NCBI GenBank assembly: GCA_003138855.1
Contig: PLHF01000127.1
Coordinates: forward strand, 1-41,176
Source of the DNA: Acidimicrobiaceae bacterium
Lineage (GTDB): Bacteria > Actinomycetota > Acidimicrobiia > Acidimicrobiales > RAAP-2
Direction: 5' to 3'
Length of the DNA stretch: 41,176 nucleotides
Shown: positions 1-41,176 of the stretch, one piece after another
Layout: each line of letters opens with the position of its first letter
How positions within the stretch are numbered: position 1 is the stretch's first letter
Made by a program: the position numbers and the translations under genes
The notes under the pieces: model-generated
What the model was told of the DNA's origin: nothing
The model's database searches: none
Seen by the model: the letters and a program-made list of their open reading frames with translations, nothing else

Positions 1-347
1 ACAACAAAGAGGCCTCGTTCTGTCGCGACGTTCGGGGCCCGACTGGGTGCGATCGGCCGCACCCACAGCACCGGCCGCCGAGAGTTGTTCTGTGTGCATT
101 GCGGCCAGCGCCGGCGGCCTGCGTGCTTGCTCCTGTTGCTGCGCCCCTACCGAATCCTCGGTGGCAAGTCCCACTTGAATATGACCGCGTCGAAGTGGGG
201 CACCTAAATCCCAACGACTGCCGAGCGCGACTTCGGCGGCGAATTGCTCGTCGATGAAGTTAGGGCATCATCAACTACCTCAAACCAGCGTTTGAGTGTT
301 CCGTTTGCCTTAGCCAAGTGCGACTGCCACTTCGGATTCGCCTCGCG
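1..347. other. No recognisable gene at left edge
   Basis: I read this stretch in several frames and found no recognisable protein, RNA gene or repeat. One plus-strand frame running in from the left edge stays open to a TAA near 208-210, but its translation has no familiar motif. It could be decayed IS or transposase sequence, which I cannot show. The gntR promoter follows at 348. Confidence 0.5.
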
Positions 348-392
348 TTGACAGACCGGAAACGGTTGCTATACCCTTTTACTATGGTACTA
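348..392 (+). promoter_or_regulatory. Promoter and candidate operator of the GntR/ABC operon
   Basis: TTGACA (348-353) and TATACC (370-375) are separated by 16 nt, a near-consensus housekeeping promoter. Immediately downstream, TACTA occurs twice as a direct repeat (380-384 and 388-392) separated by TGG, around the expected transcription start. A repeat in that position suits an autoregulatory operator for the GntR protein. The promoter and repeat are seen; the operator role is inference. Confidence 0.6.
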
Positions 393-455
393 GGAAAAGA
401 GAAGAGCGACAAGGCTGACGGAGAGGGCGCTTCCCTGCTCGAAGGAAGCGTTCCA

Positions 456-902
456 ATGGCGTCGATCGAATTCTCGCTCGACCCCGCCTCTGGCGTGCCG
501 ACCTATCTGCAACTCGTGCACCAGGTCGAGCACGCGCTCCGTCTCGGGTCCCTCGAACTCGGCGATCAACTGCCCCGGGTCAAAGATGTGGTCGCTTCGC
601 TGGCGATTAATCCAAACACCGTGGCCAAGGCCTACCGGGAGTTGGAGACAAAGGGTCTCACCGTTGGGCGGCCCGGCCGGGGCACGTTCATCCAGTCCAC
701 CTTGAACCCAGTGGCATTGCCCGAGTTGACCGTGCTTCGGCGCTCCCTACTCAGCTGGCTCGCTACCGCGGATACGGCGGGACTGGACGAAGACGGGATC
801 GTCGCGCTCTTCACGAGCGTATTGCGGGATTTTCGTGAGCGTCAGGGCGGTTCTGGCTCTCGCCCTGGCGCGGCAAGCGATGCTTCGGAAGGCGTGGCAT
901 GA
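456..902 (+). CDS. GntR-family (YtrA-like) transcriptional regulator
   Basis: A 148-aa regulator with an N-terminal winged helix (about residues 8-75) and a short C-terminal tail, the layout of the YtrA subfamily that lacks a large ligand-binding domain. The segment AINPNTVAKAYRELETKG followed by GRPGRGTFI is the classic GntR recognition helix and wing. I chose ATG 456 because GGAAG lies about 9 nt upstream and YtrA proteins start with a similar short strand; an in-frame ATG at 384 sits so close to the predicted transcription start that it would be leaderless. The stop overlaps the next start (ATGA at 899-902), so the ABC genes are translationally coupled. YtrA-type repressors usually control adjacent ABC exporters that respond to cell-envelope antibiotics; that role is inferred here. 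Confidence 0.9.
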   Translation: MASIEFSLDPASGVPTYLQLVHQVEHALRLGSLELGDQLPRVKDVVASLAINPNTVAKAYRELETKGLTVGRPGRGTFIQSTLNPVALPELTVLRRSLLSWLATADTAGLDEDGIVALFTSVLRDFRERQGGSGSRPGAASDASEGVA

Positions 903-1816
903 ACGTCATCGAAGCCACCGACCTCGGTAAGCGCTACGGCAGCACCTGGGCTCTACGTGAGTGCTCGATAGCCATTCCCGCCGGACACGTGGTCGCGCTG
1001 GTCGGACCGAACGGCGCCGGCAAGACCACTCTGTTGAATCTGGCGGTGGGCCTCACGGCACCGAGTGCTGGCACGGTTACCGTGCTCGGGGGCACACCGG
1101 CCGGGTCGCCAGCCGCGCGCGAAGGCATCGCGTTCGTCGCCCAGGATGCACCGCTGCACAAGAACCTGTCCGTCGCCGACATGTTGCACCTCACCCGGAA
1201 CCTGAACCTGCACTTCGATCAGGGCTACGCCGAAGCTCGACTGGGTGAGCTGGCCATCCCGCTCGATCGCAAGGCCGGCAAGCTTTCGGGTGGTCAGCAG
1301 GCACAACTCGCACTTACCTTGGCGCTGAGCCGGCGGCCGCAGCTCCTCGTGCTCGACGAACCGATGGCGTCGCTCGATCCTCTGGCTCGGCATGACTTCA
1401 TGGCCACAGTGATGGCCGCAATGGCTGACGACGGCGTTTCGGTGGTGCTGTCCTCGCACGCCCTGGCCGAGCTCGAGCGGGTGGCAGATTATCTCGTCAT
1501 TCTCTCGAGCGGCCGTGTTCAGGTGGCTGGCGAGGTCGATGACCTTCTTGCATGCCACTGCGTGCTGAGCGGTCCAGGCGCCGAAGCCAACCGGTTCGTC
1601 GAGCACCTCGACGTGGTGCACGCTTTGCACAGCAAGGCGCAGACTCACCTCTTAATCAGGACGGACGGAAGCACCGAGCCGGTGCCGCCAGGCTGGAAGG
1701 CCCGTCCAACCAGCCTCGAAGAACTCGCGCTGGCGTACTTGCGCGAGCCCGGAGCCGCCTCGCTTCCCGGTCCGAAGAGGGCTCGGCACGCCGAACCGAC
1801 GGAGTCGGCACGTTGA
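899..1816 (+). CDS. ABC transporter ATP-binding protein
   Basis: A 305-aa nucleotide-binding subunit that powers the membrane protein encoded next. Walker A is GPNGAGKTT (36-44), the Q-loop Gln is residue 82, the signature LSGGQ is 129-133, Walker B LLVLDEP is 149-155 and the H-loop His is 187, so all catalytic elements are intact. The roughly 80 residues after the ATPase core fit the C-terminal extension found in drug-export ATPases of this type. It starts inside the gntR stop codon (ATGA), and its TGA at 1814-1816 overlaps a possible TTG start of the permease. The substrate cannot be read from sequence; a GntR(YtrA)-ABC context suggests export of peptide antibiotics or envelope-active compounds. 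Confidence 0.95.
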   Translation: MNVIEATDLGKRYGSTWALRECSIAIPAGHVVALVGPNGAGKTTLLNLAVGLTAPSAGTVTVLGGTPAGSPAAREGIAFVAQDAPLHKNLSVADMLHLTRNLNLHFDQGYAEARLGELAIPLDRKAGKLSGGQQAQLALTLALSRRPQLLVLDEPMASLDPLARHDFMATVMAAMADDGVSVVLSSHALAELERVADYLVILSSGRVQVAGEVDDLLACHCVLSGPGAEANRFVEHLDVVHALHSKAQTHLLIRTDGSTEPVPPGWKARPTSLEELALAYLREPGAASLPGPKRARHAEPTESAR

Positions 1817-1827
1817 CCGCGCTGACG

Positions 1828-2796
1828 ATGCTCGCGCGCTCGGAACGCGATGCCAGCCGGCGGCAAGTGCCCTGGCGGAGAATGGCCTGGGTCAACTGGC
1901 GACAGCACCGGCTCACAGTGGCTGGTCTCGTCGCTGTGCTCGGCGCCGTGAGCCTGTACCTGCTGTTCATTGGCCGGCAAGCCCGCACGTTTAGCGGGGT
2001 TGCCGGCCATTCGTTGACACTCACGGCGGCCCTCTTCCAGGTGATCCCAGCGCTGATCGGAGCGTTTGTCGGCGCGCCAGTGCTGGCCAAGGAGCTGGAG
2101 ACCGGCACCTTCCGGTACACCTGGACCCAAGGCTTCGGAAGGGCGCGGTGGACCGTTGCCACACTCGCACCGCTCGCCGTCACGGTCACAGTCCTGGCCG
2201 GAGCGGTCGGCTTCCTCTTCTCCTGGTGCTATGCGCCACTCATCGGCGGGCACTACGGGTCGAACCCACTCGATGGCAATACGTTCGATCTCCATGGGGT
2301 CACGTTCGCTGCATGGACGCTGACGGCGTTCTCAATAGGTGTGCTCGCCGGCATCCTCATCCGTCGGGTCGTCCCCGCAATGGTCGCCACCATGTTCGCA
2401 TGGAGTGGGCTCGCCGTTGTGACCGGAGTGTTCCTGCGCCCGCACTATGAGGCGCCGTTGGTGACCAGTACGCCCAACGTGCCTTCGACTGATTGGGTGA
2501 TGAGCGCGTGGTGGACTCGAGGCGGCAAGCCGGTCAGCTCCTCGACCATCGACCAGGTTCTGCAAAGGGCCGGTGCCACAGTGAACAGCGGCTCTGTGAC
2601 CCAAAGCCCCGGCTCAGCCTTGGGAAACATGAGTCCTACGCAGTACCTCCTCCACCACGGCTTCACCCAATTCCTGAGCTACCAGCCGGCCAGCCGGTTC
2701 TGGCCCTTCCAGTGGATCGAGGGCGGCTGGCTGTTCGCACTGTCCCTTCTCCTGATGGGAACGGCCGTCTGGCTAGTCCACCGTCGAGCGGCCTGA
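1828..2796 (+). CDS. ABC transporter permease (ABC-2 type)
   Basis: About 322 aa with around six hydrophobic segments. The first is residues near the N-terminus (LTVAGLVAVLGAVSLYLLF), the last is WLFALSLLLMGTAVWLV just before the C-terminus, and a large extracytoplasmic loop lies between segments five and six. This is the usual form of the membrane half of a two-gene exporter. The start is uncertain: ATG 1828 is used here, but TTG 1813 overlapping the ATPase stop codon and ATG 1879 are also in frame. It is the last gene of the gntR-ATPase-permease operon. No lipoprotein or fused ATPase part is present. Confidence 0.85.
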   Translation: MLARSERDASRRQVPWRRMAWVNWRQHRLTVAGLVAVLGAVSLYLLFIGRQARTFSGVAGHSLTLTAALFQVIPALIGAFVGAPVLAKELETGTFRYTWTQGFGRARWTVATLAPLAVTVTVLAGAVGFLFSWCYAPLIGGHYGSNPLDGNTFDLHGVTFAAWTLTAFSIGVLAGILIRRVVPAMVATMFAWSGLAVVTGVFLRPHYEAPLVTSTPNVPSTDWVMSAWWTRGGKPVSSSTIDQVLQRAGATVNSGSVTQSPGSALGNMSPTQYLLHHGFTQFLSYQPASRFWPFQWIEGGWLFALSLLLMGTAVWLVHRRAA

Positions 2797-3172
2797 ACGC
2801 TAGTAGCCGCCGCAAACTGCCCCCTATGCGCCCGTGTCAACGGCGTGCAAGGGTCGCCCCTAACGGTTCGCGACGTGGCCCAAGCCACCCGACGGCGGGC
2901 GTGCTTGCCGCCCGCGAGCACGCCCGACGTGCCGTTCTGCGCTGCTGCCGTGATGGCGATGGTCGTCGTTCTGGCGCTGCGTTCTGTACCGCCTCGACGA
3001 CGCAGAACGCCGATTACGCGCTCCTCAACGACACGGCTCGGGCTGTCATTCTGTGCGCTCGCGAACCGAACGTTTTGGGCCACCCGTCGTACCGATGGGA
3101 ATGACATCTTGAACAGGCCGCTGTGATTTGAACCGATTCGCTCAATCCGCCCATGTAGCTGAGTGCCGTCGC
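2797..3172. other. Intergenic stretch, no gene seen
   Basis: About 375 nt between the ABC permease stop and the marR promoter. Open frames on both strands here have no recognisable motifs and appear to be chance readings of GC-rich DNA. I see no tRNA, strong hairpin with a T-run, or repeat. Confidence 0.5.
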
Positions 3173-3220
3173 TTGACAAATCGTTCGGTACCTAGCAATA
3201 TTCGTTAGGTGGCTAACGAA
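3173..3220 (+). promoter_or_regulatory. marR promoter with a palindromic operator across the start codon
   Basis: TTGACA (3173-3178) is followed after 17 nt by CAATAT (3196-3201). Overlapping the -10 and the start codon is a perfect inverted repeat, TTCGTTAG-gtgg-CTAACGAA (3201-3220), whose 4-nt spacer holds the GTG start at 3209. Its core has the TTAG-N4-CTAA form expected of a MarR-type site. The predicted transcription start (about 3208-3209) coincides with the GTG, and no Shine-Dalgarno sequence precedes it, so the message is probably leaderless and shut off when the protein binds its own start site. Confidence 0.75.
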
Positions 3221-3688
3221 CTACAGGACCCGAGACATTCGTCCGCGGGAGCGTGGGCAAAGAGGTTGTACTTCGCAAGCCGGGCCGTGATGGAGTCGGT
3301 CTTGCGGCCATATGACATCGGATCGACGCAGTGGTACGTGCTCTACCAGCTGACTAACGATGGACCAACGATGCAACGCGATCTCGGTCGGATGCTCCAG
3401 GTCGAGAGGGCAACGCTAAGCGGGATCGTGAGCGCGCTCGTGCGTAAGGGCCTCGTCGAACAAACTCCCGATCCCGCTGATCAGCGGCAGCGGATGCTCC
3501 GAATCACGGCCTCGGGGCTGAAGCTCTGGGATGAACTACCCGATCTCGCACTGATTGAGGCGCTTGCATTCGACGGTGTCGATGCCGCAGAGCTCGCGAC
3601 GGTTGTCAAGGTGCTCCAGGCCGCGACGCAACGCCTCAACAACCACTTATCAAAGGAAATCGTGGACGGCGACCCACTCCAACCATGA
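3209..3688 (+). CDS. MarR-family transcriptional regulator
   Basis: A 159-aa winged-helix protein. The body follows the MarR pattern: a dimerisation helix at the N-terminus (AGAWAKRLYFASRAVMESVLRP), then TQWYVLYQLTNDGP, the recognition region LGRMLQVERATLSGIVSALVRKGLVEQ (roughly residues 66-92), and a wing with DPADQRQRMLRIT. The GTG start at 3209 lies inside the perfect palindrome described separately and there is no ribosome-binding site, so I infer leaderless, autoregulated expression. The aldo-keto reductase gene follows after only 17 nt, so the two probably form an operon. MarR proteins often sense phenolics, quinones or oxidants, and a reductase partner fits that, but the ligand is not visible here. 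Confidence 0.92.
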   Translation: MANELQDPRHSSAGAWAKRLYFASRAVMESVLRPYDIGSTQWYVLYQLTNDGPTMQRDLGRMLQVERATLSGIVSALVRKGLVEQTPDPADQRQRMLRITASGLKLWDELPDLALIEALAFDGVDAAELATVVKVLQAATQRLNNHLSKEIVDGDPLQP

Positions 3689-3705
3689 CTCCAGGAGGTC
3701 ATCGC

Positions 3706-4737
3706 ATGCAGTACCGCACCCTCGGCCGGACCGGCATCAAGGTCAGCCCTTATGCGCTCGGCGCACTGATGCTCGGCGCGTCCATCGGCAACCCCGACCA
3801 CGACGACTCGATTCGTCTCATCCACAAAGCACTGGACGCGGGGATCAACTTGATTGATACTGCCGACGCGTACTCCCAGGGCGCTTCCGAAGAGGTTGTA
3901 GGCAAAGCCCTCAAAGGGCGTCGTGACAGCGTCGTCCTCGCGACCAAGTTCGGTCTGCCGATGGGTGACGATCTCAATCGGCGGGGCACCTCGCGGCGCT
4001 GGATCATGACCGAGGTCGAGAACTCGCTGCGCCGCCTGCAAACCGACTACATCGACCTTTACCAGATCCAGCGCCTCGACCCCGCCACTGACATCGAGGA
4101 AACGCTCTCCGCACTCTCAGACTTGATCCACAGCGGAAAGGTCCGCGCGATCGGGTCGTCCATGACCCCCGCTTCTGACATCATCGAGGCCCAATGGGTT
4201 GCCGAGCGCCGCGGACTCGAGCGGTTCCACACCGAGCAACCGTGCTATTCGATCCTCAACCGCAGCATCGAGTCCGAGGTGCTTCCGGTTGCGCAACGCT
4301 ACGGGATGGGCGTACTGGTGTGGGGTCCGCTCGGGCAGGGAATGCTCACCGGACGCGTGCGCAAAGGCCAGCAGACGGACCTCGTCCGCGCAACGTTGGG
4401 TATGAAGGCAATCAGTAACGAGCATCGACTCGACGCCGTCGAACAGCTCATTCCGCTCGCCGAAGAAGCAGGTATGCCGATGACCCACCTCTCAATGGCG
4501 TTCGCCATTTCTCATCCGGGTGTGACCAGCGCTCTCCTCGGGGCGCACACGATGGAGCAACTCGATGACCTACTCGCCGGCCTCGACGTGACGCTCACCG
4601 ACGAAATCCTCGACCGGATCGACGAGATCGTCCCCCCCGGAACCGATGTCGGCACTCTCGACCAGGCCTACGTGCCCCCCGCTCTCCAGCGCTCGGACCT
4701 TCGCCGCCGCCCCGTCGATGAGCGGGCCGGCGTCTGA
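3706..4737 (+). CDS. Aldo-keto reductase with catalytic His replaced by Gln
   Basis: A 343-aa (beta/alpha)8 barrel oxidoreductase that would use NADPH to reduce aldehydes or ketones. The start is ATG 3706, with AGGAGG at 3693-3698; the upstream in-frame ATG at 3685 has no such site. Asp51, Tyr56 (DTADAY) and Lys81 (LATKFG) of the AKR tetrad are present. Where relatives read QIHR with the fourth residue His, this protein reads QIQR (Gln122, codon CAG at 4066-4068). The downstream IEETLSALSDLIHSGKVRAIGSS block and the NADP-binding C-terminal region are intact. The change could lower reductase activity or shift substrate preference. It is co-transcribed with marR and is the likely effector gene of that regulator. 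Confidence 0.93.
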   Translation: MQYRTLGRTGIKVSPYALGALMLGASIGNPDHDDSIRLIHKALDAGINLIDTADAYSQGASEEVVGKALKGRRDSVVLATKFGLPMGDDLNRRGTSRRWIMTEVENSLRRLQTDYIDLYQIQRLDPATDIEETLSALSDLIHSGKVRAIGSSMTPASDIIEAQWVAERRGLERFHTEQPCYSILNRSIESEVLPVAQRYGMGVLVWGPLGQGMLTGRVRKGQQTDLVRATLGMKAISNEHRLDAVEQLIPLAEEAGMPMTHLSMAFAISHPGVTSALLGAHTMEQLDDLLAGLDVTLTDEILDRIDEIVPPGTDVGTLDQAYVPPALQRSDLRRRPVDERAGV

Positions 4738-5044
4738 TCACTCCTTGCTGCATTCTCGAAGAGCGCCGTGGGACGACAATCTCGGAACAGGCGTTGCACC
4801 AAAGAGCCCCAACCACCGCACCAGTGTGATTCACACCCCCCGAAAGTGCCTGGACAGGCGCGAATACCGAACGCCCGCCCCGAAAGACGACATCCGGCGT
4901 GCGAGCAGCAGCGCATATCGACGGCTCGGGCGCTCGGTGCCATTCCCATCCAACACGCCGACTCGGCGTTCCTCAAAGTCAGCTCTGAGGGTCATGCGCC
5001 TGAGCGTTCTGGCGCGCGTCGGTCTGCCTCCGGCGCCATCGGTC
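4738..5044. other. Intergenic stretch between convergent genes
   Basis: About 300 nt between the aldo-keto reductase stop (plus strand) and the stop of the next gene (minus strand). I see no coding frame with recognisable content, no RNA gene and no strong terminator. The region probably only separates two convergent units. Confidence 0.5.
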
Positions 5045-6322
5045 CTACAGCTGCTTCTTGGCCACACCTGCCAGTCGAGGACAAGCGGCGTCACGCCACA
5101 GGAGCGTGTAACCGCGTGACTTGAGGAATTTCCGGGCAGCTCCCCGATTGGCAAGGACCTTGCCGTCTGCTTCATGAAGCAGCACGGTCATCTTTATCGA
5201 GCCGGTTGAGCGAGCGAAGTCGCAGGAGATCCCCTCCAAGACTGACCCGAGACCCTGTCCACGAAACACGGGCATGACAAACAACTCCATGAGGACTGAC
5301 TCTGTAGTGTCGCGGTGCGCGCAGAGATACGCCCAACCCATCCTCAACCCATAGCCATTCCGAATCTGGATGATGTCCACACCCGAGTCTGTCGCCAGCG
5401 AGTAGGAGCCAAATGACTCGACGAACCAGGTGTCTCCATCTCTGGTTCCGAGCATCCTCTGAGATCGAACTGGGTTCTCGATCATCCAAGTTCGCCTGAG
5501 GTGAGCGGCATCGTTGAGCTCTCTGAGCTCTACTTTGTGCCAGTTGAGACCCCAGCGGCCGTCCCAGCGGCACCACGCTTCAGTAAAGTGTTCAGCGAGA
5601 TAGTCAAGTCCTACAGATCCGATGCCGTGATCCCCCCAGCCACTTCCCCACGAGTTCCAGAACTCGATCGCTTTCCCATCGTTTGAGAGGCCAGTTGCCA
5701 CGACCGAGTGGAGATCGAGTGGTCGTTCCCCCGCATGGGGCCACTCGATCAGGCCGGTCGTCGAGGTATGCGCCGCGCCGAAGAGCTGGAATATCAGCAG
5801 GAGGTGGGGACGGGCCACCCGGGGGACCCCGGCCGCCTCCAGCCGGGCGGCGAGTTTGAGGTAGGCGACGAGGTCTTGGACCGTGGGCACTGGCTCATAC
5901 CAGAGCCTCGCGATCTGTGTGAGGAAGCGCCCCATCCGCAATGCCTGAAGTTGAAATGAGCCGTTCACCTTCGGCAAACCATCAATCGACTTGGTCAGCA
6001 GGAACCCTCTGGTCCGGTCGAGAGCGGCCGCGCGCATCAGCGAGATCTGCCAAGCCCGGCCGGCAGGTCCTCGGATAGCGCAATTGGCGCCGCACGGGGA
6101 ATCGAGAGAGTGACTATGGACATCCCAACCCAGTCCAAGTTCGAACTTCAGAGTCTCGAGCCGACAGGTCAGACACTCACCCGGTCCGTCCACCGGCGCC
6201 GGGTTGTTGATGTAGAGGCGACCCCTCCAGCCCGTTCTAGTCGAAACGGGCTCCACCTGGTCCGTCGATTTACACCGTCGACACGTGACAGCTCCGGTCA
6301 CTGACCCCTCTCGCTCACTCAT
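5045..6322 (-). CDS. Zinc-ribbon-like / papain-like / GNAT fusion protein
   Basis: A 425-aa protein I cannot assign to a named family. Three parts are visible. (1) Residues 14-53 carry CxxC (14, 17) and CxxC (50, 53), a zinc-ribbon-like pattern. (2) Residues 203-240 resemble the second half of a papain-fold peptidase: LHSVVATG with His205, then FWNSWGSGWGDHGIG with Asn223, 18 residues later (papain has 16). A catalytic Cys is not obvious; Cys77 or Cys81 lie at roughly the right distance, but the usual CGSCW context is missing. (3) Residues 260-415 form a GNAT acetyltransferase, with acetyl-CoA loop RGQGLGSVL (354-362) after ELFVMPV. ATG 6322 has GAAGGG about 9 nt upstream. It lies downstream of the AbiE genes on the same strand, after a 561-nt gap. 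A peptidase-like or peptide-binding module joined to an acetyltransferase suggests protein or peptide modification; this is inference. Confidence 0.7.
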   Translation of the reverse strand: MSEREGSVTGAVTCRRCKSTDQVEPVSTRTGWRGRLYINNPAPVDGPGECLTCRLETLKFELGLGWDVHSHSLDSPCGANCAIRGPAGRAWQISLMRAAALDRTRGFLLTKSIDGLPKVNGSFQLQALRMGRFLTQIARLWYEPVPTVQDLVAYLKLAARLEAAGVPRVARPHLLLIFQLFGAAHTSTTGLIEWPHAGERPLDLHSVVATGLSNDGKAIEFWNSWGSGWGDHGIGSVGLDYLAEHFTEAWCRWDGRWGLNWHKVELRELNDAAHLRRTWMIENPVRSQRMLGTRDGDTWFVESFGSYSLATDSGVDIIQIRNGYGLRMGWAYLCAHRDTTESVLMELFVMPVFRGQGLGSVLEGISCDFARSTGSIKMTVLLHEADGKVLANRGAARKFLKSRGYTLLWRDAACPRLAGVAKKQL

Positions 6323-6883
6323 GTCCGAGGCCCTTCACCAGGTCGATTGCCTTGCGAGCTTACAGATCGTGCGCATCTAACATCGCTCTCTCTGGGGTGC
6401 TCCCGGCACGCGGATCAACGGTCCCGCATACCCCGTTCGGATCCTGGTTCGAGAGCCAGATCATCCCGGCGCCACCGAACGCGCGCAGAAGTCCGGCGCC
6501 GACCTCCTAACACGCAGCCACGCATAATCACGCCCCACGTGGCCGCGTCACCGGCTCCTAGCGCACGCCGAACCGGCGTTCGGCACCCCTGTCAATGACA
6601 GCGGACTGTCCCAGAACGCGCGCCTTCAAGCCCGCTCGCGCACGCCCGCATGTGCCGTTCGTGGGCGGCAACTACCTCGACCACGGCCGAGGGCGGGACC
6701 ACACCCCGCTCAGATCCGAAGTGCCGACCATCGCCGGGGCTCGCTTCCACCCCTTCCATGCATCTTGAACAGGAAGAACGCTGCAAGGGGGCAGATTGCG
6801 ACCGCGGAACGTTTGGCCTGCCAGTGGCTGCTCGGCAAGCACAACGGTCTGCGAGTCCCCAAGTCCGAGGCCGCCCTCGAATG
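6323..6883. other. 561-nt stretch without a supported gene
   Basis: No frame on either strand gives a recognisable protein. It contains a hairpin, GCCGAAC-cggc-GTTCGGC (6567-6584), without a T-run, and a T-arm-like patch near 6445-6475 that is too incomplete to call a tRNA. It may hold the promoter of the fusion gene (start at 6322, minus strand), but I see no convincing -35/-10 pair. Confidence 0.5.
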
Positions 6884-7939
6884 TCATTCCGAGCCGTTGG
6901 ACCCAGGGGTGGGCCCCGTTGGCGCACTGTCGTTCCCCGGAGCACCGTTGTTGATCGTGGCCTCGAGTACGCCCACGCGGTCCATCACCCAATCGAAATC
7001 CGGTGGCTCAGCCCGGAACATCCCCGCGTTCGCCATCTCGGCATAGTCGGCCCGCAGCGCATCAACTCCGATCTGGTCGGGAACCAGACGGATCCTGCCG
7101 GTCGTGCAGTCTTCGTAGTGCGAAGTGCTCCTAGCGAAATGGACGTTCTTCACGGCCACAACGTCCGCGAGGAGGTCGCGGTCCTTGAGCGCAGCTTCCC
7201 CGACCTCGTGCTCGGACAGCCGGGCCAGGTCGTACCAGTGACGGGAGATCCGATCGGCTCCCCGGTCCCACTGCCCGCGGTTGCACTCATCATGGGCCAG
7301 GGTCGCCTTCTCCCAGAATGTCCGCGCAGCCGAGAGCACGTCGACGGTGGCAAGAGGAAGCTCGACCTCCTCGGCAGTGAGGAAGTCGGTCACGTACGGA
7401 GTGATTACGCGGGACTCGCTCGGAACCACACGGTTGCGGGCCCCGAACTCCATTCTGACCCGCTCGGCGAGGTAGCCGCCTTCCTTGTCAAAGCAGCTCG
7501 GGTAGTCGAGGACGACGGTCTCGTCGTCGAGCATGGTGACGAATTCGCTCGGGTCGTCGACGTACGGAACGAGGGCACAACTGACGAGCGGCACCACCAC
7601 CTCTTCGAGGTAGCCCGTCAGCTGGGCGCCGAGCTGTTCCCGGACCTTCTTTGCTGCACTCCTCGATGCGGGGAGCCCGGCGTTCGCGTCAGGATCGAGA
7701 GCGACCGTGAGGTCGATGTCTTCGGAGAACCGGTCGATGACCCCGTAGACCTTCGAGAGCGAGGTGCCGCCCTTGAAGGCCATTTGCGGACGGCCCTCCT
7801 GCCTGAAGAGCACGTCGAGGGTCCAGCAGAGCCATACGTCCTTCTCGAGAATCTTGGGCGGTAGACCGGTGCCAGCGGCAGCCACGGCGTACACAGCGCG
7901 GCGCTCGTCGGTCTCCTCGAGCAAGAACTGATCAGGCAT
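6884..7939 (-). CDS. abiEii: AbiEii-type nucleotidyltransferase toxin
   Basis: A 351-aa protein of the AbiEii/AbiGii family, the toxin of type IV-like AbiE systems that stop cell growth during phage infection. The nucleotidyltransferase core is clear: AFKGGTSLSKVYGVIDRFSEDID, with GGTSL at 57-61 and acidic EDID at 73-76, preceded by LEKDVWLCWTLDVLF. A further family motif, HWYDLARLSEHEV, occurs in the C-terminal third. Its ATG overlaps the antitoxin stop by 8 nt (ATGCCTGA at 7932-7939), so translation is coupled. Studied members transfer nucleotides to tRNA or bind GTP; which applies here is unknown. Length is normal for the family and all motifs are intact. Confidence 0.92.
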   Translation of the reverse strand: MPDQFLLEETDERRAVYAVAAAGTGLPPKILEKDVWLCWTLDVLFRQEGRPQMAFKGGTSLSKVYGVIDRFSEDIDLTVALDPDANAGLPASRSAAKKVREQLGAQLTGYLEEVVVPLVSCALVPYVDDPSEFVTMLDDETVVLDYPSCFDKEGGYLAERVRMEFGARNRVVPSESRVITPYVTDFLTAEEVELPLATVDVLSAARTFWEKATLAHDECNRGQWDRGADRISRHWYDLARLSEHEVGEAALKDRDLLADVVAVKNVHFARSTSHYEDCTTGRIRLVPDQIGVDALRADYAEMANAGMFRAEPPDFDWVMDRVGVLEATINNGAPGNDSAPTGPTPGSNGSE

Positions 7940-8582
7940 CCGCCAGCTCTCTGACCACCTGGCGCTCCGAAGATCCGGACTGAGGGTGCTCGTAACGGTA
8001 GAACTCGTCGCTCAGCCAGGCCGGCATCGCGTTGGTCTCCTCACGCAGCGTCTTGAACTCCGCGACCGGCAGCGCGCCCCGCACTTGAGCGATGACCGCG
8101 GGGGTCACCTGTTTGGGCCCGAGGTAACGCAGTGCGCGCAGCGCCTCGCCGGCCGGGGTGCCTGCCAGCACCAGCTCTTTGGGGGCTGCGTGCCGGAGCT
8201 GCACTTTGAGCTGACCTGACTGGACGGTCCGGCTGCGGCCAGAGGTGAGGAACACCGGGGACAACGGGGCCTGGGTGCTCAGGCCGAGCCGGCGGGCGGC
8301 TTCGGCGCCATGGGCGGCGATCGACTCGCCCCGGCTCTTGGCCAGAGCCTCGGCCAGGGCCTGGGGCTCGGGAGGGACCGGTCCGGCGAGGCGGCTGGTC
8401 TTGGGCCGGTAGTAGAGGCCACGAGCGGCGCGTGTGATCTCCCCAGCTCGCCCGAGCCGGCTGAGCGCCTGGTCCACGGCAGCCCTCGTGCCATGGCGAA
8501 GCAGCCGGGACGTCGGGATCAGCGCCCCGGGTCCGGCCTGCTCGAACTCCTTTCGGATCGCAGTGATGGTCGATGTACTCAT
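7932..8582 (-). CDS. abiEi: AbiEi-type antitoxin / transcriptional repressor
   Basis: A 216-aa protein with an N-terminal winged helix (about 1-70; ending LSRLGRAGEITRAARGLYYRP) and a C-terminal antitoxin domain, as in AbiEi and the related DUF6088 proteins. It precedes the toxin gene with an 8-nt overlap, the standard antitoxin-first order. The ATG at 8582 has no Shine-Dalgarno sequence. TAGTAT (plus-strand 8590-8595) ends 7 nt before it, so the mRNA is probably leaderless. A perfect inverted repeat flanks that promoter, which fits the known negative autoregulation of abiE by AbiEi. Together with abiEii this forms a complete toxin-antitoxin pair, likely for phage defence or for stabilising the mobile element. 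Confidence 0.9.
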   Translation of the reverse strand: MSTSTITAIRKEFEQAGPGALIPTSRLLRHGTRAAVDQALSRLGRAGEITRAARGLYYRPKTSRLAGPVPPEPQALAEALAKSRGESIAAHGAEAARRLGLSTQAPLSPVFLTSGRSRTVQSGQLKVQLRHAAPKELVLAGTPAGEALRALRYLGPKQVTPAVIAQVRGALPVAEFKTLREETNAMPAWLSDEFYRYEHPQSGSSERQVVRELADA

Positions 8583-8610
8583 GTCAGAAATACTACACGA
8601 TTATCTGACA
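8582..8610 (-). promoter_or_regulatory. abiE promoter and inverted-repeat operator
   Basis: Read on the minus strand, TGTCAGA and TCTGACA form a perfect 7-bp inverted repeat with a 15-nt spacer (plus-strand 8604-8610 and 8582-8588). The spacer holds a -10 hexamer TAGTAT ending 7 nt before the ATG. AbiEi proteins are known to bind inverted repeats in their promoters, so this is the expected operator. The absence of a ribosome-binding site points to a leaderless message. No convincing -35 box is visible. Confidence 0.7.
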
Positions 8611-8845
8611 GAGGCGAACACGCGATCCCGGCCGACCTCGCGTATTTGGTGCGCTTCAGTGACGGTTGACCGAATCGAGGTCGGTCGGCTGTGGCAAGGC
8701 ATGGAAGACCTCGTCCGTCGAGCCGAGCCAAGTTGGGCCGCACGCTGCCGTGATTCGCCGGCAAGCTCCTTGTCTTGGCTTGTGCTGTGGAGGGCGACAA
8801 ACGGGGAGGGCAAGTCAGGCTGGCGGAGCTCGTTGCCACTCACAC

Positions 8846-9094
8846 TCAGGACGCCACCGTCTCGGAGGCGACGATCTCGTAGGGAATCCCGATCTGGTCG
8901 AGCAGTCGGGCCGTGGCGATCCGGTGGTGCGCTCCCGAGCCACCTGCTCGGGGCAGTGTCGGGATGACGCCTGCCATGCAGTCGTCACGGATGGCATGGT
9001 CCGAACGCCCGAGCAGGGGTGCCACCTGCGATGGTGAGCACACCAGAGGCAGGTCGATTCCTCCGGTGGCGCGGACGAACAGGGCGGCGTTCAT
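8846..9094 (-). CDS. Excisionase-like helix-turn-helix protein
   Basis: An 82-aa protein whose core, SPSQVAPLLGRSDHAIRDD followed by GVIPTLP, has the MerR/excisionase-type winged-helix pattern: a helix-turn-helix, then a short strand and a positively charged wing. The ATG at 9094 overlaps the upstream stop (ATGA, plus-strand 9091-9094), which decides the start over longer in-frame possibilities and shows it is coupled to the preceding gene. In mobile elements such small proteins act as recombination directionality factors or small repressors. Neighbouring ssb genes and a distant integrase fit, but a direct role in excision is not shown. Confidence 0.65.
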   Translation of the reverse strand: MNAALFVRATGGIDLPLVCSPSQVAPLLGRSDHAIRDDCMAGVIPTLPRAGGSGAHHRIATARLLDQIGIPYEIVASETVAS

Positions 9095-9402
9095 GCGGCA
9101 CCCCTGTCGGTCGGGGTTGACGTTGCCGGTCCGATCGTCGTGCACGGATCCGACGGCCCGCTGGGCTTCCAAGGTCTCAAGTGCGGACCCGGACGCAGCG
9201 CTCCGATTCCGTCGTCCTCGCGAAGTGGGACCCGCAGCGTCCGCTGGGCGCGGGAGGAGAGAGGCAGGGGATGGTTGTCAGCGCCGAGGACGGCGATCGG
9301 GGGCTCGTGTGCCGGTGGGCTCTCGAATCCGACGATCGGCCCGGGGACATCCCTGACGGTCGGTCGGTCGGCATGGAACTGGTCGGTCGTGAAGGAGTTC
9401 AT
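9091..9402 (-). CDS. Small protein of unknown function under module A
   Basis: About 103 aa, rich in Pro, Arg and acidic residues, with no recognised domain, membrane segment or signal peptide. Two facts support it being real: its stop overlaps the start of the excisionase-like gene by four bases (ATGA), and its start sits at the same place relative to a four-box control region as the start of the sigma-like gene (ATG 24 nt from the first box in both). GTG 9411, in frame 9 nt upstream, is an alternative start and is matched by a GTG at the same place in the other gene. I cannot assign a function. Confidence 0.55.
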   Translation of the reverse strand: MNSFTTDQFHADRPTVRDVPGPIVGFESPPAHEPPIAVLGADNHPLPLSSRAQRTLRVPLREDDGIGALRPGPHLRPWKPSGPSDPCTTIGPATSTPTDRGAA

Positions 9403-9421
9403 GTCGGCCACGATGACGGTC

Positions 9422-9691
9422 GGGGCTCACAGATCCCCTCATCAAATGGCTCACAACCGGAGAAAGTTCGAGAAATTCCGTTCGGCGGCCAAAGTGCCAG
9501 GTCGGAGACCCGCCGACTCCGGATGATTACGAAGTCCCAGCTCAAGGGGCTCACAAATCTTGCTGTGAGGGGTTCGCAACGCGGGAGCTGATCTGGCTCT
9601 CCGGACCCACGCTGACGGGGCGCCACGACGTCGAAGTCGACGTCATGGCAGCTCAGGGGGCTCACAACTCAGTTTGTGAACCCCTCACAAA
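9422..9691. repeat. Control module A: four TCACA boxes
   Basis: Boxes of the form GGG(C/T)TCACA(A/G) lie with CTCACA at 9426, 9550, 9661 and 9684, giving spacings of 124, 111 and 23 nt. The last part forms a perfect inverted repeat TTTGTGA-acccc-TCACAAA (9673-9691). Module B upstream of 11877 has the same boxes at spacings 124, 111 and 22. The module lies upstream of the minus-strand gene starting at 9402 and about 370 nt before ssb on the other side. It could be an operator array or a replication iteron set. Confidence 0.85.
9627..9644. repeat. Perfect 8-bp inverted repeat
   Basis: GACGTCGA-ag-TCGACGTC, two perfect 8-bp arms with a 2-nt centre, inside control module A between its second and third boxes. 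It has the size and symmetry of a dimeric regulator site. I see no equivalent at the matching place in module B, so it may serve the ssb side only. Confidence 0.55.
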
Positions 9692-10060
9692 CGTCTCGGG
9701 GGTGTATCGGGGTCGAGGAGGCCTTCGCCGAACTCGCCGTGCCGCATTCGGCGGGGAACCACGCCGACGCCGTTCGGCGCTCGGCGTGAGGGACCTGGTG
9801 CGGCAATCCGGTTGGTGGACCCGTTCGACCCTTCGGTTGGTTTCACACCGTTGCCAGCCGTCAAACGTCGCTCCGGAATACGGCTCGACCCCGGAGACCG
9901 CCGGCACGCCGGCGCCGGGGTCGGCCTTTATGTCCTCGCTCGACCTTCGGCCGCCCCTTGACTGCTGGCTCCGGCGTGGGCAATCGGCTTCCAGCGATTG
10001 ATGACGGACCAGGCGGGGCGAGAAGCGCCCCACCCGTCACCAATCACAAGGAGAACAGCC
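9692..10060 (+). promoter_or_regulatory. Leader region of the first ssb gene, with hairpins
   Basis: This 369-nt stretch has no supported gene. It holds a strong hairpin with arms CGACCCCGG (9886-9894) and CCGGGGTCG (9915-9923), which enclose a second stem GCCGGC-ac-GCCGGC. A smaller hairpin, GGGGCG-agaag-CGCCCC (10015-10031), ends 17 nt before the ribosome-binding site AAGGAG (10049-10054). The structure may attenuate or regulate ssb. No clear -10 box was found. Confidence 0.4.
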
Positions 10061-10465
10061 ATGACCATCACATCCACCACCATCGTGGGCAACCTGACCA
10101 GGGATCCGGAAATCCGCTACACCCGGGAGGGCCAGGCCACAACGTCCCTGTCGGTGGCCGTCAACCGCCGGTGGCAGGACAAGGAGACCAAGGAGTGGGA
10201 GGAGTCGGTCTCGTTCCTCGACGTCGTCTGCTGGAGGGACCTGGCCGAGAACGTGGCCCTAAGCCTGACCAAGGGCGCACGGGTCGTGGTCACCGGTCGC
10301 CTGGAGCAGCGGAGCTGGGAGAGCGACGAGGGGGAGAAGCGGTCCAAGGTCGAGATCGTGGCCGACGAGATCGGTGCCAGCCTCCGGTTCGCCACCGTGG
10401 ACATCCACAAGGTCCAGCGCCCGGCGACCGCCGACGAGCCCGCCGACGAGGCGGCGTCCGCCTGA
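10061..10465 (+). CDS. ssb: Single-stranded DNA-binding protein (first copy)
   Basis: A 134-aa OB-fold protein that coats single-stranded DNA during replication, repair or conjugative transfer. The family pattern is clear: IVGNLTRDPEIRYTREGQA at the N-terminus, then FLDVVCWRDLAENVALSLTKGARVVVTGRLEQRSWE, and a final beta strand near residue 110. ATG 10061 has AAGGAG at 10049-10054; an upstream in-frame start lacks one. Chromosomal SSBs usually have a long Gly-rich tail ending in an acidic DDDIPF-type tip for recruiting partners. This one ends ADEPADEAASA, acidic but without that tip, as is common for plasmid or phage SSBs. It is followed by a strong hairpin and then by a second ssb. Confidence 0.93.
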   Translation: MTITSTTIVGNLTRDPEIRYTREGQATTSLSVAVNRRWQDKETKEWEESVSFLDVVCWRDLAENVALSLTKGARVVVTGRLEQRSWESDEGEKRSKVEIVADEIGASLRFATVDIHKVQRPATADEPADEAASA

Positions 10466-10470
10466 CCGGA

Positions 10471-10501
10471 CCGGAGGGGTCGGGACTCCCGACCCCTCCG
10501 G
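10471..10501 (+). terminator. Hairpin terminator after the first ssb
   Basis: Two perfect 15-bp arms, CCGGAGGGGTCGGGA (10471-10485) and its complement (10487-10501), begin 5 nt after the ssb stop codon, which ends at 10465. There is no T-run, as is common for terminators in high-GC actinobacteria. Confidence 0.7.
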
Positions 10502-10590
10502 AACCCCCGTTCCTCCGCAATTCCCCAGACGTTCCCTTCCGGGCGCCGTTGCGCGACCCAGTTCTTATGGTGAGCGATCCATCAGCATCC

Positions 10591-10623
10591 CGACCGGGCC
10601 GCTCTCTCCGAGCGGCCCGGTCG
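10591..10623 (+). terminator. Second hairpin between the ssb genes
   Basis: Arms CGACCGGGCCGCTC (10591-10604) and GAGCGGCCCGGTCG (10610-10623) with a 5-nt loop TCTCC, a very stable 14-bp stem followed by TCGTTCG. It lies 101 nt before the second ssb. It may terminate read-through or fold in that gene's leader. Confidence 0.55.
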
Positions 10624-10724
10624 TCGTTCGTTGGTGCCCTGCTCGCCCCACCCCGGTGGTCCGGCGATTGCCGTCTCCCGGGACCCTGCGATTTCCACCA
10701 GCAACCCACAAGAAAGGCACAACC

Positions 10725-11075
10725 ATGAACACTGTGACCATCACCGGCCGCTTCACTGCCGATCCGGAACTGAGGTTCACCTCCGGGACCGGCAAGGCGG
10801 TCGCCACCGTCAGGGTGGCCCTCAACGACCAGGGTCGGGACAAGGCGGTCTTCGTCGACCTCGAGTCCTGGGAGAAGACGGCGGACTTCATCTGCGAGTA
10901 CGGCACGAAGGGCCGCCTCTTCGAGGCAACCGCACGTCTCGCCCTCGACCAGTGGACCGACGCCGAAGGAGGCCAGCACTCCAAGCACTACCTCGTGACC
11001 GGCCCCTACCAGTTCCGGTTCCTGGACAAGGCCACCGGCACCGATGAGCCCGAGGCCCCGGTCGGAGATGGTTGA
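10725..11075 (+). CDS. Single-stranded DNA-binding protein (second copy, divergent)
   Basis: A 116-aa OB-fold protein related to but clearly different from the first ssb. It opens MNTVTITGRFTADPELRFTSGTGKAVATVRVAL, the SSB strand-1/2 pattern, and continues FVDLESWEKTADFI and KGRLFEATARLALDQW. ATG 10725 follows AGAAAGG (10711-10717). It ends TDEPEAPVGDG, so it too lacks the DDDIPF-type tip and the long linker. Two short SSBs side by side suggest specialised roles in a mobile element, for instance in replication versus transfer. The alternative is a PriB-like or phage accessory OB protein. It is terminated by a strong hairpin shared with the convergent sigma-like gene. Confidence 0.85.
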   Translation: MNTVTITGRFTADPELRFTSGTGKAVATVRVALNDQGRDKAVFVDLESWEKTADFICEYGTKGRLFEATARLALDQWTDAEGGQHSKHYLVTGPYQFRFLDKATGTDEPEAPVGDG

Positions 11076-11094
11076 CCGGACGAGTCCAGACGGC

Positions 11095-11125
11095 AAGAGG
11101 GGGACCCCATCGGGGTCCCCCTCTT
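11095..11125. terminator. Bidirectional hairpin terminator
   Basis: AAGAGGGGGACCCC (11095-11108), loop ATC, then GGGGTCCCCCTCTT (11112-11125): a perfect 14-bp stem with A-rich and T-containing edges on the two sides. It lies between the stop of the second ssb (11075) and the stop of the convergent sigma-like gene (11155), so it can serve both. Confidence 0.85.
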
Positions 11126-11154
11126 CTACGTTCCGGCCATCGGTGGCCGGCGGG

Positions 11155-11877
11155 TCAGGCCACCAGCTGGGTGATGGCGGACCGCCGTTGGCGCCGGAGC
11201 TGGGAGACGGGCTCCCCGGCAAGCTCGGACAACTCGGCCATGGTCAGGCCGAGCACACTCGTGGCGTAGAGCACGGCGGCATCGGCCGCGGCCAGTCCGT
11301 CACCGGTCGCCTCGGCGAGGGCGACGGCCAACAGCTCCTCGCCGGACCGATCGCTCCCTGCTCGGAACACGTCCATGCCTTCAGGGGCGGTGCCACGCCG
11401 GGAGCGGTGCCGCCGCTCAGTCGCCTGGAGGGATCGGAGTCGGGTGCGTGTCCCAGACAGCAGGTCGCCTGCGGCGTAAGGGCGCACCGTCCCGGTCCAC
11501 ACGGTGATCTGCTCCCAGAGGCAGGAGATCGCGTCGGCAAGGAAGCCGTCGACGTCCTGCCACGGACCTTCGGAGATGTCGAACCGTTTCACCAGCGCCA
11601 GGACGCCGGGAAGGAGTGCCTGGACGATGGCCCGGGGGACGAGCTTGTCGGTCCCGGCCCTCGCCAGCATGGTGGCGATCACCGTGGCCGCCTCGTTACG
11701 GGTGAGGCGACCTGCCGCAGGCGACAGGGCGGCGACCAACCCGGCGAGGTCGTCGGCATCGAGCCGGGCGATCGCCGGCTCACTGTCGGCCAGGCGCAGA
11801 TAGGCGGTGCGCGACGGGGGAGCAGTACCGAGGACCTGCCATTCACGTCGGAGCCGTCGGGTCGTGGGGGTGTCCAT
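11155..11877 (-). CDS. Sigma-factor-like DNA-binding protein
   Basis: About 240 aa. The C-terminal 50 residues look like a sigma region 4 helix-turn-helix: LAAADAAVLYATSVLGLTMAELSELAGEP, then VSQLRRQRRSAITQLV. The middle (DVDGFLADAISCLWEQITVWTG) resembles region 2-type helices. It is therefore probably a divergent sigma-70-like regulator of the mobile element, though an ordinary HTH regulator is possible. ATG 11877 is used; GTG 11886 is an alternative. The ATG lies 24 nt from the first box of control module B, exactly as for the gene at 9402. It is transcribed away from that module and converges on the ssb pair. Confidence 0.6.
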   Translation of the reverse strand: MDTPTTRRLRREWQVLGTAPPSRTAYLRLADSEPAIARLDADDLAGLVAALSPAAGRLTRNEAATVIATMLARAGTDKLVPRAIVQALLPGVLALVKRFDISEGPWQDVDGFLADAISCLWEQITVWTGTVRPYAAGDLLSGTRTRLRSLQATERRHRSRRGTAPEGMDVFRAGSDRSGEELLAVALAEATGDGLAAADAAVLYATSVLGLTMAELSELAGEPVSQLRRQRRSAITQLVA

Positions 11878-11900
11878 GGCCGACACGATGAACGTGAGGG

Positions 11901-12163
11901 TTCACAGATCCCCTCACAGAACCCCTCATCACCGAAGATTTCCGAATTGAGCGCCGTCGGCGACGCGATCGTCCGCCGCGGGGGGCGAGCGAGCCAAGAA
12001 CGGGCATACGCCCAGCCCAGAGGGTTCACAAATTCTGTGGCGGGCCCGATCACAGACTCGAGGCAGGGTTCACAAGTTCGACGCCTCAACCTGCCGGCGG
12101 ATCTGCCGGAAACGGCATCGGCGCAGGTGGGAGGGTTCACAAAATCGCCAGGGGGGGTTCACA
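11901..12163. repeat. Control module B: four TCACA boxes
   Basis: Boxes GGGTTCACA(A/G) lie with TTCACA at 11901, 12025, 12136 and 12158, spacings 124, 111 and 22 nt, plus an extra copy at 12069. Next to the first box, TCACAGATCCCC and TCACAGAACCCC form a 12-bp tandem repeat. The 15-mer TCACAGATCCCCTCA (11902-11916) is identical to 9427-9441 in module A. The module lies directly upstream of the sigma-like gene (minus strand). Equal spacing to module A shows the two are copies of one regulatory unit. Confidence 0.85.
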
Positions 12164-12598
12164 AACGGCGAATCGCCTCAATCGCGCTCCGTGCCCCCTC
12201 CCCTTCGGTGCGAACAATCGCCCGGCACACCGACCGCTGCCGGACGGCGGCCGGCAATGCGATGGGCGCCGCGGAGCGCTGCGCCTTCGTGCTCACCCAG
12301 GTCGGAGAGGACATACGGCCTGGCCACGGCATCCGTTGTCGCCATGCTTCGACGCAGCTGAGCGGCTCCACCGAAGTGTTCGTCGCGTCCCGACGCCGGG
12401 GAATCGTCGGAGACTTCAGAGGAACGGAGAGCCTGGAGGGCTCGCTCTCCAATTGCCCGTCGCTCGGACTGCACTCGTTCGCGGGACTGCGGAAGAGCGG
12501 GAGCAAGATGGACGATCCGCATAGCGGATCGTGGGGGCGCCGCCGTTGGCCTTGCCCAGGAGTTGTCCCCGAGGTCCCCTCGGCGTCGCTGCGCTGGG
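12164..12598. other. 435-nt stretch without a supported gene
   Basis: Between control module B and the group II intron remnant. Open frames exist on both strands, including one minus-strand frame of about 110 codons, but none has a recognisable motif or a ribosome-binding site. It contains two hairpins: ACGATCCGC-ata-GCGGATCGT (12512-12532) and CCGAGG-tcc-CCTCGG (12569-12583). The latter ends 15 nt before the proposed intron 5' end, and group IIC introns are known to insert next to such stem-loops. Confidence 0.45.
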
Positions 12599-13159
12599 GT
12601 GCGTCCAGAAAGCTCAGGCGCATCAAGAGAGGAGGAATTCTCTGGAGATGAACTGAGCGACAGCTCACGGGAGCCTGCCGGTGAAAGTCCGGTCCGGGGA
12701 GACGCCAAGGTCCCCGGTAGTGAAGCCCCCGACGTCGGTCGAAATGCCGGCGTCGAAGCGGGGTGGATCAAGTGGCCGGTCCGCAACATCAAGTGAAGCC
12801 TGCAACGTCGTCAAGCGACCCGGGGAACCGGGACAAAGAGGGAGCCGAACTTCTCTCAGCGAGGTGAAGGCCAGGGAAGGTGTCTGAGAACTTGGAGCGG
12901 ATACCAATGAACCCTCCGGCGTAGGGGGCGTGGAACGGTCAGACGGTTGCCGTGGGAACTGGAGAGGCCCTCCTCGGCCCGCGTCCTGTGGGGATGCGGA
13001 GTGCGTCTGCCTATAACCGGCGACCCCGGGAAATGGCAGGCAGCCGAGAGGGAGTCGGAGGGGGTCGTAGTAGTGACGACGGGCGGGACAACATAACCCG
13101 CTCCGAGCGAAGGACCCCTGCTTCACCGATGCACGAGAAGGAAGGGACGGAGTAGGTCA
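12599..13159 (+). mobile_element. Group II intron 5' part, reverse transcriptase missing
   Basis: The stretch reads like the ribozyme part of a bacterial group II intron. It begins GTGCGTCC (12599), includes GGTGAAAGTCCGGT (12679-12692), a purine-rich structured core, and near 13060-13080 the block GTCGTAGTAGTGACGAC, then GAGCGAAGGACCCC just before where the intron-encoded protein would start. These elements are typical of domains I-IV. The expected reverse transcriptase is absent: the reading frame from GTG 13160 ends after 66 codons without RT motifs, and the luxR gene occupies the DNA from 13369. No domain V/VI is seen. The exact 5' boundary is tentative. Confidence 0.6.
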
Positions 13160-13368
13160 GTGTCAGACCGACTAGATCAACCAGCAGATGCCGACGATAC
13201 AGGCGACCACCATGCCCGGACACGGGCCAGGGACGTTGCCAAAGCCGAAGGCGTCAGCAGTCTCCAAGCCCTCCAACGCTTGCACCCCACAGGCCGGCGC
13301 CGAGTCTCTGGACCCTTCAGCCCCCCGACTCCCGCGACACCTGAAGCACGCCTTGACTGATCTGTCCT

Positions 13369-16134
13369 TCAGCGGGTGTCTGGCTCTTCGTGGGCTTGGT
13401 CGACGAGGTCCCGAAGTTGGTGGCGGCCTGCGATGCCGAGCTTCGGGTACGAGCGGTAGAGGTGGGAGGCGACGGTGCGCGGGGAGAGGAAGAGGCGGTC
13501 GCCGATCTGGCCGTTGGTCAGCCCGCGGCTGGCCAGGATGACGATCTCACGTTGTTGGCCGGTGAGTCCGGCGAGCGTGTCAGATGTGCTTGGCGTTCTT
13601 GGCACGCTTACGCCGCAGGCGCGTAGTTCAGCTTCGGTGCGCCGGGTCCAGGGCGTGGCACCGAGGCGGCGGAACGTCTCGAGCGCAGCCGCTAGGGGGG
13701 GTTTGGCGTCGTTGATGCGCCGCTGGCGCCGGAGCCATTCTCCGTAGTCCAGCTGGAGCTGGGCGCGCTCGAACGGCCAGCTATCTCCACTGGCGTCGGA
13801 TAGGCCGTCGAGGAAGTGGGCCCCAGCGTCGGCGTCGGTCAGCAGCCCGCGCGCCCGAGCGGCGAGCTGTTCCAGCCGGGGACCCCGGGCAGGCCCCGTC
13901 ATGGCCAATGCGCCGTCCACTAGCTCCCAGGTTTCTTGGCGGCGTTCGGCGCGCACCGCGGCTGCGGCAAGGTCGGCGATAGCGAGGTAGGAGACGTGGT
14001 GGTGCAGCGGGGTGCCGTCGGCGTCGAAGAGCCTGCTGAGCTGCGCGTATGCGGTCGGGTGCTTGCCTTGGGCTAGCTCGGCGAGGCCTGCGGCGTGCAG
14101 CGCTCTGGCGGTGACCGAGCGGTACTCCGCTCCGTCAGCGGTGGCGACGGCGCTGGCGAGCAGAGACTCGACTCGGTCGAGGTCCCCGCGCATGGCGAGC
14201 ACGGTGGCAGTTGTGAGGTCGGCCGTGGCGGCGACGGTCTCCATCTTGTAGGCGGCAGCGGCGTCGGCGGCCTCGTGGGCGGCTGCAAGTGCTTCGTCCC
14301 AGCGTCCGCTGTCGATGCACGCCCACTGCAACGCTGACAGCGCGGCACCGCTCCCCCCGCGGACGCCAGGGGCGCGGAGCTGGCTGAGGGCTTCCCGCAG
14401 CAACTGGACCGCCAGCTCGGTCTCGTCGAGCAGCCAGGCCGTCGCGCCAACCTTGGCCAGCTCGACGACAGGTCCCTGCGCTACTGCGTGCAGGAGTGGC
14501 ACCGTTTCAGTCCTGTTGCTGAAAGGTTTAGTGCACGCTTGTATCCACGCTCGCTGCTCGTCGTCGTATCCGCCGGGCCAGTCCGCCGGAGGCGGTGCCG
14601 GCACCTGGAGGAAGTCGAGCGTGCGCAGCACCCGTTCCTGGTCGGCGGGGATGCCTGACTGGTAGGCCACCGTGGCAGCCAGGCCCACGGCGTCCCAGGC
14701 GGTGACTGGCAGACGACCTGAGACTTCGACGGCGACGGCGATGACCGTCTGGAGCGCCTCGGCGTGCTGGTTCGACCAGACGAGCGCCCAGCCGATCTGC
14801 AGCCGCGCCGCGATTCGCTGGTCCGGGTCGGAGGTCACCGCGAGCACCCGGGTGGTGAGCTCCTGCACCCAGTCGGCTTGTCCAGCGGTGAGAGCGAGGG
14901 TGGCGGCGGCCAGCAGCCGCCGGGCTTGGTCCTGCTCGCGCGGGCTGAGGTCGGCCGCGCGTTCGAGGGCGCGTGCTGCGGCTGCTACGCCGCCGCGCCG
15001 CTGAGCCTGGGCTGCGCTGTGCTCCAGCAGAGAGGCCACCGGCTCGTCAGGCTCTAGCGTCGCCGCCGCCAGATGCCAGGCGTGGCGGTCAGGCTGGTCA
15101 CGGAGCGCGTCGGCGATCAGTCGGTGCGCTGCGGCGCGCTGAGCGAAGGGCGCGGCGTGGTAAGCGGCGGTCCGGCCGAGAGGGTGGACGAAATGCGGCC
15201 CCGACCGGTCCACCCGGATCAGTCCTGCCGCCTCGGCGGGAGCGAGGGTGTCGGAGGACAGCCCGGCCATCGTGACCGCCGGCAGATCGGCGCTGTCGGC
15301 GACCGCGGCGAGCAGCAGCGCCGACTGCGTCGAGCCGGGCAGAGCGGCGAACTGGGCAGCGAGGACCGCGGTGAGCCGCTCGACCGGTAGGAGCAGCTCA
15401 CCGGTCCAGCGTCGGCCGACGCCCGGCTCGGCCGCGATCGCCTTGGAAAGCTCGATCAGCGCCATCGGGTTGCCCGCCGCTTGGGCAAGCACCTGCTCCC
15501 TCGCCCGGCCGCGCGGCGGGCGGGGCTGCACGTCGAGCAGCCGACCGGCGTCCTGCACGCCCAGTGGCTGTAGCGGCAGTTCCGGAAAGTCCCGATCGAA
15601 ACCTGTGGGCGGTATGTTGCCGCGCACGCCGAGGAGCAGGACGAGCCGTTCCGATGTCAGGCGGTGGGCGGCGAAGGCGAGCGCGTCCAGCGAATCGCGG
15701 TCCAGCCACTGGGCGTCGTCGGCGACTACCAGAAGCGGGCTCTGGTCCGATAGGCCCGAAAGTAGCGTGAGCACGGCGATCCCGGTCAGGAGGGCATCGC
15801 TCGGCACTGGATCCTGCGAGAGCGCGAGTGCCCCCAGAAGCGCCTTCTCCTGCCGTTCCGGCAAGGCCGCCACACGGTCCAGTACCGGCTGGAGGAGCTG
15901 GTGGAGCCCGGAAAACGCCAGGTCCTTCTCTGATTCCCGGCCAGCGGTCGACAGCGCCCGCGTGCCCGCCGTTGCGGCCCAGCGTGCCGCGTCGGCCAGC
16001 AGCGCGGTCTTGCCCATCCCGGCATCCCCCAACAACACCAGCACCCGGCCTTCCGCCGGTGGTGGGACAACAAGGCCCCGCAGCCTGGACAGCTCGCCGT
16101 CCCGGCCGATCAGACCGGTGTCTGTGCTGTGCAC
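13369..16134 (-). CDS. LAL-type LuxR-family regulator (AAA ATPase + TPR + HTH)
   Basis: A 921-aa STAND-type regulator. The N-terminal ATPase has Walker A GDAGMGKT (36-43) and Walker B LLVVADD (134-140), followed by QWLD. The centre is a long Ala-rich helical region of TPR-like repeats (roughly 330-840). The C-terminus is a LuxR HTH: LTGQQREIVILASRGLTNGQIGDRLFLSPRTVASHLYRSYPKLGI. The start is GTG 16134. The length of about 900 aa is normal for the LAL group (MalT relatives), which switch on nearby catabolic or biosynthetic genes when a ligand and ATP bind. It is divergent from the SDR-led operon with a 185-nt shared promoter region, so it is the probable activator of that operon. Its 3' end abuts the decayed intron. 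Confidence 0.93.
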   Translation of the reverse strand: MHSTDTGLIGRDGELSRLRGLVVPPPAEGRVLVLLGDAGMGKTALLADAARWAATAGTRALSTAGRESEKDLAFSGLHQLLQPVLDRVAALPERQEKALLGALALSQDPVPSDALLTGIAVLTLLSGLSDQSPLLVVADDAQWLDRDSLDALAFAAHRLTSERLVLLLGVRGNIPPTGFDRDFPELPLQPLGVQDAGRLLDVQPRPPRGRAREQVLAQAAGNPMALIELSKAIAAEPGVGRRWTGELLLPVERLTAVLAAQFAALPGSTQSALLLAAVADSADLPAVTMAGLSSDTLAPAEAAGLIRVDRSGPHFVHPLGRTAAYHAAPFAQRAAAHRLIADALRDQPDRHAWHLAAATLEPDEPVASLLEHSAAQAQRRGGVAAAARALERAADLSPREQDQARRLLAAATLALTAGQADWVQELTTRVLAVTSDPDQRIAARLQIGWALVWSNQHAEALQTVIAVAVEVSGRLPVTAWDAVGLAATVAYQSGIPADQERVLRTLDFLQVPAPPPADWPGGYDDEQRAWIQACTKPFSNRTETVPLLHAVAQGPVVELAKVGATAWLLDETELAVQLLREALSQLRAPGVRGGSGAALSALQWACIDSGRWDEALAAAHEAADAAAAYKMETVAATADLTTATVLAMRGDLDRVESLLASAVATADGAEYRSVTARALHAAGLAELAQGKHPTAYAQLSRLFDADGTPLHHHVSYLAIADLAAAAVRAERRQETWELVDGALAMTGPARGPRLEQLAARARGLLTDADAGAHFLDGLSDASGDSWPFERAQLQLDYGEWLRRQRRINDAKPPLAAALETFRRLGATPWTRRTEAELRACGVSVPRTPSTSDTLAGLTGQQREIVILASRGLTNGQIGDRLFLSPRTVASHLYRSYPKLGIAGRHQLRDLVDQAHEEPDTR

Positions 16135-16319
16135 CCGGGCTCCTCTTCCTGCTGTCCGACGCCCAGCGTAGTCAGCATGATCTGCCTCCCGGAACTGAAC
16201 TGCAGTCAGCTTGCGGATACCGCACGCCCGCTCGGCGGCGCATGATTGGCGTCACGGACCACAGCTCCCCACGGCGCTGTACCCGGGGCCGACCGGCCCC
16301 ATCGAACGAGGGACACGAG

Positions 16320-17054
16320 ATGAGCGAACAGCGAGACCTAGGGGGGCTGAGCGCCCTGGTGACGGGGGCGACCTCGGGTATCGGCAAAGCGGCGGCAGAC
16401 CGCCTGGCGGATCACGGTGCCGAAGTGATCGTGCACGGCCGCGACGCCGCCCGCGGCGAAGCGGTCGTCGACGGCGTCATCGCGAGGGGAGGTAAAGCCC
16501 GCTTCGTGGCCGCTGATCTGAACGATCCCGCCCAAATCGCTGACCTCGCCGAACACGTCGGCGCTGTCGACGTGCTGGTCAACAATGCCGGGATCGCCTG
16601 GTTCGGCCCTACCGACCAGCTGGACGTGGCCACCTTCGACCAACTCTTCCGCGCCAACGTTCGCCCCGCATACTTCCTCGTCGCCGCCCTGGCACCCAAG
16701 ATGGTGGCCCGGGGCAGTGGGAACATCATCAACATCGGCAGCATGGCCGGCCAGATCGGCCTCGCCGGGGGCGCAGCGTACAGCGCCACCAAGGCTGCCT
16801 TGGCCTCGTTAACCCGCTCCTGGGCGGCCGAGTACAGCCCGGCGGGCGTCCGGGTCAACACCGTCTCCCCGGGACCCGTCTATACCGCGGTCCAGCCTGC
16901 AGAAGAGACCGAATCCCTCGGCGCCACCACCCTCGCCGGGCGGGCCGCCCAGCCCGACGAGATCGCCGAGGTGGTCGCCTTCCTGGCCTCCCCGAAAGCG
17001 AGCTACGTCACGGGTGCCGTCTTCGCCGTCGACGGCGGTCGCACCGCCATCTGA
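16320..17054 (+). CDS. Short-chain dehydrogenase/reductase (first of a paralogous pair)
   Basis: A 244-aa classical SDR that oxidises or reduces an alcohol/ketone with NAD(P)(H). TGATSGIG (15-22) binds the cofactor, NNAG is 88-91, and the catalytic Ser141, Tyr154 and Lys158 (YSATK) are all present. The Rossmann segment VIVHGRDAARGE carries an Arg after the second strand, which favours NADP. ATG 16320 is the start. It opens the ten-gene plus-strand run and is divergent from the LuxR gene. A second SDR of identical length and very similar sequence is encoded at 24973-25707, near the end of the same run. Confidence 0.95.
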   Translation: MSEQRDLGGLSALVTGATSGIGKAAADRLADHGAEVIVHGRDAARGEAVVDGVIARGGKARFVAADLNDPAQIADLAEHVGAVDVLVNNAGIAWFGPTDQLDVATFDQLFRANVRPAYFLVAALAPKMVARGSGNIINIGSMAGQIGLAGGAAYSATKAALASLTRSWAAEYSPAGVRVNTVSPGPVYTAVQPAEETESLGATTLAGRAAQPDEIAEVVAFLASPKASYVTGAVFAVDGGRTAI

Positions 17055-17173
17055 CCACTCGGGCCTCCTGCCGGCACCTGCGTGGCGGGTGGACACGATT
17101 CATCCGACCGTGTGCCGATTGACCCGTTGTGTACCCGCCGCCCTCTCCTCCACGACAAAGGAGCACACCGACC

Positions 17174-18043
17174 ATGGACTCATCCCTTGCCAGCGCGGCA
17201 TCTACCCGTTTCCTTGACGTCGGCGGCACCCGTTTCGCCTACCGCCGATTCGGGACGCCGACCGGCATCCCGCTGGTCTTCACTCAGCACTTCATGGGCA
17301 ACCTCGACAATTTCGATCCGGCGATCAGCGACGGACTGGCGACAGGGCGCGAGATTGTGCTGTTCGACAACACCGGTGTCGGCAGCAGTACCGGCACCGC
17401 ACCCGACTCGATCGTCGCCATGGCGGCCGATGCCTCACGGTTCATCGACGGACTGGGTCTGTCGACCATCGATCTCCTCGGCCACTCCATGGGTGGGGAG
17501 ATCGCCCAGATGCTCACCCTCAACCGTCCTGACCTCGTACGCCGCCTAGTCCTCGTGGGCACAGGGCCCAAAGGCGGCGACGGCATGGCCCGGCAAGATC
17601 CCAAGGTCGCCCCTTTGTTCTCGAAATGGGAGGAGCTCGGCGAAGACATGTGGCTGCCCATCATGTTCTCGCCGTCGAATGAGAGCCAGGACGCTGGCCG
17701 GGCATTCATCGACCGCATCACGGCCCGCACCGAAGATCGGGACATCCCCGTCAGCACTGAGACCATCGCCGCCTACCTTGCTGCCGTGCATGACTGGGGC
17801 GCTCCCGCCCAGGGCAGCTTCGACTACCTCGGCGGTATCTCCCAGCCGACACTGGTGGTCAACGGCAACAACGACATCATCATTCCGACCGTGAACTCGT
17901 ATCACCTCTTCCAGCATCTGCCAAACGCCGAGTTGTGGCTCCTCCCCGACGCCAATCACGGGTCCCATTTCCAGTACGTCGACCGCTTCGTGCGCCGAGT
18001 CATCGATTTTCTCGACGTTCAGCCTCACGACCTGGGAAGTTGA
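17174..18043 (+). CDS. Alpha/beta hydrolase (Ser nucleophile)
   Basis: A 289-aa alpha/beta-fold hydrolase. The nucleophile elbow is GHSMGG with Ser105, the acid is Asp234 (NGNNDIIIP) and the base is His262 (DANHGSHF), so the triad is complete. ATG 17174 has AAAGGAG at 17157-17163; a longer in-frame start lacks one. A lid region lies between about 135 and 215. Family members cleave esters, lactones or C-C bonds; the substrate cannot be read. It follows the SDR by 119 nt in the same direction and probably works with it in degradation of one compound. Confidence 0.92.
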   Translation: MDSSLASAASTRFLDVGGTRFAYRRFGTPTGIPLVFTQHFMGNLDNFDPAISDGLATGREIVLFDNTGVGSSTGTAPDSIVAMAADASRFIDGLGLSTIDLLGHSMGGEIAQMLTLNRPDLVRRLVLVGTGPKGGDGMARQDPKVAPLFSKWEELGEDMWLPIMFSPSNESQDAGRAFIDRITARTEDRDIPVSTETIAAYLAAVHDWGAPAQGSFDYLGGISQPTLVVNGNNDIIIPTVNSYHLFQHLPNAELWLLPDANHGSHFQYVDRFVRRVIDFLDVQPHDLGS

Positions 18044-18145
18044 TTTGGATGAATGGATCATAGATATGACTCGAACATGCGATGAGAGCGGCGCGGTGAT
18101 CAGCGATAGTGCAAGTGATGCGAACGGCTGGGAGGCCGGTCCGGA

Positions 18146-19000
18146 ATGGAGAACCTCGTGACAATGGATCCGGCGATGCGCGAAGCAGACGGCGTTAAGA
18201 TCCGATTCGCCGAGGCAGGCGACGGTGGAAGCGAAACAGTGGTCTTGACCAGCCCCTGGCCGGAGAGCCTTTTCGCGTTCAGAAAGGTCTGGGACCGCCT
18301 GACGGAACAGTTTCACGTCATCGCGATCGATCTACCCGGGTTTGGACAGTCAGAGGCGCGATTGGACCTATTTTCGCCACCAGCTATGGGGACTTTCCTC
18401 TTGCAGCTGATTAGGGAATGGGACTTGGGTCCAGTGCACATCGTCGGACCTGATGTCGGTACGTCAGCCGCCTTGTGGGCTGCTGCGACTCAGCCCGACC
18501 TGGTGCGGAGTCTGGCGATCGGCGGCGGCGCTTCCGCCATTCCGCTGCAGGTAGGCGGTGCGCTGAAGGACATTATCGACGCCCCCGACATGGAGGGATT
18601 CCGTCAGATCGACTCAAAGGACATTCTCGGTCCCGTCTATGACGCTACGCCGGGGGGACCCCCACCAGCAGATGTCAGAGATGACTACCTTGCGTCCTAT
18701 GCCGGGGACCGGTTTGTCGAGTCGGCGCTCTACGTCCGAACGTATCCCACCGAGCTTCCCAAGCTGGCCGAGCAATTGGCGACGATTAAAACGCCCGTGC
18801 AAATCGTGTGCGGAAGAGATGACCCGTTGGTTCCGACACCCAATCAAGACTTTCTTCACGAGCGGCTGCCCAATTCCAGAATGGACCTGCTGCCAGCAGA
18901 GCATTTTGCATGGGAGGAAGTTCCGGACCCGTACTGCGACGTTCTCGTCAAATGGCTGAGCGGCGGTTACCTCACGCCTTCTGACTTGCCGAACGGCTGA
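18146..19000 (+). CDS. Alpha/beta hydrolase with Asp nucleophile (dehalogenase/epoxide-hydrolase-like)
   Basis: A 284-aa alpha/beta hydrolase in which the elbow reads GPDVGT, placing Asp103 where esterases have Ser. An Asp nucleophile is typical of haloalkane dehalogenases, fluoroacetate dehalogenases and epoxide hydrolases. The acid is probably Asp225 or Asp226 (GRDDPLVP) and the base His253 (AEHFAWEE). The core strand-turn IAIDLPGFGQSE is standard. ATG 18146 follows GGGAGG (18130-18135); ATG 18164 is an alternative. The codons here look less GC-rich than in the flanking mobile-element genes, which fits separate acquisition. The substrate is unknown. Confidence 0.88.
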   Translation: MENLVTMDPAMREADGVKIRFAEAGDGGSETVVLTSPWPESLFAFRKVWDRLTEQFHVIAIDLPGFGQSEARLDLFSPPAMGTFLLQLIREWDLGPVHIVGPDVGTSAALWAAATQPDLVRSLAIGGGASAIPLQVGGALKDIIDAPDMEGFRQIDSKDILGPVYDATPGGPPPADVRDDYLASYAGDRFVESALYVRTYPTELPKLAEQLATIKTPVQIVCGRDDPLVPTPNQDFLHERLPNSRMDLLPAEHFAWEEVPDPYCDVLVKWLSGGYLTPSDLPNG

Positions 19001-19059
19001 ATGTCGGACTCAGTGGTCGCCGAATCGATAGTCACAATCTTCAATTAGGAGGAAACCCA

Positions 19060-19503
19060 GTGCCAATGATCGATGTGTACTCGGTCACCGGAACATTCGC
19101 TGACAAACATCGACTTGCAAGAGACCTTGCGGCCGCCGTCATGAAATGGGAGAAGGTGCCGGAACTCGCGCTATTTAAGAAGAATACTGCCGCCTTTATA
19201 CACGACCTACCCGCCGATTCGCTATCCAATGTCGACGGCAACAGCAACTACGTGCGCGTCGAAGTCCTCACACCGGTTGGCGTACTGGACCGCGACAAGC
19301 AACTGGGCGTGGTTCAAGAACTCACCGACATAGTCGCAGCAGCCGCCGACGACCCCACTTTGACGGAACGGACCTGGGTATTGATCACTGAGTCACCAGA
19401 AGGCGGATGGGGTATCAACGGACATGCGAATACCGGGTCTGATATTGCTGATGCCGCTCGCAAACAAATAGCTGCTCTTGCCTCCGACAAGGCTGCCGAG
19501 TAG
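19060..19503 (+). CDS. Tautomerase-superfamily protein with N-terminal Pro
   Basis: A 147-aa protein that begins Met-Pro, so Met removal would leave the catalytic Pro1 used by 4-oxalocrotonate tautomerase, MIF and cis-CaaD relatives. The start is GTG 19060, with AGGAGG at 19047-19052; choosing the next ATG would lose the proline. The rest is a single beta-alpha-beta repeat pair (about 60 residues, twice), with a long second half VRVEVLTPVGVLDRDKQLGVVQELTDIV and WVLITESPEGGWGINGHA matching the bifunctional-length members. Related enzymes tautomerise or dehalogenate small unsaturated acids. It sits between the Asp-nucleophile hydrolase and an MDR, which fits a ring-fission or haloacid pathway. 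Confidence 0.85.
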   Translation: MPMIDVYSVTGTFADKHRLARDLAAAVMKWEKVPELALFKKNTAAFIHDLPADSLSNVDGNSNYVRVEVLTPVGVLDRDKQLGVVQELTDIVAAAADDPTLTERTWVLITESPEGGWGINGHANTGSDIADAARKQIAALASDKAAE

Positions 19504-19600
19504 TTATGCCCATTCAACGTTCTCAATGGCGATGGGCTCTCATGTCGGTACCGCACCGCGATGAGGGTGTGGGCCTGGTCGATCCGTGGAGGATGCGGCA

Positions 19601-20554
19601 ATGAAGGCAATCGGACTCACGGAGTTCGGCGGTCCCGAGGTTCTCAAAGTCGTCGACCTCCCCGAACCGCAGCCAGCTCCCGGTGAAGTGAGAATAAGGG
19701 TCCATGCGGCAACGGTGAATCCAGCCGACATCACTTTCCGTACGGGAGGAAGGGCGGCCCAGTTGGCGGAATGGCCCGCTCCATATATTCCGGGGATGGA
19801 TGTCGCTGGCATTATCGACAAACTTGGAGAAGGCGCGGATGGGCGCCTAGCCGTTGGCGATTCGGTAATCGCATATGTCAATCCATTGGGTCCGCACGGT
19901 GGTGCATACGCCGAGAAGGTCGTGGTCGAAGATGCTTCGGTTGTGCACGCTCCCAGCGGTGCAAGCTTCGCTGAGGCGGCCACGCTGCTTCTCAATGCGA
20001 CCACGGCGCGCCTCTCGTTGGATGCGCTGGATCTCCCTTCGGGGAGCACGGTCGCTGTCATAGGCGGAGCGGGTGCAGTGGGGGGATACGCGATACAGCT
20101 CGCGAAAGCCGACGGCCTGGGTGTACTGGCAGTCGCAGCATCGAGTGACGAAGCGCTTGTACGAGGTCTCGGCGCCGGCACGATCGTCGAGCCCGGTGAC
20201 GATGTAGGAGCCCAAATCCGCAGCCTGCTTCCGTCCGGCGCTCCAGGACTGATCGACGGCGCTGCACTCAATGCCCTAGCCCTTCCGGCCGTCGCCGATG
20301 GGGGTGATTTGGTTACGCTGAAAGGATGGAACGGCCCCAGTGAGCGGGGCATTGTCATCCACCCCGTTTCTTCATTTGGCTCCGCGACCGACACCGCCTT
20401 ATTTGATCGGCTTCGAAGTCAAGTTGAAGAGGGCATCTTGAGTCTTCGAGTTGCCGAGATCCTACCGGCGACGGAGGCCGTTGAAGCTCACCGGCGGCTT
20501 GCCGCTGGAGGTGTCCGAGGCCGGTTGGTTTTGGACTTCTCCGGACCATTGTAG
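19601..20554 (+). CDS. Zinc-independent medium-chain oxidoreductase (quinone reductase-like)
   Basis: A 317-aa NADP-dependent MDR. The N-terminal GroES-like domain starts MKAIGLTEFGGPEVLKVVDLPEPQP. The cofactor domain has VAVIGGAGAVGGYAIQLAK (about residues 150-168), the AxGxxG pattern of the quinone-oxidoreductase branch. The Cys and His zinc ligands of alcohol dehydrogenases are absent. ATG 19601 has GGAGG at 19588-19592. Members reduce quinones or enones with NADPH. Its place in the run suggests reduction of an alpha,beta-unsaturated or quinoid intermediate. Confidence 0.92.
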   Translation: MKAIGLTEFGGPEVLKVVDLPEPQPAPGEVRIRVHAATVNPADITFRTGGRAAQLAEWPAPYIPGMDVAGIIDKLGEGADGRLAVGDSVIAYVNPLGPHGGAYAEKVVVEDASVVHAPSGASFAEAATLLLNATTARLSLDALDLPSGSTVAVIGGAGAVGGYAIQLAKADGLGVLAVAASSDEALVRGLGAGTIVEPGDDVGAQIRSLLPSGAPGLIDGAALNALALPAVADGGDLVTLKGWNGPSERGIVIHPVSSFGSATDTALFDRLRSQVEEGILSLRVAEILPATEAVEAHRRLAAGGVRGRLVLDFSGPL

Positions 20555-20597
20555 AGCCCTTTCGTAAACCGACACATCACCCTCCGAGGTATCGACC

Positions 20598-21332
20598 ATG
20601 CCGCAGTGTGAATACGACTCAACCTCGATCCATTTCGAGACATACGGAAACGGGTTCCCAATCCTGCTCATTGCGCCGGGGGCGATGGAGTCGGCGATCG
20701 AGATGTGGGCTGGTGCCACCATCGACCCGCTCACTACCTACGCGGACGCGTTTCGCCTGATCGCAATGGACCAACGCAACGCTGGGCAATCGAGCGGGCC
20801 GGTCGACACAGCCGACCCTTGGGGGGCGTATGCACGGGATCAAGTGGCACTGCTTGATCATCTCGGTATCGAGCAGTGCCATGTGATGGGCGCCTGTATC
20901 GGAGGATCGTTTGCGCTCAAGCTGATTGAGCAGGCGCCCCGTAGGGTTGCGGCTGCCGTGCTGATGCAGCCCGTAGGGATCACCGCGGGTAACGGGCCGC
21001 TCTATGAGCAGATGTGGCGCTCCTGGGCGACGCGCCTGTCCGCACGGTCAGACCTCACATCGGAAGAGATCGAGGTGTTCGGCAACCGAATGTGGCGGGA
21101 TGACTTCGTGGTCAGCGTGACGCGCGACTTCGTTCGAGGATGCTCGACGCCGCTGCTTGTCCTTCCCGGCACGGACCGATACCACCCCCAGGCAACCGGT
21201 CGCGAGATCGTGGAGCTGGCCCCCGCCGGGGAGGTCTTTGAACCCTGGAACGACTCGCCGCACCACGTAGGTCAAGCGGTGGAGATAATTCGCGACTTTC
21301 TACGGGCGCACATACATGCGGGCTGGAAGTGA
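20598..21332 (+). CDS. Alpha/beta hydrolase with Cys nucleophile
   Basis: A 244-aa alpha/beta hydrolase whose elbow is GACIGG, with Cys100 in place of Ser. Asp193 (GTDRYHP) and His222 or His223 (SPHHVG) complete the triad. A Cys nucleophile is typical of dienelactone hydrolases, which open the lactone in chlorocatechol degradation, though this protein resembles general MhpC-like hydrolases more in its N-terminal half (FRLIAMDQRNAGQSSGP). It is shorter than its two neighbours because the lid is reduced. The gene follows the MDR by 43 nt, so co-transcription is likely. Confidence 0.88.
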   Translation: MPQCEYDSTSIHFETYGNGFPILLIAPGAMESAIEMWAGATIDPLTTYADAFRLIAMDQRNAGQSSGPVDTADPWGAYARDQVALLDHLGIEQCHVMGACIGGSFALKLIEQAPRRVAAAVLMQPVGITAGNGPLYEQMWRSWATRLSARSDLTSEEIEVFGNRMWRDDFVVSVTRDFVRGCSTPLLVLPGTDRYHPQATGREIVELAPAGEVFEPWNDSPHHVGQAVEIIRDFLRAHIHAGWK

Positions 21333-21414
21333 TCGATATACCTACGTTCAACATGCTTATACCCTCGATCACTGTCACACTCCCAGCCAGAAATTGCCTT
21401 CGCGCGGGCTCCTC

Positions 21415-22650
21415 ATGACGTCGCCGCCGATAACTTCTTTGCGCCGTCCAGAGACACGTCGAGTGCTGCCCCGCCCGGTCGCCTTCTGGCTGGTAGCTGC
21501 GGCTGCTGCCACGCTGACCGCAGCGTCGAGCGCCCCAAGCCCTCTCTATGCCGTCTATCAAGAACGGTTCAAGTTCTCCGAGATAACACTGACGATAATC
21601 TTCGCGGTCTACGTCTTCGCACTGATGATGAGCCTTCTCACCGTCGGCCGGTTGTCGGACTACGTCGGAAGACGTGTCGTGCTCGGAGGGGCCCTCGTTG
21701 TCGAGGCGGGAGCGATGGCGTTGTTCGTCGGATCAAACGGTGTCGCGTCGCTCCTTTGGGCTCGAATCGTCCAAGGATTCGCTACTGGTGCAGCCCTTGG
21801 GGTCTTGGGTGCATACCTCCTCGACCTCCAGCCGAGTAGCGGTTCGCGGTTGGGTTCACTCGTCAACAGCGTTGCCCCGACCTTCGGGTTAGGTCTGGGA
21901 GCCATTGCTACTGGGCTGCTTGTCCAGTATGGCCCTCATCCGACGAAGCTGATCTTCGCGATTCTTATGGCGCTGTTTCTCGTGTTAGTCCTGGTAACAG
22001 TCCTGCTGCCAGAGACCATGCCGCACGTGCCAGGTGCAATGGCGGCTCTGCGCCCTGAGATCGCCGTTCCGAAGCGGGCGAGAGGTGCGTTCGCGGGCGC
22101 CGTGCCAACGATGGTCTCCACCTGGGCGCTTGGGGGTCTGATCCTCTCCGTGGGCGGCTCGCTGCTCGGAACGGTTTTTGGGCAGACCAACCTCGGGATA
22201 ATTGGTCTTGTGATCGGCTTGTTCCCGGTTTCGGCGGCTGCCGGCGCTTTGCTTGCCCGCGATCTATCGCCGCCGGTCATGGCCCGACTCGGCAGTGCAG
22301 TCCTTGCGGTGGGGACAGGCTTGTCCCTTCTCGCACTCGCGTGGTCATCGATTGCCCTGTTCGTCGTGGCGTCCATCGTGGCCGGTGCCGGCTTCGGCAC
22401 CGGGTTCCTCGGATCTCTCCGCTCGGTAAGCCAACTGGCCGAGCCTCATGAGCGGGCGGCGCTGCTGTCCGCCGTGTTTGTGGTCAGCTATTTTGCCTTC
22501 AGCGTGCCTGCACTGGCGGCAGGTGTGTTGACAACCCACATTGGCCTCCGAACTACCTCTTTCGCCTATGGCTACTTTGTCCTGGTAGTCGCGCTGGGCA
22601 CGTTGGCATTTGAGCGAGTGACTGTTCGCCACGAACAAGATGCTGTATGA
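21415..22650 (+). CDS. Major facilitator superfamily transporter
   Basis: About 411 aa with twelve predicted membrane segments in two groups of six around a cytoplasmic loop near residues 195-215 (after LLPETMPHVPG). The loop after segment 2 carries the MFS motif A form GRLSDYVGRR, and segment 4 carries the ARIVQGFATGAALGVLGAYLLDL block found in sugar and drug transporters. ATG 21415 is preferred over a longer start because upstream residues are hydrophilic and unlike the family. It likely imports the substrate of the operon or exports a toxic intermediate. Confidence 0.92.
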   Translation: MTSPPITSLRRPETRRVLPRPVAFWLVAAAAATLTAASSAPSPLYAVYQERFKFSEITLTIIFAVYVFALMMSLLTVGRLSDYVGRRVVLGGALVVEAGAMALFVGSNGVASLLWARIVQGFATGAALGVLGAYLLDLQPSSGSRLGSLVNSVAPTFGLGLGAIATGLLVQYGPHPTKLIFAILMALFLVLVLVTVLLPETMPHVPGAMAALRPEIAVPKRARGAFAGAVPTMVSTWALGGLILSVGGSLLGTVFGQTNLGIIGLVIGLFPVSAAAGALLARDLSPPVMARLGSAVLAVGTGLSLLALAWSSIALFVVASIVAGAGFGTGFLGSLRSVSQLAEPHERAALLSAVFVVSYFAFSVPALAAGVLTTHIGLRTTSFAYGYFVLVVALGTLAFERVTVRHEQDAV

Positions 22651-22744
22651 CCATTCGAGGGTGGTCCGGCCGAACCAGTCCGCAAGCTGGGGTGGGGTGC
22701 TCTGTGGTGTCACCCTTGGCCGCAATGAAGACAAGGAGGCAGCG

Positions 22745-23170
22745 ATGCCGGCAAAAGGAAGTGCGGAGTGGACAGGGGACGTTCCGACTGGGACGGGTAC
22801 GTTCATCGCCGGAGACACCATCAGTGGGGGATACACGTATAAATCGCGCTTCGAGGACGGTCCAGGTTCGAATCCAGAACAGCTGATCGCGGCAGCGCAC
22901 GCGGCATGCTTCTCAATGGCCCTGTCCAACATCCTGGCTCAAGCGGGTAGCCCTCCTGGTTCAGTGCTCACCGATGCGACGGTCACGCTGCGGCAAGTTG
23001 ACGGCGTACCGACCATCACCAAAATCGACCTTGTCACGGTTGGAAAAGTGCCCGGACTTGACGAGCCTGCTTTCGTCGAGCACGCCAAGACGGCCAAAGC
23101 CGGGTGTCCCGTCAGCAGAGCCCTGGCCGGCGTACCCGAGATCACACTCAAAGCCTCGCTGGCTCCATGA
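22745..23170 (+). CDS. OsmC-family peroxiredoxin
   Basis: A 141-aa protein of the OsmC/Ohr fold, thiol peroxidases that reduce organic hydroperoxides. The two redox Cys are Cys55 (AHAACFSMAL) and Cys121 (AKAGCPVSRAL), in the usual spacing, and the GSNPEQLIAAAHAAC block is diagnostic. ATG 22745 has AAGGAGG at 22734-22740. The upstream extension is not conserved in the family. Placement beside a flavoprotein suggests protection against peroxides produced during catabolism. Confidence 0.95.
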   Translation: MPAKGSAEWTGDVPTGTGTFIAGDTISGGYTYKSRFEDGPGSNPEQLIAAAHAACFSMALSNILAQAGSPPGSVLTDATVTLRQVDGVPTITKIDLVTVGKVPGLDEPAFVEHAKTAKAGCPVSRALAGVPEITLKASLAP

Positions 23171-23204
23171 ACGTGGCATATGACCGCGACGGGTTAGTCG
23201 TCCC

Positions 23205-24905
23205 GTGAGCCACTCCCAGCCATTCCGGGTCATCCCCGCTCCCGAGAACCCGGATCTTCGACCCCTGCTCGGAGAGTCCCAGCTGACCACTCTGCGACGC
23301 TACGGCCGAGAATCCAGCGTTAGGGACGGAGACGTCTTGTTCGCGGACGGAGACCAGTCCTACGACATGATCGTTGTGCTGGAAGGCTCGATCGAGATCG
23401 TCGAGAACCATCGTCAGGAGGACGAGGCCTCGATAATCTCATACGGGCCCCGCGAGTTCATCGGCGAGATGGGCTTGCTCACCGGACAGACCGTCTATCT
23501 GAGCGGAGTCGCCACCAGCGACGGTCGCGTTCTCCGGATCCCTGCCGAAAAGGTCAAAGTCATCATGTCCGAGGAGCCGGATCTGAGCGAACTGATCCTT
23601 CGGGCGTTCCTCATCAGGCATTCTCGGCTTACCAACATCGGGTCAGGGCCAGTGTTGGTCGGCTCCCGCTTCGACGCCGACACCCGCAGACTCCTCGAGG
23701 TGTTCGCCCGCAATCGGCTCTCGTCGAGGTGGTTGGAGTTGGAGGGCAACCCTGAAGCGGAAGCACTCCTTCGCGATCTCGATGTACCGGTTGCGGAGCT
23801 GCCGATCGTGATCCTGCCTGGCGGCTCACTCCTTCGCAATCCAACCGGCTTGGTTCTCCTCGATGCACTGGGACTGGTCGACGCGCCGCTGGAACAATCC
23901 GAGGTTAGTGATCTCCTCGTGGTGGGCGGAGGACCGGCGGGACTTGGCGCGGCGGTCTATGGGGCGTCGGAAGGGCTGTCGACCACGCTTGCCGAAGACA
24001 CTGCCCTCGGAGGCCAAGCAGGCACATCGACCCGGATCGAGAATTATCTCGGGTTCCCAGCCGGTCTCTCCGGCGAAGAGCTGGCGGCGCGAGCCGTTCT
24101 CCAAGCGCGGAAGTTCGGCGTCCGCGTCAAGTTGGGAGCGAGCGCCGTCGAACTGTCGTCGACTGCCGGGCTACATCACGTCCGTTTCAATGATGGCGAG
24201 ACGGTCTCCGCCAACTCGGTGATCATCGCCACGGGTGCTCGCTACAACCGTCTCCCGCTCGATCGACTCTCCGATTTCGAGGGCGTCGGCGTCTACTACG
24301 CCGCCACGCAGGCGGAGGCAAAGGCGTGCTCCGGCGGGCCCGTCGTGATCGTGGGCGGTGGGAACTCCGCCGGTCAGGCTGCGATCTACCTGGCGCGGTC
24401 GTGCACCGATGTTCGCATCGTCATCCGCTCCGAGTCGCTCGCCAGGTCCATGTCGCGCTATCTCCTCAATGAGATCGAGCGCCATCTCCAAATTCGGATC
24501 GTGTCGCGGACCGAAGTCATAGGCCTCGTCGGCGAACAAAGTCTCACCGGTGTCAAACTCCGAGACAACACCACCCGGGAGACTTCTACGGTCCCCGTCT
24601 GCGGGCTATTCGTTTTCATCGGGGCCAACCCGCGTACTGAGTGGCTTGGCGGCCAACTCGCCCAAGACGCGGACGGCTTCCTGCTCACCGGTGCAGACCT
24701 CGCAGACCACCATGAGTGGGGAGATGAGACGCCACTTGTCCTCGAAACGAGTAGACCGGGCATCTTCTGCGTGGGCGATGTCCGGAGTCGCTCGATCAAG
24801 CGCGTCGCGGCGGCCGTCGGTGAGGGCTCTATGGCTGTGCGCCTCGTTTTTGAGCGACTAGAGGCGGCTGGTCTCGCAATGTCCGACTCGCCGGGGGTCG
24901 ACTGA
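23205..24905 (+). CDS. CNBD-fused thioredoxin-reductase-like flavoprotein without CxxC
   Basis: A 566-aa fusion. Residues about 20-135 form a cyclic-nucleotide-binding-like domain (ending VLRIPAEKVKVIM), but the phosphate cassette GEMGLLTGQTVYLSGVAT lacks the usual Arg for cAMP. Residues 150-230 are a linker with thioredoxin-like strands. Residues 235-555 resemble thioredoxin reductase: FAD site GGGPAG (241-246), NADPH site GGGNSAG (384-390), FAD C-terminal motif CVGDVR. Where TrxR has its redox CxxC, this protein reads YYAATQAEAKAC (364-375), so it cannot reduce thioredoxin in the standard way. The start is GTG 23205. It probably transfers electrons directly to another acceptor, regulated by the N-terminal domain. 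Confidence 0.9.
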   Translation: MSHSQPFRVIPAPENPDLRPLLGESQLTTLRRYGRESSVRDGDVLFADGDQSYDMIVVLEGSIEIVENHRQEDEASIISYGPREFIGEMGLLTGQTVYLSGVATSDGRVLRIPAEKVKVIMSEEPDLSELILRAFLIRHSRLTNIGSGPVLVGSRFDADTRRLLEVFARNRLSSRWLELEGNPEAEALLRDLDVPVAELPIVILPGGSLLRNPTGLVLLDALGLVDAPLEQSEVSDLLVVGGGPAGLGAAVYGASEGLSTTLAEDTALGGQAGTSTRIENYLGFPAGLSGEELAARAVLQARKFGVRVKLGASAVELSSTAGLHHVRFNDGETVSANSVIIATGARYNRLPLDRLSDFEGVGVYYAATQAEAKACSGGPVVIVGGGNSAGQAAIYLARSCTDVRIVIRSESLARSMSRYLLNEIERHLQIRIVSRTEVIGLVGEQSLTGVKLRDNTTRETSTVPVCGLFVFIGANPRTEWLGGQLAQDADGFLLTGADLADHHEWGDETPLVLETSRPGIFCVGDVRSRSIKRVAAAVGEGSMAVRLVFERLEAAGLAMSDSPGVD

Positions 24906-24972
24906 GCGGATTGATAACGATGCATCCGTCCAACCGGGGCGTGAAAGCGGCTCGATCAAGAAAGGGAAGGAC

Positions 24973-25707
24973 ATGAATGGACAACGAGACCTTGAGGGCA
25001 TGGGTGCACTGGTCACCGGAGCCACCTCCGGCATCGGCAAGTCGGTGGCCGAGGAACTTGGCCGACACGGCGCCGAAATCATCGTGCATGGGCGCGACGC
25101 TGCCCGCGGCGAAGCCGTGGTCAATGCAATCGCCGCGGACGGTGGCAAAGCCCACTTCGTCGCGGCCGATCTGAGTGACGCCACCCAACTCGGCGACTTT
25201 GTCGATCAGGTCGGCTCAGTCGACATCCTGGTCAACAACGCCGGGTTCAGTTGGTTCGGGCCGACGGCGGATCTTGACGTGGCGACGTTCGATCGACTCT
25301 TCGCTGCCAACGTCAGAGCGCCGTACTTCCTGGTCGCTGCGTTAGCCCCCAAGATGGCAGCTCGGGGAAATGGCAGCATCGTCAACATGGCAAGCATGGC
25401 GGGGCAGATCGGTCTGGCCGGTGGCGCCGCCTACGGCGCCACCAAAGCGACGCTGGCGTCGATGACCCGGTCCTGGGCGGCCGAGTTCAGCCCTGGTGGC
25501 GTCCGGGTCAACGCAGTGGCGGCGGGGCCGGTGTTCACAAGCGGCGCCACTCCCGACCGCATCGAAGCCCTCGGCGCCACCACCCTCCTCGGCCGGGGGG
25601 CCCAACCGAGCGAGATTGCCGAGGTCATCGCCTTTCTGGCTTCCCCGAAGGCCAGCTATGTGACTGGCGCCGTGTTCGCCGCAGACGGAGGTCGTACCGC
25701 CGTCTGA
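24973..25707 (+). CDS. Short-chain dehydrogenase/reductase (second of a paralogous pair)
   Basis: A 244-aa SDR that aligns end to end, without gaps, with the one encoded at 16320-17054, sharing most residues (TGATSGIGK, HGRDAARGEAVV, YFLVAALAPKM, SMAGQIGLAGGAAY, SPKASYVTGAVFA). Ser141, Tyr154 and Lys158 are intact. ATG 24973 follows GGAAGG. The main differences lie in residues 175-195, the substrate loop (VAAGPVFTSGATPDRIE versus VSPGPVYTAVQPAEETE), so the two probably act on different substrates. It comes just before the last gene of the run; the pair brackets the hydrolase block. Confidence 0.95.
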   Translation: MNGQRDLEGMGALVTGATSGIGKSVAEELGRHGAEIIVHGRDAARGEAVVNAIAADGGKAHFVAADLSDATQLGDFVDQVGSVDILVNNAGFSWFGPTADLDVATFDRLFAANVRAPYFLVAALAPKMAARGNGSIVNMASMAGQIGLAGGAAYGATKATLASMTRSWAAEFSPGGVRVNAVAAGPVFTSGATPDRIEALGATTLLGRGAQPSEIAEVIAFLASPKASYVTGAVFAADGGRTAV

Positions 25708-25772
25708 CCTCGGAGGGGCGGCGCTCCCCATCCCGATAAATCGACAGCCCACTAGTGAAGGGAAGACTTACC

Positions 25773-26129
25773 GTGAACAACACCGTATTTGGGATATCCG
25801 TCGACTGCACCGACGCCGCTGCAGTGGCCCAGTTCTGGGGCGCGGTTCTCGGCCGCCAGGTCGCAGATGGCGCCACCTGGGAAAACGCCGTCCTGCCCGC
25901 CGAAGACCAGGCCAACGGCGGACCGCGCTTGGCGTTCCACCGCGTGCCGGAGGCGAAGGTCGTCAAGAACCGCCTTCATCTCGACCTGGTCAGCGACAGT
26001 TTCGAGTCTGAGGCTGAGCGCCTAACGAGCCTCGGTGCCGAGAAGATACGCGACGTACAGAGTGGCGACGCACGATGGACGACCTTTGCTGACATCGAAG
26101 GCAACGAGTTCGACCTCATCGCCGGATAA
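25773..26129 (+). CDS. VOC (glyoxalase/bleomycin-resistance) family protein
   Basis: A 118-aa single-unit VOC protein of the Glyoxalase_6 type. The pattern VFGISVDCTDAAAVAQFWGAVLGRQV opens the first beta-alpha-beta-beta-beta module, and NRLHLDLVS and FADIEGNEFDLIAG close the second. GTG 25773 has GAAGGGAAG at 25757-25765; an upstream in-frame GTG overlaps that site. The His in HLDL and the Glu in NEFDLI are the likely metal ligands. It is the last gene of the run; members isomerise, cleave or simply bind small aromatic or toxic compounds. Confidence 0.88.
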   Translation: MNNTVFGISVDCTDAAAVAQFWGAVLGRQVADGATWENAVLPAEDQANGGPRLAFHRVPEAKVVKNRLHLDLVSDSFESEAERLTSLGAEKIRDVQSGDARWTTFADIEGNEFDLIAG

Positions 26130-26240
26130 CTATGCGAGCGGCGCGGGTCGACCACGGATCGAACCTGCGCAATGCTCTGAAACTGACTGAGGGCCGCGGA
26201 TATCAACGGTGTGGGCTGAGGTGTGGTGCCGCGAGCGCCC

Positions 26241-26270
26241 GTAGGGTTGTCCCTACAAAATCCCTACAAC
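26241..26270. repeat. Short direct and inverted repeats, candidate integrase arm sites
   Basis: TCCCTACAA occurs twice with an 11-nt period (from 26250 and 26261), and GTAGGG (26241-26246) is the reverse complement of the CCCTAC core. Similar CCCTA-containing repeats (on the minus strand) lie near the right-hand integrase start at 28410-28433. This fits arm-type sites of tyrosine integrases; it is inference. Confidence 0.4.
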
Positions 26271-26356
26271 GGGGCCGTCGGCTGTCCGAACGGAAACCCT
26301 GCTTAGAGAGCCGAGTACAGCAAAGCCGCAGGTCAGCGGCGACTCTGAAGGACGGG

Positions 26357-26435
26357 GGAGGATCGACCCGGATGCTCTGGACGGGTCAGATGGGGCTCAT
26401 AACCCGAAGGTCGGGCCTTCAAATCCCACTCTCCA
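26357..26435 (+). pseudogene. tRNA-like remnant, initiator-Met-like anticodon arm
   Basis: The stretch around GGGGCTCATAACCC (26392-26405) followed by GGTCG and TTCAAATCCC looks like a tRNA with anticodon CAT; the GGG/CCC stem resembles initiator tRNA. A D-stem ACCC/GGGT is perfect (26366-26369, 26383-26386) and an acceptor GGAGGAT pairs partly with ACTCTCC. The T-stem, however, has at least three mismatches and three extra bases lie before the anticodon stem. It is therefore a decayed tRNA, possibly a scar from an earlier integration, rather than a working gene. Confidence 0.45.
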
Positions 26436-26533
26436 TGATCCGCTTGGAATGCACGCCATTGATTCAGCATCCTTCGGCACGCTTCATCGGTGGGGCGTGA
26501 ATCGCCTCGTTCAGAAGCAAGGCGGATGGCACT

Positions 26534-27000
26534 TCATCCGGGAGTCAGCGCTTTCCCGAGGGCCGAAGCCGCCTCCCGGTCCCTTTCTGGCAGAGCGTGG
26601 GAGTAGACCTTCAGGGTTACCGAGGCGTCCCGGTGGCCCAGCCGCCCGGCGACGGTCCGCACATCATGGCCGGCCCCGATGAGCTCGGTTGCAGCGAAGT
26701 GCCGTAGCGCATGCAGGTGAGTGTTCACTCCGACCTTCGTGGCGATGGACCTTACGTAGTGGCTGACGGTGTCTGGAGCGATCGGGCGCACAAGGTCGTA
26801 GCTGAAGATGGGGGAGTCAGGCGTGATGGAGATTCCGAGGTCAGCGGCCCTGTCCTCGGCAATCCTCAGGTGACGCTTTAGGGTTTCCTCCCCGAAGGTG
26901 TCGAGTGCCAGGCGCCTGGCGGCGTGGGTCTTCGTGTCCTTCGTCATCAGCTGCTTTCGGCCCATCGTGGCGACTGACCGCTCGATGGTCAACGTGTGGT
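26534..27000 (-). pseudogene. Tyrosine integrase, N-terminally truncated
   Basis: About 152 codons that match only the C-terminal catalytic half of a phage-type integrase. HALRHFAAT supplies the second-box His and Arg, LGHRDASVT the next His, and VYSHA the tyrosine nucleophile. KDTKTHAARRLALD matches the strand just after the first catalytic Arg. That Arg and the whole N-terminal DNA-binding part are missing. The break lies at about 27000, where sequence unlike an integrase begins and an IS-type ORF follows, so an insertion or deletion there truncated it. It cannot recombine by itself. Confidence 0.8.
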
Positions 27001-27006
27001 GTAGGG

Positions 27007-27210
27007 CGCCAAAATGTCAATTGTGCCGCTGGACTGGCACTTCACATTGAGGCTCGGGCATCATCCACCGTGGCTTTCTCACTTCTCTGCATCGGCTTGT
27101 CTCGGATCCTCGGCCTCGTCGTGTCGTCTTTGCGCACGGAATCGGACAAGGACATCGAGATCATCGTGCTCCGCCACCAAGTCCGTGTTCTCGAACGACA
27201 AAGTCCGCAT
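27007..27210 (+). mobile_element. Insertion-sequence remnant (transposase N-terminus)
   Basis: Plus-strand codons from about 27070 read AFSLLCIGLSRILGLVVSSL, then DKDIEIIVLRHQVRVLERQ. This is the N-terminus common to actinobacterial integrase-core (DDE) transposases, where a hydrophobic helix precedes the DxEIxxLRHQLxVLxRQ motif. The similarity stops at about 27201, right where the 3' end of the intact integrase begins on the other strand. The remnant lies between the two integrases and probably marks the event that deleted the first integrase's N-terminus. Confidence 0.65.
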
Positions 27211-27214
27211 GCCT

Positions 27215-28402
27215 TCACGCCCCAAGCGCCCTGCCAAGTCCGGCAGCGGCATCGCGATCCCGGGCGTCGACCGCATGCGCGTACACCGCCAACGTCACCG
27301 ACGGATTGGCGTGCCCGAGCCGAGTTGCCACCGTTCTCGGGTCCATTCCCTGTCCGACCATCTCGGTTGCGCTCAGATGGCGGAGATCGTGGAAACGGAA
27401 CGGCCACGACTCGGATCTCGGTGGATCGGCGGAGAGCGCTTCGGACTCCATCGCCTGGCACAGTCGGTGAAATGCCCTTGTGAGGCTGTTCGGTGTCCGA
27501 GGGGAGAGCCCGTCGGGGGAAGCGGACCACACGAAGGCGTCCGCTGAGGGTGGAACGCCGGCGCGATCCGCGTCGGAATCGGCCCGTACCTTCCGTGCGG
27601 TGAGCACCGACACGCCGACCGGGTCGAGGGCAATCGTCCGAATCTGGTGGGTTTTCGGATCCTTCAGACCCCACGAGGAACGGATCTGCCACACCGAGCG
27701 GCGCACGGTGACCCGGGATGCGTCCCAGTCAATATCGGACCACTGAACCCCGCACAGCTCACCCCGGCGCATGCCCGTCAACATGCCGAACAGGAGGATC
27801 GGCCCAAGGTCCGGCGATGACGTCTTGGCCGCTCGCAGGACGAGCGCCCGGGCCTGGTCGAGCGTGGGCACGTGCATCTCAGGCCGCTGCGCGGGCCTAA
27901 GGTCGACGTCCTCGGCCGGGTTGACGGGGATGTACTTCCACTTCTTCGCTTGATTGAGGGCGGCGCGGATGATGCGATGGTGATGCATCAGGGTGGCGGG
28001 GGACATGCCTTCGGCCAGTAGCTCGTTGTACCAGCGGTCGATGTTCCTGGTGGTGAGCCTTCGCACCTCCACGTCCCCTAGCGGGCCGGCCTTGATGCGC
28101 GCCAGCTTGGACCGGTAGCCGTGCAGGGTGTTCGGTGATCGTCCTCGGCTCTCTCCGTGGGCGATCCATTCGTCGAGCAGCTTTGAAAGAGTGACGATCT
28201 CCTCAGGGTCAGTCTTCACCCCGTACTTCCCGGCGGCGACATCGTCCACGAGCTTGGCGAGCCGGCGCTTGGCCTCCTTGACACCGACACCCGGGAGCTT
28301 GCTCGGGTGCTTGTACGTCTTCGTCACTTGACGGTCCGTAGCTACGTTGTACGCTCGCAACTCGAAGTGCCCCGGTGAACGTTCCCTGATGGTTCCCGCC
28401 AT
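27215..28402 (-). CDS. int: Tyrosine recombinase / integrase
   Basis: A 395-aa site-specific integrase with all parts. An N-terminal arm-binding domain (1-65) and a SAM-like core-binding domain (66-165) precede the catalytic domain. The catalytic set is Arg212 (TGMRRGEL), His338 and Arg341 (HDLRH), His364 (LGHANPSVT) and Tyr374 (VYAHA), all present. The ATG at 28402 lies 62 nt from tRNA-Met, with two tandem 12-bp repeats between them. Integrases of this class insert plasmids, prophages or integrative conjugative elements at tRNA genes. The gene lies on the 5' side of the tRNA, which is unusual. It is the best candidate for mobilising the left half of the window. Confidence 0.95.
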   Translation of the reverse strand: MAGTIRERSPGHFELRAYNVATDRQVTKTYKHPSKLPGVGVKEAKRRLAKLVDDVAAGKYGVKTDPEEIVTLSKLLDEWIAHGESRGRSPNTLHGYRSKLARIKAGPLGDVEVRRLTTRNIDRWYNELLAEGMSPATLMHHHRIIRAALNQAKKWKYIPVNPAEDVDLRPAQRPEMHVPTLDQARALVLRAAKTSSPDLGPILLFGMLTGMRRGELCGVQWSDIDWDASRVTVRRSVWQIRSSWGLKDPKTHQIRTIALDPVGVSVLTARKVRADSDADRAGVPPSADAFVWSASPDGLSPRTPNSLTRAFHRLCQAMESEALSADPPRSESWPFRFHDLRHLSATEMVGQGMDPRTVATRLGHANPSVTLAVYAHAVDARDRDAAAGLGRALGA

Positions 28403-28409
28403 GAATTAC

Positions 28410-28433
28410 AAACTAGGGCAAAAACTAGGGCAA
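28410..28433. repeat. Tandem 12-bp repeat upstream of int
   Basis: AAACTAGGGCAA occurs twice head to tail (28410-28421 and 28422-28433), directly upstream of the integrase start and 31 nt before tRNA-Met. Such repeats at this position usually are arm-type binding sites of the integrase in the attachment region, or its autoregulatory operator. Confidence 0.6.
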
Positions 28434-28464
28434 GGCAACCCACCGGCAAAGAAAACCCAGTTCA

Positions 28465-28537
28465 GGGGCAGTAGCTCAGTGGTCAGAGCAGGGGACTCAT
28501 AATCCCTCGGTCGCAGGTTCGATCCCTGCCTGCCCCA
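28465..28537 (+). tRNA. tRNA-Met (CAT), likely attachment site
   Basis: A full cloverleaf of 73 nt. The acceptor GGGGCAG pairs perfectly with CTGCCCC, the D-stem is GCTC/GAGC, the anticodon loop CTCATAA (28496-28502) gives CAT, the T-stem is GCAGG/CCTGC with loop TTCGATC, and the discriminator is A. CCA is not encoded. The ACTCATAAT form fits elongator Met, though an Ile tRNA with modified C34 cannot be fully excluded. It separates the accessory region from the Calvin-cycle block. Confidence 0.95.
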
Positions 28538-28588
28538 CTCCGGACCGCTCGGCACGGACGCGGCCTCGATGCAGTAACGGCAACCGCC

Positions 28589-29458
28589 CTACGCGGACCG
28601 CTGTCGTTCGATCAGACGGTGGATCATCGGCGTGAGGATCAGCTGCATGGCCAAATCGAGTTTTCCGCCCGGAATGACAAGCGAGTTCGCCCTCGACATG
28701 AAGCTGTCGTGGATCATCGACACCAGGTAGGGAAGATCGATGCCGTGGGGGTTCCGGAAGCGGATGACCACGATCGACTCGTCGGCGGTCGGGATGTAAC
28801 GGGCCACGAACGGATTGGAGGTGTCCACGGTCGGCACGCGCTGGAAGTTGATGTCAGTCCTGGTGAACTGGGGACAGATGTGCTCGACGTAGTCGGGCAT
28901 CCGTCGCAGGATGGTGTCGGTCACCGCTTCGGTCGAATAACCCCTGGTCGCCTTGTCGCGGCTGATCTTCTGGATCCATTCGAGGTTGATCACGGGGACG
29001 ACCCCGATCATCAGATCCGCCCACTGGGCGATGTCGATCTCTCCGGCGGCGGCTGCCCCATGGAGGCCCTCGTAGAACAGGAGATCGGACTCCTCGAGGC
29101 CGACCCATTCGGTGAAGGTACCCACCGGGCTTCGGTACATCGCCTCCTCGTGCTCGTCGTGGACGTAGTGCCGGGTCTGGCCCTGGCCCGTCTCGCCGTA
29201 GGCACGGAACAATGATTCGAGGCGTCCGAGGAGATTGGCGCCAGGACCGAAGTGGCTGAAGTGCCGGTTGCCCTGTGCCTCCTGGCTGGCGATCTGCTCC
29301 GCCATCCCCACCCTGTCGAACCGGTGGAAGGCGTCGCCCTCGATGGCAGCCGCCCGAACGTGTTCGCGCCGGAAGATCTGTTCGAAGGTGGTCTTGACGG
29401 TGGACGTCCCGGCTCCTGACGAGCCGGTCACCGAAATGATGGGATACCTGCGTGACAA
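28589..29458 (-). CDS. cbbP: Phosphoribulokinase
   Basis: A 289-aa enzyme that phosphorylates ribulose 5-phosphate with ATP to make ribulose 1,5-bisphosphate, the CO2 acceptor of Rubisco. The P-loop is GSSGAGTS (12-19); RHYVHDEHEEA and LFYEGLHG, with the catalytic acidic residue, are characteristic of the bacterial octameric (class I, about 290 aa) form. The start is TTG 29458, with GGAGG immediately upstream; no ATG is available in a suitable place. It follows cbbF by 9 nt, so the two are one transcript. It carries no extra domain for CP12-type regulation. Confidence 0.95.
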   Translation of the reverse strand: MSRRYPIISVTGSSGAGTSTVKTTFEQIFRREHVRAAAIEGDAFHRFDRVGMAEQIASQEAQGNRHFSHFGPGANLLGRLESLFRAYGETGQGQTRHYVHDEHEEAMYRSPVGTFTEWVGLEESDLLFYEGLHGAAAAGEIDIAQWADLMIGVVPVINLEWIQKISRDKATRGYSTEAVTDTILRRMPDYVEHICPQFTRTDINFQRVPTVDTSNPFVARYIPTADESIVVIRFRNPHGIDLPYLVSMIHDSFMSRANSLVIPGGKLDLAMQLILTPMIHRLIERQRSA

Positions 29459-29467
29459 GGTTCCTCC

Positions 29468-30517
29468 TCAATCCCTGAAAATGCCGCGAGACCTGAACAG
29501 CGGGGAGTCCGAACCGTGGTTCGGGTGCCGATCGAGACGTTCGACGCAGCGCCTCACCTCGTCCGATGACCCGAAGATCAGCGGAGTCCGCTGGTGGAGC
29601 GTCTTGGGCTGGATCGAGAGGATCCGCTCGGACCCATTCGACGCCGACCCGCCCGCCTGTTCGATCAGCAGGGCGACGGGATTGCCCTCGGACACCAGCC
29701 GGAGGCTCCCGTTCCGCCCACCGGGCCGGTCGTCCCCCGGGTGTATAGCGATGCCACCGTCGGTGAGGATGCGGAAGGCATCGGCCACCACTGCGCCGAC
29801 CCAGCGCATGTCGAAGTCCCGCTCGCGCACCCCGACCGCACCGGCCAGGAGATCGTCCACGTACCGCCGCACCAACGATGGCCAATGGCGGCGGTTCGCC
29901 ATGTTGATGGCGAACGTACCCGCCTGATCCGGGATGCGGATCGACGACCGGGCCAATACGAAGGTCGCCCGGGCCCGATCGAGGACGAAGAGATCCGTGC
30001 CTGCTCCGAGGGTGAGTGCCAGCACGGTGGCCGGGCCGTACAGCACGAGGCCGGCAGCCAACTGGTGGTCACCGGTCACCAGCAAGGATGCGTGCGGTCC
30101 GGCGTCGTCGGCCACGGCGGGCAGGATCGAGAACAAGGTGCCGATGGCGCCGTTGAGGCCCACGTTGGACGATCCATCGATCGGGTCGATGGCGACGACG
30201 ACCTGTCCGTCCGGACTGAGGGTGATCGGGTCGACGGCCTCTCCGGACAACACGGCGCTCACGGGTGCACCTCGGAGGGACCCGGTGAACAGTTGATGGG
30301 CCAGGGCGTCCAGCGGGTGTCGGGCATCCCCCTCGCCGTTGCCGTCCGCCGCCACTTCGATCGGCGGCGAGTCGTGTCCGCTGGCCAGGCGATCGGCCAG
30401 GTCGACCGAAGTGGCCACCAGCGCACGCAGTGCTGCCGCCACGGCAGCCCCCTGGGCCATCGATTGCGTCGCCGCAGGGAGATACTCGTCGAGCAGCACG
30501 GCAGCCTGTGACGCCAT
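29468..30517 (-). CDS. cbbF: Fructose-1,6-bisphosphatase, class I
   Basis: A 349-aa metal-dependent phosphatase that hydrolyses fructose 1,6-bisphosphate in the Calvin cycle or gluconeogenesis. DPIDGSS (111-117) is the metal and phosphate motif. The C-terminal half carries MRWVGAVVADAFRILTDGGIAIHPGD, close to the RYVGSMVADVHRTL-type signature, followed by GNPVALLIEQAGG. The acidic pair seen as SEE in most relatives reads Ser-Gly-Glu (91-93) here. ATG 30517 has GGAGGGGG upstream; a GTG 21 nt earlier is less likely. It is the first gene of the minus-strand cbbF-cbbP pair and is divergent from cbbL. Confidence 0.92.
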   Translation of the reverse strand: MASQAAVLLDEYLPAATQSMAQGAAVAAALRALVATSVDLADRLASGHDSPPIEVAADGNGEGDARHPLDALAHQLFTGSLRGAPVSAVLSGEAVDPITLSPDGQVVVAIDPIDGSSNVGLNGAIGTLFSILPAVADDAGPHASLLVTGDHQLAAGLVLYGPATVLALTLGAGTDLFVLDRARATFVLARSSIRIPDQAGTFAINMANRRHWPSLVRRYVDDLLAGAVGVRERDFDMRWVGAVVADAFRILTDGGIAIHPGDDRPGGRNGSLRLVSEGNPVALLIEQAGGSASNGSERILSIQPKTLHQRTPLIFGSSDEVRRCVERLDRHPNHGSDSPLFRSRGIFRD

Positions 30518-32423
<1,906 letters not shown>

Positions 32424-32434
32424 GGAGAGAGACC

Positions 32435-32860
32435 ATGCGACTCACCCAAGGAGCCTTTTCCTACCTTCCGGATCTCACGGACGAGCAGATCGAAGCGCAG
32501 GTCAACTACTGCATCGACCACGGCTGGGCGGTGAACATCGAGTACACCGACGATCCTCACCCCCGCAACACCTACTGGGAGATGTGGGGGATGCCGATGT
32601 TCGACCTGGCGTCGGCCCGGCCGGTCCTGGACGCGCTCCAGGCATGCCGTGAGGCGTTCACCAATCACTACATCCGCATCAGTGCCAGCGACTCCGAGAA
32701 GGGCTGGGAGAGTCTCCGGCTCTCGTTCATCGCCCAACGGCCGGCGGTCGAGCCCGGCTTCCAGGTGGTCCGTTCCAATGGGCCGGGCCGCCAGATCAAC
32801 TACACGACGCGCAGCTATGCCACCGACCAGCCGCCGGAGCAGCGCTACCGAGATGTCTGA
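32435..32860 (+). CDS. cbbS: Rubisco small subunit, red type
   Basis: A 141-aa small subunit that caps the large-subunit octamer. It opens [19 protein letters not shown], contains the [12 protein letters not shown] and [12 protein letters not shown] blocks, and has the C-terminal extension of about 30 residues (residues 108 onward) that forms the beta-hairpin plugging the solvent channel in red-type enzymes. It starts 11 nt after cbbL with a ribosome-binding site in GAGGAGAGA. Its stop overlaps the cbbX start, so the three genes are coupled. Confidence 0.96.
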
Positions 32861-33767
32861 TGCGTCGGGCCCGACCGGGCCCGCAGCCGGTCCGGTCAGC
32901 ATCGACCTGGCCAGGGAACGCGCCGAGTCGGGCATCGATGTCTACCTCGCCGAACTCGACACCAGTCTCATCGGGCTCGCACCGGTAAAGGCCCGGATCG
33001 CGGAGATCGCATCGTTGTTGCTGGTGAGCCGGGTCAGGGAACGTCTGGGCCTGGCCACGACGAAACCCACGTTGCACATGAGCTTCACCGGCAACCCGGG
33101 CACCGGCAAGACGACGGTGGCCAAAACCATGGCTGAGGTGCTCCACAGGCTCGGCTACATCCGGACCTCACGGCTGATCACCGTCAGCCGTGATGACCTG
33201 GTGGGGGAGTACATCGGTCACACGGCTCCGAAGACCAAAGAGGTGCTCAAGCGGGCCATGGGCGGCGTCCTGTTCATCGATGAGGCCTACTACCTGTACC
33301 GAGCGGAGAACGAGCGGGACTACGGGCAGGAGGCGATCGAGATCCTGCTCCAGGTGATGGAGGACAATCGTGACGATCTGGTCGTGATTCTCGCCGGCTA
33401 CGCCGACCGCATGGAGCACTTCTTCTCCAGCAACCCCGGGTTCCGCTCGCGCATGGCCCACCACATCGAATTCCCCGACTACTCCGATCGGGAGCTGGTG
33501 GCCATCGGCGAGCTCATGCTCCGTGAGCAGAACTACCGGCTCAGCCCTGCGGCCGAAGCAACCTTCGCCGAGTACGTGGCACTCCGCCGCAGGCAACCGC
33601 ACTTCGCCAACGCCCGCTCCGTGCGCAACGCCCTTGACCGGGCCAAGCTCCGCCAAGCCGAGCGGCTGGTGAACTCCGGGGTGGTGTCGGTCGAGGCCCT
33701 CAGTACGATCGAGCGGGAGGACATCCTGGTCAGCAGAGTCTTCGACGACAAGCAGCCGGAGTCCTGA
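32853..33767 (+). CDS. cbbX: Red-type Rubisco activase CbbX
   Basis: A 304-aa AAA+ ATPase that pulls the C-terminal tail of red-type CbbL into its pore to remove inhibitory sugar phosphates. Walker A is GNPGTGKTT (80-88) and Walker B is the VLFIDEA block near residue 140. The pore-loop region [12 protein letters not shown] is present, as is sensor [18 protein letters not shown] 32853 overlaps the cbbS stop. The activator ribulose bisphosphate is made by the PRK encoded on the other strand. Together with cbbL and cbbS this shows the Rubisco set is complete. Confidence 0.96.
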
Positions 33768-33907
33768 ACGCACCCTCCGCTCGCGTCGGGCACGGGTGCT
33801 GTCGACTTCGCGTCGATGGGTGCCACGTCTCCTCCGGCTTCCGGAAGGCCGTAGGATCGCTGTGCAACGAGAGCCTCCAGCGCTCTCGGAAAGGAGGAGG
33901 ATCGACC

Positions 33908-34310
33908 ATGAGGATCGACCCATACCTCTTCTTCCCGGGGAACACCCGCGAAGCGATGGAGTTCTACCAGGCGGCGTTCGACGGAGAGTTGACGGTCACA
34001 CGACCAAAGGTGAGGTCGACCCGAGCGCCGAGGGTGCTGAGAGGGATCATGTGATCAACGCCGCGCTGGTTCGTGAGGATATTCGCATCGGGCCAGCGAT
34101 CGGGCCGACGCAACCCCCGTTCCGCAGCATCGCGTTGCCCCGTCGATCGTCGGCCCCGGAGAAGCGGAGTCGCGTGCGCTGTTCGACCGGTTGAGCGCCG
34201 GCGGTTCGACGGTCGTGGCACTCGAGAAGCAGTTCTGGGGCGATACCTTTGGAACGCTGACAGACAGATTCGGGATCAGCTGGCAGGTCAACATCGAAGC
34301 CAAGACCTAG
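33908..34310 (+). pseudogene. PhnB-like VOC protein, frameshifted
   Basis: The start (ATG 33908, with GGAGG upstream) reads RIDPYLFFPGNTREAMEFYQ, the opening of the PhnB/3-demethylubiquinone methyltransferase-like VOC family. The rest of the family pattern is spread over other frames: KGEVDPSAEGAERDHVINA from about 34007, ASDRADATP around 34095-34121, and SIVGPGEAESRALFDRLSAG then WGDTFGTLTDRFGISWQVN up to TAG 34308-34310. At least two, probably three, frameshifts are needed. It is a recently decayed gene, or sequencing errors must be excluded. Confidence 0.8.
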
Positions 34311-34419
34311 GCGTCCCTCCCCCGGACCGGACCATCGTCCACCCGATGGGAGGAAGGGGGCCGAAAGGCACTAGAACATCCATCCGGACGCAGCCTCATC
34401 CGACGACGACAGGAGAACC

Positions 34420-34788
34420 ATGGACATCGAGCAGTTCTACAGTGCCGATGAGCGACGCCGGCAGTCGGCGGAGGTCGAGTTCGGCACCAACTGGTTCGAT
34501 GACAAGGGCAACCGGTACGAACTCAGCTGGGTGGAGGACACCGGCGAGCTCTACGCCATGCTGGAGCTCATCCCCGAGGCGGACTCGTGGACCCCGTTCG
34601 GTGACATCGAGGTCGAGAACCTGCCGGTCGACCGCCTGGTGGTGACCGTCGTCGGCAACATCCCCACCCTCGAGGCGGTCGAGGGCATCCTGGCCGGATG
34701 GTCCGAGAAGATGGCGACTCCCGACGGCATCTCGTGGGTGGCGGAGCGCCTTCGCTCCAACGGCGTGGCGGCCGCCGAACCGTCGTGA
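34420..34788 (+). CDS. Conserved-looking small protein of unknown function
   Basis: A 122-aa acidic protein with no signal peptide, membrane segment or recognised motif. The alternating pattern RYELSWVEDTGELYAMLELI and DRLVVTVVGNIP suggests a beta-sandwich or ferredoxin-like fold, followed by a helix VEGILAGWSEKM. ATG 34420 has a clear AGGAG about 7 nt upstream, and codon choice matches its neighbours, so I consider it real. It precedes a second small unknown gene and an LLM oxidoreductase on the same strand. I cannot assign a function. Confidence 0.75.
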   Translation: MDIEQFYSADERRRQSAEVEFGTNWFDDKGNRYELSWVEDTGELYAMLELIPEADSWTPFGDIEVENLPVDRLVVTVVGNIPTLEAVEGILAGWSEKMATPDGISWVAERLRSNGVAAAEPS

Positions 34789-34899
34789 ACGACGTCCGCC
34801 CGGTGCCGGCCCGGTACCCGGGCACGTGCTTGCCGTGGGCCGGGGGGGACGTTGTAGTGTCCGGGGCGTCGAGCGGCTGAACGGGGGGCACGGGCAGCG

Positions 34900-35259
34900 A
34901 TGGAAGCGGTGGTCGATCTCTCCGGTGGGCGCGTGCTCCTCGAGCACCGTGACGAGCTCGGGCTGTTTTCCGTGCACGCCCGGCGCGGGCACCCGGACAA
35001 CGGTGAGGCCGACGAGGCGCTCGGAGCACTGGCAGCGGCGCTGAGCCTCCACGATGCAGGCACGGTGGACCCCGCCGGCGACGCCCTGGTGCCACCGGCC
35101 GCGGTGCGGCGGCTGGCCACCGAGGCCGCACTCGAGGAGGGCCGACCGCTCGACCCCGGGTGGGAAGCCCGGTTTGGCGGCATGCTCGAGTACGCGGCCG
35201 GCAAGGGGTGGATCGCCGACGACGGAGCCGTCCGAGCCCACGTCGAGTGGGGGGAGTGA
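34900..35259 (+). CDS. Small protein of unknown function
   Basis: A 119-aa protein. The N-terminal half forms beta-like strands (VVDLSGGRVLLEHRD, LGLFSVHARRG) and the C-terminal half reads as helices (ALGALAAALSL, PPAAVRRLATEAAL). There is no catalytic motif I know. It ends 3 nt before the LLM oxidoreductase gene, so it is probably co-translated with it and may support that enzyme. The start at ATG 34900 has GGGGG-rich sequence upstream rather than a classic site. Confidence 0.65.
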   Translation: MEAVVDLSGGRVLLEHRDELGLFSVHARRGHPDNGEADEALGALAAALSLHDAGTVDPAGDALVPPAAVRRLATEAALEEGRPLDPGWEARFGGMLEYAAGKGWIADDGAVRAHVEWGE

Positions 35260-35262
35260 GCG

Positions 35263-36138
35263 GTGCGGTTCTCCTACGCCGAGTCCATGGTCGACCCCGC
35301 CTTCTACCTCCCGTTGGCCAAGGCCGCCGAAGACGCCGGTTACGACGGAATGGTCGTGCCCGACAGCATCTGCTACCCGCTCGAGTCCGATGCGAAGTAT
35401 CCGTTCTCGCCCGACCACAGTCGTGAGTTTCTCGAGGACAAGCCGTTCATCGAGCCCTTCTCGCTGATCCCTGCCATGGGCGCGGTGACCGAGCGCCTCC
35501 GGTTCATCACCTTCGTACTCAAGCTGCCCACCCGCCATCCGCTGTTGGTGGCCAAGCAGGCCACGTCCGTGGCGGTACTGACCGACAACCGGCTGGCACT
35601 CGGAGTCGGCACCAGCCCGTGGCCGGAGGACTACCTGTTGTGTGACGTGCCGTGGGAGGGGCGCGGGCGGCGCATGGACGAGGCGGTCGACATCGTGCGG
35701 GGCCTGTCCGCCGGCGGCTGGTTCGAGTACCACGGCGAGGTGTACGACCTGCCACCGGTCAAGATCAGCCCCACCCCCAGCCGGCCGCTCCCCATCCTGG
35801 TCGGTGGGCACGCCACGCCGGCGTTGCGACGGGCGGCCCGCTCGGACGGCTGGCTCCACGGCGGCGGTGATCCGGCGGAGCTGCCCGGGCTGCTCGAGCA
35901 GCTGGCCCGCCTGCGTGAGGAGGAGGGCACGACCGACCGGCCGTTCGAGGTCCACGTCATCTCGCTCGACGCGTTCTCGGTCGATGGCGTCCATCGCCTC
36001 GAGGACCAGGGAGTCACCGATGTGATCGTCGGCTTCCGGTGGCCGTACGTGGTCGGGCCGGACGTCGAGCCCCTGCAGTCCAAGCTCGACAGCCTCCGCC
36101 GGTTCGCGGACGACGTGATCGGGAACGTACGACCGTGA
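35263..36138 (+). CDS. LLM-class (F420-dependent type) oxidoreductase
   Basis: A 291-aa TIM-barrel oxidoreductase of the luciferase-like monooxygenase superfamily. Actinobacterial members of this length usually use cofactor F420. The strand-loop blocks LAKAAEDAGYDGMVVPDS, LRFITFVLKLPTRHPLLVAKQATSVAVLTDNRLALGVG and PLPILVGGHATPALRRAARSDGWLHGG are the standard ones. The start is GTG 35263. Its stop overlaps the next start (GTGA at 36135-36138), coupling it to a SnoaL-like protein. The substrate is unknown. Confidence 0.92.
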   Translation: MRFSYAESMVDPAFYLPLAKAAEDAGYDGMVVPDSICYPLESDAKYPFSPDHSREFLEDKPFIEPFSLIPAMGAVTERLRFITFVLKLPTRHPLLVAKQATSVAVLTDNRLALGVGTSPWPEDYLLCDVPWEGRGRRMDEAVDIVRGLSAGGWFEYHGEVYDLPPVKISPTPSRPLPILVGGHATPALRRAARSDGWLHGGGDPAELPGLLEQLARLREEEGTTDRPFEVHVISLDAFSVDGVHRLEDQGVTDVIVGFRWPYVVGPDVEPLQSKLDSLRRFADDVIGNVRP

Positions 36139-36530
36139 TCACGGCCCGAGAGCTCGGCCAGGCATCGATGGCCGCGGTGGAGGCCCATGACCGCGAGGCC
36201 TGGCTGGCCCTGTTCGCCGACGACGCCGTGGTGGAGGACCCGGTCGGCCCGTCCCTGTTCGACCCTGAGGGAGCCGGCCATCGGGGCCCCGAGGCGATCG
36301 CCTCGTTCTACGACACCGTCATCGCAGCCAACGAGTCGATCAGGTTCGACATCCGCCAGTCGTTCCTCTGTGGTGACGAGGCGGCCAATGTCGGCGTCAT
36401 CCGGATCACGTTCGCGGACGGGTCGGGCGTGGAGGTGGACGGCGTCTACACCTACCGTCGATCACCGGACGGCAGGATCGCGGCCATCCGGGCCTACTGG
36501 GAGCCGGGCGCCATCCGTCCGGTCCCCTAG
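36135..36530 (+). CDS. SnoaL-like (NTF2-fold) protein
   Basis: A 131-aa cone-shaped alpha+beta protein. ELGQASMAAVEAHDREAWLALFADDAVVEDPVG is the typical first helix pair plus strand of SnoaL/limonene-epoxide-hydrolase-like proteins, followed by GPEAIASFYDTVI and DGVYTYRRSPDGRIAAIRAYWEPGA. The GTG start is embedded in the preceding stop (GTGA). Members bind or isomerise small hydrophobic molecules. Coupling to the LLM enzyme suggests they handle the same compound. Confidence 0.88.
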   Translation: MITARELGQASMAAVEAHDREAWLALFADDAVVEDPVGPSLFDPEGAGHRGPEAIASFYDTVIAANESIRFDIRQSFLCGDEAANVGVIRITFADGSGVEVDGVYTYRRSPDGRIAAIRAYWEPGAIRPVP

Positions 36531-36546
36531 GAACGGGGCTCCGCGC

Positions 36547-37018
36547 TCAGCGCCCCGGGACCCTCCTCGGTGCAGGAGTGGCACGCGGCCCGCTGCGGAC
36601 GGCGACCGGCGCCTCCCAGCCGGGCATGGCCATCACCATCTGGACGTCGCTGATATGCCGCTCGAGGAAGGCGCCCTCGCAGTAGCAGAGGTAGAGGTCC
36701 CACAGGCGCTGGAAACGGGTGTCGAGGCCGAGAGCGGCGACCTCCGGCCGGTGGCTCTCGACGTTCTCGTGCCACCGGCGCAGGGTCTCCGCGTAGTGAC
36801 GTCCGATGTCCTCGAGGTCCACCAGGGCCAGGGGCGTAGCCCGCCGGGAACGTGTGATGGCCTCGACCGAGGGGAGGCACCCACCCGGGAAGATCAGCTT
36901 GCGCACGAAGTCGGTACCGTTCTTCGCCCGCTCGTAGCTGCGGTCGTCGACGGTGATCGCCTGCAGTGCCATCAGCCCGTCGGGGCGCAGCAGTCGGGCA
37001 CAGGTGCCGACCCAGGAG
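36547..37018 (-). pseudogene. Cyclopropane-fatty-acid synthase C-terminal fragment
   Basis: About 155 codons that match only the C-terminal third of CFA-synthase-type SAM methyltransferases: CARLLRPDGLMALQAITVDD, DFVRKLIFPGGCLPSVEAI, VVDLEDI-like LVDLEDIGRHYAETLRRW, and LYLCYCEGAFLERHISDVQMVMA. The SAM-binding N-terminal two thirds are absent. Family similarity stops near 37015, where sequence belonging to a different, opposite-strand gene begins. It ends 16 nt from the convergent SnoaL gene and is certainly inactive. Confidence 0.85.
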
Positions 37019-37195
37019 GGCGGCTCGATCCTCACCTACGACGCCGACCTCCGGCTCAAAGGACCGCTGTCGCTGGCGAACCCCGTGCTCGCCCTCCCCT
37101 TCCGGCGGATCGGGGACCGGGGTCTCGGGGGCCTGCGGCGGGCGCTGTCCACGGAGGTCGACCAGGGCGGTGACCACCCGCCGGCGGGTGAGGCC
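37019..37195 (+). pseudogene. SRPBCC-family C-terminal fragment
   Basis: Codons from about 37019 read EGGSILTYDADLRLKGPLSL then ALPFRRIGDRGLGGLRRALS. This resembles the C-terminal strand and long helix of SRPBCC (polyketide-cyclase-like) proteins. The N-terminal two thirds are missing and the frame runs on without a stop into the SDR gene. The left edge coincides with the truncation of the CFA-synthase fragment, so one deletion probably removed both N-termini. A native SRPBCC-SDR fusion is the alternative. Confidence 0.55.
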
Positions 37196-38176
37196 GTGGC
37201 CCGCACCGCGGACGAGCTGTTGGAGGCCACCGTGGTCGGGAGCTTCTCCTCGGTCGGCGCCCGCGTGAGGAAGCGCACGGCTGGGTGGGGCCTGCCGCCC
37301 CGCATGGACGGCAGGGTCGTGCTGATCACCGGTGCCACTTCGGGCATCGGCCTGGCCACCGCCGTAGGCATGGCCCGACTGGGGGCCATCGTGCGCATCG
37401 TTGCCCGCGGCAAGGAGCGGGCCGAGCAGGCGCTCGCCATCATCACCGAGGCTGCCCCCGGCGTCGATGCCGGCTACCTCCTCGGCGACCTGGGCGAGCT
37501 CGATCAGGTCCGGGCCCTGGCCGCGGAGTTCACGCCCGGACACGGCCGCCTGGACGTCCTGGTGCACAATGCCGGTGCCCTACTGAAGCGCTACCGCGCA
37601 ACCAGCGCCGGCAACGAGGTGACCGTTGCCTCGCAGGTGGTCGGCCCCTACCCGCTGACCGGACTGCTCCTTCCGCTGCTCCGGGCGTCGGCTCCGTCCC
37701 GGGTGATCCAGGTCTCCTCCGGCGGCATGTACACCGAGCGGTTCGAACTCGACGAGCTGGAGATGGAGCCGTCCGCCTATGACGGCACCGTGGCCTACAC
37801 CCGGGCCAAGCGGGCCCAGCTGGTCCTGATGCACGAATGGGTCCGGCGCTCCGCGGAATCGGGGGTCGTCTTCCACGCCATGCATCCCGGGTGGGCCGAC
37901 ACCCCCGGGGTCCGCACCGGCCTTCCCGGGTTCTACAAGGTCATGCGCCCGCTGCTCCGGTCCTCGGAGGAAGGGGCGGACACCGTGGTGTGGCTCGCCG
38001 CGGCACCCGAGGCCGTGGTCACCGACGGCCGGTTCTGGTTGGACCGACGCCCCCGTTGGGAGAACAAGGCCCCGTGGACGCGCCTGAGCGATGACCGATT
38101 GGCCCGGGCCGGTTCGGAGCTCTGGGCCTGGTGCGCCGAGCGTGCCGGATGGGACGGGCTCCCCCTGGGCGCCTGA
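37196..38176 (+). CDS. Short-chain dehydrogenase/reductase (retinol-dehydrogenase-like)
   Basis: A 326-aa SDR with a 36-residue N-terminal lead (DELLEATVVGSFSSVGARVR) before the Rossmann fold, as in an actinobacterial subgroup. GATSGIG (46-52), VHNAGA, VSSGGMY and YTRAK give the cofactor site and the Ser-Tyr-Lys set. GTG 37196 is chosen because family members start here; the frame is open further upstream only because it joins the SRPBCC remnant. With its natural neighbours partly deleted, its promoter is uncertain. It is convergent with the next gene, 21 nt apart. Confidence 0.85.
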   Translation: MARTADELLEATVVGSFSSVGARVRKRTAGWGLPPRMDGRVVLITGATSGIGLATAVGMARLGAIVRIVARGKERAEQALAIITEAAPGVDAGYLLGDLGELDQVRALAAEFTPGHGRLDVLVHNAGALLKRYRATSAGNEVTVASQVVGPYPLTGLLLPLLRASAPSRVIQVSSGGMYTERFELDELEMEPSAYDGTVAYTRAKRAQLVLMHEWVRRSAESGVVFHAMHPGWADTPGVRTGLPGFYKVMRPLLRSSEEGADTVVWLAAAPEAVVTDGRFWLDRRPRWENKAPWTRLSDDRLARAGSELWAWCAERAGWDGLPLGA

Positions 38177-38197
38177 GCCGACCGGGACCGTACCCGC

Positions 38198-39310
38198 TCA
38201 GCCCCAACCCTCGAAGCCGTACTGCTGGTGGGTTCCCATCACCGCACACTCGAACATGCCGTACCCGACCTGGTCGCCGCAGGTGAAGCGGGCGGCGTAC
38301 TCGGTGAGGCCCCAGTTGGAGTAGGTGGGATCCGCCGGGGGGATCTCCTGGCCCTGCACCACCAGGTCGCCCTGGTACATACCGTGCTTCCAGTCGGGCT
38401 CGAGCCCGTACCCGGTGCCGAGGAGCAGGGGGAAGGCCAACAGCGTCTCGACCTCGACCTCCGCCGTCCTCTCCCCGTGGGCGCCGTAGTAGGAGAGAGT
38501 GGCCCCGATCACCGACCGGCTCCCAGGTGCGAACCGCAACTGGTGCTCGGGCCTGCCCAGCCAGTCGGCCTCGCGGCCCGATCCCAGGCGGAACACCCGG
38601 TGGGCGTCCTGCATGATGCGCTCGCCGGTAGGTCGCTCCTGGACGATGGTGATCATGCCGTGGTCCTCGAACCGCACCGGCGCGTAGATCCAGAAGAAGC
38701 CGCCTGCCGTGTCCGTGGCCCGGATGCCCGGGGGCTCGGGCTCGCCCACCGGTCGCACCCCCCACGAGCGGTCCCGCGACCCCCACCAGCGCTCCGGGGT
38801 GAGTCGCGCCTCCCGATCCCCGAGCCGGAGGGTGCCGGTCCACGAACCCAGCTGGGCGAAGCGGGTCGAGTCGAAGGTGACCCTGCTGAATTGGCGATCG
38901 AAGTGGCGGGACTCGAGATGGGCCTCGGAGAAGCCGTCGTACAACGCGTCGAGCTCGATGCCCCACTCGTTGGGCTCGACGATCACCCGCACCTGCTCGA
39001 GCCCCTTGACCACCTCCACCCGGATCGGCCCCACCGAGGCGTCCATGCGGTCGGCACCGAGGACCTTGGAGGACCGGACCACCCGGTGGTCGTCCCCCCA
39101 GAGGACCGAGACGAAGGCGTCGGCGACGCTCAAGTTGGGGTACTGGCCCACCCCGATCACCGCGAACAGCTCGTCGTCGGTGCCGTGGACCTCACCGGTC
39201 CCGTGGATGTTGAAGTAGTAACGGTCGTAGAAGTTGCGGTCCGAGGTGGCCACGAAGCGCATGGGCTCGGAGATCTGATGGACCGGAAAGTCGTCGAGTG
39301 GCGAGAGCAC
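38198..39310 (-). CDS. Conserved protein of unknown function (CrtC-like beta fold possible)
   Basis: A 370-aa soluble protein without signal peptide. Blocks such as SDRNFYDRYYFNIHG, GVGQYPNLSVADAF, ERWWGSRDRSWGVRPVGEPEPPG and FFWIYAPVRFEDHGMI have the regular beta-strand spacing of the lipocalin-like or hydroxyneurosporene-synthase-like fold. I recall this family as widespread in actinobacteria but without a defined function. The start is GTG 39310 with AGGAGGAG directly upstream. The RDRSWGVRP block is a good candidate for an active or ligand site. Confidence 0.8.
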   Translation of the reverse strand: MLSPLDDFPVHQISEPMRFVATSDRNFYDRYYFNIHGTGEVHGTDDELFAVIGVGQYPNLSVADAFVSVLWGDDHRVVRSSKVLGADRMDASVGPIRVEVVKGLEQVRVIVEPNEWGIELDALYDGFSEAHLESRHFDRQFSRVTFDSTRFAQLGSWTGTLRLGDREARLTPERWWGSRDRSWGVRPVGEPEPPGIRATDTAGGFFWIYAPVRFEDHGMITIVQERPTGERIMQDAHRVFRLGSGREADWLGRPEHQLRFAPGSRSVIGATLSYYGAHGERTAEVEVETLLAFPLLLGTGYGLEPDWKHGMYQGDLVVQGQEIPPADPTYSNWGLTEYAARFTCGDQVGYGMFECAVMGTHQQYGFEGWG

Positions 39311-39514
39311 GGCTCCTCCTGTGGGTCACCGGCCTTCGGCCGCGTATCGGGTCCCGATCGGTGGGGGTCGGCCCGAGCGTATCCGTGCTGGCGGCGACAG
39401 GGCGGCACCACCGGTCCCGGGCTACAATTCCCCCTTCGCCCGGTCGTCCGCCCGCACTCGCCGGAGGTCGCGATCGGCCGATCATGCACATCGAGTCACA
39501 CCCTGGGAGGGCCT

Positions 39515-40972
39515 GTGAAGTCGTACGATCGTCTGTTCATCGGTGGGGAGTGGGTCGAGCCGTCGTCGTCCTCGGTCTTCGACGTGGTGTCGCCCACCAC
39601 CGAGGAAGTGGTCGGCCGGGTCCCCGAGGCCCAGGATGCCGACATCGACCGGGCGGTCGCCGCTGCCCGTGAGGCGTTCGACCACGGGCCCTGGCCCCGG
39701 ATGACCCCGGCCGAACGGGGTGCCGTCCTGAGCAAGGTGGCCGATGCCATCCGCAACGACATGCAGGGCATCTCCGAGTTGATCTCCAACGAGATGGGCT
39801 CGCCGATCTCGTGGGGCCTGCTGGCCCAGGTGCTGGCACCCACCATGATCCTCGACTACTACGCCGGCCTGGGCTCGACCTTCGCCTTCGACACCGTCAA
39901 GGACGGGCTGCTCGGCCCGGTCCTGGTGGCCAAGGAGCCGGTGGGCGTCGTCGCTGCGATCACACCGTGGAACGTCCCGTTGTTCCTGGCCGCGGCCAAG
40001 CTGTCCCCGGCTCTGCTGTCGGGCAGCACGGTGGTGTTCAAGCCGGCACCCGAAACCCCGCTCGACGCCAACGTGCTGGCCGAGCTCTTCGCCGATGCCG
40101 GACTGCCCAAGGGCGTCCTGAGCGTGGTCCCGGCCGGGCGCCAGGTCGGCGAGCACCTGGTCGACCACCCCGGGGTGGACAAGGTGTCCTTCACCGGGTC
40201 GACGGCGGCCGGCCGCAAGATCGGCGCGGCCTGTGGGGCGAATCTCAAGAGGGTGAGCCTCGAGCTGGGAGGGAAGTCGGCGGCCATCCTCCTCGACGAC
40301 GTCAATCTCGAGGAGTCGCTTCCCCTGATGCTGCCCAACGCCATCATGAACAACGGCGAGGCGTGCATCTCGCTGACCCGGATCCTCGCTCCTCGCGATC
40401 GCTACGCCGAGGTGACCGAGGCGCTGGTGGAGTTGGTGCGGGCCATGAAGGTCGGCGACGCCCTCGATCCGGCCACCGAGGTGGGGCCGCTCGTGGCGGA
40501 ACGGCAGCGTGACCGGGTGGAGGGGTACATCCGGATCGGCCAGGAGGAGGGGGCCAAGGTCGCCGTCGGAGGCGGGCGCCCCGAGGGGCTGGTCACAGGC
40601 TGGTTCGTCGAGCCGACCGTCTTCGTGGACGTGGACAACAGCATGCGCATCGCCCAGGAGGAGATCTTCGGGCCCGTGCTGTCGGTGATCCCCTACGGCG
40701 ACGATGCCGATGCGGTCCGGCTCGCCAACGATTCGGACTACGGCCTGTGCGGCGCGGTATTCAGTGGCGACAACCACCGGGGCCTCCAGGTGGCCCGGCA
40801 GGTCCGCACCGGCACCTACATGGTGAACACCAACATCCCCATCGACTTCTCCTCGCCCTTCGGCGGGTACAAGGCTTCCGGCGTCGGGCGCGAGTTCGGC
40901 GAGGACGGTCTGGAACTCTTCCTCGAGAAGAAGACCATCAACCTTCCGGCCGGGTTCACCCCGGAGGTGTGA
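39515..40972 (+). CDS. Aldehyde dehydrogenase (NAD(P)-dependent)
   Basis: A 485-aa ALDH that oxidises an aldehyde to the acid. Catalytic Cys284 lies in NNGEACISLTR, the general base Glu250 in LELGGKSA, and Asn153 in TPWNVP; FTGSTAAGRKI and EEIFGPVLSVIPY are the cofactor and structural motifs. The sequence before Cys reads NNGEAC, where most relatives have GQ. GTG 39515 has GGGAGG upstream, and the protein begins SYDRLFIGGEWV as expected. A hairpin follows 5 nt after the stop. The substrate is not readable. Confidence 0.95.
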   Translation: MKSYDRLFIGGEWVEPSSSSVFDVVSPTTEEVVGRVPEAQDADIDRAVAAAREAFDHGPWPRMTPAERGAVLSKVADAIRNDMQGISELISNEMGSPISWGLLAQVLAPTMILDYYAGLGSTFAFDTVKDGLLGPVLVAKEPVGVVAAITPWNVPLFLAAAKLSPALLSGSTVVFKPAPETPLDANVLAELFADAGLPKGVLSVVPAGRQVGEHLVDHPGVDKVSFTGSTAAGRKIGAACGANLKRVSLELGGKSAAILLDDVNLEESLPLMLPNAIMNNGEACISLTRILAPRDRYAEVTEALVELVRAMKVGDALDPATEVGPLVAERQRDRVEGYIRIGQEEGAKVAVGGGRPEGLVTGWFVEPTVFVDVDNSMRIAQEEIFGPVLSVIPYGDDADAVRLANDSDYGLCGAVFSGDNHRGLQVARQVRTGTYMVNTNIPIDFSSPFGGYKASGVGREFGEDGLELFLEKKTINLPAGFTPEV

Positions 40973-40977
40973 TCGGA

Positions 40978-40995
40978 GCCGGCCGTCCGGCCGGC
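40978..40995 (+). terminator. Hairpin after the aldehyde dehydrogenase
   Basis: GCCGGCCG-tc-CGGCCGGC, two perfect 8-bp arms beginning 5 nt after the stop codon. No T-run follows. It is a plausible intrinsic terminator of the kind seen in high-GC genomes. Confidence 0.55.
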
Positions 40996-41120
40996 GCCCG
41001 AGTCGTGCCGAGAACAGGCCGCGACCGGGTGGAAGCCAACGTCTGGGATCATGTGCAGGAGGGTGCGCCGTCCGGTGAAGGGGCCGGGCCGCACCGGCGG
41101 GTTCGGAGGACCCAGTCCCG

Positions 41121-41176
41121 ATGAGTGCTGCGATCGACGTGCCTGGCACCAGCCAGCCCCTGGTGCTGACCACGGA
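41121..41176 (+). CDS. Start of a gene cut by the window edge
   Basis: ATG 41121 opens a frame reading SAAIDVPGTSQPLVLTT that is open to the end of the window. GGAGGA lies about 12 nt upstream, a little far. Only 18 codons are available, so no family can be named. The start is plausible but not proven. Confidence 0.35.
   Translation, partial: MSAAIDVPGTSQPLVLTT

Follow-up and report, generated by a model that had tools for sequence, protein, structure and literature searches.

Two box arrays with concerted core letters, probable operators of an integrative mobilizable element in Acidimicrobiaceae

The window, the whole stretch of DNA analyzed here, is 41,176 nt of a contig from an Acidimicrobiaceae bacterium, and one part of it is a damaged copy of an element whose hosts are uncultured soil actinobacteria. 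The features that matter are listed below.

8846..9145, minus strand: small excisionase/MerR-like ORF (labeled by eye), present in some elements
9091..9402, minus strand: 103-aa ORF at the sigA position, placed by synteny with L199; no match in Pfam or NCBIfam
9426..9456, plus strand: module A, three direct boxes (9426 CTCACAG, 9438 CTCATCA, 9450 CTCACAA), period 12 nt
9550..9569, plus strand: module A, box 4 (9550) with its inverted partner (9563-9569)
9661..9690, plus strand: module A, box 6 (9661), inverted box (9674-9680) and box 7 (9684)
9837..9981, plus strand: core of a conserved structured motif, with a terminal hairpin to about 10042
10061..10465, plus strand: ssb1 (Pfam SSB, 1.1e-33)
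10725..11075, plus strand: ssb2 (Pfam SSB, 1.2e-15)
11155..11877, minus strand: sigB, sigma-like gene, 240 aa; the window protein has no Pfam or NCBIfam match
11901..11931, plus strand: module B, three direct boxes (11901, 11913, 11925)
12025..12164, plus strand: module B, later direct boxes 12025, 12049 (ATCACAG), 12069, 12136 and 12158; clean inverted partners absent
12419..12598, plus strand: putative oriT-like region, inverted repeat CCGAGG-tcc-CCTCGG, then GTCGCTGCGCTGGG; conserved directly ahead of mobC in relatives
12599..13190, plus strand: group II intron directly after the oriT-like site (Rfam group-II-D1D4-4 at 12675-12791); ends approximate, the start set by the end of homology and by GTGCG by eye

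The plan of the element can be read from a complete relative, L199, in which the order is sigA, array A, structured motif, ssb1, ssb2, sigB, array B, oriT-like region, mobC and relaxase, with each array preceding a sigma-like paralogue. In the window, the 103-aa ORF takes the place of sigA, and the intron stands where the mobilization genes start. This ORF has no detectable similarity to sig apart from the start and is probably a remnant or a replacement of sigA; in L109, similarity to sig is detectable at the matching position. The earlier description of the two served genes as unrelated needs correcting in view of L199, where both arrays precede paralogues. Homology of the window to its relatives stops at 12598, while G004 runs on into mobC and the relaxase gene, neither of which was found in the window, which enters the intron instead. 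Both L043 and L199 have Pfam matches to Relaxase, NikA-like and MobC. A serine recombinase (Pfam) follows sig in L106, and its protein cluster is present in five loci; no integrase was found beside the arrays in the window. The excisionase-like ORF has no match in Pfam, NCBIfam or PHROG, and no Rfam match was seen at the place of the structured motif, which adjoins array A. Our literature search found no paper joining “integrative mobilizable element” with “Acidimicrobi.”

Two homologues of the sigma-like protein have sigma-70 matches that fall below the cut-off, namely region 4 in L106 (E 0.0062) and TIGR02937 over residues 103-238 of the L199 sigB product (E 0.0082). The profile of the family gave no match at E<=1 among PDB sequences, and the structure model of sigB is of low confidence (mean pLDDT 52), being best in the C-terminal helices. 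No relative of sig was found in the plasmid and phage collections at E 0.01.

A module holds as many as nine YTCA-NN-R boxes, each at a set distance from the start codon. The first three are direct boxes with a 12-nt period, and two clusters about 111 nt apart come after them. The sequence-only reading had noticed four boxes per module, at 9426, 9550, 9661 and 9684 in A (spacings 124/111/23) and at 11901, 12025, 12136 and 12158 in B (124/111/22). These positions were confirmed, as were the ATG lying 24 nt from the first box in both modules, the GTG 9 nt ahead of it and the identical 15-mer at box 1, TCACAGATCCCCTCA. The pairing is therefore real, but its extent had been underestimated, since further boxes lie at +36 and +48 in both modules, at +161 and +272 in A (inverted) and at +172 and +192 in B. 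The pattern GGGYTCACAR occurs exactly nine times in the window, every time inside module A or B, compared to a mean of 0.4 and a maximum of 2 in 100 first-order Markov copies. With one mismatch allowed, the count of 20 versus 10.6 in shuffles is weak evidence, since 1 of 100 shuffles reaches 20 as well. When the 301 nt of module A are slid ungapped along the window, the best placement is at 11875 with 137 identities (next best 113; background mean 80, sd 7.7). At the 144 non-box sites, which the earlier reading had asked to be aligned base by base along with the rest, the two modules share only 36% identity against 27% expected (P about 0.012). The modules were also considered as coding DNA and rejected as such, because the gap of about 100 nt between boxes 3 and 4 and the 1-nt shifts of later boxes break the frame.

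The arrays are kept in relatives. Among 21 modules, from the same family and one other family, NTCA stands at the conserved offsets in 21/21 for boxes 1, 3 and 4; 19/21 for box 2 and the inverted partner of box 4; 18/21 for box 5; 17/21 for box 6; 15/21 for box 7; and 14/21 for the inverted partner of box 6. Boxes 1 to 3 were scored at the exact position (off-site rate 0.02) and the remaining ones within 2 nt (0.10). The sequence between the boxes diverges. An order-wide pattern search matched 14 of 397 genomes, with only G000 and G426 array-like by their letters. Upstream of 15 distant sig homologues (<=42% identical), no array was found, and three had one stray box. The sole IMG/VR match, L217, was discarded as an array, having no relatives of the element genes and being coding DNA by eye.

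The two core letters of the boxes switch in concert. They are CA in the window and TC or TG in relatives, and boxes of the same module agree in this doublet in 76% of 586 pairs, a figure that includes kinship, compared to a mean of 37% and a maximum of 44% in 2000 column-wise shuffles. Only three elements have both arrays complete (the window, L199 and L109), and here 15 of 19 boxes match between A and B (4/6, 6/6 and 5/7, respectively). Between these elements, agreement of A with A or B with B is 2 of 42 (0/8, 1/7, 0/8, 0/6, 1/7 and 0/6), with non-box identity similar either way (36, 55 and 51% within elements; 39-57% between). Counted more loosely over 13 elements, A and B have the same majority doublet in nine, among them the near-identical window and L043 as well as L109 with a run of Ns between its arrays; they are tied in two (L042, L102) and differ in two, the mixed L041 and L046, whose TG (A) and TC (B) arrays flank an N gap. 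Mixed arrays also occur in L098, L102 and L107 (first boxes TC, the following cluster TG). In each of G000, G036 and G062, arrays with more than one doublet are present.

In the three complete elements, the core letters thus follow the element and not the type of module, which supports one trans-acting factor for both copies, as had been proposed. The further claim that this factor is encoded by the element found no support: no shared protein among those examined (sig-like, MobC, relaxase, SSB1 and excisionase-like) tracks the doublet. For example, MobC, SSB1 and relaxase of a TG element are 94, 93 and 88% identical to those of a TC element, and when CA elements are compared with TC elements the excisionase-like protein keeps 83-85% identity. 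Of the 240 sig columns, 2 distinguish the five TG sequences from the three TC ones, and both fail, by eye, once the frame-broken copies L046, L091 and L092 join. The sigma-like protein was rejected as reader, its C-terminal helix being near-identical in L040 (TC) and L108 (TG), and MobC was rejected because the same beta-strand is found in L106 (TG) and L109 (TC). Neither of the binders suggested earlier, the excisionase-like and the sigma-like protein, tracks the letters.

The reading we prefer, and hold to be somewhat probable, is that both modules serve an integrative mobilizable element as operator arrays on which a single factor acts in trans. From the geometry, the concerted core letters, the agreement of A with B and the anatomy of the element in relatives, we infer protein binding, regulation of whichever sign and a role for the sigma-like gene. 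A sequence-specific DNA-binding factor would recognize the YTCA-NN-R boxes, of which the three at 24-54 nt from the start codon sit at the expected promoter or leader of the sigma-like gene. The near-constant spacing of the two distant clusters over diverged DNA would reflect one higher-order complex formed by the bound factor. Acting on arrays A and B together, it may couple expression of the sigma-like genes to that of ssb and mob genes, which lie divergently and are perhaps under its control as well. The two core letters would define specificity, so elements sharing one cell need not cross-regulate. The mixed arrays, the differing arrays of L046 and the finding that no examined protein tracks the doublet speak against this reading. 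Of the two earlier interpretations, the coordinated mobile-element switch is the best reading. A more speculative extension, which we consider unlikely, is that the two-letter core is a self/non-self code of mobilizable elements, changed at almost every box of the two arrays and differing between co-resident elements, with a reader that is not a shared element protein; it might be RNA or single-stranded DNA from the array and the structured motif, or an outside partner chosen by the code.

The most probable of the alternatives, though unlikely, is that the arrays bind the activator of a conjugative helper, as the AcaCD boxes do in SGI1, where AcaCD binds the xis promoter (PMC4605294, in the accessible part of that source). 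The element has mobC and a relaxase, and the VirB4-like AAA_10 model, the one family covered in the search for type IV secretion, was over cut-off in 0 of 9 genomes (weaker matches in 7 of 9); it may miss such systems, since just 3 of 14 control genomes exceeded that limit. If every doublet suited a helper of its own, the genes of the element would not follow it, and no resident gene among those examined does. However, the 172 family genomes gave no second element type with several boxes among the matches listed, although metagenome-assembled genomes may miss helpers. The matches listed outside the element were scattered single boxes, and one pattern used is loose, matching 95 of the 172. Six loci of a TrwC-type element and its kin are without a box cluster. 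This same TrwC-type element carries weaker copies of the structured motif near ssb and ardC, which speaks for a different and more doubtful idea: that the hairpins of array A and the motif are leading-region signals whose folding on the transferred strand promotes early expression of ssb, for which Frpo is a precedent (PMC11541004, as far as its available text goes). Both ssb genes point towards the oriT-like site, and folding of the motif is stronger on the minus strand (z -5.1 as DNA, -4.1 as RNA) than on the plus strand (-2.9 for both). By analogy to the IncQ oriT, however, the order of the inverted repeat and GTCGCTGCGC on the plus strand would make plus the transferred strand. Mismatches show no clear strand bias either in the motif arms (14 GU on plus, 17 AC/CA) or, by eye, in the arms of the box hairpins. 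Hairpins are absent from the B arrays in both the window and L199, and the concerted letters of the direct boxes are left unexplained. That these B arrays keep their doublet without inverted partners also argues against pure self-pairing.

Functionless copying between repeats, by template switching at hairpins or gene conversion, could also make the letters concerted, and the closeness of inverted and direct repeats and the frequent identity of neighboring boxes are in its favor. We think it improbable, since A and B share the doublet despite lying more than 2 kb apart and being 36-55% identical outside the boxes, so conversion tracts would need to be of box size. Least probable of all is the other earlier interpretation, a duplicated iteron or origin with the boxes as sites for a replication initiator. 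The presence of direct repeats with fixed spacing and of SSB genes close by would suit it, but no initiator was found in eight window proteins (6884 to 16134) or in the relatives' proteins run against Pfam. The 12-nt period differs from that of usual iterons, and the nearest replication-like site is the oriT-like stretch, about 250 nt past module B.

These elements offer a natural series of fixed-geometry arrays with switched letters, so that swapping letters can probe binding specificity in mobile-element regulation. Should the letters serve to avoid cross-talk, they would correspond, on the plasmid side, to the immunity groups of phages. The structured motif beside ssb, with its copies in the TrwC-type element, would give access to how these bacteria turn on their establishment genes.

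Some known systems resemble parts of this arrangement, as far as the accessible portions of their sources describe them. Like the AcaCD boxes of SGI1/MGI islands, these are regulatory sites inside a mobilizable island, but the SGI1 sites bind a known helper activator and here no box-bearing helper was seen among the matches listed (PMC4605294). Like the Frpo/ssi single-strand promoters, the arrays have ssb genes and hairpins near oriT (an oriT-like site here), but no -35/-10 hairpin promoter was located in the computed folds, and in both the window and L199 the B arrays are hairpin-free (PMC11541004). The stoperators of Cluster A mycobacteriophages are also many dispersed sites whose sequence shifts in step from element to element, with site motifs that correlate with repressor distances (PMC6550527). 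Here, unlike in those phages, the arrays have a fixed geometry and no resident gene examined follows the sites; a co-encoded repressor of that type was sought among sig, MobC, relaxase, SSB1 and the excisionase-like protein, none of which changes with them. The EGeRS1 of pLS20-family plasmids is another multi-copy conserved regulatory stretch with inverted repeats, of 400-600 bp, lying before establishment operons in conjugative Bacillus plasmids; the copies of one plasmid mostly cluster as wholes, and the mechanism is not established in the available part of the source (PMC8708921). In the present elements, unlike in EGeRS1, the box letters alone follow the element, with spacers that diverge, and sigma-like genes come after the arrays.

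The core doublets of the boxes follow the element that carries them. The boxes share the consensus YTCA-NN-R, where the doublet NN is CA in the window and TC or TG at other loci, and both boxes of a pair within a module carry the same doublet in 76% of 586 pairs, compared to 37% in shuffles (0 of 2000 as high); thinning the set to 13 modules gives 76% and 33%. Because shuffles leave relatedness in, the paralogous arrays A and B were taken as the main control, in three elements with both arrays complete (L109 has a run of N between its arrays). Within an element, arrays A and B match in 15 of 19 boxes, and arrays of the same type from different elements in 2 of 42, while identity outside the boxes is alike (36, 55 and 51% within elements, 39-57% between them); the letters therefore follow the element. 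A looser count over 13 elements, which scores palindromic boxes twice and leaves out L104-L107 and L146-L148, gave nine that agree, two tied and two that differ, namely L046 (N gap between arrays) and L041 (mixed). L105 and L106 have TG in both arrays, and L107 is mixed.

The sequence-only reading had described four boxes per module, at 9426, 9550, 9661 and 9684 (A) and at 11901, 12025, 12136 and 12158 (B), and both modules were confirmed on the sequence at these positions and spacings. The reported boxes are present; the count of four is too low. Exact GGGYTCACAR occurs nine times in the window (0.4 expected), each time inside a module, and with one mismatch allowed there are 20 matches against 10.6 expected, which is weak on this count alone. 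In a start-codon-anchored, ungapped comparison of 21 modules (18 type A, 3 type B), NTCA boxes fall at +24, +36, +48, near +148, inverted +161, +171, +259, inverted +272 and +283, the later positions holding to within 2 nt. These sites are occupied in 14 to 21 of the 21 modules, and off-site occupancy is 2% at the exact position and 10% when a shift of up to 2 nt is allowed. The count excludes L043, L085, L093, L097, L102, L104, L146 and L147, which were also read. By eye, TG-array spacers (e.g., L046 2880-3364) have a GGACAAAACACCWGSTCAGRGGG-like sequence ahead of boxes 4 and 6, with one further occurrence upstream, possibly a second conserved site.

The window corresponds to contig C63 in a genome bin of 4.0 Mb, and L043 of genome G004 is near-identical to it (97% in the sigma-like protein, sig). 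Module copies came from G000, G004, G011, G013, G018, G036, G062, G075 and, from another family, G426. Homologues of sig were found in 32 of 172 family genomes (E<=1e-25), with no match in plasmid and phage collections. In the close class (about 52-97% identical), arrays lie upstream of the copies whose start was read, L094 and L095 left out; in L093 boxes 1 to 3 are gone, and a later cluster is retained. In the distant class (at most 42% identical), none of 15 scanned copies has an array. Three G036 copies (L046, L091, L092) have the sig frame broken at about residue 132-139, where a fourth, L039, is intact.

The full order, seen in L199 of G426, is sigA, array A, a structured motif, ssb1, ssb2, sigB, array B, an oriT-like site, mobC and relaxase, the last two being NikA-like/MobC and MobA/VirD2-like by Pfam. 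Next to sig in L106 comes a large serine recombinase, which belongs to a protein cluster found in five loci. The sigA position holds a degraded sig in L109 (tblastn E 5e-13) and a 103-aa open reading frame in the window, with no detectable similarity to sig beyond the start. Window homology to relatives stops at 12598, right of array B, and a group II intron follows; G004 runs on from that point into mobC. With the reading frame in place of sigA and the intron where G004 has mobC, the window is thus a damaged copy of the element. Group II introns at window 12599 (Rfam), L091 about 2225 and L085 about 1397 (the latter two by eye) lie directly after the oriT-like site or within the last box cluster, a placement that would fit introns which seek out hairpins and use such sites. 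Left of the element, window 6884-8582 encodes an AbiEii toxin and DUF6088/AbiEi-like antitoxin pair, also present in G004 and G075.

The structured motif beside array A, and a second element with a weak copy of it, are located as follows.

Window 9837-10042: conserved structured motif between array A and ssb1, no Rfam match
L199 10206-10412: conserved structured motif
L112 4600-4719: weak match to the motif
L112 3661-14911: second mobile element (ArdC-like, ssb, ParB-like, TrwC relaxase)

Among the 33 loci searched, 15 score above 140 bits for the motif; 12 of these served to build the model, and the 12-sequence alignment has eight pairs in which both sides changed and pairing was kept. The motif folds more stably than shuffled sequence, most clearly on the minus strand (z -5.1 for DNA, -4.1 for RNA; plus strand -2.9 for both), and it could be an RNA or single-stranded DNA signal. 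Across the order, 3 of 397 genomes have the motif at E<=1e-4, one of them the genome from which the window comes. Weaker matches in L099, L101, L103, L111, L112 and L114 score 27-46 bits, a range to be read with caution since the reverse strand of true copies reaches 33; a 41-nt piece of the L101 match is also 88% identical by plain DNA comparison. At these matches L112 and L101 have ArdC-like genes and ssb, and L112 additionally ParB-like and TrwC genes. By eye, L099, L101 and L103 resemble the L112 element in gene content.

A reader of the letters was sought as a resident protein whose sequence follows the doublet. In sig, 2 of 240 columns split five TG from three TC copies, and by eye neither column still separates them once the copies with a broken frame are included. 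MobC is 94% identical between a TG and a TC element, its beta-strand unchanged, and across different letters the relaxase is 88%, SSB1 93% and the excisionase-like protein 83-85% identical. Judged by their sequences, none of the five fits. The reader may be a factor from outside the element, supplied by a helper or the host, or it may be a nucleic acid. Pattern searches of the family genomes revealed no helper with such arrays among the matches listed, and a VirB4-like model, itself of limited sensitivity, had no match above cut-off in nine genomes. The modules are most likely operator arrays that would be read in trans, with element-specific letters. The parts of this system are ordinary; their arrangement is unusual.
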